Assembly (NCBI GenBank): GCA_026018925.1 | Contig: JAKSZU010000007.1 | Coordinates: 94,153,501 to 94,217,500 of the forward strand | Source of the DNA: Tupaia tana | Lineage: Eukaryota > Chordata > Mammalia > Scandentia > Tupaiidae | Length of the DNA stretch: 64,000 nucleotides | Direction of reading: 5' to 3' | Shown: piece after piece, positions 1 to 64,000 of the stretch | Layout of the letters: every line of letters begins with the position of its first letter | Numbering within the stretch: the stretch's first letter is position 1 | Position numbers and translations under genes: made by a program | The notes under the pieces: model-generated | Told to the model about the DNA's origin: nothing | Database searches by the model: none | Seen by the model: the letters and a program-made list of their open reading frames with translations, nothing else

Positions 1-420
1 CTGTCCCAGTTCAGAATCCCCCACCTCTCCCTCCCTGGAGAGCGGAGGCGCCGTACAGCCCGATGCTGTGGCCCAGTGTCATCAGGCTAGTGGTCAGGGC
101 TGGGGGAGGCCCACGGCCTCTGAAGATTGAGCCCTTGTAAAGGAACCCTTCGACGCAGTGTCCCCAGATGGGCATCGGAGCCAGGCCCCCTGGTGGGTGC
201 ATGGGTCCCAGTCACCAACCTTCCTCGTGATGACACCCAACCCAGACAGCTTCCCTGGCCAGGGAGGTGGGGGGTCATACTGTGCCACTGTCTGGAAGTC
301 CTCACCCGCCCCCCAGCCACTCTCTAGCTCCAAAGGCATCCGGGGTTCCAGGGGCGTTTGTCCCAGGGTGGCAATGGGACACCGGAGCTCCAACTCTGGG
401 CTCTCGGCACACAGGACAGC
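1..420. other. Unique GC-rich DNA, no gene seen
   Basis: Non-repetitive GC-rich sequence. Several frames are open by composition only: they overlap on both strands and show no protein family, signal or splice structure that I recognise. Confidence 0.6.
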
Positions 421-424
421 CCCA

Positions 425-540
425 CATGGAGCCGTTCTATCCCTTAGTTCATTCCATCCACGTCCTTATCATCACCAGCCTCATTTTAGCAACAAGGAAA
501 CAGGCCAGAGAAGTCCAGTCGCACAGCCAGGGGCCGGCAG
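425..540 (-). mobile_element. MIR fragment (possible)
   Basis: Contains the order typical of antisense MIR: a CTTATCATCACC-like segment, CATTTTAGCAACAAGGAAAC, then CAGAGAAGTCCAGTCGCACAGCCAG. It is decayed and short, so moderate confidence. Confidence 0.5.
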
Positions 541-864
541 GCAGGCCGCTGGCTCCGGATCCCCAGCCTAAGCACGCGGCGACTCAGCCGGCCGCGGTCC
601 GGCTGCGGTCTCTGAGGACATCGCCTTAGAAGGCCTTCTCCCAGACCGCTTGCTCACATGAGGAGGACAGCAGATCTGGCCCCAGAGGAGCCCCAGGACC
701 CCACATAAAGGGAACGGGCTGGGCACGAGGCAGGCGGCACCACGTCCCGCTATCTGCCTCCTCACTGCTGGGCCTGGCGTTTTATGTCTCCGGGGCTCAG
801 TTTTCTCATCTCTGTAACGGAGACGCCATGCCTACGTTTTCAGACCGCCAGGCAGGTTATTTCA
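540..864. other. Unique sequence with a possible MIR core piece
   Basis: Mostly unique. Around 785-830 the string GGGGCTCAGTTTTCTCATC followed by TCTGTAACGG resembles a sense-strand MIR core. Nothing else recognised. Confidence 0.4.
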
Positions 865-1085
865 ACGCGACAATTAGTAACACTGACTGAGCACTTGCCA
901 GGTCAGCCCGGCGCTGTGCTAAGCATGTCGGGCCCGCCATTTCACCCCCTGACACCCTAAAACACTACGGTCACCTCCACTTTACAGACTGGGAAACCGA
1001 GGCTTACACAGGTAAAGCCATGTCCCGAGGTTACAAGAAAGAGGCAGAGCCAAGATTTGAACCTCTGTCCTCTAAGGGCACAAGC
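865..1085 (-). mobile_element. MIR SINE, antisense, nearly complete
   Basis: Reads through the whole antisense MIR order: GACTGAGCACTTGCCAGG, GCGCTGTGCTAAGCATG, CTCCACTTTACAGACTGGG, GAGGCTTACACAGGTAAAG, then the B-box region AGCCAAGATTTGAACCTC. MIR is an ancient tRNA-derived SINE shared by all mammals. Confidence 0.88.
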
Positions 1086-1506
1086 CCTAGTCTCACCCTG
1101 CCTTCTGCAGTGCCACATTTGCATCCAGTGACTCTCACTACAATGAGCAGAGACATGCTTTGCACCAAGCACTAAGCCTAACACCCCAGATGCTCGGGGC
1201 TCACGGCTGTGACAGGCGGCTTTGACATCACGCCTGCAGCCACCAAGACCTTGTACGTCCTTGCCAGCCCAGCAAGGGCTCCATGGAGGAGGCAGCCCCT
1301 CCTGCTCCCCAGGACTCTAAGTGCACACCGGAGGTGAAGAAGGCAGCTCTGAGCTCCACCACTGTGGTCTCCCCACACGGCTACAAAAGCCAACGGGAAA
1401 CCCTCTGTCCCCTCTTAGGGACACCCCTCCGGTCCTGCGAAGCACTGACATGACATGAAATGCTAAATAAAGTGCTGGCGAACAGTTGTATTGAAAACTT
1501 TCCAGC
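1085..1506. other. Unique sequence, nothing recognised
   Basis: No repeat family, RNA gene or conserved coding frame seen. Ends in a short AT-rich piece (AAATGCTAAATAAAGTGC) just before the next SINE. Confidence 0.5.
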
Positions 1507-1604
1507 AGGGCCAGCAGGTGGCATGGTGGTTAAGGTGCTAGACTCCCACATCATTGATCACAGTTCAAGTCCAGACCTGGCAGCTTGAAAAATCATAACA
1601 AGGA

Positions 1605-1880
1605 GGGACCAGCAGTTAGCGTAATGGCTATGTCACTGGACTCCCACGTAGTCGACCGCGGTTCGAGTCCCGGACCCGGCGGCTTAAACTCACGCCAGGC
1701 GCGTGTGTGTGCGTGCCCAAGATCCTGAGAGGAGAATGGAGAAGGGATTGCGGCGTGGCCATCCCCCCTGGGGGGTGATTTCCTGCTTTCTATCTCTCTG
1801 TCTCTCTCTGTCTGTCTGGCGAGCGCACGCGCCCTATAGCAAAAACCTCTCCAAAAAAAAAAAAAAAGAAAAAAAAAAAT
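1605..1880 (+). mobile_element. Young long tRNA-SINE, nested
   Basis: Close to the young-form pattern: TTAGCGTAATGGCTATGTC (A-box region), GGTTCGAGTCC (perfect B box), TC tract, CCCTATAGCAAAAACC and a long A-tail. Flanked by the target duplication AAAATCATAACAAGG (about 1589-1603 and 1876-1890). Inserted into the older SINE that starts at 1507. Confidence 0.92.
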
Positions 1881-1890
1881 CATAACAAGG

Positions 1891-2125
1891 GGACCAGCGG
1901 GTGGCGTGGTGGCTAAGGTGCTGGACACTCCCACATTGCCGACTATGGTTCGAGTCCCGGACCTGGTGGTTTGCTTTCTCACTTTCTCTCTGGTCAAACT
2001 AAAATAAATGAATGAATAAATAAAATTAAATAAATAATTTTTTAAAAAACACACACAAAAGAAAAATCATAATAAATAAATAAATAAATGTTTAAAAATG
2101 TAAAAAAAAAAATAAGAAAAGAAAA
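1891..2125 (+). mobile_element. Short-form tRNA-SINE, nested
   Basis: Begins at the second copy of the target repeat of the preceding SINE. The head is followed directly by GCTTTCTCACTTTCTCTCTGG and a TCAAACTAAAATAAATGAATG tail with AT-rich simple repeats, that is, without the long-form body. Confidence 0.85.
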
Positions 2126-2310
2126 GAAAATCACTCTGGACAAGTGTGCATACAGGCCAAGAATCCTGGAAGGAGAGTGGAGGAGAAGGGGTCATTGCGT
2201 GGCCACCTCCCCTGGAGGATGGTTTCGCACTTTCCCTCTCCTTGTCTCTGTCTCTCTCCAGTGAGTGCACATGCCCTATGGCCAAAACATTAAAAAGAAA
2301 ACGTGCAGGG

Positions 2311-2622
2311 CCTCAGAACAACTGTCCCCGCGCACCACCTACACCCCACCAAGACAGGCTCGACCCCTCGAAGGCGCTAGACCCTGGGATTTCAGCTCGC
2401 CAGAAGTGTGCGTTTCTGTCCCCCCTCCTCCTGCAGTACCCCGAGTTGGAAGGCCAGTTGCTCCCTGGGGCCCCCCAGAGGCCTTACAGCTCCTGTCTGG
2501 CTGTAATTGGACTGACCCATCGTCAGCTCTCCCCCCAGGACCCGCAGCACAGACAGACTTGCGACAACCCAAAGGTACCCTACCAACCTCCTCCTGTGGT
2601 CCACTCACTTCCCAAGTGAGCC
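2311..2622. other. Unique sequence, nothing recognised
   Basis: C-rich unique DNA. Frames are open on both strands but overlap one another and show no recognisable protein. Confidence 0.5.
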
Positions 2623-2765
2623 AAGGCCCAGAGAGGTCGAGTGACTTGTCCAAGGTCACACAGCCAGTAAATACTGTCACTGGGATTAGAACCCAGCTCG
2701 GTCCCCCTGGCATCCAACTCAGTACTGTATCAGCCTCCTGGTTCCTGTGAAATGCTAACCTGATA
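2622..2765 (-). mobile_element. MIR SINE fragment, antisense
   Basis: Contains CAGAGAGGTCGAGTGACTTG, CAAGGTCACACAGCCAGTAA and GGATTAGAACCCAGCTCGG, the antisense MIR core and B-box segment. Confidence 0.85.
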
Positions 2766-3625
2766 AATGATTCCAGATGTGCAGGTCTGGGTGGAGTTGG
2801 CCTTGACCCTGAATCCCAGTGGTCTTACACGGAACACAGGGGGATACCTGGGTGGCACCACGGCACAGAACAGGTGGGCCACTTCTCAGAGAAGGCCAAG
2901 CCTCTCCCCTCCACCTGGGGAAGTGACACGCTCAGCGTGTTCGAGTCAGACCTGTGGTCTTGGCCCAGTCCTTTCCTGCTGCGAGCCCCAGGTCACACAG
3001 AGAGGAAACCCCTCCTTCCTGGACTTGGAGGAATGAGAGCGATCACGTGCCAGCTGTCGAAGACGCGGTGCCAGACTCAGGAGGGAGCGAGTAAAGGCGG
3101 GCCCGAGACCCTGGCGGTCCCAGCGGAGTCAGTCCGTGTGAGAAGAGGGAAGACAGGCTGCAAATGCCGCAGATCGAGGCGATGTCAGCCATGAAACACC
3201 GTGAGTTTAGGGCCCAGGGCGAAGGGACGATGCCGCTGAACCACCGGCTCCACTTTCTTCCCACTTACGTGCACGCATCGTGCTTCGAGAAAGCGCTTTC
3301 CGGCGTGGACGTCAATTTTCTCATCTACACTCTTGTGAGAACATAAAGTAAAAAACTCACGGACCCACGTGGCTGAGCCTCCCTACAGCGCCCTCACATT
3401 CTGAGCCGGCCACTTCCGGGACCCCCGAGCCCGGATCCCTGGGCCCATGGGGTCACTGCTCGCACTCTGCCGGTTCGGATCGAGACGCATCCGGTGCCAG
3501 CCCCGGCAGAGGCAGCCGAAGGTGCTGTGGGGTGTAGGAGCCTGCCCGTTCCAGAGGTGCGGACACGTGACAGCGCGTGCTTTAGAGCGCGGATGGCTTG
3601 GTAATGCTCTTCTGTTCGTGTCTTC
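2766..3625. other. Unique GC-rich sequence
   Basis: No repeat identified apart from a faint MIR-like CAGGTCACACAGAGAGG near 2992. No gene structure recognised. Confidence 0.5.
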
Positions 3626-3627
3626 AT

Positions 3628-3880
3628 TTTCAGTTTTTACCGTAGGGCGTGTGCCCTCGCCAGAGAGAGAGAAAGAGAGAGGGTAAGTAAGAAATCACCC
3701 CCCCCCCCCCCGGGGAGATGGCCATGCTGCAATCCCTTCTCCAGTCTCTTCTTGGGCTTTGGGGGCGTGCAGGCACATGCGTCAGGTGTGTTTTTTGGGC
3801 CACTGGGTCAGGACTTGAACCATTCAGTCAGCCACACGGGATTTCGCACCTTAACCTTCACGCCACCTGCTGGCCCGGTA
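3628..3880 (-). mobile_element. Middle-aged long tRNA-SINE, antisense
   Basis: Reads in reverse: tail module GTAGGGCGTGTGCCCTCGCC, GA tract, AGAAATCACCCC with an expanded run of C (about 3697-3711), body, B-box complement and CCACCTGCTGGCCC at the 5' end of the element. Confidence 0.88.
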
Positions 3881-3939
3881 ACGACACTGATTAAGGCCCA
3901 CTCAGCCCGGCCCCCCACGCCATGGCTTTCGCCTGACTC

Positions 3940-4060
3940 TACTGGTATTCCTTCAGAGGTGAGGACACAGACGCCAGAGAGGTGACTTGGCCAAGACCAC
4001 AGCTAATAGATAACTGTCGAACCCGGGATTTGAACTGAAGTCTCTTCGATCTTGTCACCA
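3940..4060 (-). mobile_element. MIR SINE fragment, antisense
   Basis: CCAGAGAGGTGACTTGGCC followed by GAACCCGGGATTTGAACTG matches antisense MIR core and B box. Confidence 0.8.
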
Positions 4061-4221
4061 CGGAGGAGACGGATACGTTCCCAGGTATTTCTTCCAGTCC
4101 AACGGGTTCATACAAAATTAAGTCGGCCTCGACCTGGGACGCCTTTCCCGACCCTGGTTTCTGCACTTCAGAGACTAACAACAATGCTTTGTGCCCAGGG
4201 CCACACATGTCCTGACATGTG

Positions 4222-4370
4222 GACTGTCACCATGGCCATGTGGGGGGCTCCCTTTCACAGATGGGGAAACTGAGATACAGAGAGGCAGAGCCACAGACTC
4301 AGAACCACGCAGCAGGAGGGGGCAGAGCCGGGATTCGAACGCCGGGCCTGGCTCCAGATCTCCGTCTCCT
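4222..4370 (-). mobile_element. MIR SINE fragment, antisense
   Basis: CAGATGGGGAAACTGAGAT, CAGAGAGGCAGAGCCAC and GAGCCGGGATTCGAACGCC are characteristic antisense MIR strings. A second MIR this close to the previous one may be an independent insertion. Confidence 0.85.
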
Positions 4371-4589
4371 AGTGCACCCCCCCACCAGGGTCATCTCACC
4401 AGACAGGCACAGGAAAGCCTCAGCTGCCCAAGCCCTGGGCCCCACCCGTCCTCACCCCTGTTGACTTTCATGGGAGCCAGGCCCCTCTCCTGCTGGGAAC
4501 AGGATCTGGCCTGTCAGGCTCAGTCAGACGAATGGCCTTGCCTGGCCGGGCCTGGCTTCCAAGTTTCTTCACGCTGGACCCAAACAAGC

Positions 4590-4810
4590 ACGACCTAGAG
4601 GCCCTGGCCGCTCTTCAGAAAAAGCGCAAGGCGGGTGTGGAAAGAAATCTAATTAGTATCCCTCGGAGCCCCAGTCTTCCTCTTATTAAATTAGCCCCCT
4701 TTGAAGTGGAGCTCGACGCAGGGTAATAATTCCAGGGCTGAGGGGTTGTCCTATATGCTCCTGATCCTAGAAAAACTGCTTTCGCAATCGCTTTTCTCCA
4801 TGTCCCGGTC
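4590..4810. other. Candidate conserved non-coding element
   Basis: Repeat-free, AT-balanced island in GC-rich surroundings with clustered homeodomain-like cores: TCTAATTAG at about 4648-4656 and ATTAAATTAG in the 4683-4693 region. This texture is typical of conserved developmental enhancers; conservation itself is not visible from one sequence. Confidence 0.4.
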
Positions 4811-5440
4811 TCTCCAAGGGTTCCTGCTTCAGAGCAGCTCGGGGCGGGTCTAGGAGGGCCGCTTCCCTGTGGGCCAGGGCTGCCAGGCATGCTGGGGGCC
4901 CAGCACAAACGGGAAGGGGCTGCTTCCGTTCCTACCACAGATTCCCACAGACCCCCACAGACCCCAGCCGGAGGGCTGCAGCAGGGCGCAGGGGCTGCGG
5001 GAAATTTGGAAAAGCCAAAGCCAAATGCTCCGAGTGGACTGAGTGACCCAGAGGAGGGACCTCCTAGACCTGCCCAGAAATGCTGCACTGCAGACGCCAG
5101 GGCCCCCCTGAGTCCGATTCTGCAGATCCGCAGAGGGGTCCCGGAGGGCTCCCCCAGCTAACGCTGAGCTGCAGCCAGCTTAGGGCCCCGCTGGCCTGGA
5201 GCGACTAGGACCCATGTGCTGCTGTGGAGCCGATGCCCACCTGCCACTGCCTGGTCTGACAGGCGGCTGGACGTGACAGCCTCGTCACTGTCACACAGGG
5301 ATAGGTCAGCACTGCTGCCCGGTTCCCCTCCACTCCCGGAGTCTGGGAGGACAGGACCCATGGCTGCCACTGCACTTCTGGGCCCTCGGGGAGGTGCGTC
5401 TGCACACGCCTGCTTCAGCGGGGATATGCTGAGGGCATGG
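4810..5440. other. Unique GC-rich sequence
   Basis: No repeats or gene structure recognised. Open frames on both strands overlap and look compositional. Confidence 0.5.
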
Positions 5441-5444
5441 GGAA

Positions 5445-5540
5445 GGCCTGGTGTGGGGGTGGCTAGATCCCACATGGCCAGCCGTGCGCTTTGAGTCTTA
5501 GACCAGACACGGTGACTTGGGAAACACGCCAGACACGTGG
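5445..5540 (+). mobile_element. tRNA-SINE 5' part, sense half of an inverted pair
   Basis: Contains GGCTAGATCCCACATGGCC, CGTGCGCTTTGAGTCTTAGA (degenerate B box) and GAAACACGCCAGACACGTGG, that is, an old long-form head and the start of its body. It ends abruptly where an antisense head begins. Confidence 0.65.
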
Positions 5541-5614
5541 AACTGGGACTCGAACTGTAGTCAGCCACGTGGAAGTCCAGCACCTAAACCATCACACCAC
5601 CTGCTGGCCTTGCT
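5541..5614 (-). mobile_element. tRNA-SINE head, antisense half of an inverted pair
   Basis: Antisense head: GGGACTCGAACTGTAGTC (B-box complement), CCACGTGGAAGTCCAGCACC, ACACCACCTGCTGGCC. It abuts the sense-oriented SINE half just upstream, giving a tail-to-tail arrangement of two truncated 5' ends. Confidence 0.8.
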
Positions 5615-5711
5615 CTGAAAGTTTTTAAAGGAACATGGCTTTGGGGATACTGACATCTGTCCACTTTCCCTGACCTAGTACAAGCCTTACCTCCTCTAAA
5701 AACACCTGTGC

Positions 5712-5985
5712 TGGGCCAGCCATGCTGTGATGGTTAATGGAGCTGGATCCCACATGGCCAACTGCGTGGTTCGAATCCCAGCCCTGGCAGATTGAAAAAC
5801 GCTCAGGGCACATGTGCACACACGTGTGTGCCAAAATCCTGACCGGAAGGGGAAGTGGAGGAGAAGGGATTGCAGCATGACCGCTCCCCGCTGGGGGCGG
5901 GGACGGGGTGCTCTCTCCCTCTCCATCTCTCTAGCAAGCACACGTGGCCTCTAGCAGATTTATAAATGAATGAGTAAAAAGCCTT
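5712..5985 (+). mobile_element. Old long tRNA-SINE
   Basis: Head GGGCCAGCCATGCTGTGATG, GCTGGATCCCACATGGCC, B box GGTTCGAATCCC, body CCAAAATCCTGACCGG and tail module AGCAAGCACACGTGGCCTC, ending in an AT-rich tail. Confidence 0.87.
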
Positions 5986-6084
5986 TTTCCAGTATATGAG
6001 CCCTGCCCGCACCGCACCCTGCTGCCTTTTGTCGGGCTCCTTACTGTCCCTAAGCCACCACTCACCCTGGCCCCGGCTCCCAGC

Positions 6085-6200
6085 CGCTCTCTCCCTGATC
6101 TCGACAGGCCACTTGCTCTGTGGCTGTTACTCTATGACTGTGGACCAGCGTCTAAGGCTCTGTTTCTGCGTCTGTAAATGGGCACTGTAAGGAACTGCCG
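6085..6200 (+). mobile_element. MIR SINE fragment, sense (possible)
   Basis: CACTTGCTCTGTGGCTGTT ... CTCTGTTTCTGCGTCTGTAA then ATGGGCACTGTAAGGA resembles the sense MIR core and downstream segment. Confidence 0.6.
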
Positions 6201-6595
6201 AGATGCATACCCCATCGCGGTTTATCACCCTGGCTGGAAGAGCCCCCGCCCCGCCCACCGAGGCCAGCGCAAGAAGCCACTTTCAGTTCTCAAAGCGCAG
6301 GCGCGGTCCCTCACCGTCCTTCCCTCTCCTGGAACTGTTCCCTCAGCCACCTCCGTCCTATCACTAAGCTCCTCCCCTCCTGCAGGCCTGCCTTCACCGG
6401 CCAGACGCCTGGAGAGCTCCTGTGTTCCTCCCCAGCCCAGGGCATGTCCACTGCGTCCCCACTTGGCCACAGGGTCACAGCTCTATCCCCCAGTCGGCCC
6501 ACCGAGTGGCAGACACTCCATTACCACGTGGCCCACGAAAGAAGACAAGAATGCCAATTCCCGCAGAGTGGCTGGCAGTGCCCAGAAGGGGAGTC
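6200..6595. other. Unique sequence, nothing recognised
   Basis: GC-rich unique DNA. A 190-codon frame spans 6178-6750 but contains MIR sequence at its end and has no recognisable domain. Confidence 0.5.
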
Positions 6596-6599
6596 TAAC

Positions 6600-6770
6600 G
6601 TGCCCTTCACGGCCTTTCATTAAGTGCGGCCGCCCCGGGCCTGTGCTTAGCGCTGGCGTGCCCGTGTCACCCCAGCCCAGCACCCCCACCGCGGCTGCCG
6701 ACGTCCCCCGGTTTGAGGACAAGGACACGAGGACCAGAGAGGCTGAGTGACTCGCCTGAGATCAGAGTCC
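6600..6770 (-). mobile_element. MIR SINE fragment, antisense
   Basis: TTCATTAAGTGCGGCCG, GCCTGTGCTTAGCGCTGG, GAGGACCAGAGAGGCTGAG, TGACTCGCCTGAGATCAGAG follow antisense MIR order. Confidence 0.7.
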
Positions 6771-7225
6771 CCGTTGGCCTGGGAGCCTGAGCAGCAGCCC
6801 CAGCTCCAGCCTGTCCCCCCGAAACCACCTCAGAAAACCCCTAGCGTGTGGCTCTACGCCACGCCTTGGCTAACGAAGCCGTTTCCTCTTTCGCATCTCA
6901 AGCCCAGATGGCGTTTGAGTGACGCTTAGCTCATCGCAGTCACAGAGGGACAGTTGGGAGCCCTGGGAACACAGAGCTCCCCGGGGACGGGGACGGGGGC
7001 AGGAGGAAGTGACTGCAGCTTGAACAGGGCTGGAAGGGGCCATCTGGCCCTGGTGGCTACCCACCTGACATCAGCAAAGCCGAAGTCCCAGCCGTGGGAA
7101 GAAGCCCGTCAGCACAGGTGGCATGTCCTCCTGTCCAAGGACAAGGGGAACTATCCCAGGCTACCTCCTCCATGCAGTCTTCCCTGATTCCACACTTGTT
7201 GCTCAGGCCCCCAAAGCCCCTGCCT
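6770..7225. other. Unique sequence, nothing recognised
   Basis: No repeat or coding exon recognised. Confidence 0.5.
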
Positions 7226-7227
7226 AG

Positions 7228-7362
7228 TTTCCCCACTGCTCAGTCGCCTCATCTGTGAGATGGGGGTGTTAGCAGCCCCTTCCCTGTGGGCTGCTGGAAG
7301 AGAGTGTGTGTGTAACTGCTCGGGGCAGCTCCTGACAGGCACCTAACAAACATTGCCTGCTC
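7228..7362 (+). mobile_element. MIR SINE fragment, sense
   Basis: CAGTCGCCTCATCTGTGAG, ATGGGGGTGTTAGCAGCCC and CTGACAGGCACCTAACAAAC fit the sense 3' half of MIR. Confidence 0.7.
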
Positions 7363-7364
7363 TT

Positions 7365-7600
7365 TTTTAGAAAGTTTATTTATTTATTTCTCCCCTGAGT
7401 GAGAGAGACGGGGGGTTGGGGGGAGAGAGCACCCTGACAGGGTCCCAAAGCCATGCTCTGCCCCAGCCTGGCCCTGGTCACGTGCCCAGCATCCCCAGGG
7501 AGCTCTCTGGACTAGAGTGGGAACCTTCGCATGTGGGTCGCCCCACAGTGACACACTGGACCGCTGTGCCACCAGCCAGCCAGCACCGCCCTGTGGCCGG
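7365..7600 (-). mobile_element. Rare tRNA-derived SINE, second family, antisense (probable)
   Basis: Starts with TTTATTTATTTATTTCTCCC, then a GAGAGAGA tract and ends with CCGCTGTGCCACCAGCCAGCC. In sense orientation the head is GGTGGCACAGCGGTCC with a B-box-like GCGAAGGTTCCC, and the tail TCAGGGGAGAAATAAATAAA resembles that of 63219-63430. It does not share the body of the dominant SINE. Assigned by analogy. Confidence 0.55.
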
Positions 7601-7639
7601 CCCTCCACAACACAACCCAGAGGGCTCGCCAAGAATCCT

Positions 7640-7992
7640 GAGGGAAACGGGTCAATCCCAAACGCATGATCGCTGCATGATTCCGCGTACAGAATGTGCT
7701 TGAAAGGACAGAGCCGCAGAAGTGGAGAACACAGGGGTGGTTCCCTGTTACAGAAGGGGGGGGGGGGGGGGGGCGTGGCCGCAGACAGTACAGGGAAGCC
7801 CCTAGGAGTGAGAGCGGTTCTGGTCTCCTGGCCGTGTCCGCATCGGTGCCCTGGTGCTGACACTGTCCTAGCTCGGCAGGACGTTACCACCGGGACAACC
7901 TGGCAAAGGGACAGGAGCTCTCCGTATTATTTTTACAGCTGCATGTGAGTCTACCATTATCTCAAAACTGACAGTTTCATTTAAAAACAAAA
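7640..7992 (+). mobile_element. L1 3' end fragment (old)
   Basis: The stretch TTTTTACAGCTGCATGTGAG, TCTACCATTATCTCAAAAC and a final A-rich segment resemble the 3' end of old L1M-type elements. A poly-G run (about 7757-7773) interrupts it. Confidence 0.6.
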
Positions 7993-8500
7993 CAGAAACC
8001 CCTCCCCTGAGAGCCTTTACAAAACACCCACCCGGGAGATGGTCTTCAGAAGGCCTGGGACAAGGCCTGATGTGCAGGGGGATTTGGGATTTTTTTAAGT
8101 CTCCCCAAGAGTTGAAAATCACACAAATTATTCCTGAAGTCACTTTGCCTAAAAATTGAACATTTTTATGTGAAAATATATTAAAATCTAAGTGTCTTGT
8201 GGAGCCAGGCTGAAACTACTCCCTCCAGGCCCCTGCCCTCCCCACGCACCCCCCTCTCCAGTCTCCCCAGCAGAAAGGAAGAGGAAACCCTGAAAGACAG
8301 AGTCAGGACCTCGGAGGGCGGTGGGCGTGGGGCAGCCCTCTCTTTTACGGTGAACGGCCTTCCAACCACGAGAGTCTCAATCAGGCATAGCTAACAGTCC
8401 CGGTGGCGAGGGCGGGATTAGAACCCAGCTTCCTGGCTCTGCCCTCTGCAGCTTGGCCCAGCTCCAGCCGCTCCGGCCTGGGAGTGTGGAACGGCGAGAA
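7992..8500. other. Unique sequence
   Basis: No repeat identified. 8080-8180 is AT-rich; the remainder is GC-rich. A faint MIR-like GGATTAGAACCCAGCTTCC occurs near 8415-8435. Confidence 0.45.
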
Positions 8501-8885
8501 ATGGTTCTAATTACAACCAGGAAGCGTTTGAGCCTGCGGTGGGAAAGAATGCCAATTCATGTAATAGCGGCTCCTGCCACACAATACCCCACACCGAGTG
8601 TTCCTGGCCCGCCTGGGTGGTGACAAATGGTGCCACATCAGCCCGATAGCCTTTATCACACAGCGGAGAAACCCCAAGTCTCTGGAGCAATACAATAGCA
8701 CCAAAGGTCTCGGGGAGGACAGCGGGTCTGTGTCCCCCAAGCTGCGCATGTAACTGGATAGCTTGGGTTTTTTCCCCTTCTCCTTCATAATTAGCCAACT
8801 AATTGTCCTCTCTTCCATGCTAATGAACCACTGAAGACTCTTTAAGGAGGAGTAATCAGATGTTTCACGGCTAGGGGCCCCTCGG
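8500..8885. other. Candidate conserved non-coding element
   Basis: Repeat-free block with several AT-rich factor-like motifs: TTCTAATTACAACC near 8505, TTCATAATTAGCCAAC and CTAATTGTCC near 8785-8808, and CTAATGAACC near 8820. Frames are broken, so it is not an exon by eye. Looks like enhancer-type conserved sequence. Confidence 0.4.
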
Positions 8886-9454
8886 CCTCCCTCCCCCTCC
8901 CTGGGCTCTGGACCAGAAGGGCCCCTTGGCCACTGTGAGCAGGAGCTGTGAACTTGTGATGCAGAGCCAAGGAACCTCTCAGCTAACGTGCTGAGGGCCT
9001 TCCAGGGGCTCTGGAGCCAGAGCCGAGCACGGGCCCTGGAGCCAGGAGCAAACCCTGAGGTCCCAGGAGGGCGGGCCGCCCAGCAGCCCAGCCAGAGGGC
9101 ACAGCTTCCCACCTTACTGTCCTTCCGGTGTGTCTGGCGGGACCTCAACCACCAGCAATGTGCTACGTAGCTGCAGGGTGCATTTACCATGTGCTGGCCG
9201 CTCCCCGGGACTTACTGCACCCTCTGAGCCTCCCAGAGTTCCCGTCTCTGTAGACCCTTCCTCAGAGTTATCAGGAGGGTTACAAGAGAACCACACGGTG
9301 CCCGAGAGCAGGGTGGGTGTTTCCGGCGTGGGGGCCACAGAGCTGGTGGAGATGATCTACTTCTGGTATCCAAGACCCAGCGCAGCTTCACAGATGGGAT
9401 CTCAATACACCTAACCTCAACAGCCATTAGACACTACGTTCTCAACCACACGGA
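8885..9454. other. Unique GC-rich sequence
   Basis: No repeat or gene recognised. Ends just upstream of a SINE. Confidence 0.5.
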
Positions 9455-9730
9455 CTGGGCCAGCTGCTGGCGTGGTGGTTAAGACACTAGACTCCCACGT
9501 GGCCAACTGGCGGTTCAAGTCCCGGACCTGATAGCTTGAAACTCACACCAGGCACACATGCATGAATGTCCAAAATCCCAGGAAGAGAATGAAGAAGGGA
9601 TTGCCACGTGGCCATGCCCACAAAGTGTGATTTCTCACCTTCCCTCTCTCTGTCTCTCTCTCTCTGTCTCTCTCTCTCAGCCTCTCTCCAGTGAGCGCAC
9701 GAGCCCTATGGCAGAAACAAAAACAATGCT
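9455..9730 (+). mobile_element. Middle-aged long tRNA-SINE
   Basis: Head CTGGCGTGGTGGTTAAGAC, GACTCCCACGTGGCCAAC, B box GGTTCAAGTCCCGG, body CCAAAATCCCAGG, long TC tract and AGCGCACGAGCCCTATGGC. Confidence 0.9.
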
Positions 9731-10017
9731 CTGAAGGGTGTGGGAATGCCTCCTGAAGACTCCCAAACAGTAAGCGCAGAGCAGCAAATTGCTCATGCAA
9801 CAGAGACAACTGTCACATGCAGAAAAAAGCAAACCCACCGAATCACCAGGAATAGCCATCCCTGGGTGTGTGGAGGATGGGAGGTTACTTTCATCATTTT
9901 CCTAAGATTTACAAAACTTCCACTATGAACATTTAAAGCCTGTAGAAATACTATTCTATGTTTATAGAGTATTTAAAACTGTTTCCTCTTACATGGAACA
10001 TAGAAAAGCTACCTATC
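9731..10017. other. AT-rich sequence, possibly old L1
   Basis: AT-richer than its surroundings (for example CATTTAAAGCCTGTAGAAAT). Could be a decayed L1 3' piece, but I cannot align it by eye. Confidence 0.3.
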
Positions 10018-10214
10018 GGGGCCGGCAGAGGGCATGGTGGCTAAGGGCGTTGGACTCCCATATAGCCGACCATGGTTTGAGTCCCAGACCTGGTGGCTTG
10101 CCTTCTCACTTTCTCTTTCTCTCCCTCTCTCTCTCTCTCTAGCTCTGTTCCTCTCTGGTCAAATTAAAATAAGTAAGTGAATAAATAAAGTTAAATAAAA
10201 TAATTTTTTTAAAG
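10018..10214 (+). mobile_element. Short-form tRNA-SINE
   Basis: Head GGGGCCGGCAGAGGGCATGG, B box GGTTTGAGTCCC, then GCCTTCTCACTTTCTC, CTGGTCAAATTAAAATAAG and AAAGTTAAATAAAATAA. Target duplication GAAAAGCTACCTAT on both sides. Confidence 0.92.
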
Positions 10215-10469
10215 AAAAGCTACCTATGGTAGGATCTGGGTCTTTCAGTAGAAGTGTTTAGGACAAGGAGCTGGATTTTCATCCATTGTGTGCTCGGCTC
10301 GCACTGCTCTGAATAGTGTGGGGGCCGGGGGTGTAGGAAACCAGACGTGGCCCTGGGGAAGCTTTACAGCCCAGCAGGGAAGCAAAGTTCAGTGCTATGG
10401 ATGAAGTCCAGGAAGTGTTCTAGGACTCTTGAAGCAAGAATATCAGGAGGGCCTCTTAGAAGAGATGCC

Positions 10470-10700
10470 GTGGGGCCAGCAGGTGGCATGGTAGTGAGAG
10501 CGCTGGGCTCCACACGGCCGACCCAAACCAGGAGCCTAAACCTCACGCCAGGTGCATGTGCGTGCATGCCCAAAATCCCAGGAGGAGAGCGGAGAAGGGA
10601 TTGCAGTGTGGCCATCGCTCGCGTGGGGTGATTTCTCACTTTCTCTCTTACCGTCTCTTCCTCTCTGATGAGCACATGCGCCCTGTAGCAAAAACCTAGA
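10470..10700 (+). mobile_element. Middle-aged long tRNA-SINE lacking a normal B box
   Basis: Head GGGGCCAGCAGGTGGCATGG, then GGGCTCCACACGGCCGACCC runs straight into CCAAACCAGGAGCC; the GGTTCGAGTCC element is missing or scrambled. The body and the CATGCGCCCTGTAGCAAAAACC module are intact. Confidence 0.88.
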
Positions 10701-10702
10701 CT

Positions 10703-10946
10703 TTTTTTGTTGGGGAGAGATTTTTGCTAGAGGGCGCATGCGCTTGCCAGAAAGACAGACAGAAAGCAAGAAATCACCCCCCGGGGGGGATGGCCAGCCG
10801 CAGTCCCTTCTCCTCCATTCTCCTCTCTAGATCTCGGGCACGCACGCACACCCAGCGTGAGTTTAAGCCACCGGGTCCGGGACTTGAACTGTGGTTGACT
10901 ACATGGGAGTCCAGTGTCATAGCCATTATGCAAACTGCTGGTCCCC
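10703..10946 (-). mobile_element. Young long tRNA-SINE, antisense, forming an inverted pair
   Basis: Antisense of the young pattern: TTTTTGCTAGAGGGCGCATG, AGAAATCACCCCCC, CCACCGGGTCCGGGACTTG and GCAAACTGCTGGTCCC. It lies in the tail of the sense SINE at 10470; a target repeat close to AAAACCTAGACT/AAAACCTAAAAT flanks it. Confidence 0.9.
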
Positions 10947-10957
10947 AAAACCTAAAA

Positions 10958-10995
10958 TTAAAAAGAAGAAGGAGGAGGAGGAGGAGGAGGAGGAG
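10958..10995 (+). repeat. (GGA)n simple repeat
   Basis: GAAGAAGGAGGAGGAGG-type trinucleotide run at the A-rich end of the host SINE; presumably grown from its tail. Confidence 0.9.
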
Positions 10996-11700
10996 AGACG
11001 AGCCTTGGGAGGGTGGTGTGCATCCTCGGAAGTGTAGGTGCTCACTAGTGGCCTCATCTCGTCCACGGGGGCCAAGTGGGGACATGCACTGGGGAAAGGA
11101 AGAGCTAGGTCTCCCGCTCGCTAACTTTCTCCTGCCAGCCTTTCCCGGGACACAACACCGAGGTCCTGCTCTGGCATCTCCCAGACGCCCAGGATCACAG
11201 CGTACCTAAGGTGGAAGAGTCCACAGAGATCATGGGGTCCAGTGCCCTCATCCTACAGAAGAGGAATCGAGCCCGCGAAGGGCCAGGTCTTGCCCCCAAG
11301 GCCGCCTGGTTATCCAGGCCGGGACCCAGCTGGCCTCACCTTCAAGGACGGGCTTGGCTCTGATGCCGTTTCTCCTCAGGGTGCCCTCCCGGGAGCAAGG
11401 AGCCCACCACAGCAGCCCCCAACCCCAAGTCCTGCTCTGGGCCTCCTTGCTCCTCTGCCTGGCTGTCTCCCCTGAGCACGGACAAGTGATGGTGCCGCTC
11501 GGGCTTACTGCGGGCTGGAAAACCCTGCACCCGCCTGGGTCCTGCCCTTAGCCATCCTGGGTGGGTCTGCCACTCAGATTCATCCTGAAATAACCAAACG
11601 CAGCTTCTACTGGCCTCTCCCTCCACATGGGTAAGCAAGAAAGCACCCTCTCTGCCTGGCCTACCCAACAGTGTCCTCTCTTGGAATAACCGACTGTGTA
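10996..11700. other. Unique GC-rich sequence with a MIR trace
   Basis: 11230-11345 (GGGGTCCAGTGCCCTCATCC, ACAGAAGAGGAATCGAGCC, CCAGGCCGGGACCCAGC) is likely antisense MIR. The remainder is unrecognised. Confidence 0.5.
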
Positions 11701-11925
11701 ATGACCAAAGACACATTATAGTCAGGCAGACTGGGTTCGAATCCCTTCTCCACCTCTTACGAACTGTCTGACCTTAGGTAAATTACACGGTATTTCCATA
11801 CCTTCTTTTCCTAATCTACAAAACGATTATATATAATCCTTGGGGATGTTATGAGGATTAAATGAAGTAATGTATCTGAAGTGCTTAGTGCTGTAGCATA
11901 ACTTTAAGTCACTAGCCCGTCAGCC
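11700..11925 (+). mobile_element. MIR SINE, sense, nearly complete
   Basis: Follows the sense MIR order: GGCAGACTGGGTTCGAATCC (B box), CTGACCTTAGGTAAATTAC, CTTTTCCTAATCTACAAAAC, TTATGAGGATTAAATGAAGT, AGTGCTTAGTGCTGTAGC. Confidence 0.93.
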
Positions 11926-12014
11926 TCATGAGGCCAAGTAGGGACTGAGTCTGCTGGTCCACCCTCAGTCCCCAGGCCCTAGTGAAGAGCTCAGGCTCTA
12001 AAGAGGTTCCGTAA

Positions 12015-12265
12015 AGGGCCAGCCAGTGGCACAGTAGCCAAGGTGGCTGGATCCCGCATGGCAGACTGTGAGGTTCGAGTCCCGGACCCCGTGGCTTGAA
12101 AACCATGCTGGGCACGCATGCATCATGCCCAAATCCCAAAGGGAGAGAGGAACAGGAGAGAAACTGCAGTCTGACCGTCTCCCACGGGGACTCTCTCTCC
12201 AGTGAGCACATGCACCCTCTGACAAATTACAAAAAAAAAAACAAAACAACAAAAAAGAACATCAA
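12015..12265 (+). mobile_element. Old long tRNA-SINE
   Basis: Head GGGCCAGCCAGTGGCACAG, GCTGGATCCCGCATGGC, B box GGTTCGAGTCCCGG, body TGCCCAAATCCCAAAGGG and tail module GTGAGCACATGCACCCTCTG followed by an A/AAC tail. Confidence 0.9.
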
Positions 12266-12269
12266 TAAA

Positions 12270-13200
12270 ATACTATCAGTGAATGAATAAGTGAAGATGC
12301 TAGCTCAAATGAGCAAGTCAATGCTGTGGCTATTGTGTCTTACACTTCCCACCGAAGGCTCGCCCGCGGAAGAAAGGGGGTGGGGTCTCGTGCCTCCGGG
12401 AGGGTGCTGCACCAAGTGCTCTTTAACCCTCCAACCAAAGACAACCGAGTCTACCAGCTGGGGGAGAGAACTTTCATTGCATCAGTGAACTCTCCGCACC
12501 CTAAGGCACACTGAGAGTCAACACTGAGTGGAGACTAGCACTCAGGGCCGTTACTGGTGCTCTGAGGCCTCTCGCAGTGGAGACTGGAGACAAGGTCAGA
12601 GCCCAGCCTGGGTGAGCAAGGCCATGGAGACCCCCTCTGCATGAAGCCGAGACCCCCGAAAGCCACACACTGGTGTCCAGGCGAACCAGTGCGGAACTAC
12701 CCTCCTCTGCCCCCAGGGGTTACAGGCAAACCGCTTATACTAAACGTTGGCAACCAACAGAGGGGGTGGAAAAGCCTCCCTCAGAACCAGTAGCTAAAGC
12801 CAACCCCAATAAGAAAGTTTGCAGCCTGAATTCACGCTACTTGGGTGGTCCAAAAATACCAAGCCAAAAAGGTAGTTAAAAGTGGTCCCAAATCAGGACC
12901 TCAGACTCCCAGCAAAAGTCACACAGATCCCCTCTGAGGGAATCCACCTTCGGCCCCGTCCCCAACGCTGCCAGAGGTGAGGTCCTGCTCTACCCCCGTC
13001 GGCCCACAGTCACAGTTTCAAACACGAAGGTGGCCCGGGACCGTGAGAGGAGTGGGCAGAAGCAGTAGGTCGCAGGGTCACACTCACAGACACCTCGGAC
13101 CAGGGATCTTCAGACAGAATTTACATTCATCGTGGTATCTAATGACACTGTTACAGGGGCAGTAGAACTCTGAGTAAAGGGAGAGGTTCTGTAAAAGGTG
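12270..13200. other. Unassigned sequence, possibly part of an old retroelement
   Basis: Stop-rich mixture with A-rich stretches such as GCCAAAAAGGTAGTTAAAAG. It could be decayed LTR or L1 5' sequence, but I recognise no family and no gene. Confidence 0.3.
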
Positions 13201-13325
13201 ACTTGTTGGATTCTTTAAAAGACTCCTAGTTAAGTTTGAATTTCAGATAAATAATGAAGAGTTATTTTAGTATAAGTATATCCCACATAATATTTGGAAC
13301 ATATTAATATTTAAAAGGTGTTGTT
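13200..13325. mobile_element. Ancient repeat fragment, family not named
   Basis: AAGTTTGAATTTCAGATAAA followed by TTTTAGTATAAGTATATCCC resembles a recurrent old mammalian repeat motif. I could not assign it to a family with certainty. Confidence 0.45.
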
Positions 13326-13574
13326 GGGGCCAGCAGGTGGCATAGTGGTTGATGTGCCGGACTCCCACATAGTCAACATGGTTCGAGTCCTAGATTCAGC
13401 AGCTTGAAACTCACACCAGGCGTGCGTGTGTGAGTGCTCAAAGTTCCGAGAGGAGAATGGAGGAGGAGGAACTGCATCATTGCCATTCCCCCCTCCAAGA
13501 TGATTTCTCACTTTCTGTCTGTCTGGCAAGTACACGTGCCCTGTAGCAAAAATCTCTCAAGAACAACAACAAAA

Positions 13575-13575
<1 letters not shown>
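13326..13575 (+). mobile_element. Middle-aged long tRNA-SINE
   Basis: GGGGCCAGCAGGTGGCATAG, B box GGTTCGAGTCC, body TCCGAGAGGAGAATGGAGG, tail module GTACACGTGCCCTGTAGC. The TC tract is very short. Followed by a dinucleotide repeat. Confidence 0.9.

Positions 13576-13603
<28 letters not shown>
13573..13603 (+). repeat. (TG)n microsatellite
   Basis: About 14 TG units in the SINE tail region. Confidence 0.95.
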
Positions 13604-13608
<5 letters not shown>

Positions 13609-14080
13609 GTTTCTCTGAAATGCACATTAGCAGAGCAGCCTGTATACCTTATACCTAAACACATCATAGTGAGACTGCAGAGCACCAGAGAAGGAGACGT
13701 TAGTAAAAGCAGTCATGGAGAGGACACGGTGGCTCTGAGTTTGTGACAGTGGGACCAACTTCACGACAGCAACATCAAAGGCCAGGCTCAGTGGGAAACT
13801 GTCCCAGGTGTCAGAAAGAACATAACTGTGTACTGCATCTAGGAAAAATATCTTTTCAAATGAGACAAAAAGTTTTGCAAACAAACAAAAACTGAACAAG
13901 AATGCTATAAACAGATCCTCATTTTTAAAACAATGCTGAGGACTCCTTCGGCACAAGGAGAGAGCTCCAGGGGAAGCCGGGAAGCAAGAAGGACTGGAAA
14001 CCGAAGGCCAGCATGTGGGTAAATGGCACAGCGCCGACTGTCCAAACCTTAGCACCACACAGGGCTGAAAACCGGAGTAG
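13604..14080. other. Unassigned sequence
   Basis: No gene or repeat family that I can name. Includes AAACAAACAAAAACTGAAC near 13878. Confidence 0.35.
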
Positions 14081-14575
14081 GGCGGGCTGTGCAGCCTGGT
14101 GGCTAAGGCAGCTGGATCCCACATGGCCCTGGGCCCAGCAGTTTGAGAGCCACGGCAGGTGCCCACGCCTGTGTGCCCAACATCCTGGAAGGAAGGCGAG
14201 ATGGAGAGCGGATTGGCGATGTTACCATTCCCCACAGGGGAATGCCAGTCCCTGGGGGTGATCTCTCACTTTTCCTCTCTCTCTCACTCTCTCTGTGATC
14301 TCTCACTTTTCCTCTCTCTCTCACTCTCTCTGTGATCTCTCACTTTTCCTCTCTCTCTCACTCTCTCTGTGATCTCTCAGTTTTCCTCTCTCTCTCACTC
14401 TCTCTGTGATCTCTCACTTTTCCTCTCTCTCTCACTCTCTCTGTGATCTCTCACTTTTCCTCTCTCTCTCACTCTCTCTGTGATCTCTCACTTTTCCTCT
14501 CTCTCTCACTCTCTCTGTTTCTGCCCAGTGCACACACATGCCCATTGTCAAAAACCTAAAAACGAAATAAAATAG
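14081..14575 (+). mobile_element. Old long tRNA-SINE expanded by an internal minisatellite
   Basis: Head GGCTGTGCAGCCTGGTGGC, GCTGGATCCCACATGGCC, body TGTGCCCAACATCCTGG and tail module AGTGCACACACATGCCC. The region that should be a single TC tract is replaced by seven 37-bp tandem units, making the element nearly twice the normal length. Confidence 0.9.
14258..14516 (+). repeat. 37-bp x 7 minisatellite inside a SINE
   Basis: Seven exact-length units starting at 14258, 14295, 14332, 14369, 14406, 14443 and 14480, each with GTGATCTCTCACTTTTCC plus a TC-rich remainder. By eye the only clear difference is in unit 4 (CAG for CAC). Near identity implies a recent expansion. Confidence 0.97.
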
Positions 14576-14957
14576 GTATGTTCCCATTTCTGGCATAATG
14601 ACTAAAAGGTTAATAAAAAAGTATATAACTTTCAAAAGATGATTAGGATGGAATTACAAAAGTAATGATTTCCCACAAATGCCTGGGAAAAACAGGTGGG
14701 GGAAAGAAAGACAAAGCGGAAAGCAAACAAAACAAAGTCCAAACAGGTCAGGTGGTCTAAAGTAACAGTCACTGTGGGCAGGTTTTTAAACCGGAGAAGT
14801 ACCGCGTTTAGTCACAGCTCAAACATAAGTACCCAGAGGATTAAGAGTAAAAGAATAAAGATATTCTGGCCAAATACTAGCAAAATAAGAAGCTGAGTAC
14901 TTACTTTAATATCAGAAAAACAGAGTTTAACACAAAAGTGTGATCAAGGCTAACAGG
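14576..14957. other. A-rich sequence, possibly L1-derived
   Basis: A-rich plus strand with L1-like texture (AGAATAAAGATATTCTGGCC). Not aligned to any specific L1 region; low confidence. Confidence 0.35.
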
Positions 14958-15795
14958 AGGGCCGGCCTCATGGTGCAGCGATTAAGTGCAGAGCTAGGAA
15001 ACTGGGTCCCATTTGGCCAACCGTGGTTTGAGTCACAGCCCTGGCAGCTTGAAAAACATGCTGGGAACGTGTGGCGAACGTGTGAGTGTGAGAGAGAGAG
15101 AGAGTGTGAATGTGCGTGTGAGAGTGTATGTGTGTGTGAGTGTATGTGTGAGTGTATGTGTGAATGTATGTGCATGAGTGTGTGTGAGTGTATGTGTGTA
15201 TGTGTGTGAGAGAGTGTATGTGTGTGAGTGAGTGTATGTGTGTATGTGTGTGAGTGTGTGTGTGTATGTGTGTGAGAGAGTGTATGTGTGTGAGTGAGTG
15301 TATGTGTGTATGTGTGTGAGTGTGTGTGAGTGTATGTATGTATGTGTGTGAGAGAGTGTATGTGTGTGAGTGTATGTGTGTATGTGTGTGAGAGAGTGTA
15401 TGTGTGTGTGTGAGTGTATGTATGTATCTGTGTGAGACAGTGTATGTGTGTGAGTGAGTGTATGTGTGTATGTGTGTGAGAGAGTGTATGTGTGTGAGTG
15501 TGTGTGAGTGTATGTATGTATGTGTGTGAGAGAGTATATGTGTGTGAGTGTGTGTGTGTGTATGTGAGTGTGTGTGTGTGTGTATGTGAGTGTATGTGTG
15601 TGAGAGTGTGTGTGAGAGAGTGTGTGTGAGAGTGTGAGTGTGAATGTGTGTGAGTGTGTGCGTCCAAACCCCGGAGCAGATGGAGGAAGCCGTGCCCCAT
15701 TGGGGGTTTCGTGCATGCTCTTGCTCTCTCTCTTTCTCTCTGCAAGAGCAGAGATCTCACAAAAGAAGGAAAGAAGGAAGGAAGGAAGAAGAGAG
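14958..15795 (+). mobile_element. Old long tRNA-SINE expanded by a GT-rich array
   Basis: Head GAGGGCCGGCCTCATGGTGC, B box GGTTTGAGTCAC, GCTTGAAAAACATGCTGGG. The normally short GTGTGTGCGTG segment of the body is replaced by about 600 bp of GT-rich repeat, after which the body resumes (GCGTCCAAACCCC) and ends in a (GAAG)n/(GA)n tail. Confidence 0.88.
15070..15662 (+). repeat. Compound GT-rich minisatellite (~600 bp)
   Basis: Alternating TGTGTATGTGTGTGAG-type blocks with interspersed GAGAGAGTGTATG. Higher-order units of roughly 26-60 bp recur. It produces long spurious Thr/His-rich frames on the minus strand. Long alternating purine-pyrimidine tracts can adopt Z-DNA. Confidence 0.95.
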
Positions 15796-15812
15796 AGAGA
15801 GGAGAAAGGGGA
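15767..15812 (+). repeat. (GAAG)n/(GA)n simple repeat
   Basis: AAGGAAAGAAGGAAGGAAGG followed by GAGAGAGAGAGG; the tail of the preceding SINE. Confidence 0.9.
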
Positions 15813-15825
15813 GGCCACCAAGGTC

Positions 15826-16075
15826 ACCAGCCAGGGCCATGGTGGTTAAGGTGCTGGACCCCACATGGCCGACACAGTTCACATCCTGGACCCAGTGGCT
15901 TTGAAAACATGCTGGGCACATGTATGCACATGCCCCAAGTCCCAAAAGGAGGAAAACATGAAGGAGAAGGGATTGTCCTCCATGGGGAGTGCTCTCTCGC
16001 TTTCTCTCTCTTTCTCTCTCTTTCTCTCTTCTCCAGGAAGCGCACAAGCTCTATAGTAACTAAAATTAAAACTGA
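15826..16075 (+). mobile_element. Long tRNA-SINE
   Basis: Head CCATGGTGGTTAAGGTGC, GACCCCACATGGCCGACAC, B box ACAGTTCACATCCTGG (degenerate), body CCCCAAGTCCCAAAAGG, tail module AAGCGCACAAGCTCTATAG. Confidence 0.87.
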
Positions 16076-16157
16076 CAATAGAGGCATTGTCTCATGCAGG
16101 GGATAGCATGCTACTAGTCCCATGCACAGTCACCTGTTTTTATAGTTAAAAGATTTA

Positions 16158-16362
16158 CTGGGCGGGCCATCAGGTAGTGTAGTGGCTAAGGGCACTGGAC
16201 CCCCACATGGTCGACCACGGTTCGAATCCCGGACCTGGCAGCTTGCTTTCTCACTTTCCCCCCTTTTCTCTAAGTTTGTCCCTCTCTGGTCAAATTAAAA
16301 TAAATAAATAAATAAATATAAATAAATAAATAAGGTTGAATAAAATAATCCTTAAAAAAAAT
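16158..16362 (+). mobile_element. Short-form tRNA-SINE
   Basis: GGGCGGGCCATCAGGTAGTG, perfect B box GGTTCGAATCC, CAGCTTGCTTTCTCAC, CTGGTCAAATTAAAATAAAT and an extended (AAAT)n tail. Confidence 0.93.
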
Positions 16363-16367
16363 TTATT

Positions 16368-16632
16368 GGGGGACCAGCAGTTAGCGTAATGGCTTTGTCG
16401 CTGGACTCCCACATAGTCGACCGCGGTTCGAGTCCCGGACCCGGTGGCTTAAACTCACGCCAGGCGCGTGTGCGTGTGTGCCCAAGATCCCGAGAGGAGA
16501 ATGGAGGAGAAGAGATTGCGGCATGGCCATCCCCCCTGGGGGGTGATTTCTCGCTTTCTATCTCTCTGTCTCTGTCTGTCTGGCGAGCGCACGCGCCCTA
16601 TAGCAAAAGCCTCTCCAAAAAAAAAAAAAAAT
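16368..16632 (+). mobile_element. Young long tRNA-SINE
   Basis: GGGACCAGCAGTTAGCGTAA, B box GGTTCGAGTCC, CCCAAGATCCCGAGAGGAG, GCGCACGCGCCCTATAGC, A-tail. Flanked by the target repeat AAATTTATTGG. Inserted into an old hAT fragment. Confidence 0.94.
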
Positions 16633-16780
16633 TTATTGGAACATAACCAGTCCCACTGGTTTAAGTATGGCTGGCTTTGGGCTATAGCAGTAGAACTGAG
16701 TAGTTGCCATGGAGACTGAATGACTCAAAAGCCAGAAGTATCTGGCCCTTTAGAAAGAGTTTGCCTACCCCTGATCTAGT
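16633..16780 (-). mobile_element. hAT (Charlie-type) DNA transposon fragment
   Basis: ATTTATTGGAACATAACCAG ... GAGTAGTTGCCATGGAGACT ... AGTATCTGGCCCTTTAGAAA then GAGTTTGCCTACCCCTG; the end is a degraded inverted terminal repeat of the CAGGGGTCGGCAAAC type in antisense. Confidence 0.75.
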
Positions 16781-16818
16781 GGGTAGGAGAGGCATGAGGT
16801 TCTTCAAAAAGTTCATGG

Positions 16819-17001
16819 AGGGGCTGGTAGGTGGCCTGGTGGTTAAGGTGGCTGGACTCCCACATGGCTGACACAGTTCAAGTCCTGGACCTGGCAGCTT
16901 GCTTTCTCACTTTCCTTCTCTGTCTCTCTCAAGTCAACTTAAAAATAAATTAATTAATTAAATAATGACAATGAATGAAATTAAATAAAAATTAATTATT
17001 T
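16819..17001 (+). mobile_element. Short-form tRNA-SINE
   Basis: GGGGCTGGTAGGTGGCCTGG, B box CAGTTCAAGTCCTGG, GCTTGCTTTCTCACTTTCC, AATTAATTAAATAATG tail. Its target is the palindromic repeat (AAAGTTCATGG on both sides of the pair). It carries the next SINE in its tail. Confidence 0.9.
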
Positions 17002-17292
17002 GGGATCAGCAGATGACATAACGGCTACGTCACTGGACTCCCATGTAGTTGACCATGGTTCAAGTCCTGGACCTGGTGGCTTAAACTCAAGCTGGGTGCA
17101 CATGTGTGTGTGCCCAAGATCCCGAGAGGAGAACCTCCGGAGGAGAAGGGATTGCAGCGTGGCTATCCCCCCGGGGGGTGATTTCTCATTTTCTGTCTCT
17201 CTGTCTCTCTGTCTTTCTGGCGAGTGCACATGCCCTATGGCAAAAACCTCTCCAAAAATAATAATGATAATAATAATAAAATTAAAAACAAT
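17002..17292 (+). mobile_element. Young long tRNA-SINE nested in a short-form SINE
   Basis: GGGATCAGCAGATGACATAAC, B box GGTTCAAGTCC, GATCCCGAGAGGAGAA with a small local insertion near 17135, TC tract, GCCCTATGGCAAAAACC, then (AAT)n tail. Short target repeat AATTATTT. Confidence 0.9.
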
Positions 17293-17415
17293 TATTTTTT
17301 AAAGTTCATGGAAAATGCATATTATTACAAAGCTATCTAGGGATTTCAAAAATTTTTGCACCAAAATGAACCCACACTTTAATCCTATTTTTCAGCCACT
17401 TCCTGAAGTCCCTCC

Positions 17416-17595
17416 TGTTTTCACGGATGGCAGAGCCTCCCTCACACCTGGGGAACCACCACTGGTCTCTGCAGACTTGAGGTAAAGGAGGAAGAGCACC
17501 AAGACAGAGACGCCCAAACAGAAATCACAACACGAAATTAGAAAATATTAGGAATTGAATTATAATGAAATATTCCTCAGGAAAACGTGTGAGAT
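17416..17595. other. Unassigned sequence
   Basis: A-rich at 17520-17590; no family assigned. Confidence 0.35.
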
Positions 17596-17694
17596 TTGGG
17601 GCCAGTAGGTAGTGGGCGTTTAAGGCGACTTGATCCCACATGGATGACTGTGCAGCTGAGTCCTGGATCGAGCTGCTTGAAAATCACACCGTGC

Positions 17695-17726
<32 letters not shown>

Positions 17727-17859
17727 CCAAAATCCCAAGAGGAGAACGGAGGGGATGGACTTGCAGTATGGTCATCCTCTCTGGAGGAGTGAGTTCTCTC
17801 TCTCTCTCTGTGTGTGTGTGTGTCTCTGGTGAACACATGTGCCCACTGCAAACTAAAAT

Positions 17860-17860
<1 letters not shown>
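17596..17860 (+). mobile_element. Old long tRNA-SINE with degenerate B box
   Basis: GGGGCCAGTAGGTAGTGGGC, GATCCCACATGGATGACTG, CCCAAAATCCCAAGAGGAG and GAACACATGTGCCCACTGC. The GT segment is expanded to about 34 bp. Confidence 0.87.

Positions 17861-17897
<37 letters not shown>
17861..17897 (+). repeat. (GA)n microsatellite
   Basis: Around 16 GA units in the SINE tail. Confidence 0.95.
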
Positions 17898-17899
<2 letters not shown>

Positions 17900-17939
17900 T
17901 GAAAAGGAAAAACTTGGGAGATTCCTCTGTGGTGACACT

Positions 17940-18181
17940 AAGAAATAAATGTATAGCCTTACAGAGTTCTATTACAAAGAACAGAGAATGGAAACCAACA
18001 AGTTAGATAACTTCTTAAATAACTTCAGAGAAAGTAGAATGAAAGTAAAACTAAAAATAAAAATAGAAATTAATGAAATAGAGAATACACATTTTAGAGG
18101 ACCAATAAACCCAAAAGCTGATTCTTGAAAAGACCACTAAACCTGAACTGAATCATGTGAGCAAATCCAAGTTTAATTTAA
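17940..18181 (+). mobile_element. L1 ORF2 fragment (old, 5' and 3' truncated)
   Basis: A-rich strand with AGAAATTAATGAAATAGAG ... CCAATAAACCCAAAAGCTGA ... TTCTTGAAAAGACC, recognisable as L1 ORF2 upstream of the polymerase domain. Frames are broken. Confidence 0.75.
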
Positions 18182-18770
18182 TGTATTAGTTTCCTATTGC
18201 TGCTGTAAGGAATTACCCCAGATTCAGTAGCTTCACACCACACGCAGGTATTAGCACACAGCTCCGTAGGTCAGTCGTCGGACATGGGCTCGCCAGGCTC
18301 ACGCCGAGGTGCTCACAGGCCTACCCTCCTTTCTGTGGGCTCCGAGAGACTCCTTCAGGCTTGGGCGGAACTCGGGCCCTTGTGGTTGCAGGACTGAGAT
18401 CGCCTCCTGCTGGCTGTCGAGTGAGGGAGTGAGGGCTACTTCCAGCTTCAGCACGGCCCACGTGCCCGGCTCGTACCCTCTCTCCATCTTCAGAGCCGTG
18501 GACAGCAGGCTGAGTCCCTCTCATGTGTCCAGTCTCCTTCTTTCCTCTTGGCCACCTCTGACCGAGCGGTAAAGATTCTCTTCTTTTCCTTAAAAGGAAA
18601 AGGACTGTGTCATTCCATGGGCTATCTGGAATACTCTAGCTCAAGGATCCCTGATCACATCTCCAAAATCTCCTTTACCACACAAGGCAACTATTTATAG
18701 TTTCCAGAGATAAGAGCATGGACATCTCTGGAAGGAAATGGAAACTGAATAATCCTAAACCTAAAGTATT
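18182..18770. mobile_element. Old L1M-type 3' end or related ancient repeat
   Basis: Starts GTATTAGTTTCCTATTGCTG, CTGTAAGGAATTACCCCAGA, GTCAGTCGTCGGACATGGG, later AGCCGTGGACAGCAGG and TCTCCTTTACCACACAAGG. The first string is a well-known ancient mammalian repeat beginning; exact family not assigned. Confidence 0.65.
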
Positions 18771-18775
18771 AAGGA

Positions 18776-18944
18776 ATTTTAATTTAATTTATTTATTTAT
18801 TTTTAAATTTGCTATAGGGCACGTGCGCTTACCAGAGAGAGAGGGAAAATGAGAAAGCAAGCCGCCAGGTGTAGGATTTGAACCACCATCACCTATGTGA
18901 AAGCCTAGCACCTTAATCACCACGCCACCTGCCAGCCCCAAAGC
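18776..18944 (-). mobile_element. Short-form tRNA-SINE with long-form tail module, antisense
   Basis: AATTTATTTATTTATTTTTA, GCTATAGGGCACGTGCGCTT, GAGAAAGCAAGCCGCCAGG, CACGCCACCTGCCAGCCCC. It keeps the CCCTATAGC module next to a short TC tract, so it is an intermediate between long and short forms. Confidence 0.88.
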
Positions 18945-19028
18945 TATTAATTATTAAGATAATGAAGTACTGGCATGGGGATAGATGCACTGATTAATAG
19001 AATAGAGAGCTAGAAATGGTCCAGAAAT

Positions 19029-19322
19029 AGGGACCAGCAGTTGGTGTAATGGCTATGTTGCTGAACTCCCACGTAGTCAACCGCAGTTCAAGTCCCGGAT
19101 CTAGTGGCTTAAAGTCATGCCGGGTGCATGTGCATGCGTGCCCAAGATCCCGAGAGGAGAATGGAGGAGAAGGGATTGCGGTGTGGCCATCACCCCCAGG
19201 AGGTGATTTCTTGCTTTCTGTCTCTCTGTCTCTCTCTCTCTTTCTGGCGAGTGCACGCACCCTATAGCAAAAACCTCTCAAAAAAAAAAAAAAAAAAAGG
19301 AAAAGAAAAGAAAAGAAAAGGA
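19029..19322 (+). mobile_element. Young long tRNA-SINE
   Basis: GGGACCAGCAGTTGGTGTAA, B box GGTTCAAGTCCC (as CAGTTCAAGTCCC), GATCCCGAGAGGAGAATGG, CGCACCCTATAGCAAAAACC, A/AAAAG tail. Target duplication ATGGTCCAGAAATAG precedes and follows. Confidence 0.93.
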
Positions 19323-19353
19323 ATGGTCCAGAAATAGAAGAATAGGAACACAT

Positions 19354-19632
19354 GGGACTAGCAGATGGCATAATGGCTACATTACTAGACTCCCATGTAG
19401 TCGACCGCGGTTCGAGTCCTGGACTCAGTAGCTTAAATTCACTCTGCGTGCGTGTGCGTGCATGCCCAAGATCCCGAGAGGAGAATGGAGGAGAAGGGAT
19501 TGCAGCGTGACCATCCCCCCTGGGGGGTGATTTCTCGCTTTCTTTCTCTCTGTCTCTCTCTGTCTTTCTGGTGAGCACACGTGCTCTATAGCAAAAACCT
19601 CTCAAAAAAAAAAAAAAAAAAAAAAAAAAAAC
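19354..19632 (+). mobile_element. Young long tRNA-SINE
   Basis: GGGACTAGCAGATGGCATAA, perfect B box GGTTCGAGTCC, GATCCCGAGAGGAGAATGG, GAGCACACGTGCTCTATAGC, about 30-nt A-tail. Confidence 0.92.
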
Positions 19633-19800
19633 AGATGCACACATGCCCAAAATCCCAAAAGGAGGGAGAAATGGAGGGAAAGAGAGCAACGTGACCATTC
19701 TTCATGAAGGTGCTTTCTCTTCTCTCTCTCACTGTCTTTCTCCAGCAAGCACATGCACCCTCTGGCAAACTGAAACAAATCAGTAAAAAAATAAAAACCT
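19633..19800 (+). mobile_element. Headless old SINE body fused to the preceding A-tail
   Basis: Begins inside the body (GATGCACACATGCCCAAAAT), continues to AAGCACATGCACCCTCTGGC and an A-rich tail. No tRNA head precedes it; the upstream SINE's A-tail does. Either a 5'-truncated insertion or the remnant of a host SINE whose head was lost. Confidence 0.8.
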
Positions 19801-19985
19801 CAGGTCCAGCAAGTGGCGTGGTGGTTAAGGGTGCTAGACTCCCGCATGGCCGACTGCGGTTTGAGTCCCGGACCTGATGGCTTGCTTTCTCACCATCACC
19901 CCACCTCCCACACCATCCTTCTCTGGTCAAATTCACATAAATAAATAAAGCCAAATAAAATAATTCTTTAAAAAAAGAGAAAAAA
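19801..19985 (+). mobile_element. Short-form tRNA-SINE
   Basis: GGTCCAGCAAGTGGCGTGG, GACTCCCGCATGGCCGAC, B box GGTTTGAGTCCCGG, GCTTTCTCACCATC, CTGGTCAAATTCACATAAAT. Confidence 0.9.
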
Positions 19986-20362
19986 TTAAAAGAAAAGCCT
20001 CTTTCATCAAAACACACAATAAACAAACAAACAAGCCATGAACTAGGAAAAGACATTTGTAATCCTTTGTCAGAATAACACAAAGATCTCCTACAAACTG
20101 AGAAATTAAAAAATGAGACAATTCAATAGACATGACTTCTGTCAAGTTCTTGACAGAAGACGAAATCCAAACAACTAATGAACGTGTAGAGATACCCAAC
20201 CTCATTAGTATTCAGGAAACACAAATTAAAACTAATGTGACCACACTTACAAGATCAAAATGTCTGATCCTATCAAGTGTAACCAGCGATCACACGATGA
20301 TCCTTGGTTAATAGTACAACATTGAACAAATTGGTTCCGATGAATACCTTTGCTTGGTTCCT

Positions 20363-20622
20363 GATTTTTTTTTTTAGAGGTTTTTGCTATAGGGTGCGTG
20401 TGCTCGCCAGACAGACAGAGACAGAGAGACAGAAGGTGAGAAATCACCCCCCAGAGGGGATGGCCACTCCGCAATGCCTTCTCCTCCACTCTCCTCTCAG
20501 GATCTTGGGCACGCACACACAAGTGCCCAGCGTGAGTTTAAGCCACCGGGTCCGGGACGCAAACCGCGGTCAACTAAATGGGAGTCCAGCAACATAGCCA
20601 TTATGCTAACTACTGGTCCCGT
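20363..20622 (-). mobile_element. Young long tRNA-SINE, antisense, in L1
   Basis: TTTTTGCTATAGGGTGCGTG, AGAAATCACCCCCC, GTGAGTTTAAGCCACCGGG, ACTACTGGTCCC. Target duplication TTGGTTCCTGATTT/TTGGTTCCTGATCT. Confidence 0.93.
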
Positions 20623-20695
20623 TGGTTCCTGATCTTAACAACAACACATATACCACTGGTGGGGTGTAAATCGGCACGAATCCTTCAAAAAACAA

Positions 20696-20832
20696 TCTTT
20701 TGTTTTGCTTTTTGCCATAGGGCACACAGAGTCACTGGAGAGAGACAGAGAGAGGAAAAGGGAGAAATCATGCCCTGAGGGGAGATGTCCACCCACAATC
20801 CCTTCCCTTCCATTCTGCTCCTGGGGTTTTGG

Positions 20833-20866
<34 letters not shown>

Positions 20867-20962
20867 ACGCCTGCTGTGATTTTGAAGTCACTGGGTCTAG
20901 GACTGGAACCATAGTCGGCCATATGGGAGTCAGTGCCTAACCACCACGCCACCTCCTGGCCC
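20696..20962 (-). mobile_element. Middle-aged long tRNA-SINE, antisense, in L1
   Basis: TTTTTGCCATAGGGCACAC, GAGAAATCATGCCC, a (CA)n run at about 20834-20862, B-box complement GGACTGGAACCATAG, CCACCTCCTGGCCCC. Target duplication AAAAACAATCTTT. Confidence 0.92.
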
Positions 20963-21437
20963 CTTGAAAAACAATCTTTCAGCGTAAGGAAAGTTGGCAG
21001 TGCGCGTCCTGTGAGCAGCGATGCCTCTCCTAGTGTCTGCTCTAGAGTAGCCCTGTACGTACACCTGACAACACAGACAAGACGCCCAGGGCAGCCCTTT
21101 GCAACAGCGACAGTGCCCAACGACTGGGAAGCCGACCGGTCAGAATGCATAGAATAGGTGAGACTTGTAAATAATGCATGTGGAAGGCGGGGTAGTCTTA
21201 AGGCGGAGGAAATAAAGGAACTACAAATATGTCCAGCAGGAACAAAATACTGAATACTAGAAGCAAATCACAGAAGAATGTAAGACTCCATTTTTATAAA
21301 CTTAAAAATACAAGAGGAGACAATATTTGCTCTTAGAAACACATTTGTCTGGTTAAACAGCTTCTGAGGGGAAGACTAAGGAGAAAAGATCGAGAAGGAG
21401 ACATTACCGAAAGCAATGGTAAGACGGTTTTTGCTTA

Positions 21438-21725
21438 CAAAGGGTCAGCAGGTGGCACAGTGGTTAAAGGGCTGGGCTCCCACATGGCTGAAAGCAGATG
21501 GAGTCTTAGACCCAGTGGCTTGAAACTCACGCTGGGCAGATGTATATGCATGCCCAAAAGCCCAAGAGGAGAACGGACGAGAAGGAAATGCAACATGGCC
21601 CTTCCCCTGGGGTAGGGGGGTGATTTCTCACTTTCCCTCTGTCTGCCTCATCTCTCTCTCTCTATCTCTCTCTCTCTTTCTGATGATCACAAAGTGCCTT
21701 ATGGCCAAACAAACAAAAAAAAATC
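21438..21725 (+). mobile_element. Middle-aged long tRNA-SINE
   Basis: GGGTCAGCAGGTGGCACAG, GGGCTCCCACATGGCTG, body CCAAAAGCCCAAGAGGAG, long TC tract, ATCACAAAGTGCCTTATGGC. The B-box region (GATGGAGTCTTAG) is mutated. Confidence 0.88.
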
Positions 21726-21734
21726 ACTTTTATC

Positions 21735-21848
21735 TATGTATCTATTTATTTGTTGTGATTTCAAGCTGCTGGGTCTGGGACTCAAACCACCATAGGCCAT
21801 GTAGGACTCCAGCACTTTAACCACCACACCACCTGCTGGTCTCCAGAA
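21735..21848 (-). mobile_element. Short-form tRNA-SINE fragment, antisense
   Basis: TTTCAAGCTGCTGGGTCTGG, GGACTCAAACCACCATAGG, CCACACCACCTGCTGGTC. Only the head and a short AT-rich end (ATCTATTTATTTG) remain. Confidence 0.85.
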
Positions 21849-22268
21849 AAAAAAAAAATCTTAAAATAAAAAGGACAGGATGGTGGGCGGTGGGGAGGGA
21901 GAGAGGTGTCTCTGCTGACTCACTGAGGAGGGTTACCCACGTCAGTCTCTGGCGGATGGAGGATGAGTCATGCATACCCTTTACTGCGTACATCAGAGCC
22001 AGAGGTGAGGACGACAGGGAGAGACAAGCAGGTACGGGAGACAGGAGGGTCTGGAAACATGGGAAGTGCAGAAGACAAGTAGGTGAGTGCGGGGGTGGGG
22101 GACTGAAAAGGTCAATAGTAACTACCCACGAGGGACCTTCATTATATCAACTCGTTGATCTACGATCTGTGAGAAAGGCATGGCACTCATTTACAGAGGT
22201 GCAGCTGACACCCTCTGGCTACTTTGCTGGCTCCTCTCTCAGCTCTCAAATGCCCCAGGGCTCACCTC
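21849..22268. other. Unassigned sequence
   Basis: Purine-rich (GGTGGGCGGTGGGGAGGG). May continue the old L1 3' UTR, but I cannot align it. Confidence 0.35.
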
Positions 22269-22537
22269 TGTTTTTTGTTTGTCTGTTTGTTTTTAGAGAG
22301 ATTTTTGCTATAGGGCACGTGTGCTCACCAGAGACACAGAGAGATACAGAGACAGAAAATGAGGAATCACCCCTCAGGGGGCTAGCCACACCGCAACCCC
22401 TTCTCCTCTAGTCCCTCGGGGTTTGGGGCATGCACACACCTGCACTGGTGTGAGTTTGAGTTGTCAGGTCCAGGACTCGAACCGCAGTCGGCTACGTGGG
22501 AATCTAGCAATATACCCATTATACTACCTGCTGGTCC
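22269..22537 (-). mobile_element. Middle-aged long tRNA-SINE, antisense
   Basis: TTTTTGCTATAGGGCACGTG, AGGAATCACCCC, B-box complement GGACTCGAACCGCAGTC, CTACCTGCTGGTCC. Target duplication AGGGCTCACCTCT/AGGGCTCATCTCT. Confidence 0.93.
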
Positions 22538-22539
22538 TC

Positions 22540-23085
22540 CCTCAGGGCTCATCTCTTAGAGTTCTTCTCCACTTACATTCAGTTCTGGGAGATCTCATCC
22601 AATGCACAGCTTCAAATGCCATGTGTCCACTGCTGACCTTCACATTGACTGCTCCAAGAAGGCCTCTCCCAGGCGTCACCGTCCTGGAGCTCCAGCAGCC
22701 TGGCCAGCCCCATGCTTGGGTCTCTAATCAGCACCCCAGATCCACCCTGATGAATAAAAAGGTTTGATTTTTCTCCAAGTCTTCCACAACTCAGCAAGGG
22801 GTGCATCCTTCACCCAGACCTCAGGTCGAAATTGTTGGGCCATCCTTGACTCCTGTCTTCACGCTTCACGTGCAGTCCAGGAGCAGGGCCTATGAGCTCT
22901 TTCTTCAACGCAAATTCCAAACCCGGCCACTTCTCACCCTTCACCACGTTCTCTCTGGTCTGAGGCCTCCTGCTCTCTCAGTCAGGTGTTAGCACGTGAC
23001 AAATCTTCTTGTGTCAGTTCTTTGCCTCTATTTGTCCATTCTCCACACAGAAGCCAAAATGACTGTTCAGTATATAAACAATCTG
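22540..23085 (+). mobile_element. LINE-2 (L2) fragment
   Basis: Order and wording fit L2: GAGATCTCATCCAATGCACA, CTTCAAATGCCATGTG, then CCATCCTTGACTCCTGTC, GCAAATTCCAAACCCGGCC, CTTCTCACCCTTCACCACG. L2 has been inactive since early in mammalian history. Confidence 0.8.
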
Positions 23086-23425
23086 GGTGGTGATTATAAG
23101 GATGTTTACTGTAGTTCTCAGTACTAGAAATAGGGGAACTTCCTCAACTTAAAAAAAAAAATCTATGAAAGAACTTACAGCTAATACTTACTGGTGAGAA
23201 ACCAGAAGCTTTCCCACTAAGATCAGGAAGAAGGCAGGCGTGTTTCTGTCATTGCTCCTTGTCAGCATCATACTGGAAGTTCTAGCTAATGTAATAAGAT
23301 AAGAAAAGGATATACAAAGTAGGCAGATTGTTAAATAAATAAAAGTGCCTTCGCTCATAGGTCATCTATGTAGAAAATCCAAATAAATTCACACGAAAAA
23401 TCCTAGCACTAAAAAGTGATTATAG

Positions 23426-23692
23426 CGGGAACCAGCAGTTAGTGTAATGGCTATGTCGCTGGACTCCCACGTAGTCGACCGCGGTTCGTGTCTCGGACCC
23501 GGTGGCTTACAACTCACGCCGGGCGCGTATGCGTGCGTGCCCAGGATCCCGAGAGGAGAATGGAGGAGAAGGGATTGCGGCGTGACCATCCCCCCTGAGG
23601 GGTGATTTCTCGCTTTCTGTCTCTATGTCTCTCTCTGTCTGTCTGGCGAGCGCACGCGCCCTATAGCGAAAAACTTCTCAAAAAAAAAAAAA
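23426..23692 (+). mobile_element. Young long tRNA-SINE in L1
   Basis: GGAACCAGCAGTTAGTGTAA, B-box GGTTCGTGTCTCGG, GATCCCGAGAGGAGAATGG, GCGCACGCGCCCTATAGC. Target duplication AAAAAGTGATTATAG is perfect. Confidence 0.95.
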
Positions 23693-23943
23693 AAGTGATT
23701 ATAGCAAGAGTAGGATACAAGGTTAATAAGCAAAATTTAATCACTTTCCTATACACTAGCAATGAACAGTGAAATTTAAAATTAAAAATGTGATACCACT
23801 TAAACAACCAAAAATCAAGCATAAATAAATAGATGAATAAAACACAATCACATTTACATTGGCACCCTCAAAAATAAAATAGGTATAAATCTAACAAAAT
23901 GTGTATAAAAACTATATGAAAGAATTATAAAATTGTAAAATTT

Positions 23944-24240
23944 GGGGACCAGCAGCCATAGTATAATGACTATGTCACTGGACTCCCATGTAGTCGACTG
24001 CAGTTCGAGTCCTGGACCCGGTGGCTTAAACTCACACTGGGCATGTGTGCATGCGTGCCCAAGATCCCAAGAGAATGGAGAAGGGATTGTGGTGTGGTCA
24101 TCCCCCCGGGGGGTGATTTCTCGCTTTCTGTCTCTCTGTCTCTCTCTGACTTTCTGGCAAGCGCATGCACCCTATAGCAAAAAACTCTCCAAAATAAATT
24201 AATTAATTAATTAATTAATTAAAATAAAATAAAATAAAAT
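23944..24240 (+). mobile_element. Young long tRNA-SINE in L1
   Basis: GGGGACCAGCAGCCATAGTA, B box CAGTTCGAGTCCTGG, CCCAAGATCCCAAGAG, GCGCATGCACCCTATAGC, tail of (AATT)n and (AAAAT)n. Target AAAATTGTAAA on both sides. Confidence 0.92.
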
Positions 24241-24243
24241 TGT
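24192..24243 (+). repeat. (AATT)n / (AAAAT)n simple repeat
   Basis: AATTAATTAATTAATTAATT followed by AAAATAAAATAAAAT; SINE tail. Confidence 0.95.
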
Positions 24244-24793
24244 AAAGCTTTGATGAATGAACTAAATGAAATGATATACCATATTCATAGATGGAAAGAC
24301 CCAACATTGTCAAGATATTAGTTCTTCTCACCTTGACCTATAGCTTAGACATAATCACAGTTAAAATTCTAGCAACTTATTTTGTGAGTATCAACAAACT
24401 GATTTTAAAATTTTTATAGAAAAGAAAAAAAAAAAACAGAATAGCCATAGAAAGAAAAGAATAAAGTCAAGGACAGTCACTACCCTATTTCAAAATTTAC
24501 TATAAAATGACAGTAATCAAGAGTAAACAAGTAGTTGGATGGGACAGAATAGAGAACCCAGAAATAGATCCACATAAATACCCTCAACTGATCTTTGACA
24601 AAGAATCAAAGGCAACACAATAAACTAAAAATAGTCTTTTCAACATACGGCACTGCAACAACTGAATATCCACCTGAAAAATAAAAGCAATCTCAATACA
24701 GGACTTACACCCTTTGCAAAAATGAACTCAAAAATGGATCACAGACCTAAAGGTAAAACATAAAACTATAAAACTGTTAGAATATAATAGAAG

Positions 24794-24985
24794 AGGGACC
24801 AGCACATGGCGTGGTGGTTGAAGTGTTAGACCACATGGCCAACCACAGTTTGAGTCCCGGACCTGGTGGCTTGCTTTCTCATTCTCTCTCTCTCTCTCAT
24901 CAAATTAAAATGAATGAATGAATGAATAAATAAAATAAAATAAAATAAAATAAAATAAAATAAAATAATTCTTTTTTTAAATAAA
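24794..24985 (+). mobile_element. Short-form tRNA-SINE in L1
   Basis: GGGACCAGCACATGGCGTGG, B box AGTTTGAGTCCCGG, CTTTCTCATTCTC, ATCAAATTAAAATGAATG and a long (AAAAT)n tail. Target duplication ATAATAGAAGAG. Confidence 0.93.
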
Positions 24986-25034
24986 GAAGATAATAGAAGA
25001 GAAAATCCAGTTGATCTTGTGTATGACAATAACT

Positions 25035-25308
25035 TTCTTTTTTTTTTTTTTTTGGAGAGGTTTTTCGCTATAGGGCACGTGCGTTCACCAGACAGACAGA
25101 GAGAGACATAGAGACAGAAAGCGAGAAATCACCCCCCAGGGGGGATGGTCACGCCGCAATCCCGTCTCCTCCATTCTCCTCTTGGGATCTTGGGCACGCA
25201 CGCACACGCTCCCGGCGTGAGTTTTAAGCCACCGGGTCCGGGACGTGAACCACAGTCGACTACGTGGGAGTCCAGCGACATAGCCGTTACGCTAACTGCT
25301 GGTTCCCA
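25035..25308 (-). mobile_element. Young long tRNA-SINE, antisense, in L1
   Basis: TTTTTCGCTATAGGGCACG, AGAAATCACCCCCC, GCCACCGGGTCCGGGACG, GCTAACTGCTGGTTCCC. Target duplication CAATAACTTTCT. Confidence 0.94.
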
Positions 25309-25397
25309 ATAACTTTCTAGATACTACACCGAAAGCAAAATCTATGAAAATACAGATTGGCAAATCAGACTTCACTAAGATTAAAACCGTCTGCTCT

Positions 25398-25580
25398 GGG
25401 GCTCAGCTGTAATGGCACATGCTGCTAAGAGGGTATGCTCTGTGGGCTGGGGTACATAGGAGACCTGGGTTCACTTCCTGGTCCAATCCCAAGGACGGGT
25501 GCACGTGCCTGTAACCCCAGTGACTCAGAAAGCTAAGGCAGAAGGATCACAACAGCAAGACCTAGCCTTTGAAGGAAAAA
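25398..25580 (+). mobile_element. Composite SINE: tRNA-like head joined to 7SL/Alu-like part
   Basis: The head GGGGCTCAGCTGTAATGGC with B-box-like GGGTTCACTTCC is followed by GTGCACGTGCCTGTAACCCC, GTGACTCAGAAAGCTAAGGC and AGAAGGATCAC, which line up with the 7SL RNA/Alu stretch GTGCCTGTAATCCCAG...GAGGCTGAGGC...AGGATC. A short A-rich end precedes the perfect 9-bp target duplication GTCTGCTCT (25389-25397, 25581-25589). It is unrelated to the dominant SINE and the only copy I see. Confidence 0.8.
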
Positions 25581-26070
25581 GTCTGCTCTAGGAGAGACAC
25601 AATCAAGAAAATAAGAAGCCTCTACCTGGGAGAAAATATTTGCAAAAGGAACATTTGATAAAGAACTATAATCCAAAATATACAAAGAACACTTAAAACT
25701 CAACAATACGAAGATGAACGACTTGATTAAAAAGTGGGTAAAAGATCAGAATAGACCCCCTCAGCAGAGAAGATACAGAGATGGCGAATAAATGTGTGGA
25801 AATATACTCAGCATCATATGTGATTATGAATTGCAAATTAAAATAACAGTGAGACACTATTGTATACCTATTAGGATGACCAGAACCCAAACCACGGACA
25901 CCACTAAATGCTGGCAAGAACGTACAGCCATAGGAACCCTCATTCATTGTTAGTGGGCTGCAAAATAGTACAGCCATTCTGCAAACTGAATATAGATCTA
26001 CCATATAATCTAATTTTGCTTTTTGCTATTTAGCCAAATAAGTTGAAAATGTATGTTTTCAAAACATGTG

Positions 26071-26362
26071 TACCAGGGACCAGCAGATGGTGTAATGGCT
26101 ATGTCACTGGACTCTCATGTAGTCGACCGCAGTTTGAATCCCGGACCCGGTGACTTAAACTGAGGCAGGGCTTGTGTGCGTGCATGCCCAAGATCCCGAG
26201 AGGAGAATGGAGGAGAAGGGATTGCGGCGTGGCCATCCCCCCTGGGGGGTGATTTCTCACTTTCTGTCTCTCTGTCTCTCTCTGTCTTTCTGGCAAGTGC
26301 ACGCGCCCTGTAGCAAAAGCCTCTCCAAAAAAAAAAAAAGAAGAAAGAAAAAACTTTATTTT
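26071..26362 (+). mobile_element. Young long tRNA-SINE in L1
   Basis: GGGACCAGCAGATGGTGTAA, GGACTCTCATGTAGTCGACC, CAGTTTGAATCCCGG, GATCCCGAGAGGAGAATGG, GCACGCGCCCTGTAGC, A/GAAAG tail. First of seven sense SINEs in a row. Confidence 0.93.
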
Positions 26363-26369
26363 AAATCTT

Positions 26370-26564
26370 ATGGGGCCAGCAGGTAGCATGGTGGTTAAGG
26401 CACTGGACTCCTAGATGGCCAACCACAGTTCAAGTCCCAAATGTGGTGGCTTGCTTTGTCGCTTTCCCTCTCTTTCTCTCTAGTGAGTGCACGTGATCTG
26501 TAGCAAATTTTTAAATAATATTAATAAACAAAACTAAATAAATAATTATTTTTTAAAAAGGGGG
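26370..26564 (+). mobile_element. Short-form tRNA-SINE with partial tail module
   Basis: GGGGCCAGCAGGTAGCATGG, CAGTTCAAGTCCC, TGGCTTGCTTTGTCGC, AGTGAGTGCACGTGATCTGT, AT-rich tail. Confidence 0.9.
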
Positions 26565-26716
26565 GGCAGGAGGTGGCATGGGTGTTAAGGCACTGGACTA
26601 CACAAGGCTGACTATAGTTTAAGTGGCAGATCCGGTGGCTTGCTTTCTCACATACTCTCTCTCTCTCTCTGGTGAGTGTGCATGCCTTGTATCATATTAA
26701 AAAGTGATGATGATAA
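26565..26716 (+). mobile_element. Short-form tRNA-SINE with partial tail module
   Basis: GGGGGCAGGAGGTGGCATGG, GACTACACAAGGCTGAC, AGTTTAAGTGGC (decayed B box), GCTTTCTCACATAC, GGTGAGTGTGCATGCCTTG. Carries the next SINE in its tail. Confidence 0.87.
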
Positions 26717-26984
26717 GAGACCAGCAGTTAGCGTAATGGCTATGTCGCTGGACTCCCACGTAGTAGACCGCAGTTCATATCCCGGACCCCACGGCTTAAA
26801 CTCATGCTGGGCACGTGTGCGTGCGTGCCCAAGATCCCGAGAGGAGAATGGAGGAGAAGGGATTGCAGCATGCCAATCCTCCCTGGGGGGTGATTTCTCT
26901 CTTTCTGTCTCTCTGTCTCTCTCTGTCTATCTGGTGAGCACACGCGCCCTATAGCAAAAACCTCTTCAGAAAAAAAAAAAGTGA
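26717..26984 (+). mobile_element. Young long tRNA-SINE nested in a SINE tail
   Basis: AGACCAGCAGTTAGCGTAAT, GGACTCCCACGTAGTAGACC, CAGTTCATATCCCGG, GATCCCGAGAGGAGAATGG, ACACGCGCCCTATAGC. Target duplication AAAAAGTGATGATGATAA. Confidence 0.95.
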
Positions 26985-27004
26985 TGATGATAAAACAGAA
27001 GTTA

Positions 27005-27211
27005 AATAAACTTTTTTTAAAAAAGAAAAACGTCTTAATTTTATAAGATATCCACATGCTAAATAATGAAGTTGAACCCCTATCTCACACCATATACAGA
27101 AATAAACTCAAAACAGAGACCAGCAGATGTCCTAATGATTATGTCGCTGGACTCCCATGTAATTGGCCACAGTTCAAGTCCCAGACCCGGTAATTTAAAA
27201 CTCATGCCGGG

Positions 27212-27244
<33 letters not shown>

Positions 27245-27560
27245 CCAAAATCCCAAGAGGTGACTGGAGGAGAAGGGATTGTAGCATGGCCATCCCCCCA
27301 GGGGTGATTTCTCACTATCTCTCTTTATCTCTCTATCTCTCTGGTGAGCACACGAACCCTATAGCAAAAATCTCTCTTGAAAAAAAAAAAGAAATAAACT
27401 CAAAACAGATCAACAACTTAAATACACAAGCTGAGTACAAAAAACACTTCGAAGAAAACACAGACGTTAATCTTCACAATGCTGGATTTGGAAATAGAAT
27501 CTTTGGTATGGCACCAAACACATGGAAGAAATAAATAAACTTTTTTAGTAAGTCTTTTCA
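27005..27560 (+). mobile_element. Second L1 ORF2 piece, interrupted by a SINE
   Basis: CCCTATCTCACACCATATAC, AGAAATAAACTCAAAACAG and, after the SINE, GATTTGGAAATAGAATCTTT then GGTATGGCACC. This part of ORF2 lies upstream of the region at 25.3-26.0 kb although it is further along here, so it is a separate L1 insertion or a rearranged piece. Confidence 0.75.
27117..27390 (+). mobile_element. Young long tRNA-SINE in L1
   Basis: GAGACCAGCAGATGTCCTAA, CAGTTCAAGTCCC, GT segment expanded (about 27196-27241), TGCCCAAAATCCCAAGAGG, ACACGAACCCTATAGC. Target duplication GAAATAAACTCAAAACAG. Confidence 0.94.
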
Positions 27561-27836
27561 TTGGACCAGCAGATAGCATAATGGTTACATTGCTGGATTC
27601 CCACGTGATCAACCTCAGGTTGAGTCCCAGACCCAGCGACTTAATACCGAGACACCAGGCACATGTCCAAGATCCCAAAAGGAGAACTGAGGAGAAGGGA
27701 TTGTAGTGTGGTCATCCCCCCTGGGATGTGTTTTCTCACTTTCTGTCTCTCTGTCTCTTTCTGTCTCTCCAGTAAGCGCACGTGTCCTATAGCAAAAATC
27801 TCTCTTAAAAAAATGTTTTAAAAAATTATCACATGA
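27561..27836 (+). mobile_element. Young long tRNA-SINE
   Basis: TGGACCAGCAGATAGCATAA, CAGGTTGAGTCCC, GATCCCAAAAGGAGAAC, GCGCACGTGTCCTATAGC. The GT segment is shortened. Confidence 0.92.
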
Positions 27837-27837
27837 G

Positions 27838-28106
27838 GGACCAGCAGTTGGCATAATGGCTATGTTGCTGAACCCCCATGTAGCTGACCACAGTTCAAGT
27901 CCCGGACCCGGTGGCTTAAACTCACGCCAGGCACATGTACATGCGTACCCAAGATCCCAAGAGGAGAAGGGAGGAGAAGGGATTGCGGCTGTGGCCATCC
28001 CCCCTGGAGGGTGATTTCTCACTTTTTATCTCTTTGTCTCTCTGTGTCTTTCTGGAAAGCGCACGTGCCCTATAGCAAAAACCTCTCCAAAAAAAAAAAA
28101 AAATGT
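27838..28106 (+). mobile_element. Young long tRNA-SINE
   Basis: GGGACCAGCAGTTGGCATAA, CAGTTCAAGTCCCGG, GATCCCAAGAGGAGAAGG, GCGCACGTGCCCTATAGC, A-tail. Confidence 0.94.
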
Positions 28107-28119
28107 ATATATCGCATGG

Positions 28120-28390
28120 AAGGGACCAGCAGTTAGCATAATGGCTATGTCCCTGAACGCCCATGTAGTCGACCGTGGTTCAAGTCCCGGACCTGGTGGC
28201 TTAAACTCACACCGGGCGCGTGTGCATGCATGCCCAAGATCCCGAGAGGAGAATGGAGGAGAAGGGATTGCTGCGTGGCCATCCCTCCCGGGGAGTGATT
28301 TCTCACTTTCTGTCTCTCTGTCTCTCTCTTTCTGGTGAGCGTATGTGCCCTATAGCAAAAGCCTCTGCAAAAAAAAAAAAAATAGGAAAA
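28120..28390 (+). mobile_element. Young long tRNA-SINE
   Basis: GGGACCAGCAGTTAGCATAA, GGTTCAAGTCCCGG, GATCCCGAGAGGAGAATGG, GTATGTGCCCTATAGC, A-tail. Together with the previous copy it splits L1 at AATTATCACATGA / AATTGTCACATGA. Confidence 0.94.
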
Positions 28391-28915
28391 AAAATTGTCA
28401 CATGACACAGCAATTCCACTCCTTGGTATGTACCCAAAAGAACAGTAAACAGACACTCAAACAAGTACATTTACACGCATGTCCAATGCAGCCTTATTCA
28501 CAATAGCCAGATAATGACTGAATGGATAAACGAATTGTGGCATATACAATGGATATTATTCAGACACGCAAAGGGATGAAGTTACGACGTATGCTATAAC
28601 AGGGATGAACCTCAAAGGCATTATGCCAAGTGAGAAAAATAAAACACGCACTTCATGGTTCCACTTAAAGAAATATTTGGGGTGAACCCACAGCGACAGA
28701 AGGCGAATGGGTCTTCGCCAGGGCTGAGGGGAAGGAGGAGAGGGGCTGCTTACCAGGGATGGGTCCCTTGGAGCTGATGAGCCTGTTTGGGGTCAGACAG
28801 AAGTGCTGGTTAGGTGATATTGGAAGTGCACTAAACGCCACTGAGCCATTCACTTTAAAGAGCTTAATTCTATATTATGTGAAATTCACCTCCATTTAAA
28901 AGCAAACTTCTAGTT
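28391..28915 (+). mobile_element. L1 ORF2 end and 3' UTR
   Basis: CATGACACAGCAATTCCACT, GTATGTACCCAAAAGAAC, ATTCACAATAGCCAGATAAT, TGGATATTATTCAGACACG, then ATTATGTGAAATTCACCTCC. Standard L1M-type 3' end, degraded. Confidence 0.9.
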
Positions 28916-29029
28916 TTGTCCCTGAGCCATTAAGAAAAATCCCTGCAAACTTTGGGGTTTTAATCCAAAGTATATAAATATCCATGTGTCCATATCGACA
29001 TAAGTAACAATTAAGAAGACAGAGGGGAA

Positions 29030-29255
29030 GCCACCCAGTGGCATAGTGGTTTAGGCAGCGGGATCCCACACGGCCAGCTACGTGGTTTGAGTCCCAGAGC
29101 CAGCATTCTGACTGGGCGCATGTGTGTGTGTGTGCCCAAAATCCTGAGAGGAGAACGAAGGAGAAGAGACTGCTACGTGGCCATCCTCCTCAGGGGGAGC
29201 TTTCTCACTTTCCCTATCTTTCTCTTTTTGTCTCTCTCCAGGAAAAAAAAAAAAG
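29030..29255 (+). mobile_element. Old long tRNA-SINE
   Basis: AGCCACCCAGTGGCATAGTG, GCGGGATCCCACACGGCC, GGTTTGAGTCCC, CCCAAAATCCTGAGAGGAG, TC tract; the tail module is lost, replaced by (GAA)n. Confidence 0.88.
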
Positions 29256-29284
29256 AAGAAGAAGAAGAGGAAGAAGAAAGAAAT
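29250..29284 (+). repeat. (GAA)n-like simple repeat
   Basis: AAGAAGAAGAAGAAGAGGAAG run in the SINE tail. Confidence 0.9.
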
Positions 29285-29339
29285 TTCCTATGTAAAGGAG
29301 AAAATAGCGACGTTTCTGTAGCCACTCTCCACTCCTAAG

Positions 29340-29915
29340 TACAGGTCGCTCCTAATGACTCCCTCCCGAGTCTCAAAATAGTGAAATAGGCCACAGGGAG
29401 CAGTCCCTCAGTGTGGAAAAGAACCCTGTAAACACCTGGCCCAGGTGCTCAGGGTTCACATAAGGGACAAGTCATGTGGGTAGCACGTGTCCCTGGATGT
29501 GACAGGAAGGGCATGCCATCTCTGTGTTCTTCCTTACAAAACCCCACAATCCGATCTAGGCCCAGAAAAACACAATTTTGCTTTCTACAAAATCCCTAAC
29601 CAGCGATCCTCGTCACTGTCAGGACGATCAGAAAACAAAGCCTGAAAACTCAGAAACTGCCGCAGACCAGCGGAGCCATGAGACACCGCAGCCAGACGGG
29701 ACATGGCTCCTGGGTGGCTTGCTGGGGCAGAGAGTGAGCTCGGGGAGCTGGGGACTGAGCAACGCCGGCGTAGTCGTTCACAGGAGCGCTGAGGCCGGCC
29801 CCTCGCAGTGAACACCTGACCCTGCAGTCTGCGAAGGCCGCCCTTGTAACTCTAAATGTAAAACTAGTCTAAACTAGGAATCAAAACTAGGAAGTTTAAA
29901 GTCTGTGGGTTTTTA
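29340..29915 (+). mobile_element. Old L1 3' UTR fragment (L1ME-type)
   Basis: GACAGGAAGGGCATGCCATC, CTTCCTTACAAAACCCCACA, TTCTACAAAATCCCTAACC, AGAAACTGCCGCAGACCAG, CATGGCTCCTGGGTGGC match the well-known L1M 3' UTR order; GC-rich mutations obscure it. Confidence 0.75.
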
Positions 29916-30184
29916 AAGGTTGTTTTTTTGTTTGTTTGTTTGTTTGTTTGCCATAGGGTGTGTGTGCTCCCTGGAAAGAGAGAGAGCCAGGGAGACGGAA
30001 AGTGAGAAATCACCCCCTCTGGGGGATGGCCACACCACAGTCCCTTCTCCTCCAGTCTCCTCTCGGATTTGGGGCACGTATGCAATAGGCCCTGCGTGAT
30101 TTTCAAGCCACCAGGACAGGACTCAAACTGTGGTCAGCCATGTGGGAGTTCAGCCCTTAACCACCATGCCATCTGCTGACCCCC
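29916..30184 (-). mobile_element. Middle-aged long tRNA-SINE, antisense
   Basis: (TTTG)n start, GCCATAGGGTGTGTGTGC, AGAAATCACCCCCTC, B-box complement GGACTCAAACTGTGGTC, CATGCCATCTGCTGACCCC. Target duplication close to TAAAGGTTGTTTTT. Confidence 0.92.
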
Positions 30185-30455
30185 ATAAAGTTGTTTTTTG
30201 GTTTTTTGTTTGTTTGTTTGTTTTTTAATAAAAAAGCAAGGGACAGAACAGTGACTATGAATGCCGTGCTGTATAACACGTGAAACACACACATGCGTGT
30301 GTAACACATACACACTTGCACGTGTGCAGGATAGCTCAGAAAACTCTGAGGACTAAGGGTTCGAAAGGAAGGGGAGGGCATATGCTTTTCTGCTTTTTGA
30401 ATTTTGAATAAAATGTTTTAAAATCAGTGTTTCAAAGCAAACGTGACAACATATT
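30185..30455 (+). other. L1 3' end-like, T-rich then A-rich sequence
   Basis: GGGCATATGCTTTTCTGCTT, TTTGAATTTTGAATAAAATG resembles the very 3' end of an old L1. Assigned loosely. Confidence 0.4.
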
Positions 30456-30527
30456 AATATCTACTCAGATGCGGGTGACCGATGAGCTGAATAATTACGT
30501 CCTGCAATTTTCTGCACAGATGAAAAG

Positions 30528-30665
30528 TTACAAGCGCAATCAAAGGGTTGTGGGTGTGCAAAGGCCCTGAGGCAGGATGAAGCACAGCCAGTGTGGGTGG
30601 AGCGGAGGGCGCAGTGGACCAGGTGGCACGGGATGAGAGAGGGAGGTGGGACACGGTCCCACAGC
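30528..30665 (-). mobile_element. L2 fragment, antisense
   Basis: GTGTGCAAAGGCCCTGAGGC, CAGTGTGGGTGGAGCGGAG, GGGATGAGAGAGGGAGG follow antisense L2 3' region wording. Confidence 0.7.
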
Positions 30666-31390
30666 CGCAGAGGACAACGCCCTTCCCGCACATTCCAGCG
30701 GCCCCCACCCTGCCAGCCCAAAGCCGCTCCTTTCTCAGCACAAACTGGGCTCCCGAGTCTGCTCCTGCACCGCCAGTGCCAGCCCCGCCCGGGCCCTGCT
30801 GTCTCCTGAAGGTGACAGCTCCTTGTGCCCTGTCCCCCAGAGGCAGCCTGAGCAGACAGGTTTCTGCCGCAGGAGTCCCGGGCTGGCTGACAAGGGCCGA
30901 TTGTCTAACGCAGAGCAGGAGCCTGGCAGGTCCTCACCCTCCACATCAAGGAGGAGAAACGCACGGTCCCAGCTGCCCCCAGACGGGCCTAGCCCTGGTC
31001 CTGGAGCAGCTCTTGAGAAGGAGGGGAGGGGAGGGGATGCCGGCAGTGCCTGGTCGGCACTCCTGAGCCTCCTGGCCAGAGGAGCCAGGCTGGACAGCCT
31101 CTCGTCTGGGAGCGCTGCTCTCTCCAGCCTCCAGCATGCTGGGGCCGGGTCAGGACCTGGAATCGGGGTGTGCTGGGCTCACACAGCTAGCCAGACAGCC
31201 CAGGCCCCGAGTCCCTGCCCAGTCCCTCCCAGGAGCGCAGGAGGCCCCAGCCAGCAGCTGCGGGCAGTAGGGTAGGCCTGCCAGCTGCACCACTCAGGAG
31301 CTGGGATCTCGGGGCGGACGACGCCCTCGCTGGCCCTGCCCTCCCAGGGGTGCCAAGTGCAACGTCTGGCACATAACTCTTCTAAACACC
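30666..31390. other. Unique GC-rich sequence
   Basis: Long frames are open on the plus strand (for example 30593-31066 and 30646-31275) in two overlapping registers, which points to composition rather than coding. No protein family recognised. Confidence 0.5.
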
Positions 31391-31394
31391 CACT

Positions 31395-31664
31395 GAGGGA
31401 ACCAGCAGTTAGCGTAATGGCTATGTCGCTGGACTCCCACGTAGTCGACCGCGGTTCGAGACCCGGACCCGGCGGCTTAAACTCACGCCGGGCGCGTGTG
31501 CGTGTGTGCCCAAGATCCCGAGAGGAGAATGGAGGAGAAGGGATTGCGGCATGACCATCCCCCCTGGGGGGTGATTTCTCGCTTTCTGTCTCTATGTCTC
31601 TGTCTGTCTGGCGAGCGCACGCACCTTATAGTGAAAAACCTCTCCAAAAAAAAAAAAAAAACAC
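31395..31664 (+). mobile_element. Young long tRNA-SINE, near-consensus
   Basis: GGAACCAGCAGTTAGCGTAA, GGACTCCCACGTAGTCGACC, GGTTCGAGACCCGG, CACGCCGGGCGCGTGTGCG, GATCCCGAGAGGAGAATGG, A-tail. Perfect target duplication AAACACCCACTGA. CpG sites are largely intact, so this is among the youngest copies. Confidence 0.96.
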
Positions 31665-32086
31665 CCACTGAGCAGGTGCCACCGAGCGCAAACTCGCCTA
31701 CGCCACGTAGTGTGGACTGAAACGGGGGCAGGGTCACAGAGGGCAGAGCACACCGCCCACCCCGCATGGCAGCTGCTTAGGACAGAGGGCCTCTGGGCCC
31801 TCAGCCCACCGCCAGGCCACAACCCGATGGTGCTAGATGTGATTACACAGAACAGGCGGGACATCAGGAGCCCAGGACCTGGCCTGGTCCCCCGACACCA
31901 CGTCACTCGGGGGTCACTTTGCTCTCCGGGCTTTGTTTTCGCAGTTGGCTTGTCTGTTAGCGTTAGCAAGAGGCAGAATCTGCACTCCATGAAACCAAGG
32001 CCCTGTGAGTGCCTTTAACCCCAGTTCGTCCTAAGAGCAGCAGAGAGGTAGACATGGATGGATGGAGGACTGGCAGAGACGCGGGC
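31665..32086. other. Unique sequence, nothing recognised
   Basis: No repeat or gene structure recognised. Confidence 0.5.
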
Positions 32087-32545
32087 AGGGCCAGCAGGTG
32101 GCGCGGTGTTTGAAGCGCTGGATTCCCACATGGCCAATCACTGTTCAAGACTTGAAAACCACATGGGGTGCGTGTGCATGCGTGCCCAAAGTCCCAGAAT
32201 GGGCGCTGCTGAACAGCCTGCCCTCAGAGCCCTGACCGCCACACTCCCTCTGGCCAGTCTCCTAACTGGACACCCTGCCGTCCCTCCTGCACCCTTAAAA
32301 TGTACTCTCAACAGAGCTGCGGAGGGAACTTTAAAGGGGAAATCAATGCAGATCACACCTTGGTTCAAAGCCTTGGTTCAATGTCCCCCCAGGGTGACAG
32401 AAGAATGGAGAAGGAATTGCTGTGTGGTCCTTCCCCCAGGAGGTGATTTCTCACTTTCCCTCTCACTGTCTCTCTCTGTCTCTCTCAGTCTCTCACCTGC
32501 AAACACACACGCCCTATGGGGGGGAAAAATATCAAAAAAAAAAGA
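32087..32545 (+). mobile_element. Middle-aged long tRNA-SINE carrying a foreign insert
   Basis: GGGCCAGCAGGTGGCGCGG, GATTCCCACATGGCCAATC, CTGTTCAAGACTTG, GCGTGCCCAAAGTCCCAG up to 32202; body resumes at 32402 (AGAATGGAGAAGGAATTGC) and ends ACACACACGCCCTATGGG. About 200 bp of non-SINE DNA sits between. Confidence 0.9.
32203..32401 (+). repeat. Copy of a neighbouring L2 segment inserted in a SINE
   Basis: 32205-32373 is nearly identical (about three mismatches in 150 bp plus one 24-bp deletion) to 33454-33646, which lies within a longer L2 element. Short direct repeat AGAATGG at 32196-32202 and 32402-32408 flanks the insert. No A-tail. Confidence 0.88.
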
Positions 32546-32549
32546 TAGC

Positions 32550-32815
32550 TAAGTGGTAGATGGGTAGATAGATGATAGATGGGGATGATAGATCAATTAG
32601 GTGATAGATAGATGATAGGTATAGGGATGGTAGGTAGAGATTGTTGGTAGGAATGACAGACAGGGGTCTCTATAGCTAGATAGGAATGAAAGGTGAGGGA
32701 CAGCTAGACGGATGAGATGAGAGGTGACAGAGGTGATAGATGACATGACAGGCAGTAGATAGGTAGAAGATAGGTGTGACAGTAAGGATGATGGATGATA
32801 GGCGATTCAAAGCTA
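32550..32815 (+). repeat. Degenerate GATA/GATG-type repeat
   Basis: Imperfect repeats such as GATAGATAGATGATAGG and GGTAGATGGGTAGATAGATG over about 265 bp, starting right behind the A-tail of the SINE at 32087. Confidence 0.9.
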
Positions 32816-33275
32816 GTTGGTTCTATCTTCATTGAAGGCTAACAGAAAAGGAAGGGGGGGAGGGGACGAGGAGGAAAGTGGGGAGAAGGAAGCTTGGGGG
32901 AGGCCGCGGGCAGGTGGGCAGGGAAGACAGCCACGTGCTCGTCTAGCTTCTTCTGGGAAGGCTCAGAAACTCGGCCCTGGGAAGGCTAGGGCAGAGGCCC
33001 GGTAGGGAGGTGTGTCTCGCAGCCCTGGTGACAGAACGTTGCACAGCTCAGATGTGGGAGGGCATGCCCGCTGCGGGAGGTCACGGTTGCTGCAAGCCAC
33101 CAAGCGCGTGTCGAGCTCCCCCAGCACTGCCCCTGCCCCTCTGTGAAGTGACAACAGGCTTGTCCAAAGCGTACCTCCGTGGCCTTCCCACCTTCTGACA
33201 GCAGCACTGGAACCAGAATCTTCCTCGACCTGCGGTTGCTCCCAGCTCATCACTCTCGGAGCTCACTGGCCCAGC
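32816..33275. other. Unique GC-rich sequence
   Basis: A purine-rich start (GGAAGGGGGGGAGGGGACG) then unique DNA with no gene recognised. Confidence 0.5.
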
Positions 33276-33284
33276 TCTGACAAG

Positions 33285-33428
33285 GGACACGGAGGGGTGC
33301 GCCATGCGCCAGGCACTGTGCCAAGCCCTTCCCATATCGGGCCGTTCACTCTTCACTGTGACCTGGACAAAGTACTCGATCCCCTTTTACAGACTCGGAA
33401 GCCAAGGCCCGGGAGTGCCCAGGAGTGA
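33285..33428 (-). mobile_element. MIR SINE fragment, antisense
   Basis: CATGCGCCAGGCACTGTGCC, AAGCCCTTCCCATAT, CCCCTTTTACAGACTCGG, AAGCCAAGGCCCGGGAG follow antisense MIR order. Confidence 0.82.
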
Positions 33429-33449
33429 CGCGGCTCTGAAGGGGGGGGG

Positions 33450-34125
33450 GGGTGCTGCTGAACAGCCTGCCTTCCAGTGACTTCTCACCCTCTGCCCCAG
33501 AGCCCTGACCACCACACTCCCTCTGGCCAGTCTCCTAACTGGACACCCTGCCGTCCCTCCTGCACCCTTAAAATGTACTCTCAACAGAGCTGCGCAGGGA
33601 ACTTTAAAGGGGAAGTCAATGCAGATCACACCTTGGTTCAAAGCCTCCAGTGGAGGGGCCAGCCAGTGGCATAGTGCTTAGGGCAGCTAGATCCCACGTG
33701 GCCAACTGCCATAGTTCAAGTCCTGGACCCGGTGGCTTGAAAAACACACCAAGCACCTGTAGATGCTTGCCCCAAATTCCTCAAGCAGAACGGAAGAGAA
33801 GGAATTGCGGTGAGTCCACCTCCCTTGGGGGATGATTTTTCACTTTCTCTCTCCCTCCAGCAAATGAATGCACCTATCACTGAATAAAAAAAATTTAAAG
33901 CCTCCAGTGACCAAAACACCCACCTTGACCTGTGAGACCTGCACCTCCTCCCATCCCCCCTCACTCAGTGCACCAGCCCCACCGGCCTGGCTGTTCGGCA
34001 CGTCCAGAGGCCTCTGCACTCACCATCCCATCTGCTTGGCCTGTCCCCACTGGGCTCACACCGCCACTCACAGTAAAGACGTCCCTAAGGCCCTGAGTAA
34101 GGTATTGGCTGCCGTCTAGCACCCC
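33450..34125 (+). mobile_element. L2 fragment interrupted by a SINE; donor of the 32.2 kb copy
   Basis: CCAGTCTCCTAACTGGACAC, CCTGCACCCTTAAAATGTAC, TCTCAACAGAGCTGC, CAGATCACACCTTGGTTCAA, then after the SINE GACCTGTGAGACCTGCACC and CCTCACTCAGTGCACCAGCC: L2 order. Its 33454-33646 part has a near-identical copy at 32205-32373. Confidence 0.85.
33655..33897 (+). mobile_element. Old long tRNA-SINE in L2
   Basis: GGGGCCAGCCAGTGGCATAG, GCTAGATCCCACGTGGCC, AGTTCAAGTCCTGG, CCCCAAATTCCTCAAGC, AAATGAATGCACCTATCAC. Perfect target duplication AAAGCCTCCAGTG. Confidence 0.93.
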
Positions 34126-34330
34126 AATCTTCCCGTTCCCCGACCCGGGCTTGGGCTCCCTGTCTCCGGCCCGCAAACCTCCGGGAGGTGAGGCCCTGCT
34201 CATCTGGCCCCTGCCGAGTCCCTGAGCGAGCATGGCCCGTGCAGGTGCCCATAGCACTTGCCACCCCAGGGGCTACTGCGGCCTGTGGGAGTCCAGCAGG
34301 CCAGTTAGTCACAGCTGGGGATGGCAGCTT
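34126..34330. other. Unique GC-rich sequence
   Basis: Nothing recognised. Confidence 0.45.
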
Positions 34331-34334
34331 GCGT

Positions 34335-34700
34335 GGTTGGAGGGCATATCTGGGAGGGCTTCCTGGAGAAGGCAGGGTCCAAACCGGGCCAGCTGGCTTA
34401 GCTGAGAGATGAGCAACAGCCAAGGACAGTGCTGGGACCACAGCAGGGAGCGACACTGAGAGCGCGGGCGGAGGCCCAGGACCGTCCTGGCTGACGAGCT
34501 TCTGCGGGGCAGCCCTGCAGAGTGAGCGGCGCAGACCTCTAGCCGGGCCGCAGCTGACCGCACAGGCAGGCCTCCTCCACGTCCGCAAGCCTCAACCTGC
34601 CGAGTGCTCGTCGGCCTGGCAGCCTTGTGACGCCAGCAGGGGAGAGTCAGAAAAGCGGAGGGGGTGTTGTGAAAGAACCCAGGAGTGATGGACGGGGCAC
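34335..34700 (-). mobile_element. L2 fragment, antisense (possible)
   Basis: CTGGGAGGGCTTCCTGGAG, AGGCAGGGTCCAAACCGG, GAGAGATGAGCAACAGCC resemble antisense L2 near its 3' end; the remainder is too diverged to place. Confidence 0.5.
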
Positions 34701-34887
34701 GCAGCTGCAGGAGGCCGGCGTGAGCGAGGGGACCCGCCATGGGAGGGGTGTCACGTGACCTGGGTCTGGGAGGATGGCTGCAACTCTGCGGCAGTTAGGA
34801 CGGTTTTGGTCGCAAGCAATAGAAAACGTGACTGAAAGTAACTGGAGCCATGAGGATGTTTATGCTGGCATAGCAAGTTAAGTAAAG

Positions 34888-35395
34888 TCCAGGCCAGCAG
34901 CTGGTGTGGTGGTTAAGGCAACGGCACAGTTCGAGTCCTGGACCTGGTGGCTTGAAAAACACCCAGGTGTGTGCATGTGCCCAAAATCCGGACAGGAGAC
35001 TGGAAGAGAAGGGATTGTGGCATGGCCATCCTCCCTGCTAGGTGCTTCCGCACTTTCCCTCTCTCTCTCTTTCTTTCTTTCTTTTTTTTTTTTTTTTTTT
35101 TTTTGCTATAGGGCACGTATGCTCACCAGACAGACAGAGAGAGACAGAAAGCGAGAAATCACCCCCCAGGGGGGATGGCCACACCACAATCCCTTCTCCT
35201 CCATTCTCCTCTCGGGATCTTGGGCACGCACACACACATGCCCGGCGTGAGTTTAAGCCACCGGGTCCTGGACGCGAACCGCGGTCGACTACGTGGGAGT
35301 CCAGCAACATTGCCATTACGCTAACTGCTGGTCCCACACTTTCCCTCTCTCTGTCTCTGGTGTGCACACACGCCTTTATAGCACATTTTAGAAGG
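34888..35395 (+). mobile_element. Middle-aged long tRNA-SINE split by an antisense young SINE
   Basis: CCAGGCCAGCAGCTGGTGTG, CAGTTCGAGTCCTGG, CCCAAAATCCGGACAGGAG up to the TC tract near 35070; resumes at 35335 (CACACTTTCCCTCTCTCTG) and ends ACACACACGCCTTTATAGC. About 20 bp between the A-box and the B box are missing. Confidence 0.9.
35076..35334 (-). mobile_element. Young long tRNA-SINE, antisense, nested in a SINE
   Basis: Long T run, GCTATAGGGCACGTATGCTC, AGAAATCACCCCCC, GCCACCGGGTCCTGGACG, GCTAACTGCTGGTCCC. Target CACTTTCCCTCTCTCT on both sides. Confidence 0.94.
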
Positions 35396-35512
35396 AAAGG
35401 GGGAAGGAAGGAAGGGAAGAAGGAAGGAAGGGAGGAAAGAAGGAAGAAGGAAGGGGGAAAAGAAAAAGAAAGAAACAGAGAAAGAAGAAAAAATAGAAAA
35501 GAAAAAAAGGGA
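35392..35512 (+). repeat. (GGAA)n purine tract
   Basis: AAGGGGGAAGGAAGGAAGGG and similar over 120 bp, in the host SINE tail. Confidence 0.93.
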
Positions 35513-35690
35513 GTCACAGGGTTGGGTTGATGTCTCCCAGAAGACCTACTCCTTTCTCCTCGTTTCTGCCATGCTCAGCTGATCAGCTGTTGGCTTTTAT
35601 CTGCATGGTCATTGCTTCACAGTAACAATGTGGCTGCCACAGCTCCAGGCACTTCATCCTCCTATGACACTATCCAAGGCAGAGAAGGAG
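35513..35690. other. Unassigned sequence
   Basis: Nothing recognised before the L1 piece that begins near 35690. Confidence 0.4.
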
Positions 35691-35779
35691 GCCCGCATGT
35701 CCATCAGAAGAAGCATGGATAAATAAGTTATGGTGTATTTATAAAACAGAAAGTCCACAGCAACTTTAAAAATAAGGTA

Positions 35780-35947
35780 TTGGGGCCAGCAGGGGGCATG
35801 GTGGTCAAGGGTGCTGGACTCCCACATAACCGGCCATGGTTCGAGCCCCAGACCTGGCGGCTTGTTTTCTCACTCTCTCTCTCTCTCACTCTGTCCCTCT
35901 CTGGTCAAATTAAAATAAATCAATAAAGTTTAAAAATAAATAAATAC
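35780..35947 (+). mobile_element. Short-form tRNA-SINE in L1
   Basis: GGGGCCAGCAGGGGGCATGG, GGTTCGAGCCCC, GCTTGTTTTCTCACTC, CTGGTCAAATTAAAATAAAT. Target AATAAGGTAT / AATACGGTAT. Confidence 0.92.
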
Positions 35948-35970
35948 GGTATCATTACAAGTGACAACCT

Positions 35971-36132
35971 GGGGACCAGCAGATGGCAAATGGTTATGTC
36001 ACTGACCTCCCACATAGTCGACCGTGGTTCAAATCCTGGACCCGACTGCTTAAAAAAACTCAAGCCAGGCACGTGAGTGTGCGTGCCCAAAATCTTGAGA
36101 GGAGAAGGGAATGTGGCCATCCTCCTGGGGGA

Positions 36133-36191
<59 letters not shown>

Positions 36192-36240
36192 CAGCAAGCA
36201 CATGCACCCTATGACAAAAATCTGCCTGAAAAGAAAACAA
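35971..36240 (+). mobile_element. Young long tRNA-SINE with pure CT tract
   Basis: GGGGACCAGCAGATGGCAAA, GGTTCAAATCCTGG, CCCAAAATCTTGAGAGG, an approximately 45-bp (CT)n tract at 36138-36182, GCACATGCACCCTATGAC. Confidence 0.92.
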
Positions 36241-36565
36241 GTAACAGCTTGGATGAATGTCATAGTGTCATGCTCAGCAAGAGAAGCCGGGTACAGAGGA
36301 CACGCCGGGCAACTGCAGTGTACGCGGCTCCGAGCAGACACGGCCTTTGGGGTGAGAGAAGGCAGAACGCTGACGCTGTGGGACTGCTGTCTGCGCGAGG
36401 CGTGGGCCTGCCAGGGCACCGGAGGGTCTCTATTCTGATGCAGGTACAGGCATGCGTGGGGTAATGGTTACACGGGTGTGCACGCCCATCATAATTCACG
36501 AGACGTGTGCACTTCAGTGTCCAAGCCTGAGCGTGCATCAGATTATTATTATTGTTTTAATCAAA

Positions 36566-36962
36566 GCATCTAGAAAGGACAGAAAAGAAGGACGGGAAAA
36601 TGTTCCCGAAGGGCCCATGGCTTTCCCCAATCAGCTCCTGGGTCACAACTGGGTCACACACCCCCTCGGGTGACATCTTAACTGAGACCCATCAGCTGCA
36701 AAGGGAGGTGGCCAAGACCAGCCGTGACCCAGCCCCGATGCTGGAACAAGTCCAGGGTCCATTACAAAAACTAGGTGGAGGCTGCTGGGTGCAGCGACGG
36801 GGTCCACACCCCTGCAGAGGGCTCGGAGCGGGCACCACGGCAGGCAGGGATGGCACTGTCAGGCTCCCCCGGCTCCCACACACCAGGCCTGTGCAAAGCA
36901 TGTGTGCGGGCTCCCTGCCTCTCCAAGACGGTGGCCAGGGACAAAGGGTGCTTAGAGACATG
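36566..36962. other. Unique GC-rich sequence
   Basis: Nothing recognised. Confidence 0.45.
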
Positions 36963-36963
36963 A

Positions 36964-37240
36964 GGGGTGGGGCCCGCAGGGGGTGTGGTGGCTAAGGCTC
37001 TGGACTCATTAGACTCCCACAGGCCCCACCACGGTTCCCAGACCCGGCAGCTTGAAACTCATGCCAGACGTGTGTGTGTGTGTGTGTGTGTGCGCATGTG
37101 TTGTGTTCGCATGCCCAAAATCCCAAAAGGAGACTGAAGGAAAAGGGACTGTGGTGTGGCCATCTCCCCTGGGGGGAAGATTTCCCACTTTCCCTCTCTT
37201 ACTGTCTCAGCACACGTACCCTGTGGCAAAAACTTGAAAG
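36964..37240 (+). mobile_element. Middle-aged long tRNA-SINE with a local duplication in the head
   Basis: GGGGCCCGCAGGGGGTGTGG, then GGACTCATTAGACTCCCAC in which the GACTC segment is repeated, CACGGTTCCCAGACCC (B box truncated), CCCAAAATCCCAAAAGG, CACACGTACCCTGTGGC. Confidence 0.88.
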
Positions 37241-37322
37241 AAACAAAGGAAGGAAGGAAGGAAGGAAGGAAGGAAGGAAGGAAGGAAGGAAGGAAGGAAG
37301 GAAGGAAGGAAGGAAGGGAAAG
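37238..37322 (+). repeat. (GGAA)n microsatellite
   Basis: About 19 uninterrupted AAGG units at the tail of a SINE. Confidence 0.96.
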
Positions 37323-37344
37323 GCCCCAAGTTATAGCTAGAAAC

Positions 37345-37985
37345 CATCTGTATCAGTCAGGGTTCTCAGAAAAGCAGAACCGACAGAATGTACGGACGGC
37401 TAGACAGGTAGCTGGGCAGAGAGAGATTTCTCTTTTTCTTTTTGGTAAGGACTCGGCTCGCACAGCTGCGGGAGCCCACAGGCCCAAACCTGCAGGGCGG
37501 TCCAGCAGGCTGGGGACTCAGGAGGGAGCTGATGCTGCCTGTCTTGAGGCTGGGTTTCTTCTTCTTCTTTTTAAGAATTAGTTATTTTATTTTATTTGTT
37601 ATTATTATTATTTACTATTATTTGATTCGATGGGAGAGAGACACAGAAAGAGAGAAAGGGAAAGTGAGAAAGCAAGCTGCCAGGTACAGGACTCAGACCA
37701 TGGTTGGCCGTGTGGGAGTCCAGCACCTTAACCACCATACCACCAGCCGGCCCCAGAAGCTGGATTTCTTCCCTGGGACACCACAGTTTTTGCTCTTAAA
37801 ACCTTCAACTGCCTGGACAAGGCCCACTCGCATTCTCAAGGCCTGTCTCCTTCATTTAAGTCAGCTGATGGCAGGCAGGAGCCACATCCGCCAAATACTC
37901 AGGCTGCAAGGCTAGGTGGACGTGTGATGAAGCCGCTAGGTACCACAGCCCAGCCAGGTTAACAGAAAGCTAACCACCAGACCGG
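37345..37985. mobile_element. Old L1M-type repeat interrupted by an antisense SINE
   Basis: Starts GTATCAGTCAGGGTTCTCAG, AAAAGCAGAACCGACAGAAT; continues GGGCGGTCCAGCAGGCTGGG and, past the SINE, TTTTGCTCTTAAAACCTTC, AAGGCCCACTCGCATTC. The beginning is a common ancient mammalian repeat start; family not fixed. Confidence 0.65.
37572..37756 (-). mobile_element. Short-form tRNA-SINE, antisense
   Basis: TTATTTTATTTTATTTGTT, GAGAAAGCAAGCTGCCAGG, GGACTCAGACCATGGTTGG, CATACCACCAGCCGGCCCC. Target duplication near GGCTGGGTTTCTTC / AGCTGGATTTCTTC. Confidence 0.9.
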
Positions 37986-37989
37986 CAGG

Positions 37990-38590
37990 CCAACCGCCGC
38001 GTGCTTTTCCCGCTGTCTCTCCTATCTCCCTAACAAACCCCACGCAGTGGGGGTTAACCTGCGAGCTCCCGTGGCCCTAACAAACCCCTAGACGGGCGTT
38101 TCTACCAGGGCCTCGCCTGGTAGGCGCCACAGGGGGGAAACGAATGAAGCAGAAAGGTGTTTCGGTCAGAGCCTGGAACAAGAGACCCAGACTTGGCCTG
38201 GTCAGCCTCAAAAACCTGGAATAGAAGAGGGAAAAGGAGGGAAAGCGGCCCGGTCCCCGGCGAGCTGCTCGCTCCTGGGCTCTCCGCGGTTTCTGCTCCC
38301 TGGGTGTCTCGGCACTGGCCGCCTCATGATCGCATTTCTGCGATATGTACTGTAAATCTGCTTCATTTGAAATTCACAGTTAATGAGCCGTTCCCTCGGA
38401 TTCAGGAAACACTGCAAGGTTCCGGCTTTTAAAGGCCAGGAGTTTGCTCGCCGGAGCATGACAAGTATTACAAAGTATAGGCCGGCGCTAAAAGCACTTA
38501 AGAAACAGTCTCCGTCAGAAATTTCAAGAATACCTTCAAATACCATCATTTATCTGCCAGGAGGCCGCAGGGAGGGAGAGAGGCGGTGGG
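37990..38590. other. Candidate conserved non-coding element
   Basis: SINE-free block. 38320-38560 is AT-balanced with runs such as TTTGAAATTCACAGTTAATG and AAATTTCAAGAATACC, and no open frame survives. Looks like deeply constrained non-coding DNA (enhancer-like); conservation not testable here. Confidence 0.45.
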
Positions 38591-39350
38591 CAGAGGATAA
38601 ATGAGCTCTGATCAGCTCCGTCCTTTCAGTTCCGGGGGCCGGGGAGCCGGAATACGTACTAACCTTCTCACTCTGGAAAGGTTCATTTCCAGGCTTGTGT
38701 GGGCAAGGTGGTGTGCGCATGGGTGCGCGTGTGTGCACGCACGCGCACGCACCACGGCCTCTGCTCCTCCGACCACTAGCCGCTGTGGCTAACATTCTAA
38801 CAAACCCCACCATAACCCGAACGCCGTGGTTCAGACGTAATCTAATAAGAAGAGCATCCCCGTTTTCGGGTGGGCCCACTTAACTGAAACCCAAAGCCTG
38901 CTCTGGAGTCATCTGGGCCGTGGGCCATCGATCCAGCCCATCCGCACTTTCTCATTTTCAATAGAGTCAGAGCCTAACCAGGTTAACTTTCGTTAAGCTC
39001 ATTACCAGGTTCTCTCCCCTTACCAGCCCAATGATTTTGTGTCGGGCCTGACGGATCGTAATGGCAGTGCAGCGAGGCGCCAGCAGCCCCGTGATTTACA
39101 GGCCGCCGACCTGCGGCCGCTGGCGGGGACTTCCTTCCTTGCATCTGTCATGATGAATGGCCCAGAGGCCATTTCTGGGGAGAACAGGGCACTGCGTCTT
39201 TGGGATACCCAATCCGTGGCTCCCTCCAAGCCTGCAAGGAGCGAGGGCCTCTGTCCCATAGGACAGACACCCAGCCCCGGGTGTTGCTGGCCGTTCCACG
39301 TCATGCTCGCTCCCTATGGAAGGGTGGCCCTTCTGACGGGGCAGGGGACA
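38590..39350. other. Candidate conserved non-coding element cluster
   Basis: Continues free of repeats for 760 bp. 38790-38880 (CTAACAAACCCCACC, GACGTAATCTAATAAG) and 38955-39190 (AACCAGGTTAACTTTCG, GCTCATTACCAGGTTC, CCAATGATTTTGTG) combine AT-rich motif-like strings with scattered CpGs. Frames are short on both strands. Confidence 0.45.
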
Positions 39351-39359
39351 CTCTCGGCC

Positions 39360-39501
39360 TTACTTCCCAACGTCCCGATCTCAGGCCTCAGCTCCACCGG
39401 GTCAGCCCCAGGGCTCCCCCCTCAGGCCGGCCTTCCGCTGCCTGCACCCAGGACTCCATCCCGCACTGAGGTTGTCACGCGTCTCCACGGCCCAGCCCCC
39501 T
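39360..39501 (+). repeat. Donor-like copy of a ~142-bp local duplication
   Basis: Aligns end to end with 40593-40735 at roughly 87% by eye. Shared strings include CCTCAGCTCC, CAGCCCCAGGGCT, GCTGCCTGCACCCAGGACTC and TCTCCACGGCCCAG. It lies in continuous unique DNA, so it is the likely source. Confidence 0.85.
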
Positions 39502-39632
39502 CGTCTGCTGAGTGGGCGTGATAAGGACACCTACTCAACGGGATGGGAGGACAAAGCTTGGGAGCAGCCACCCAGCGTCTAGTACGCGGGCATCTTCAAT
39601 ACAGGTCTTCAACCGTCACTTACCCTAAGAGG
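39502..39632 (+). mobile_element. MIR 3' fragment (possible)
   Basis: TCTGCTGAGTGGGCGTGATA, AGGACACCTACTCAACG, CAGCGTCTAGTACG resemble a decayed sense MIR 3' half. Confidence 0.45.
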
Positions 39633-39866
39633 AGGAACCAGCAGGTGGCACAGGGGTTATGTTGCTGGACTCATGGCTGACCACAGTTTGAATCCCAGAC
39701 TCGGTGACTTGAAACTCACACCAGGTGCATGTGAGTGTGTGCCCAAAATCCTGAGAGGAGAATGGAGAAGGGGGTGACTTTTCACTTTCCTTCTCACTGT
39801 CTCTGTCTCTGTCTCTCTCTGGCAAGCACATGCACCCTAAAGCAGAAACCACTTTTTAAAAAAAAT
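39633..39866 (+). mobile_element. Middle-aged long tRNA-SINE
   Basis: GGAACCAGCAGGTGGCACAG, AGTTTGAATCCC, CCCAAAATCCTGAGAGGAG, GCACATGCACCCTAAAGC. Part of the conserved GGCCATCC segment is deleted. Confidence 0.9.
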
Positions 39867-40095
39867 CACCCTAGGAAGAGAAGCTGGCATGGCAAACAGT
39901 AACCAGAGCAGGCAGGAGGGGAGCCTCCCGGGTGGCTGTGGAGCTGAAGCAGCACGGAAGAGGGGGTGGTGGCACAGAGAGAAAGCACGTGCTTGGCAGA
40001 GCAACCTCACACGGGGTCGTGACCCCGGGACCCAGGCTCGCTGAAGCTGGGTGGACTGTGGCCTCCAGACCCTGTCGTATCTTGGGTGCTGCATC
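39867..40095. other. Unique sequence
   Basis: Nothing recognised. Confidence 0.4.
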
Positions 40096-40312
40096 TCTGT
40101 CTCTGTAGGTCTCTCTGTCTCTCTCTAATTATCAGAGGATGCACCCCCACACACTTTGGGGCGAGGACACACCGCAATCCCGTCTCCATCTCTCCAACCT
40201 CCTGAGATCCTGGGCATGCCTGCTGTATTTTTGAAGCTGCGAGGCCCAAGATTTGAATACAGTGGGTCAGGTGGGATCCAGCTCGTTTAGCTACGAGGCT
40301 GAGGGGCCAGTC
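40096..40312 (-). mobile_element. Diverged old tRNA-SINE, antisense
   Basis: TCTCTGTCTCTCTCTAATTA, ACCGCAATCCCGTCTCC, TGAGATCCTGGGCATGCC, AGATTTGAATACAGTGGG, GGGATCCAGCTCGTTTAGC, GAGGGGCCAG. Confidence 0.75.
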
Positions 40313-40429
40313 TCATCTCTCCCCACCTCACTCACGGAATAAATAGGTAATCTTTAAATGTTTTTATTTTAATTTTAAAATAATAAAATAGTACAAACAC
40401 GTTTCTTAACAAGTTAAATATGCATTTAC

Positions 40430-40832
40430 CGGGGCCAGAAAGTGATGTAGTGGTTAAGGCACTGGTCTCCCCACATGGCTGACCAGAGTTTGAGTCCTAG
40501 ACCTGCAGCTTGAAAATCCTACTGGGCGCATGTACCTGTGTGCCCAAAATCCCAGGGGTGTTTTGGGCTGGAGAAGGCACTGTGACAGAGCCTTACTTCC
40601 CAGCGTCCCCTGACCTCGGCCTCAGCTCCGCCGGGACAGCCCCAGGGCTGCCACCTCAGGCCTGCCTTCTGCTGCCTGCACCCAGGACTCCATCCCGCAC
40701 CAAGGTTACCACGCATCTCCACGGCCCAGTCCCCTCTGTGACAGAGCCATCGCCCCAGGAGGTGATTTCTCGCTTTACCTCTCTCTGTCTCTCTGGCAAA
40801 CTCGTGTACCCTATGGCAAAAACCTTAAAAAA
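40430..40832 (+). mobile_element. Middle-aged long tRNA-SINE carrying a foreign insert
   Basis: GGGGCCAGAAAGTGATGTAG, AGTTTGAGTCCTAG, GTGCCCAAAATCCCAGG up to 40592; resumes CATCGCCCCAGGAGGTG at 40747 and ends TCGTGTACCCTATGGC. A 143-bp unrelated segment sits in between. Confidence 0.9.
40593..40735 (+). repeat. Copy of 39360-39501 inserted in a SINE with 13-bp flanking repeat
   Basis: The insert is bounded by CTGTGACAGAGCC at 40580-40592 and 40736-40748, a perfect 13-bp duplication of host SINE sequence. No A-tail, unlike an L1-mediated SINE insertion. Confidence 0.9.
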
Positions 40833-40844
40833 AAGCATTTACAC

Positions 40845-41348
40845 TACAACCAGCAATTTCACTCCTAGATATTTACTAAAGAGAAATAAAAGCATGTATC
40901 CACACCAAAATGTGTACAGAAATGTTCATAGCACACACTCTCCATCGTCAGTAAATTAGCTCTTATAAAGTGAGGTATACACGTGCACTGGAATATTATT
41001 TAGCAACGAAAAGGAACGAAGTGCTGATGCCAACTACCCGTTATGCTGGGTGAGAGAAACCGGACACGGAGGCACACTGTGTGTGAGTGCACATACATGA
41101 ACCGTTGGACAGGGCGAGGCTGTAGGGACAGGAGCGGGTTAGTGGTTGCCGGGGCTCAGACTGGGGATGGGGCTCAGCTACAAGTGGGCACAGGGGTCTT
41201 AGGACATGAAAACACCCTGACACTAGACTGTGGGCATGACTGTACAACTCAGTAAATTTACCACAAAACATTGAAGCAGGTAAGTTAAAATTAGTAAAAT
41301 GTATCAAATGTAAAGTAGGACTCAATAAAGTTGTTTAAAAAGAGAACA
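40845..41348 (+). mobile_element. L1 ORF2 end and 3' UTR
   Basis: CAGCAATTTCACTCCTAG, AAATGTGTACAGAAATGTTC, CACTGGAATATTATTTAGC, GGGTTAGTGGTTGCCGGGG, TGACTGTACAACTCAGTAAA: standard L1M 3' end. Confidence 0.92.
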
Positions 41349-41438
41349 GGGCAGATGGCATGGCGGTTAAGGCAACTGGATCCCACATGGCCGACCGCAG
41401 TTCAAGTCCCAGACCTAGTAGATTGAAAAACATGTCAG
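41347..41438 (+). mobile_element. Old tRNA-SINE head, truncated by the next SINE
   Basis: GGGCAGATGGCATGGCGG, CTGGATCCCACATGGCC, CAGTTCAAGTCCC, GAAAAACATGTCAGG, then the next SINE starts. The body may not continue beyond it. Confidence 0.87.
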
Positions 41439-41690
41439 GTGGGACCAGCAGTTAGCGTAATGGCTATGTCGCTGGACTCCCATGTAGTTGACTGCATTTC
41501 AAGTCCCGAACCCGGTGGCTTAAACTCACACCAGGCACGTATGCGTGCGTGCCCAAGATCCCGAGAGGAGAATGGAGGAGAAGGGATTGCGGCGTGGCCA
41601 TCCCACCCGGGGGGTGACTTCTCACTTTCTCACTCTCTCTCTTTATCTGGCAAGCATGTGTGCCCTGTAGCAATTACAGAGAGAGAACAG
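41439..41690 (+). mobile_element. Young long tRNA-SINE without A-tail
   Basis: GGGACCAGCAGTTAGCGTAA, CATTTCAAGTCCC, GATCCCGAGAGGAGAATGG, GCATGTGTGCCCTGTAGC followed by AATTACAGAGAGAG in place of the usual A run. Confidence 0.92.
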
Positions 41691-41692
41691 AC

Positions 41693-41905
41693 GGACCAGA
41701 ACAGCCGTCGTGTGACAGTTAAGTGCCGGGCGCAGGGATCTGGCCCACACAGCCGATCGCTGTTCAGGTCCAGCCCTGTGGCTTGAGCAACAGTCTGGGT
41801 GCAGGTGCATGCGTGCCCAAGTCCTGACCGGGGAGGGATGGAGAAAAGGCACTGGGGCACAGTCACCACCTGTTGGGGGCTGGGGCTCTCTCGCGTCCCT
41901 GGCAA
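41693..41905 (+). mobile_element. Diverged old tRNA-SINE
   Basis: GGACCAGAACAGCCGTCG, GATCTGGCCCACACAGCC, TGTTCAGGTCCAGC, GTGCATGCGTGCCCAAGTCC, GGCACAGTCACCACC. The 3' module cannot be located. Confidence 0.6.
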
Positions 41906-42107
41906 TGGCGGAGAGCGAGCCAGCACAAGGCTGGGAATGACAGCAGGCAGAGTTGGTTTCTCAGCTCTCCGCCACTGCGGTGGGCCTCCTGCCGAGGAAA
42001 GCCCTATGGCGGTAAAGTGAACCTCGCACCCCACCCGCTGCCCTCCGGATACCCAATGCTTAAAACGCCTACGGAAATTCATAGGAGAACCCCGCTAGAA
42101 ATCCACC

Positions 42108-42380
42108 TAGGGGGACCGGTGGATGGTGTAATGGTTACGTCACTGGATTCCCATGTAGTTGACCACACTTCGAGTCCCAGACCCAGTGGTTTAAAACTCA
42201 CACCAGGCATGTGCGTATGTGCCCAAGATCTCTAGAGAGTGGAGGAAAAGGGATTGTGATGTGGCCATCCCCTCTGCCGGGCAGGGGGGGATTTCTCACT
42301 TTCTGTCTTTCTGTCTCTTTATCTCTCCGGCGAGTGCATGTGCCCTATAGCAAAAATCTCTCTCATAAAGAAAAGAAAAG
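42108..42380 (+). mobile_element. Young long tRNA-SINE
   Basis: GGGGACCGGTGGATGGTGTA, CACTTCGAGTCCC, CCCAAGATCTCTAGAGAG, GTGCATGTGCCCTATAGC, A/AAAAG tail. Confidence 0.92.
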
Positions 42381-42381
42381 G

Positions 42382-42632
42382 GGAACCAGCAGTTAGCGTA
42401 ATGGCTATGTCACTGGACTCCCACGTAGTCGACCGAGGTTCATGTCCCGGACCCAGTGGCTTAAAACTCATGCCGGGCGCGTGTGCGTGCGTGCCCAAGA
42501 TCCCGAGAGGAGAATGGAGGAGAAGGGATTGCGGCGTGGCCATCCCCCCTGGGGGGTGATTTCTCGCTTTCTATCTCTCTGTCTCTCTCTGTCTGTCTGG
42601 CGAGCGCACACGCCCTATAGCGAAAACCTCTC

Positions 42633-42672
<40 letters not shown>
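42382..42672 (+). mobile_element. Young long tRNA-SINE, near-consensus
   Basis: GGAACCAGCAGTTAGCGTAA, GGTTCATGTCCCGG, CATGCCGGGCGCGTGTGCG, GATCCCGAGAGGAGAATGG, CGAGCGCACACGCCCTATAG. It sits in the A-tail of the preceding SINE (head to tail). Confidence 0.95.
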
Positions 42673-42673
<1 letters not shown>

Positions 42674-42674
42674 C

Positions 42675-43385
42675 TAAACGAAACTCACGTAGGTATGCAT
42701 TGAGCACCTTCCATGAGGGAGACCGGAAGGCCTTGAAGACTGCCCCTGCCCTCACGGACCGTAGTCTCCAGCCCAAGAGGGAGAGGGTTCTATCAAGGCC
42801 TCCCGGGATTTTCCAGTGGGGTCAGTCTCCTCACCTGGCTGTGACAGCCACCCTTCCAGTCAGCCTCAGTAGCTACGCCTGCACCATCTGCACCGTCCTG
42901 GCTCACAAGCCCCCTTCCCCAGGCCCCGCCCCCACCCTCCTCTGCGCTGAGCTCTCTGGGCCGGGACAGGGCAGAGACCCGGCAGGAGCACGGGCCTGGC
43001 CCACTCAGACCGTCTGCCTTGGCCTCTGGGCTCTGCTATCGGCCATCTGTGCCAGCGCGAACAGGCTGCTGGGTCTGGGCCTCGGCTCCCTCATCTGTGG
43101 GACGGGGAGGGCACCGTCAGCGTCCTCACACGCTGCATGTCAGGCTCACGGCGTTAACATGGGAACTGCTTAGCACGGGACACAGCGAGTGTCAGCTACA
43201 CGGCACCCCCAGGGGGGCCCCAGGGGCCTTCCTCACTAGCGGGGCAGTTCACGGCCACAGCGCTATCTGGGCCTAGGGTCTTAACTGCACTAGGGCAGCA
43301 AGTCGGCAGAAATGCTCTGCATTCCTTCTTGCTTGTTTGTTTTTGGTTTTTTGTTTGTTTGGGGTTTTATTTGTTTTTTCTTTGG
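42675..43385. other. Unique GC-rich sequence with a MIR trace
   Basis: 43075-43200 (GGGCCTCGGCTCCCTCATC, TGTGGGACGGGGAGGGC, GAACTGCTTAGCACGGGAC) is probably sense MIR. No gene recognised. The run of (GTTT)n near 43335-43415 belongs to the next SINE's tail. Confidence 0.55.
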
Positions 43386-43387
43386 GT

Positions 43388-43658
43388 TTTTTTTGTTTGT
43401 TTGTTTGTTTGTTTTTTTCTAGAGGGCACATGCACTTGTCAGATAAGAGAGAGAAAGAAAAATGAGAGAAAGAGACAGAAAGTGAGAAATCACCCCCTGG
43501 GGGATGGCCACACCGCAATCCCTTCTCCTCCATGCTCCTCTTGGGATTTTGGGCACGCACATGCGCCCGGTGTGTTCGTCAAGCTGCTGGGTCGGGGCTC
43601 GAACCACCAGTTGGCCCTGTGGGCTCCAGTGCCTGCGCCTCCACCTCCTGGCCCTGTT
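43388..43658 (-). mobile_element. Middle-aged long tRNA-SINE, antisense
   Basis: (TTTG)n, TCTAGAGGGCACATGCACTT, AGAAATCACCCCC, GGGCTCGAACCACCAG (B-box complement), CTCCACCTCCTGGCC. Confidence 0.92.
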
Positions 43659-43739
43659 ATCACTCTGCTGTCCCACTTTCTCAGGAAGCTGAGCTGCAGG
43701 CTGGCAGGTCCCACTCTGAGTACTGCCGCGCTATCCCTA

Positions 43740-43905
43740 GGCTCTCTGTCCACACCAGTTCATCCTCACGGCAACCCCGAGGCAGGGACCGGCAGCGCCG
43801 ACTACAGGTGAGCAGACTGATGCCCAGAGGCTTCGGCAACTCACCGAGGCCACCCTGCTAGGAAGTGCCAGAGCCAGGTTTGGACTCACATCGATTGTTG
43901 AACCT
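43740..43905 (-). mobile_element. MIR SINE fragment, antisense
   Basis: TCATCCTCACGGCAACCCCG, GTGAGCAGACTGATGCCCAG, GAGCCAGGTTTGGACTCAC: antisense MIR. Confidence 0.8.
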
Positions 43906-44268
43906 TGCCCCTACCTCCAACAGGAAGCTTCCAGAAAAATGAGAGACAAGAAGTAGCAGCTTTCCTGACACTGTAAAGCTTGGGAACCCATCATAGGAAG
44001 AGGGACCGTCCCCAACAACTGACCCTGGAACCGGGAGGCTGGCCGCTCCCTCGGAGACAGGGAGTCAGTCATTCAACACGGGTTTGCAAAGCACAGAGCC
44101 CCTCCGCCTCACCTTCCTCGCCTGCGCAGTGGGTAACAGCGATCGAGCGTCCCGTGGGAGGGAGCCTTTGGGGCACCGCCGTACCCAGCCGGTGCGCAGG
44201 ACATGTTCGTTGGGCTCTGGTCAGTCTGAGGCAGGCCCTGGCTAGGTTACGGGACTGGAAAGATGCAA
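43906..44268. other. Unique sequence with a possible MIR
   Basis: 44095-44160 (CTCCGCCTCACCTTCCTCGC, CTGCGCAGTGGGTAACAGC) may be sense MIR. Nothing else recognised. Confidence 0.4.
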
Positions 44269-44269
44269 A

Positions 44270-44520
44270 AGGGATCAGCCAGGTGGCGTGAAGGCTAAGC
44301 AGCTGGATCCCACGCGGCCAACTGCACAATCGAGTCCGGGATCTGACGACCTGGGAAACACACCAGGCGCGTGTGCATGCAGGCCCAGAATCCCGAGAGA
44401 ACAGAGAAGGGATCACAGGGTGGCCACCCCCTGGGGTCGCTTTCACACTTTCTCTGTCTCTCCCTTTCCATCTCTCTCCGACAAGCACACATACCCTATA
44501 GCAAAGTAAAAACAAAAGGA
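44270..44520 (+). mobile_element. Old long tRNA-SINE
   Basis: GGGATCAGCCAGGTGGCGTG, GCTGGATCCCACGCGGCC, CACAATCGAGTCCGGG, GCCCAGAATCCCGAGAG, AAGCACACATACCCTATAGC. Confidence 0.9.
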
Positions 44521-44627
44521 AGAAAAAAATTATGCAAAAGACACCGGCTTTCCTTCTAAGCTGGCTGGCAGGGAACGTGGACAAGGAAACTATCACAACC
44601 TAATAGTGTTTTAGAAAATGTAAGCAC

Positions 44628-44800
44628 TGCGACCAGCAGGTGGCGTGGTGGTTAAAGTGCTGGACACTCCCACACGCATCACGGAGGTTCAAGTCCCGGA
44701 CCTGGTGGCTTGCTTTCTCACTTTCCATATCTCTCTCTGGTCAAATTAAAATAAAGGTGAGTGAATACATAAAATTAAATAATTCTTTAAAAAAGAAAAA
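44628..44800 (+). mobile_element. Short-form tRNA-SINE
   Basis: GCGACCAGCAGGTGGCGTGG, GGTTCAAGTCCCGG, GCTTTCTCACTTTCC, CTGGTCAAATTAAAATAAAG. Target duplication GAAAATGTAAGCAC / GAAAACATAAGCAC. Confidence 0.93.
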
Positions 44801-44846
44801 GAAAACATAAGCACCACCTTGATCAAAATATAAGATCTTAGCACGA

Positions 44847-45106
44847 TGGGACCAGCAGTTAGCAGAATGGTTATGTCGCTGGACTCCCACGTAGTCGACC
44901 ACAGTTCGAGTCCCGGACCCAGTGGCTTAAACTCACGCCGGGTGCATGTGCGTGCGTGCCCAGGATCCCGAGAGGAAAATGGAGAAGAAGGGATTGCAGC
45001 GTGGCCATCCCCCCTGGGGGGTGATTTCTCGCTTTCTGTCTCTCTCTGTCTGTCTGGTGAGCACACACGCGCCCTATAACAAAAACCTCTCCAAAAAAAA
45101 AAAAAA
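44847..45106 (+). mobile_element. Young long tRNA-SINE
   Basis: GGGACCAGCAGTTAGCAGAA, AGTTCGAGTCCCGG, CACGCCGGGTGCATGTGCG, GATCCCGAGAGGAAAATGG, A-tail. Target GATCTTAGCACGATG / GATCTTAGCATGATG. Confidence 0.95.
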
Positions 45107-45383
45107 GATCTTAGCATGATGTACCATAGGAATATCATTCAGAGAACACTCACACACAAAAGTTAGCACCTGTAACGCGGTGCGGTCTGGGTAAGAAGGG
45201 CGGAAGTGATGCCAGGTTTTGGTGGATCGTGTTACCGCTAGCTTCCTACTAACAATCCCGTCCTAGAGTTAGGCAAGATGCCACCCTCAGAGAGACCTGG
45301 GTGGAGGTGTGCGAAATCTCCCTCTATTACTTCCCACAGCTGCATGTGAGCCTAGAATTACCTCAAAATAAAAAGAACTGAGG
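45107..45383 (+). mobile_element. Old L1 3' end
   Basis: GCTGCATGTGAGCCTAGAAT followed by TACCTCAAAATAAAAAGAAC matches the L1M 3' terminus. Confidence 0.7.
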
Positions 45384-45642
45384 AGACCAGCAGACAGCAG
45401 AGTATTTACGTCACTGACTCCCACATGACTGACCACAGTTCAAGTCCCAGACCCAGGGGCTTGAAAATCACACCAGGCTTGCATGCACACGTGCCCAAGA
45501 CCCGGGGAGGAGGATAGAGAAGGGATGGCGGCATGGCCATCGCCCCTAGGGGTGATTTCTTGCTTTCCCTCTCATTGTCTGTCTCTCTGGCAAACATACC
45601 TATGCCTTAAGGCAAAAACTACTTAAAGAAAAAAAAAAAGCT
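45384..45642 (+). mobile_element. Middle-aged long tRNA-SINE
   Basis: GGAGACCAGCAGACAGCAG, AGTTCAAGTCCC, CCCAAGACCCGGGGAGG, AACATACCTATGCCTTAAGG, A-tail. Confidence 0.88.
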
Positions 45643-46553
45643 CTTAGATCTTTGAGGAAAAGCTGCTCTGTCTGCAGGAACTCTATGGGACTCTGGCTTC
45701 ATTCGTGCACACGGAGCGGTCGGTGTAGACACGAGCACTGTGGGACCCTGTGCCCGGGCGCGGTAGTGATGGCAGCGCATGGCTAGGTGCTGGACATGTG
45801 CTTGACATGCGTGATCACCTCCGAGAGAGGACAAGCGTGCCGGGCCCGCGTGCGTGCGTGCTCAGAATCCCGATCCTCACAAGAGACCTGCACAGTAATA
45901 TTTTTATCTGTAATCCAGGTGAGCTACAATTTGTTCAGGACGAGATGGGAGATGTGTGTCCTGGCTTTGTGTCTGCAGAGGCCGTGTTGTCATCGCTGGG
46001 AGCTTAGAGGGGGCTCCGTGGGGAGGGACAGTAGGCCACTCTTCCCCTTGGCACCCCAACCCAACAGCAGTTGGAGAGGGTGCGACTGGAGCAGACAAAG
46101 CTGACCATGGCTGACAAGGGAGATGAAGGGGCTGGTGGGGCGGATGGTGTCAAAGCAGTAGCGACTCCCAGAAAGTCAGAAATCCAAGTTCCCCATGGGG
46201 GAAAAGGAAAGATTCCAAGGGAGGTGTGGCTTTTCACCGGTTCCGTGGCTGCATTTCCAAAAGGCAGCAGTGTTTTGTAGTCTGAGAGAGAACCCTCACC
46301 CTGCTTGTGGGGGAGAGCAGGGTTACTTGTCCTCACCCCCAGACCAGCAGTGAGCAGCAGCGACACGACGCACTGGGACGCCGGACCCAGCGGGAAGCCC
46401 AGGTAAAGGTCCAGGTCCGTGTGCTGAGGTCTCCCTACCCACACCACTCGTGGCTATGGTTCTGGCTGGCCACGGCTAGGGTGGGCCTAGTGAGGGCCCT
46501 ATTGGGGGAGTTTCTTTCTCTCTCTTAGTAAAAACAAATAAAAATCAACCTCC
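45643..46553. other. Unique sequence; possible decayed SINE at 45745-45880
   Basis: 45745-45880 has GTGGCAGCGCATGGCTAGG-like and GCGTGCGTGCTCAGAATCCC pieces suggesting a very old tRNA-SINE. The remainder is unrecognised. Confidence 0.4.
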
Positions 46554-46735
46554 AGGGGACCAGCAGGTGGCGTGGTGGTTAAGGCGCTGGACACTCCCAC
46601 ATGGCCGACCATGGCTCAAGTCCTGGACCTGGAGGCTTGCTTTCTCACTTTCTTTCTCTGACTCTCTCTGGTCAAATTAAAATAAATGAATGAATAGATC
46701 AAATTTAAAATAAATCATTAATTTTTTTAAAAAAT
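46554..46735 (+). mobile_element. Short-form tRNA-SINE in a same-site tandem
   Basis: GGGGACCAGCAGGTGGCGTG, TGGCTCAAGTCCTGG, CTTTCTCACTTTC, CTGGTCAAATTAAAATAAAT. Preceded by AAAAATCAACCTCCAGG, which recurs after it and after the next SINE. Confidence 0.93.
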
Positions 46736-46737
46736 CA

Positions 46738-46993
46738 GCTTCTAGGTGGCATGGTAGGCAAGGCACTAGACTCCCACATGGTTGGCCACAGTTGGAGTCC
46801 TGGACCCGGCAGCTTGAAAATCATGCTGGGCACGTGCGTGTGTGCCCAAAATCCCAAGAAGAAAATGGAGGAGAAGGGACTGCTGCGTAGCCATGCCCCG
46901 ACCCCCACCCCATGGGACCATTTCTCACTTTCCTTCTCTCTCTCTTGCTCTCCGCCTCTCTCTGGCACCTATGGCAAGCAAAGAAACAAAATC
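46738..46993 (+). mobile_element. Long tRNA-SINE, second in a same-site tandem, 5'-truncated
   Basis: Starts directly at AGGTGGCATGGTAGGCAAGG after AAATCAGCTTCT; CACAGTTGGAGTCCTGG, CCCAAAATCCCAAGAAG; the tail module is shortened to CTGGCACCTATGGCAAGC. Confidence 0.88.
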
Positions 46994-47001
46994 AACTTCC
47001 A

Positions 47002-47262
47002 GGGCCAGCCAGGTGGCTTGGCGACTGAGGCAGCTGGATCCCACACGGCCTGCACAGTTCGAGTCCCGGCTCTAGCATCTTGAGAAACTCTGGGAGCATG
47101 TGTGTATGCCCAAAATCTCAAGAGGAGAATGGAGTAGAAGGGGCTGTGGCATAGTCATCCCCCCTGGGGGTGGGGGTGATTTCTCACTCTCTGTCTCTGT
47201 CTCTCTGTCTCTCCAGCAAACTCACGCACCCTATAACAAAAATCTCTCTTAACACAAAATGT
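47002..47262 (+). mobile_element. Old long tRNA-SINE, third in the row
   Basis: GGGCCAGCCAGGTGGCTTGG, GCTGGATCCCACACGGCC, CAGTTCGAGTCCCGG, CCCAAAATCTCAAGAGGAG, CTCACGCACCCTATAAC. Preceded by CAAAATCAACTTCCAGG. Confidence 0.92.
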
Positions 47263-47309
47263 ATTTAGAAACCATAGTTTTCTAAAATATATTTAGGATA
47301 TGGTACCAA

Positions 47310-47568
47310 ATGGGTCAGCCCACGGCCTGGTGGGTAAGGCAAGTGGATCCCACAGGGCCAATTGCACGGTTAGAGTCTCAGACCCGGCAGCTTACAGGCA
47401 CACTGGGCCTGTGTGCATGTGTGCCCAAAACCCCAAAATGAGGGAGAAGCAGGGGAGGAGGGAGTACGGCATGGCCCTGGGGGTGCTTTATCCCTTCCCT
47501 CTCCCCTTTTTGCTCTCTCTGTCTCTCACTGGCGAGCACACATGCCCTCTGGTCTTTTTTTTTTTAAT
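47310..47568 (+). mobile_element. Old long tRNA-SINE
   Basis: GGGTCAGCCCACGGCCTGG, GTGGATCCCACAGGGCC, CGGTTAGAGTCTCAG, CCCAAAACCCCAAAATGAG, GCGAGCACACATGCCCTCTG. Target near GGATATGGTACCAAAT / GAATATAGTGCCAAAT. Confidence 0.92.
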
Positions 47569-47584
47569 TAAAAATAGAATATAG

Positions 47585-48245
47585 TGCCAAATATGATGGA
47601 ATTAGATTCTTCACCCCCCAAAAAAATCACTTTGAAAAAGGAAGACTTCACTGTGTCCGCCCTGTCCTTTGGCTCCTGCAGGAAAGAGGCCAGTGAAGGG
47701 CACTGCTGTCCTCAGGGGCCCAGCTCCTTGTTGGGAGGGTGTGGCCTTGTGGAGACTCCCAGCTGGGGCTGCTTCCCTCCTGGCCCTGGGAAGGTTTGTT
47801 GCCCCAGCCCACGGCAAGACCCCGACGTCCGGGCAGTCACTTTTATGAGTCGAAGTGTGCGTCTATGGAAGGCATGGCCGTTCTCCGAGAGGTCTGGCTG
47901 GGACGTTAGAAATGTTAGGCCCGGCGCGGCCAGCCTGCCACCACCTGGTGTAAAATGCGGGCCGCTGCCCCTTGGCTCTGCAAGGTGAGCTCGCTGGCAG
48001 GAGGAAGCAGGCCTGAAGGCCCCACCGCAGCCCCGGAAGGCGCTGGAAGAGGCCAGCTAATGAGCCGGAGACGTGGGGAAGATATATGGGCTCCTACTTA
48101 CGTCGAATCGCCAGTCCCGGCTGACCCTCCAGTGCGCCTCCTGAGCACGCGGCCAGCGCTGTCAGCCGCAACCAGCCGCGAGGGAGGTGGGGAGAGGGAG
48201 GCCAAGCGGGGCATCAGAGCCGCCCCCAGGGCTCCGTCTCCTCCG
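47585..48245. other. Candidate conserved block in unique DNA
   Basis: SINE-free; 47840-48120 mixes CpG-rich segments with TAATGAGCCGGAGACGTGG and GATATATGGGCTCC. Could be regulatory; no frame or splice pattern suggests an exon. Confidence 0.3.
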
Positions 48246-48690
48246 CCGTGTGGTTGAGCACATGCATGCGTACATGTGTGAATGAATGTGTGTGTGCACG
48301 TGTGTTTCCAAGGCCTCCTCGCTGTGCCCGGAGGGGTCTGAGATGAGAGGTGCCGTGTGCAGCGAGGCACCCCTGCCTCGGCTGCTTCCAGGGCCAGCTG
48401 GAGAGACTGAGCCAGGAACGTCGGCACGCTCAGGGTCTGTCAGCACCTGCTGGTGACTGCCCGCAGGAGGGGAGCCCGGACCACTGACTTCACCGTGTGA
48501 GCTGACACCCCACCTCAGTCCCCGCACCCGCCACTCTGGCACACACGATGCTCCTCCAGAGCCTGCGGTGCCTGGACGCCATGGACTGACCCTCCCAGGC
48601 CCAGCTACGCCGCTGCCCTGCTGTGCGGCCTGGAGCCAGTCCTCCACCTCTGGGGCTCAGGCTGTCCTTCGTCACAGCGCTGCCCACTGG
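48246..48690. other. Unique sequence with a small GT/TG patch
   Basis: 48255-48305 has degenerate TGCATGCGTACATGTGTG and GTGTGTGTGCACGTGTG. Nothing else recognised. Confidence 0.45.
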
Positions 48691-48694
48691 GAAA

Positions 48695-48775
48695 TGCTGT
48701 CATCCTCAGGAGGACGCTTCACAGGGGACTGTGTTACAGCTGGAGGAAACGAGGCACAGAGACACAAACTAGCTA
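48695..48775 (-). mobile_element. MIR SINE fragment, antisense
   Basis: AGCTGGAGGAAACGAGGCAC, AGAGACACAAACTAGC resemble antisense MIR core. Confidence 0.65.
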
Positions 48776-48777
48776 CA

Positions 48778-49016
48778 CTTTTTGTTTTTTATAGGTTTTT
48801 GCCATAGGGTACATGCCCTTGCCAGAGAGAGAGAGACAGACAGAGGAAAAGTGAGAAATCCGCCACACCGCACCCCCTTCTCCATTCTCCTCTCAGGAAT
48901 GTAAGCACGCACGTACACTCACCTGGTGTGTTTCAAGCCCCTGGGTCTGGGACTCGAACTGCAGCCCGCCATGTGGGAGTCCAGCACCTTAACCACCACG
49001 CCACCTGCTGGCTCCA
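48778..49016 (-). mobile_element. Middle-aged long tRNA-SINE, antisense
   Basis: TAGGTTTTTGCCATAGGGTA, GGACTCGAACTGCAGCCC, CACGCCACCTGCTGGCTCC. The AATCACCCCCC...GGCCA part is deleted (AGAAATCCGCCACACCG). Target AACTAGCTACA / AACTAACTACA. Confidence 0.9.
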
Positions 49017-49672
49017 ACTAACTACATTTTTACGTAGATCCCTGAGAGTTTCTTGCAAGAGAATCGTGGACATGGAACACTGGCCAAAGGGCCACAGGAA
49101 TGGAGGCTCTGAGGCCTCGTACTCACGGCCCTCCAGAAGTCCTTCAGTCCCAAAGCCAGCTGCTTGTCAGATCTCCAAGGTCCAGAGATCCCAGCTGCCC
49201 ACGTGATGAGAAGCCACGGTGTCCCAGGGTTCCTCAGGTGGCAGACAGGTTCACCAGCCCCGTCTCCACCTGCGCTCATAGAAGGTGCCTGGCCTCCACA
49301 CACAGGGACGTGTGGTCAAGGGGCCCTGAGAGCTCCCAGCAGGCGAGGGCAGTGGGCACTTCTGGGGACACTTTGGCCCACTAAGGAAACCAGACCGGAA
49401 CACCCATAAGCAGGCCTTGAGAGACCCCGAGCACCCTTGAGAGTGGAGGGGAGGGAACGGGAGAAGCCCTCACAGATGGGATGGACGCAGTTTCAGCCAC
49501 GCAAGAGGAGGCTCCTCCCAGTTCTACTTCGTGCGATAGTCTGTCCAGTTGGAGAGCCGGAGTCTCCCAGCTCCCTGCAGAAGCCAGGCCTGCCCAGTGC
49601 CCACCTCCACACTTCCCAGGGCCTTTCTAGCCAGAGTGGCTCTCAGAGCACCTTCCAAGCTCACTGGCCTGC
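49017..49672. other. Unique sequence, nothing recognised
   Basis: GC-rich unique DNA without gene signals. Confidence 0.5.
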
Positions 49673-49683
49673 AGAAATCTGAC

Positions 49684-49912
49684 GGCTTAGCCAAGGAATG
49701 TTTAAAAAAAATAATGAGAATAAAAAATAATAATAACCATAACCAAAAAAAAAGTAAAAGCTATTTGCTGCTGCTGATGTGTACAGTAATGTCTCTGTCT
49801 TGACTGATATGCATGGTAATCGTGCTGAGAAAAGAAATGTTATACGCTGTAAAGATATATGTGATTAAACGTAATATAAATAAACTATAATCATAATTTG
49901 AAAAAAGAAAAA
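49684..49912 (+). pseudogene. Retrocopy-like insertion, probably of a 3' UTR (parent unknown)
   Basis: An AT-rich 229-bp block in GC-rich DNA flanked by a perfect 11-bp duplication AGAAATCTGAC (49673-49683 and 49913-49923). It contains AATAAA at 49879-49884 and ends in an A-rich run from about 49900. These are hallmarks of L1-mediated reverse transcription of a polyadenylated RNA. It lacks SINE sequence. An unusual L1 3' end is the alternative. Confidence 0.7.
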
Positions 49913-49923
49913 AGAAATCTGAC

Positions 49924-50290
49924 TCTGCTTGCCAACGTCCCTTGGGCCCTACCAGCATTCTCTAAAATTGCTCCCCTTTCATCCCATCCACCCCCCCACC
50001 CCCGGGTTCCCACAGCACCTGGCACAAAGGAGCCGCAAGCATTCACGGCCTACAGCAAAGAGCTTGAACTTGAGTTTGGTTGGGCTTGTGTGAGGAAAGG
50101 CAAATAGTTTCCAAATACTCTGTCCTAAAAGCCCAGCGCCACCCTACCCTCCGCCTGATTTTCTCTAGCCTGCTTCTGTTTCCTGCAGGCCCAGTGCCAG
50201 GCCGGCGTTCACATCTGCAGGCAGGACATACCCAGCCCGGCTCTGAATCCCACCTCCGTCCCAGCCCCCCAGAGCAGACACCGAGCCACG
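49924..50290. other. Unique sequence
   Basis: Nothing recognised. Confidence 0.45.
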
Positions 50291-50500
50291 GCAGCCGAGC
50301 AGCCGCCTGGGTTTACAGTCAAGCGTGCCCTCTGCAAATTCTATTTGATTTCCTTCAGAAACACATGAAAAACTTGGCTCTGGCATTTTGCTGACACTAA
50401 TCTTTTCCTTTTTTTTTTTTTTCCCATTATTCTTCCCTCCGCCGCCTTCTTTTCCCACCCCCGTTCATCCTAATCGCCTGTAGGTAAGTGACAGTGGTGG
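50290..50500. other. Candidate conserved non-coding element
   Basis: TGGGTTTACAGTCAAGCGTG, CTGCAAATTCTATTTGATTT, TTTTGCTGACACTAATC, a T/C tract and CATCCTAATCGCCTG: AT-rich motif-like strings in a GC-rich, repeat-free neighbourhood. Confidence 0.35.
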
Positions 50501-50818
50501 AGGCCGAGGCTGGACAGACACATCCTGACCATGGCTGGACAGACGGACTCATCCTGACCGCAGCTTTCCTCCAAGAGCTGCAGCTCCTGGGCCGCACACG
50601 TCTGTGTGCAGGTCTCGGAGCGGGAGGAGCAGGGCAGCTGCACTGCCAGGTCCTGCGCGGGAGGGGCTCGCAGCCACTGCACCTTGGCTAAGGAGCCCAA
50701 GCCTTGCTGTGGGACCCCATCCCAGCCTGCCTGCTGGCTCCGCCCACTCCTCTGAGGCCCACTCCCAAAACCACGCAGGCCCTGAAACATTGGTGCACCT
50801 GGAATAAGGCCTCCCTCC
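50500..50818. other. Unique GC-rich sequence
   Basis: A short direct repeat (CATCCTGACC..TGGCTGGACAGAC at about 50510 and 50523) and nothing else recognised. Confidence 0.45.
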
Positions 50819-50819
50819 C

Positions 50820-50970
50820 AGGCCAGCAGGTGGCATGGAGGTTAAGGTACTGGATTCCACATGGCCAGCTGAGCTGTTTGAGTCCCTGGGGGACTGCAGC
50901 ATGGCCTTCCCCCCGGGGGTGCTCGCTCTCCCTGGTGAGCACATGCTTCCTGAAGCAAAGAAGAAAACCT
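50820..50970 (+). mobile_element. Long tRNA-SINE with large internal deletion
   Basis: GGCCAGCAGGTGGCATGGAG, GAGCTGTTTGAGTCCC joined directly to GGGGGACTGCAGCATGGCC, then TGGTGAGCACATGCTTCC. The lower half of the body and the TC tract are missing. Confidence 0.9.
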
Positions 50971-51680
50971 GTTGTCCCCTTCCCCCCCACACTGAATCAC
51001 CAAGGACGATCGCATCTGCACAGACGCCAAAAGCCCCAGGCTCAGAGTGAAGCCCCAGAGCCCTGGGACCACCGAAGCAAGAACGTCGGGTCACCCTTAG
51101 TCCCACGCCCTGCACAGCAGACACTCACCACTGTGCTCGCTGTCCAGTCAGAGGTTTGTGTATGTTAAGTGGAGGGTGACCTCTCCAGGTCACCCAGGGC
51201 CACCAACTGCCTAGGGGCGTAAAACCTGGCGAGGCCGTGTCACCCATCGCCTTAGCCAGGGCCGTGTCCCCTAGCAGGTCACATCCGTCTTAAATGGCCC
51301 TGAGATCTGCCAGTAGCAGCCCTGCTCAGAGGTTGGGGAAGGGACGTGCAGTGCTTCCACCCCCACCCCAGCTCCCTGCCCCGGCCTGCAGGGCGGAGAG
51401 GGCGGGGGAGCAATCTCAGAGTCGGGGTATGGTTTTGGTGGTAAGGATGACATCCTTGCTCTCTGGGGTCTCTTACTTTCCTGAGAGCCCTGAGCATTTT
51501 CACACACTGTCATGTTTGTCCTACAAAAGTTCTCCAAAGACAGAATTTGACAGGAACTGTGTTCCATAACAAACTCCAAGCCCAGAGAGGTTAAGTCATT
51601 AGTCCAAGGTAACACAGCATGAAGAGAACATAAACTGAAAAATGTCAGTTTCTTAAACGTTAAACACGTATCGATCATAC
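50971..51680. other. Unique sequence with a MIR fragment
   Basis: 51565-51625 (CCCAGAGAGGTTAAGTCATT, AGTCCAAGGTAACACAGC) is antisense MIR. The rest is unrecognised. Confidence 0.6.
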
Positions 51681-51684
51681 TACT

Positions 51685-51990
51685 AGCATCCCATTAGAGA
51701 AAATGAAAGCATATGACATAAAGACTCATCTCCGAATACTTATGGCACGTTCAGTCCTAATAGCCCCAAACCGGAAATAGCTCAAAGTTCTATCAATGGA
51801 TGAACAAACGGTGGTATATCCCTACGAGGGGATTTACTCGCGATGGAAGAAAACAGACTACTGCTATAGGGACCGTGTGGGTGAATCTCAAAAGCATTAT
51901 ACTGAGGGGGGAAAGTCAGACTCGGAAAAAGAAGAGGGGATCCCACCGATCGCATTCACACAAAGTCCTAGCAAAAGATCCGCGATGACA
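51685..51990 (+). mobile_element. Old L1 3' end
   Basis: CCTAATAGCCCCAAACCGG, AATAGCTCAAAGTTCTATC, ATGGATGAACAAACGGTGG, GAATCTCAAAAGCATTATAC, the ORF2 end/3' UTR of L1M. Confidence 0.88.
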
Positions 51991-51999
51991 GGGTGCAAG

Positions 52000-52258
52000 C
52001 CAGTGGCCGGCCGCGGTGGGGGATGGACACAGAACGCCGGAGGAGGGCCGCCCACAGCCCTGTGGTTGGAGGACCAGCTCCCCGTGGCTGACCCTGCGCT
52101 GAGTCCCAGGCCACATGCCGGGCAAGTGTGCATGTGTACCCAAGTCCCATAGGGTGTGGAAATGAAGGAGAGGGGGTCATGTGTGACTGCGCCCCACCGG
52201 GGACTTGTTCCCTCTCCGTGTCTCCCTCTGGTGAGCACACACAAACCCTTGAAGTTTT
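52000..52258 (+). mobile_element. Diverged old tRNA-SINE
   Basis: GAGGACCAGCTCCCCGTGGC, GCCGGGCAAGTGTGCATGTG, ACCCAAGTCCCATAGGG, TCTGGTGAGCACACACAAAC. The head is badly decayed. Confidence 0.65.
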
Positions 52259-52291
52259 TCTATAAAACCAAGAAGAAACTTTTTTTGAGAG

Positions 52292-52548
52292 AGAGAGGTT
52301 TTTTTTTTGCTATAGGGCACACTCACTCACTAGAAAGACAGAGAGAGACAGAGAGATAGAAAGCAAGAAATCACCCCCCAGGGGGGACGGTCACGCCGCA
52401 ATCCCTTCTCCTCCATTCTCCTCTTGGGACCTTGGGCACGCACACACATGCACCCAGCGTGAGTTTAAGCTACCAGGTCCGGGACTCGAACCGCGGTGGG
52501 CTACATGGGAGTCCAGCAACATAGCCATTATGCCAACTGCTGGTCCCA
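52292..52548 (-). mobile_element. Young long tRNA-SINE, antisense
   Basis: TTTTTGCTATAGGGCACACT, AGAAATCACCCCCC, GGACTCGAACCGCGG, GCCAACTGCTGGTCCC. Confidence 0.94.
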
Positions 52549-52618
52549 GCAGGAGAAAACTTGTAGGAGCATCGGATAATATATTCACCATCTTGATTGT
52601 GGTGACCATGTCACAGGG

Positions 52619-52866
52619 GCACACCCCAGTCACATTCTTTCTCACACACACGACACACATACACAAACTTTCACACATTCAGCCTCTCACGTTTGCACAC
52701 CCCGTCTGCACTTGCACAGACACTCATGCACACATTCTCACATGATATACACTCACAACTCACACTGACACGCTTCACACACCTTCTCTCACTATTGGTC
52801 ATGCACTCACACATGCCTATACTCGCACGCTCATATCCACAATCACACACACTCACGCACACACGC
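52619..52866 (-). repeat. Degenerate CA/TCACAC-rich repeat
   Basis: Irregular CACACATTCTCACATGATA and TCACACTGACACGCTTCAC units over about 245 bp. Confidence 0.85.
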
Positions 52867-52904
52867 CACCCCACAGGGAATCTCTGGGGTCTGATTTTCT
52901 TTTG

Positions 52905-53166
52905 TTTTGTTTTGATTTGCTGTAGGTTTTTTGTCTTAGGGCGCATGCACTCACCTGAGAGGAGCAACACAGAGCGATACAGAGAGAGGGAAAGTGAGAA
53001 AATACCCCATGTTGGATGGCCACACCGCAATCCCTTTTCCTCCAGCCCCCTCTCAGGACTTGGGCTACGTGCACACAGACCCCACCTTTTCCTCCAACTG
53101 CCAGGTCCGGGACTCAAACCGCACAGTCGGCCATGTGGGACCACCACCAGCGGCCGGCTCCAGGGA
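52905..53166 (-). mobile_element. Middle-aged long tRNA-SINE, antisense
   Basis: TTTTTGTCTTAGGGCGCATG, GGCCACACCGCAATCCC, GGACTCAAACCGCACAGTC, CACCACCAGCGGCCGG. Confidence 0.88.
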
Positions 53167-53357
53167 CTTGTTTTCAGTCGCTCACCTGCACCAGGCCTGG
53201 CAGAGAAAGAAGGGGCGCTGACAGGACAGCAGCCAGCGCCCCTGCCAGCCCTGCACGTCCACAGGGACTCACATTCATAGACGGATAATAATCACTTATA
53301 TTTACAGGGTGCGGTGTGACATTTTGATCTGTGTACACATTGTAGAAAGATTCCGTT

Positions 53358-53541
53358 AAGGGGATCAGCAGGTGGCATGGTGGTTAAGGCACTGGACACC
53401 CCCATGTGGCCAACTGCGGTTTGAGTCCTAGGCCTGGTGTCTTGCTTTCTCACTTTCCTTCTCTCTCTCTGCGTGTGTCTCTCTCTGGTCAAATTAAAAT
53501 AAATAAATGAATAAATAAAATTAAATAAATAATTCTGTTGT

Positions 53542-53575
<34 letters not shown>

Positions 53576-53845
53576 AGAGGTTTTTGCTACAGGGCGTGTG
53601 TGCTTGCCAGAGAGACAGAGAGAGCCAGAGAGACAGAAAGCAAGAAATCACCCCCCTGGGGGATGGCCACGCTGCAATCCCTTCTCCTCCATTCTCTTCT
53701 CAGGATCTTGGGCATGTACGCACATGTGCCCGGAGTGAGTTTAAGCCACTGGGGCCGGGACTCGAACCGCGGTCGACTACCAGGGAGTCCAGCAACATAG
53801 CCATTACGCTAACTGCTGGTCCCAATAAATAATTCTTAAAAAAAA
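53358..53845 (+). mobile_element. Short-form tRNA-SINE split by a young antisense SINE
   Basis: GGGATCAGCAGGTGGCATGG, CGGTTTGAGTCCTAG, CTTTCTCACTTTCC, CTGGTCAAATTAAAATAAAT; the tail AATAAATAATTCT appears on both sides of the nested element. Confidence 0.93.
53540..53824 (-). mobile_element. Young long tRNA-SINE, antisense, nested in a SINE
   Basis: About 30-nt T run, TTTTTGCTACAGGGCGTGTG, AGAAATCACCCCCC, GGGACTCGAACCGCGGTCG, GCTAACTGCTGGTCCC. Target AATAAATAATTCT. Confidence 0.95.
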
Positions 53846-53940
53846 AAAAAAAAAAAAAAGATTCCGTCAAGCTAAGATACCCATCACCTCACCAACTTAC
53901 CAGTTTTTTGGGGGAAGAACCTTAAAAAAACCTATTCTTC

Positions 53941-54205
53941 TGGGGCCAGCAGGTGGCATGTGGGTAAGCTGCTGGGCTTCCACATGGTCGACCACAGTTC
54001 AAGTCCCTGACCTGGTGGCTTGAAAAATCACACCAGGCACATGTGCGTGCGTGCCCAAAATCCTCAGAGGAGACTGGAGGAGAAGAGGTCGTGGAGTGGC
54101 CACCCCTGCTGCGTGTGCGTGTGTGACCCCTCACTCCCCTCACTGCCTTTCTCTTGCTCTCTCTGATGAGCGCACACAACCTGCGGCAAAGACCTTCTAA
54201 AAAAG
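53941..54205 (+). mobile_element. Middle-aged long tRNA-SINE in L1
   Basis: GGGGCCAGCAGGTGGCATGT, CAGTTCAAGTCCC, CCCAAAATCCTCAGAGGAG, GAGCGCACACAACCTGCGGC. Target near CTATTCTTCT / CTATTCTTTT. Confidence 0.92.
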
Positions 54206-54727
54206 CAGCTATTCTTTTAGCAGTGTTGAAACACTATGCGCTGCTAGTGCCTGTGCTCACTCCCCAGTGAGTAGGTCAGGAGCAGATCCTCCCGTCCGAC
54301 CGAAACTCCGCGCCCTTGGTCAGCACCTTCCCTGTCCATCTCTCTCCTCCCCCAGCCTCTGGCAGCCACCTTTCTCAGCTGTGCGTTGTGGGGTTGACTT
54401 TCTGGACTCCACACATACTGACCATACAGTATTTGTCGTCTACATCTGGCGTATTTCACTTAACACTTTCCAGTTCCATCCAGGTTGCCAAGCGTCCCGA
54501 GTGCCCTTTTTCAGGCGGTATAGTATTCCACTGTGTGTGGGTACCACATAGCCTTTACCCATTCACCCTGTGACGGACGCCCAGGCTCCTCCGCATCTCG
54601 GCCACCGTGACCGTGTTGAAATGAACACGGGAGCACAGACAGCTCTTGGACAGACTGACTCCAAGTCCTTTTGATATGTACCAGGGGGAGATTGTTGGGT
54701 CCCATGGTAACCCCATTTTTAGTATTT

Positions 54728-55031
54728 TTTCTTGGAGAGGTGTTTTTTTTTGTTTTTTTTTTGTTTTTTTTTTTTTTTTTTTTTTTTTTTGCTATAGGGC
54801 GCGTGCGCTCGCCAGACAGACAGAGACATAGAGACAGAAAGCGAGAAATCACCTCCCAGGGGGGATGGTCACACCGCAATCCCTTCTCCTCCATTCTCCT
54901 CTCGGGATCTTGGGCACGCACGCACACGTGCCTGGCATGAGTTTTAAGCCACCAACTGGGTCCGGGACGCGAACCACGGTCGACTACATGGGAGTCCAGC
55001 GACATAGCCATTACGCTAACTGCTGGTTCCC
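54728..55031 (-). mobile_element. Young long tRNA-SINE, antisense, in L1
   Basis: Very long T-rich A-tail complement (about 54740-54790), GCTATAGGGCGCGTGCGCTC, AGAAATCACCTCCC, GCCACCAACTGGGTCCGGG (small insertion), GCTAACTGCTGGTTCCC. Target CCCATTTTTAGTATTTT / CCCATTTCTAGTATTTT. Confidence 0.95.
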
Positions 55032-55090
55032 CCCATTTCTAGTATTTTGAGGAACCTCCATGCTGCTTTCCAACGGCTGGACTAATTCCG

Positions 55091-55418
55091 TCCCCACCAC
55101 AGAGCACGGGAGAGAGATGCCGAGGTCAGAGGCACAGCTGGGGGAAAGCCAAGGACGTCGTCGGGTCTGAGCGCAGCGGCCACTCCACCAGGCTCCACCC
55201 GCAGGACGGCAAGTCCACGGCGAGCCAGCCCCTCTGAGGCCGCGCCAGCACAACTTCCATTCTGCAGAAAGAGGAACGGAGGCAGGAGCTGTGGCCGGTC
55301 TGTGGCCCATCTCGGCCCCAGCACAGAGCGCCAGTCTGCGCCCTGCACGTGGCTCCAGAGCGAGTCACGGAACTCAGCCCCGCCTTCCCGTCTGAGCCTG
55401 GCAGCGGCCCCCAGAGCA
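55091..55418. other. Unique GC-rich sequence
   Basis: CpG-containing unique DNA. Nothing recognised. Confidence 0.45.
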
Positions 55419-55419
55419 G

Positions 55420-55642
55420 GGGCTGGAGCTGTGTGGAGGCTCAGGCAGTGGGGCCCCGCACCGCCGACGACGTCGTTTGAGTTCTGCACCCGGTGCTCGA
55501 ATTCATGCCGGTGCGTGTACACGTGTGCTCAAGATCCCAAGAGGAGACTGGAGGAGAAGGGATTGCAGCGGGCCATCCCCCGGGGGAGATTTCTCACTTT
55601 CTCTCTCTGTCTCTGGCAAGCACACATGCCCCATACCAAAAC
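55420..55642 (+). mobile_element. Old long tRNA-SINE with decayed head
   Basis: GTCGTTTGAGTTCTGCACCC, GCTCAAGATCCCAAGAGGAG, GGAGGAGAAGGGATTGCAGC, AGCACACATGCCCCATACC. Confidence 0.85.
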
Positions 55643-55657
55643 AAGGGGGAGTGTGCT

Positions 55658-55790
55658 ATTAGCACCCCCGTTTTACAGATGAGGAGACTGTCACTCCGTG
55701 AGGTTGGGTCACAGAAATCAGCCTCTAAGTGGTGGAGCCCAGCGCTGAAGCCAGGTCGGCTCACCCCAGGCCCCAGCTGCTCCACATCTG
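55658..55790 (-). mobile_element. MIR SINE fragment, antisense
   Basis: CCGTTTTACAGATGAGGAG, GGTTGGGTCACAGAAATCAG, AGCGCTGAAGCCAGGTCGG. Confidence 0.85.
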
Positions 55791-55831
55791 GCCGAATGAG
55801 ATCATAAACACTCAGTTCAACCTTATTTTTC

Positions 55832-56017
55832 AAAGAATTATTTATTCAATTTTTGTATTATTTACGTTTTCCATAGGACACAGGTGCTCATCAGAGAGAG
55901 ACAGAGAGAGAGAGAGACAGGGGATGTGAGAAAGCAAGCTGCCAGGTCCGGGACTCAGCCCGCAGTGGGCCATGCAGGGGTCCAGCGCCTCCACCGCCAC
56001 GCCGAGCACTGGTCCCC
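55832..56017 (-). mobile_element. Short-form tRNA-SINE with tail module, antisense
   Basis: AGAATTATTTATTCAATTTT, TCCATAGGACACAGGTGCTC, GAGAAAGCAAGCTGCCAGG, CACGCCGAGCACTGGTCCC. Confidence 0.9.
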
Positions 56018-56880
56018 TCCGGTTCGTCCGTGTGAGCTGAAGTTCCCCAGCTGACTCTGAGGGAGGCCCAGGTGTAGCCGTCTCCATCTGAGGGGGGAGC
56101 CGAGGCACGGCTGACCAAGGAGGACAGCCGGTAAGAGGGAGGGCTGGCTCCCAAGCCAGACGGGGAGCTGCGCCCTCACCCCGGCAGCGGGCACCAATGG
56201 CCCTGGCACGTCCCCAGGCTGCCAGCACCCAGAGCAGCGGCATTGTTGAGCGGTGTGATTTTTATCTTGACAAGTGGCCCTGTGACAATCGCTATTTCCC
56301 CTCCATAGCCCAAAGCGGAAACCAGACGGGAGAAAAAGACGGGGGCCAGCAGGGCCTGATGGATGTGCCGGGCTGTCACACCTCGAAACCGCCACTGCAT
56401 TCCCTTTTGTCTGCACAAACAATGTGTGAGACAGGTGGGCCGGAAGCAAGGGCTCCCCCAGCCTGCCCAGCAGGGGAGCTGGCAGACTCTGCAAGCCGCC
56501 CTCCTTCCGGCCACCCACGGGGCTGAGGAGGGGCTGGTCCACGGTCCCCCGTGACACCACAGAGGCAGGGAGCGTGACAGCCCTGGGGGACCGGCCTACA
56601 GAGGGCTCCAGAGGACCCCAGAAGGACAGGCTGGGCAGAAGCCTCTCAGGCCGCCAGACCCGAATGACCCACGGAGCACCAGGAGCAGCCCCTGGGGGAC
56701 AGATCAGCACAGCCTGGGACCCGCCTGCACCGCCCAGGCCGCAGCCCAAGGCCTGATGCCCTGAGAACACCAGTGCGAGCCAGCGTCTCGGGGCTCCGGA
56801 GTGAGCCAAACACACACACCAGTGCAACCAGGCCGGCTTCTCCCCGCAGGGCTGGCAGGCAGTGACGAGGATGACACGGA
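56018..56880. other. Unique block with a candidate conserved core at 56215-56340
   Basis: 56238-56330 (GCATTGTTGAGCGGTGTGA, TTTTTATCTTGACAAGTGG, CTGTGACAATCGCTATTTCC) is AT-balanced and motif-dense inside GC-rich DNA. A 290-codon minus-strand frame spans 55955-56827 but includes SINE sequence at its end and has no domain I recognise. Confidence 0.4.
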
Positions 56881-56884
56881 CACA

Positions 56885-57065
56885 ACGTCACGTCTGGCAG
56901 CCATTCACGCGGGGCACATGCAGGTCGTTGCATGCAGCCCTCTGCGAAAACCCCCACCACGCACATGAGAAACGGAGGCTCAGCGTGCTTCAGGGACGTG
57001 TCCGAGATCACTGAGCCGCGGCTCACAGACCAGGGGTTCGAACCCAGCAGCCTGGCTCCGGAAGA
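56885..57065 (-). mobile_element. MIR SINE, antisense
   Basis: CACATGAGAAACGGAGGCTC, AGCGTGCTTCAGGGACGTG, CGAGATCACTGAGCCGCGG, GGGGTTCGAACCCAGCAGCC. Confidence 0.85.
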
Positions 57066-57490
57066 TGAACGACTCCCAGCAAGGACGGGCTTTGGGGGAC
57101 TGGACATGGGTCTAGCTGGGGGTGCTGGGAGGCTGGACAGAGCAGGTGGGATCTGAGAGGGGAGGCAGTACCCCCGCCCTGCCCGTAACTGCCCTTTGGG
57201 GACCCAATCTCTGCTAAAAATTGGCCCATCTGAACAGGCAAGGCCAGCCCAAGGGGAATGGAGGCAGCCCCAGGACAAGGGCCCAGAAAGAGCCTTGAGA
57301 GCAGAGGGGAGGCTGGCCCAGAGACAGAATCCCGGCTCACCCCCTGACCGGAGGCTGGGGCGGGGAGACAGACTGTGCACAGAAAACAGCCGAGTGTCGA
57401 CCGCCGCCCACTGCGTGAACACCCTGGCTCACGCCCACAGAGCGTCCCTCTTTCTGAGCCGCCGGGCCGGCCATCTTCGCTGCGTCTGGC
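57066..57490. other. Unique GC-rich sequence
   Basis: Long minus-strand frames overlap in two registers (56646-57422 and 57023-57493); composition, not coding, as far as I can tell. Confidence 0.45.
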
Positions 57491-58075
57491 CACTGGTCCT
57501 TGAATACCACCTCCATAACCTGTGGATCCCCGAAACTACGCTCAGCCCATAAATCCTCACACGCCCCCCCAGGAAGCCAGCCAGCCCCTGGGAGAGCTGC
57601 TGGATTTATGAGCTCAGAGTCCAGATCACTCGACAGGGAAGAAAAGGATCGAGTTGCCCTCCGGGGACCCAATGACCAGAGCCATAAACCACGCCGTGAC
57701 AGCACCTGACAAGTCCAGGGCCTCGTGGGTCACTTGCACTCTGGTTAATGGCCGTGTGATGAAGCCCCCAGGAGTCGCTCAAGAACCCCCGCGGGCCGCT
57801 AACGAAGCTCTCAATCTGTCACGGAGGTTCGGAGGTTCGGGAGGAGCGCCTCTTGGTCTTTTTGGGGTGCTCATCGCAGCCCTCTTTTCTCTCTCACCCC
57901 TTTTTGTTTGTTCTACTTTGGCAGGCGCCATCGCACGGGCCGGAACACACACATCGAATTCTAACTTGGGGCACGGGGAGCGGGGACAGCCGAGTTTCCC
58001 AATCGCCCTCATTGTCCTCGGAACAATAGGCCACTGTGTTCAAGCTCCTCCTGCCGGGCGGGGCTGGGGCGGGCA
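57490..58075. other. Candidate conserved non-coding element (strongest in window)
   Basis: A repeat-free 585-bp stretch with many short AT-rich motif-like strings (CCATAACCTGTGG, GCCCATAAATCC, GCTGGATTTATGAGC, GAGCCATAAACC, CTGGTTAATGGCC) and CpGs. Two SOX-like sites, CATTGT (58010-58015) and AACAAT (58022-58027), face each other. Stop codons interrupt most frames. Confidence 0.5.
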
Positions 58076-58360
58076 GAAGGGACAGGGACGTCCAGGGAGC
58101 GCTGGGGGGCCGGAGATGGCGCCGCCCCGGGGCCGGGCAGATGTGGGGGCCACAGCGGCAAAGCCAGGCTCTCTCATGTCCCCACCGACTCCACGGGCCA
58201 CCACGCCTGGACCCTGTCTCCCTGGTCCCAATCTCAAGCCTGTTTGATGGCCACAGAAGGGAAGAGCCTGCCTCGTGTTAGGGTGAAAACAGTCCTAACC
58301 GAGGAGTAACCCCAAATTACCGGACACTGGGAGTCTTACCTGATCTAAGACTCCGTGGGT
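58076..58360. other. Unique GC-rich sequence
   Basis: CpG-rich start (GGCGCCGCCCCGGGGCC) then ordinary unique DNA. Not long enough for a clear CpG island. Confidence 0.4.
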
Positions 58361-58363
58361 GTT

Positions 58364-58412
58364 TGTGAGAGAGAGAGAGAGAGACAGAGAGACAGCGAGA
58401 GACAGAGACAAA
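58364..58412 (+). repeat. (GA)n / GACAGA simple repeat
   Basis: GTGAGAGAGAGAGAGAGAGA followed by CAGAGAGACAGCGAGAGAC. No SINE is attached, unlike most other such tracts here. Confidence 0.9.
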
Positions 58413-58769
58413 CAGAATTAAGGGCAAAAAGGGATGCTGTGTGAACTACCCCCTGGCACAGGGAAGAAAGATCTAGCACCTCTTGGCAGGCCGTGAATAC
58501 CCTTTAATTAAGTAATAAATTTGGAATGAGGGAAATGAGGAGGGTAGAAAAACACTCTATTTAATTACCCATTCATCTGCCGGCTCCGCCAAGGCACTTC
58601 TGAGCCACTGGTGCCAAGACACAGCAGCATGTGGGCATGCGGGTCCCAGGCTGCCCGAGCACACATTCCGGCTTGTTCCAGCTCTTTCTGCTGAGGCAGA
58701 GATGAACAGAGACCTAGAGAGCAGGGCGGGAGACAGCCGCGGCCCAGAGTGACAGCTCTAATTCCACCG
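58413..58769. other. Candidate conserved segment
   Basis: 58490-58580 contains ACCCTTTAATTAAGTAATAA and CTCTATTTAATTACCCATTC, homeodomain-like AT-rich strings in repeat-free DNA. Confidence 0.35.
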
Positions 58770-58827
58770 GGGGCTCTGGTGACATGTGACCGCCAGGCAC
58801 AGCCAGAGTGGTTGTCACCAGAGCCCC
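58770..58827. repeat. Perfect 15-bp inverted repeat
   Basis: GGGGCTCTGGTGACA at 58770-58784 and its exact reverse complement TGTCACCAGAGCCCC at 58813-58827 with a 28-nt spacer; can form a hairpin. Confidence 0.95.
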
Positions 58828-59252
58828 AGAGGGATTGACCCAGAGGTTTTTCCAACATGAGGCCAAAATGAAGAGGCCGAGAGTGTCTGGAAGCTCTCCG
58901 CAGTCCCCATTCAGGCTCAGACCTGCCGGTGCAGCGACAGGGCAGAGAGGGCCCGTCTGCCCTTCCACACGGGCTGAGCCCGGGGGCAGAGCCGGGTCAG
59001 GAGACGGGCTGGAAGTCGGAGCAAAGCCTTTGGGCCTCTAACTCTGTCCCTGAAGAGCTGTGGGACGCGGGGCTCCGGGCTGGTCGGCTCCTCAGAAGCG
59101 GCCAGAGACCCCCTAGGCCTCCTCTGCACAGGAAGTAGGGCTCTGATGGGACGGGCCAGAGGGCCCTGGTTTGGCCTCTGATCCCTAAAGGCCGCTCTGA
59201 TAAACAGCTCTCGCTCAGAGCCGACCCTGTGATGTGTCAGAGTACATGAATC
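58828..59252. other. Unique GC-rich sequence
   Basis: Nothing recognised. Confidence 0.45.
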
Positions 59253-59465
59253 TTGGGGCCAGCAGGTGGCAGGTGGCATGGTGGTTGAGATGCTGGACTC
59301 CCACACAGTTAACTATGGTTCAAGTCCCAGAGCTGGCAGCTTGCTTTCTCACATTCTCTCTCCCTCTCTCTCCCTCTCTCTGGTAAGCGCACGTACCCTA
59401 TAGCAAATTTTAAAATAGTAATAGAAATAATGATCAATAAAATTAAATAAATAATTCTAAAGGAA
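59253..59465 (+). mobile_element. Short-form tRNA-SINE with tail module and a 7-bp head duplication
   Basis: GGGGCCAGCAGGTGGCAGG, where AGGTGGC occurs twice in tandem; GGTTCAAGTCCC, CTTTCTCACATTC, GTAAGCGCACGTACCCTATAG, AT-rich tail. Confidence 0.92.
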
Positions 59466-60105
59466 AGGAAAAAAATAATAAATGAATCCAAAACAGCAAA
59501 AGAGGCTGTCTTCAGATTAGAAACGAAGGCAAAAGAAACATTTGGCCAAAGACATTTCCGGTTTGGCCAAATCCAGGGCTTTGGAAAAATACCTTAAGAC
59601 ATTTCCCTGGACCCAGAGCAAAGCCGGCAGAGCCCAGCTCTGGTCACGCCAAGTTATGTGCAGCTCGCCTCTTTCTGAAGAAACGTCCTTCTCCCTGCGA
59701 GCTCAGCTCTCCGGAGCCGGCCTGGTCCTGCAGCTGCTACTCCCCGCCCTGACACCTGGCCGGATTGGTGACAGCTCTGCAGGCAGCAGGCACGTGAGAC
59801 CCCCTGCTCTGGTCCAAGCCGCGAGGTCCCTGGACACTCGGCACACGTCCCAGGGCATCCAGGGCAGTGCCCGACAGCTCACGCAGGGTGAACCGCGTCC
59901 ACATGCGCCAGGCAGGCCGGCCAAGGTGCCATCTGGGCCAGGTCTAGGCAACGATGTCTCCGGAGACCAGAGACCAGGTGGACCTGAGCTCCGACAGGTG
60001 GGAGTCAGGATTCTCAGCCAGAGCGCAGAGAGGGAGCGTCGGATTCCAGAGCCCCCGAGAGGTGCCCAATGCACGTGCAGTCGAGAAGACACACATCTTC
60101 ATGGC
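59466..60105. other. Unique sequence, conserved-looking start
   Basis: 59500-59660 (ACATTTGGCCAAAGACATTT, CCGGTTTGGCCAAATCCAGG) has an internal TTTGGCCAAA pair and is repeat-free. The remainder is GC-rich and unrecognised. Confidence 0.35.
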
Positions 60106-60250
60106 TGAGCACTGGGTTTTTGAAGCCAATAGAGCTGGGTTCGACTCCTCCTGCCACTCCCAGCACTCGTAGAGCCGGGAGTGCCAGCCTCCACGCCTTC
60201 ATCTTGTCTGTAGGGCGCGGTCAGCACAGTGCCCACGCTCGGGGCCGGGG
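60105..60250 (+). mobile_element. MIR SINE fragment, sense
   Basis: AGCTGGGTTCGACTCCTCCT, GCCACTCCCAGCACTCG, CACGCCTTCATCTTGTCTG resemble sense MIR from B box to core. Confidence 0.6.
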
Positions 60251-60304
60251 CCTCCTTAAATGAGCCGCTGTAGGGGGGTTTTCCCTACATCAGTGCAGTG
60301 GGTG

Positions 60305-60563
60305 TTTTTCCTTTTATTTTTATTTACTTATTTATGTATTTTTTCTTACTATAGGAAGCATGCACTCACCAAAGAGAAACAGACACACAGAGAGAAAAAG
60401 CATCCCAGAAAGGATGGCCATGCCGCCATCTCTTTTCCTGAATTCTCCCCTTGAAATTTTGCACACGATGTGTTTTTCAAGCCAACAGGTCCAGGACTTG
60501 AACCGCACAGTCAGCCACGTGGGATCCAGCTGCTTTAACTACCATGCCACCAGCTGGCCCAGT
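60305..60563 (-). mobile_element. Old long tRNA-SINE, antisense
   Basis: TTTTATTTTTATTTACTTAT, TACTATAGGAAGCATGCACT, GGATGGCCATGCCGCC, GGACTTGAACCGCACAGTC, GTGGGATCCAGCTGC, ATGCCACCAGCTGGCCC. Confidence 0.9.
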
Positions 60564-61590
60564 GGAGTGGATCTTTTCGTATCCTCGCTAGATTCATTCG
60601 GGTCCTGATCTTCTCGCCCGTTCTGAGTCTGTCCTGCTGTTCTGTGCTCACCCCAGTCCCCATGGACCTGTACCCGGCAGACAGCTGCAGCTCCCTGGCC
60701 ACCAAGGCCATCCACTCCACCGTCACTCTCACCTGTCAGGATGGGTCCCCGGAGCCTTCCAAGGATCCATTCAACGGGCAAACCAGTCTCTGGGGACTGT
60801 CCTCCTGCCCTCGCTCTGTGTACTGTGGCCCTAAGGCCTGTCCCACAGCTCTGCTCTCCGGCAGTGTGGCTGGCTGTGCAGGGGAGGGAGGGTTGTAAGT
60901 CGTAAAGGGACCTAATTACCAACTCTGTGCGTGTGAACAATGACCCTGCTCACCTTCAGCACCCACACAAATTAGCGTGGGAGAGACCGAGCCCTCCAGG
61001 GGTGCCCTTCTCAGAGAACACCCACTCACTCTCCCTGGTTTTCCTGCATGAGTACCCGCCAGCACTCCCAAGACAACATACCTAGAACACAGAGCGGCAA
61101 TTTGCCCTGGCACACTTACTACCAGGCTCTAGGCTCTCAGAGGGACCTTTCCAGGCGGCCAGAGTCAGCCGCAGGGTGAGGATCAGGAGCCCACCGGGGC
61201 TGGGCTGGTTCTCCCACAGCCCCACATGGAAGATCTAGCGAAGGCCTCAGCACTTCTCCTGACACGCTGGTTCCCGTGTCAGTCCTCGTGCCCAGCGATG
61301 GCGGGTCACGTGCGTCTGCTCTGAATGGCTGCCTCCTGCCTTTGGTCTTGTGCCCGGGTCTCTGACACGTCGAGTCAGAGGCCACCACAGGGATTGCCAC
61401 GGCCTGGCCGAGGCTTCTGGCTCCTCTCCCTAAAGACCTCGATGTACCTTAATGGACTAAATAGGGAACCATTTCTGAATGGTTAATCAGGGTCCTGCTA
61501 GGAAGGAAGTCACGTCACAACTTAAGTAAGACTGCAAGGCCCAGCGGCCAGTCTATAAAAAGAACACCGAGAATAGCACAGTTAGGAAGA
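60564..61590. other. Unique sequence
   Basis: An 84-codon plus frame (60644-60898) encodes a Ser/Pro/Cys-rich peptide with no domain I know. 61440-61580 has a TATA-like TCTATAAAAAGA at about 61551 and a CRE-like TCACGTCA at about 61509, which may be chance. Confidence 0.4.
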
Positions 61591-61591
61591 C

Positions 61592-61806
61592 GGTCTAGAT
61601 GAGGGCAGAGCTCTGAGCGTGGGCTCAGCCCTGGCTGGTGCCAGGCTCAGCGCATGGGGTTCAAATCCAGGATCCAGCTGTCCGACCTGAGAGCATTCCC
61701 TCGCTCCTTCGAACTATTTCCTCTTCCAGGCAGATGGAAGGATTGATATGTATTTTTTCAGGGCTGTGGTAGAAATTTAACAGATGCAATGTATAAAAAT
61801 GACCCA
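61592..61806 (+). mobile_element. MIR SINE, sense
   Basis: GGCAGAGCTCTGAGCGTGGG, GGGGTTCAAATCCAGGATCC (B box), TTTCCTCTTCCAGGCAGATG, AACAGATGCAATGTATAAA. Confidence 0.7.
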
Positions 61807-62082
61807 GGGGGCCAGCCCCATAGCCTAGTGGTTAAGGGAATGGGAATCCACATGGCCAACCATGTGATTCAAATCCCAGACCTAGCAGCTTAAAAACCAT
61901 GGCAGGTGCATGTGTGTGCATGCCTAAAATCCCAATAGGGAGGGAAATGAGGGAGAAGGGATTACGGCGTTACCACACCCTACTGGGAGGTACTTTCTCC
62001 TCTCCACCTCTAACTCTCAGCTCTCTCTGGCAAGCACATATGCTCACTAACAAATTTTTTTAAATAAATAAAAAAAGAATAT
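61807..62082 (+). mobile_element. Old long tRNA-SINE
   Basis: GGGGGCCAGCCCCATAGCC, GAATCCACATGGCCAACC, GTGATTCAAATCCC, GCCTAAAATCCCAATAGGG, AAGCACATATGCTCACTAAC. Confidence 0.9.
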
Positions 62083-62290
62083 CGGACCAGCAGGTGGTGT
62101 GGTGGTTAAGGTGCTAGACTCCAGTTGGACCACAGTTCAAGTCCCAGACCTGGCGACTTGAGTGCCACAGCGAGTACCAAGGATGGGGAATAGCGGGAAG
62201 AGCATTGTCACATGAGGTCCATCCCACTTCATGGGTGAGTGTTTTGTTTTTCTCTGTGCTGTCGATCTACACACTCACCTTGGAAAGCAA
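62083..62290 (+). mobile_element. tRNA-SINE head with unusual 3' part
   Basis: GGACCAGCAGGTGGTGTGG, AGTTCAAGTCCCAG, CTTGAGTGCCACAGCGAG; beyond about 62165 the sequence does not match the body of either form, so it may be truncated there. Confidence 0.75.
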
Positions 62291-62488
62291 GTAGATGAAA
62301 ATTTTAAGTAAATGTAAATTAAAATCCCAGCAAGTGGTTGTAATTCACAGGTGGGTAAGTCGCAGAGGAGTGAGGGGGATTCTATGGGTAGATTTGCTGG
62401 TGTTTGCATTTCTGGGTATTAGCATGTTGATTGATGGTTAAAAATATCTCACGGCCCCCCATCCAGACCTCTCTCTCTCCCCGCCCCC
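62291..62488. other. Unassigned AT-rich sequence
   Basis: Nothing recognised. Confidence 0.35.
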
Positions 62489-62489
62489 A

Positions 62490-62728
62490 AGAGGTTTTTG
62501 CTACAGGGCGCATGCGCTCGCCAGAAAGACAGAGAGACAGAAAGCGAGAAATCACCCCCCAGGGGGGATGGCCATGCCTCAATCCCTTCTCCTCCATTCT
62601 CCTCTCGGGATCTTGGGCACGAACACACATGTGCCCAGCGTGAATTTAAGCCACCGGGTCCAGGACTTGAACCGTGGTCGACTACGTGGGAGTCCAGCGA
62701 CATAGCCATTACGCCATCTGTTGGTGCC
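62490..62728 (-). mobile_element. Young long tRNA-SINE, antisense
   Basis: AGGTTTTTGCTACAGGGCG, AGAAATCACCCCCC, GGACTTGAACCGTGGTCG, GCCATCTGTTGGTGCCC. Target near CCCATCCAGACCTCTC / CCCATCAAGACCTCTC. Its A-tail has eroded (CCCGCCCCCAAG). Confidence 0.92.
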
Positions 62729-63217
62729 CCCATCAAGACCTCTCATCTCCCTCAAACCACTCCTTTTCTTTCTTGCACCCCCAAAGGCCTCTTGACCATT
62801 TCACCACTCAAGCACTCGCATCTATTGTCCCTCGACTACCTTGGGGCTCATGACTTAAACCCTGAGTCTTGCTACCTAACCTCCTCCTCGGTAGCCACGC
62901 CTTTTCTGTGCAGGACCAGAGAGCAGCTGTCTGAGGCTCTGCCGGCCACACTGGTCGGCCACGCGGCTCGACGGTGCTGCAGCGAGGGTCACAGGCAATA
63001 TGCAAATGAATGTGGCCGCTCCAGTCAAGCTCGCTGACAAACAGGTGACAGCCAGACTCAGCCAGAGCCCGTTAGCTCCCGGGCACTGGGGCAGTGCAGT
63101 GGGGACAGACTGGATCTCGACACACTTCCTGTCCTGACTTTCCATGCTTTAACCCCAAATTCTGACTACTGGGGATACTTTAGACGCTGGAGAAAATCCA
63201 GTATAAAAGATACTTGG
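62729..63217. other. Unique sequence
   Basis: No repeat or gene recognised. Confidence 0.45.
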
Positions 63218-63432
63218 CGGGCCAGAGAGTGGTGCAGCGGTAACAGCCAGACTCACATGGGAAGGTCCCGGGATCGAACCCAGGGCTCTCCGCCACACGG
63301 GGCACACACGCCCGCGGTCCAGGCTGGCTGTGACTAGGGGCACATCGTGGCCTCAGGGCTTCACTGGCTGTGTTTCTCTCTCTCTGCCCCTCAGAAGAAA
63401 TAGCTAAATAAACTCTTTTTAGAGAATTATTT
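63218..63432 (+). mobile_element. Rare tRNA-derived SINE, second family
   Basis: Head GGGCCAGAGAGTGGTGCAGC, GGTAACAGCCAGACTCACAT, B box GGGATCGAACCC, then a GC-rich body (GGCACACACGCCCGCGGTCC) and an end CTGCCCCTCAGAAGAAATAG plus CTAAATAAACTC. The body differs from the dominant family. Confidence 0.75.
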
Positions 63433-63590
63433 ATTTAACATTATTTATTTATTGATTGATTGATTGATTTGATTTGATTTGAAGAGAAAGAAAGGGAAGG
63501 TGAGAAAGCAAGCCGCCAGGTCAGGACTCAAACCGCAGTTGGCGGTTGAGAGTCCTGTGCCTTAACCACCACGCCACCTGCTGGCCTCAT
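63430..63590 (-). mobile_element. Short-form tRNA-SINE, antisense
   Basis: AGAATTATTTATTTAACATT, (TTGA)n, GAGAAAGCAAGCCGCCAGG, GGACTCAAACCGCAGTTGG, CACGCCACCTGCTGGCC. A B-box-proximal deletion is present (GGCGGTTGAGAGTCC). Confidence 0.92.
63452..63482 (-). repeat. (TTGA)n simple repeat
   Basis: ATTGATTGATTGATTGATTT followed by GATTTGATTT in the SINE tail. Confidence 0.93.
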
Positions 63591-63615
63591 AAAAATCTTT
63601 GTTTAAAAGATACTT

Positions 63616-63870
63616 GCGAGGCCAGCAGATGACATAGTGGTTATGTCACTGGACTCCTACGTGGCTGACCAAAGTTCCAGTCTCAGACTTGGTGGCTTGA
63701 AACTCACACTGGGCACATGTGCATGCGTGCCCAAGATCCTGGGGGGAGAACGGAGAAGGGACTGCGGCGTGCCCCTCTGTCCCCCGGGGGTGCGATTTCT
63801 CACTTCCCCCTCACTGTCCCTCTCTCTCCCTGGTGAGCATACATGCCCTATGACAAAATTTCTTTAAAAG
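63616..63870 (+). mobile_element. Middle-aged long tRNA-SINE
   Basis: GAGGCCAGCAGATGACATAG, AGTTCCAGTCTCAG, CCCAAGATCCTGGGG, GCATACATGCCCTATGAC. Target near AAAAGATACTTG / AAAAGGCACTTG. Confidence 0.92.
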
Positions 63871-64000
63871 GCACTTGCAACATGGGTGCCTTTTTGTGTC
63901 TCCGTCACAGCATCGGCCCCCAAACCCATCACATGACCACTTAGAAGGCGTACACTTCCGCTGTACGAGGACCCGCCTGGGACTGGGTCAGTGGCTCTGA
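63871..64000. other. Unique sequence to window end
   Basis: Nothing recognised. Confidence 0.4.

Follow-up and report, generated by a model that had tools for sequence, protein, structure and literature searches.

The locus described here consists of a SINE interrupted by a 143-bp insert, and lies in the second half of the window (the whole stretch of DNA that was analysed, 64 kb in length). The insert is a copy of a 142-bp segment on the same strand, with 1,233 bp between the two starts (39360 to 40593). Identity is 88.2% by blastn over 144 columns, including 3 gap columns, and 127 of the 141 ungapped columns (90.1%) are identical in a global alignment. The initial annotation had described 40593-40735 as a copy of 39360-39501, and both the relationship and the coordinates are confirmed. 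The global alignment contains 14 mismatches and 3 gap columns; 10 of the mismatches are transitions, 4 of the 14 lie at CpG sites, and donor and copy differ in 10 of 123 non-CpG columns. Beyond the insert the match continues for 3 bp on the left (GCC) and 1 bp on the right (C), and these bases are microhomologies at the two junctions. Neither poly-A nor poly-T is found at either end of the insert, in agreement with the missing tail noted at the outset. Terminal inverted repeats are also absent from the insert, its end bases matching in inverted orientation at only 3 of 20 positions. The features are collected in Table 1.

Table 1. Coordinates of the insert, its host SINE and donor, the second local copy of the window, and two short local pairs from sampled stretches of the same contig (positions of the pairs are those of their own stretches)
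Feature	Position	Strand	Basis or remark
Inserted copy, 143 bp	40593..40735	+	blastn and global alignment with donor
Probable donor (template) segment, 142 bp	39360..39501	+	same-strand match; sole other match in genome search
Target duplication, left copy, CTGTGACAGAGCC	40580..40592	+	exact 13/13 repeat; SINE consensus 147-159
Target duplication, right copy, CTGTGACAGAGCC	40736..40748	+	exact repeat; random-interval chance test
Host SINE, left part, including left target repeat	40431..40592	+	consensus alignment
Host SINE, right part	40749..40831	+	consensus alignment
Weak MIR-like stretch over right edge of donor	39482..39545	+	63% over 65 columns
Second copy, likely repair-mediated, in another SINE of the same family	32196..32395 (approximate edges)	+	self-comparison
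Likely donor of second copy, downstream of the copy	33454..33646 (approximate edges)	+	self-comparison
Pair in stretch L010	7586-7658 and 8405-8474	same strand	73 bp, 819 bp apart
Pair in stretch L024	4045-4091 and 4973-5017	same strand	47 bp, 928 bp apart

Target duplication, empty site and direction of copying

The exact CTGTGACAGAGCC flanks reported by the initial annotation are present on both sides of the insert. Among 20,000 random 143-bp intervals placed in the window clear of tandem arrays, with edges sliding by 4, only 2 are flanked by a repeat of at least 13 bp, and both are the 40580-40748 locus itself. With tandem arrays unmasked, 83 of 20,000 intervals reach 13 bp.

The consensus of the SINE family was built from 49 other copies that span the site (E <= 1e-12, query 140-215 covered). 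These copies are uninterrupted by selection, because copies with a large insert would not span the site in one alignment. In the consensus of these uninterrupted copies the 13-bp target occurs once, at positions 147-159. The two CTGTGACAGAGCC repeats depart from the consensus at six positions, all six of them common to both, so that the host SINE already carried these differences when its target site was duplicated. The single target in the consensus and the six shared differences together identify the 13-bp repeat as a genuine target duplication. The possibility that the repeats belong to the normal structure of the SINE, against which the initial annotation had asked its reading to be weighed, is rejected on the single occurrence in the 49-copy consensus, as would be expected of a target duplication. 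The proposal of an insertion at a staggered break is supported.

When the flanks are joined at one CTGTGACAGAGCC, the resulting empty site aligns end to end with many SINE copies in the window. Compared with the consensus, 181 of 240 ungapped columns match and there is no gap at the join. The empty site is thus a reconstruction from paralogous SINE copies. The insert is longer than the 50 bp required as a minimum for the interrupted element of a repair-mediated duplication, and the pieces of the SINE continue on either side of it in order and orientation.

The direction of copying is indicated by the same features. The segment at 39360-39501 is flanked by repeats of 4 bp at most. It is supported as the probable donor, with 40593-40735 as the recipient, because only the latter interrupts a SINE and has the target repeat. 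This agrees with the initial annotation, which had taken the earlier copy as the donor, and the reverse direction is rejected on the same two features. A MIR-like stretch that runs across the right edge of the donor weakly favours the same direction, but the match is marginal (blastn E of 0.86 for the window; best local score equalled by 1 of 300 shuffles). MIR-like matches also occur elsewhere in the window and suggest a mammalian genome.

Copy number and mobile-element readings

The genome search covered 2.95 Gb in 1,198 contigs and, in a procedure that skips very common words and scores the best candidates only, placed the 143-bp unit in two places in total, itself included. A longer query from the donor returned the identical two places. 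The search thus found exactly one other genomic place, as is expected of a repair-mediated duplication. A genome-wide search had been proposed in the initial annotation as the way to tell an unnamed mobile element from a local event, and by that test the insert is a local event. In the 64-kb window, nothing scores at or above the gathering threshold of an Rfam family, and no tRNA gene is reported by ARAGORN. With a copy number of two, and with no poly-A tail, no terminal inverted repeats and no Rfam match, both an unnamed mobile element and a small-RNA retrocopy are therefore disfavoured.

A non-LTR retrocopy of a small RNA has a recognised small RNA as its source and usually has further copies. 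The insert, with no Rfam match in 64 kb and two genomic places, shows neither. A short, tailless RNA from the donor region, inserted by target-primed reverse transcription, would still explain the clean 13-bp target duplication, and some small-RNA retrocopies need no tail, which counts for this reading. Against it stand the missing Rfam match in the window, the two copies found in the genome search, and a template that lies 1.2 kb away in cis and on the same strand. The target edge (GGCA/CTGTG) is also unlike the motif of the L1 endonuclease site, TT/AAAA. Among the 39 proximal copies inspected by Pace et al. (PMC2671141), none has a poly-A or poly-T tract. Reverse transcription is already strongly disfavoured and is considered very improbable, and a small-RNA retrocopy is rejected on copy number, the lack of an Rfam match and the lack of a tail. 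Of the two mechanisms suggested in the initial annotation, template-copying repair is accordingly supported, and the tailless retrocopy of a small RNA is not, given the Rfam result, the two copies and a same-strand template at a distance of only 1.2 kb.

The insert could also be an unnamed transposon whose two copies are neighbours by chance. DNA transposons have terminal inverted repeats and occur in multiple copies with target duplications. Here the target duplication speaks for a transposon and nothing else does: the two ends do not form an inverted repeat (3 of 20 bases matching), two copies are found in 2.95 Gb, and one of the two places, 39360-39501, is without a target duplication, having no flanking repeat above 4 bp. 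This reading is likewise strongly disfavoured, has next to no probability in our estimate, and is rejected on copy number, the lack of inverted ends and the lack of a tail.

Likeness to repair-mediated duplications and the proposed repair

Repair-mediated duplications (RDs), as defined by Pace et al. (2009, PMC2671141), consist of an interrupted transposable element (TE) and a single template elsewhere, and the class is assigned there to break repair. In the human data of that study, 824 RDs have a donor within 5 kb, with a median length of 147 bp. Their distances peak near 1,200 bp, although the study cautions that its method may have produced this peak. At 6 of 39 inspected proximal breakpoints, target duplications with lengths of 4-21 nt are described: three combine microhomology with a target duplication (MH+TSD), two have filler in addition (MH+TSD+filler), and one shows filler, deletion and TSD. 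Most of the proximal RDs described there have a deletion or filler instead of a clean target duplication (PMC2671141).

On the evidence of its sequence, the insert at 40593-40735 is an RD of the MH+TSD type (143 bp, 1,233 bp, 3-bp microhomology, 13-bp TSD). It shares with the RDs described by Pace et al. (PMC2671141) an interrupted TE, a single template at less than 5 kb, a length of ~150 bp, a spacing of ~1.2 kb, microhomology at the junction, the lack of a tail and a target duplication within the range of 4-21 nt. The donor distance of 1,233 bp falls within 5 kb and outside the excluded 50 bp. The junctions, with GCC and the 13-bp TSD, fall among the forms allowed for the class (microhomology of 2-9 nt, deletion, filler or TSD, with no poly-A/T). 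Two differences are apparent. Target duplications are seen in only a minority of the inspected RDs (6 of 39), and Pace et al. (PMC2671141) used orthologous empty sites where available, whereas paralogous SINE copies were used here.

Other short duplications are comparable in part. The doublets of Thomas et al. are short local duplications which, according to PMC2671141, have many attributes in common with RDs. The doublet-type studies, as characterised there, used identical or near-identical pairs of less than 100 bp, whereas the present pair is 143 bp long and ~10% diverged. CST-guided Pol alpha-primase has been shown experimentally to fill in 3' overhangs, with small tandem duplications as the outcome (PMC8355091). 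There, as may be the case for the 13 bp here, staggered ends are filled and joined, and the overhang is thereby repeated directly. However, no distant template lies between the repeats in that system as described, and the overhangs were induced, at sizes as small as 43 bp. The repair of meiotic breaks is reported to give rise to germline insertions that bear marks of template switching (PMC7615360).

What the analysis shows is a copy with its template and target duplication, an empty site without a gap at its join when set against the SINE consensus, and two places in the genome search. The best explanation for them, and in our judgement a very probable one, is a staggered break in the SINE that was repaired from a nearby template by synthesis-dependent strand annealing (SDSA) with end joining, i.e. 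an RD. A break in the germline would open the SINE, the cuts in its two strands being staggered by 13 bp. Of the resulting ends, the left one, with CTGTGACAGAGCC at its 3' terminus, would anneal at the GCC microhomology beside the donor ~1.2 kb upstream, on the same chromatid, its sister or the homologue, and 143 nt would be synthesised from the neighbouring donor. Once displaced, the new strand would be joined to the opposite end, where a separate CTGTGACAGAGCC would still be present, and fill-in of the staggered ends would give the 13-bp repeat. We infer how the break was shaped, which end primed synthesis, which polymerase acted, and that all this took place in the germline. Besides the copy number, the target duplication, the junctions, the missing tail and inverted repeats, and the fit to the published class, break repair is favoured by the low-copy pairs of the window, which number two, the second also being a local copy hosted by a SINE, at a distance of 1,274 bp. 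Against it, microhomologies of 3 and 1 bp are weak, and 3 bp is not rare by chance; in addition, the empty site is reconstructed from paralogous copies, the published peak of distances may owe something to the method, and clean target duplications are neither the usual form among proximal RDs nor constant among the short local pairs found here.

Replicative template switching of the FoSTeS/MMBIR type would yield the same end product. A fork in the SINE would jump back ~1.2 kb, copy 143 nt and return 13 nt behind its point of departure, giving an identical product from one strand, and the microhomology at the exit junction is in keeping with such a jump. The end product alone cannot separate this process from break repair. 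However, a return just behind the point of departure without other change would be a special case, and the published RD class is attributed to break repair (PMC2671141). Template switching therefore seems an unlikely source of the insert, though one that keeps some weight beside repair of a break. The insert looks like an ordinary scar of imperfect break repair, of a kind already described in vertebrates. It adds one clean case to a known source of short duplications, in which donor, acceptor and target duplication are all readable.

Other local copies and the SINE family

When the window is compared with itself by blastn (E <= 1e-6, with the low-complexity filter and a limit of two overlapping hits), two low-copy pairs are obtained, 40593-40735 with 39360-39501 and 32218-32373 with 33492-33646. 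The members of the second pair are 97.4% identical over 156 columns, lie 1,274 bp apart and are on the same strand. The genome search with 33492-33646 again found two places, itself included. The second copy interrupts its SINE near consensus position 122, leaving pieces at 32088-32195 and 32396-32485. To the left, the match resumes at 32205 in the copy and 33454 in the donor, and the copy is without 24 bp that are present in the donor. The sequence CCTTGGTTCAA occurs twice at the right edge of the copy (32358 and 32371) and once in the donor (33631), and is filler-like. At the tight edges of the second copy there is no flanking repeat longer than 5 bp. If the edges are set at their widest and allowed to slide by 10, AGAATGG is found at 32196-32202 and 32402-32408, possibly as a 7-bp target repeat. 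The second copy is likely an RD, and is apparently younger than the copy at 40593-40735.

Twenty 10-kb stretches of the contig that holds the window, with 908 N bases in two of them, were each self-compared in the same survey as the window. Outside the window, nine low-copy rows were obtained in 7 of the 20 stretches (L010, L015, L017, L019, L021, L023 with three, and L024). Rows were set aside by eye in L015 (long), L017 (long, 66% identical), L019 (near-tandem), L021 (inverted) and L023 (three related copies). In the 200 kb sampled, only the L010 and L024 pairs are short, local and on the same strand. Short local copies are present elsewhere in the same genome, as these two pairs attest. Neither pair has flanking repeats longer than 4 bp, and a target duplication is therefore no constant mark of short local copies. 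A clean long target duplication is found in one of the four short local copies (two in the window, L010 and L024). The flanking repeats at the L015 and L019 rows are 3 bp at most. The L015 row is a same-strand pair of ~360 bp (5413-5772 and 7064-7424; 1,651 bp apart, 86% identical), and N bases occur in the same stretch.

The SINE family gives 78 consensus hits in the window and is present in all 20 of the sampled 10-kb stretches. Both local copies of the window lie inside this family, at consensus positions ~122 and 147-159, some 25-35 bp apart. An inverted repeat of C6 and G6 at consensus 162-174 adjoins the target site (41441-41673 is an example copy). These positions could suggest that the family is a break hotspot that seeds local duplications. 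However, there are only two events and the SINE is abundant, and the window with the 20-stretch survey is too small a sample for a test of a hotspot. As DNA, the C6/G6 stretch has no folding advantage, 62 of its 200 shuffles doing as well (z -0.39), and a hairpin as the cause of the break is unsupported on this count. The RNA fold of the stretch has a value of -20.0 kcal/mol, calculated without a shuffle control, and C6 is not paired with G6 in it. Because folding lends no support to a special hairpin, the hotspot reading, improbable from the start, is now considered more improbable still. A family as dense as this one could offer, in its interrupted copies, a ready-made trap for counting the scars of break repair in the genome. 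Elsewhere in the window, a short tandem array of 37-bp units at 14250-14512 resembles the CT-rich end of the SINE.
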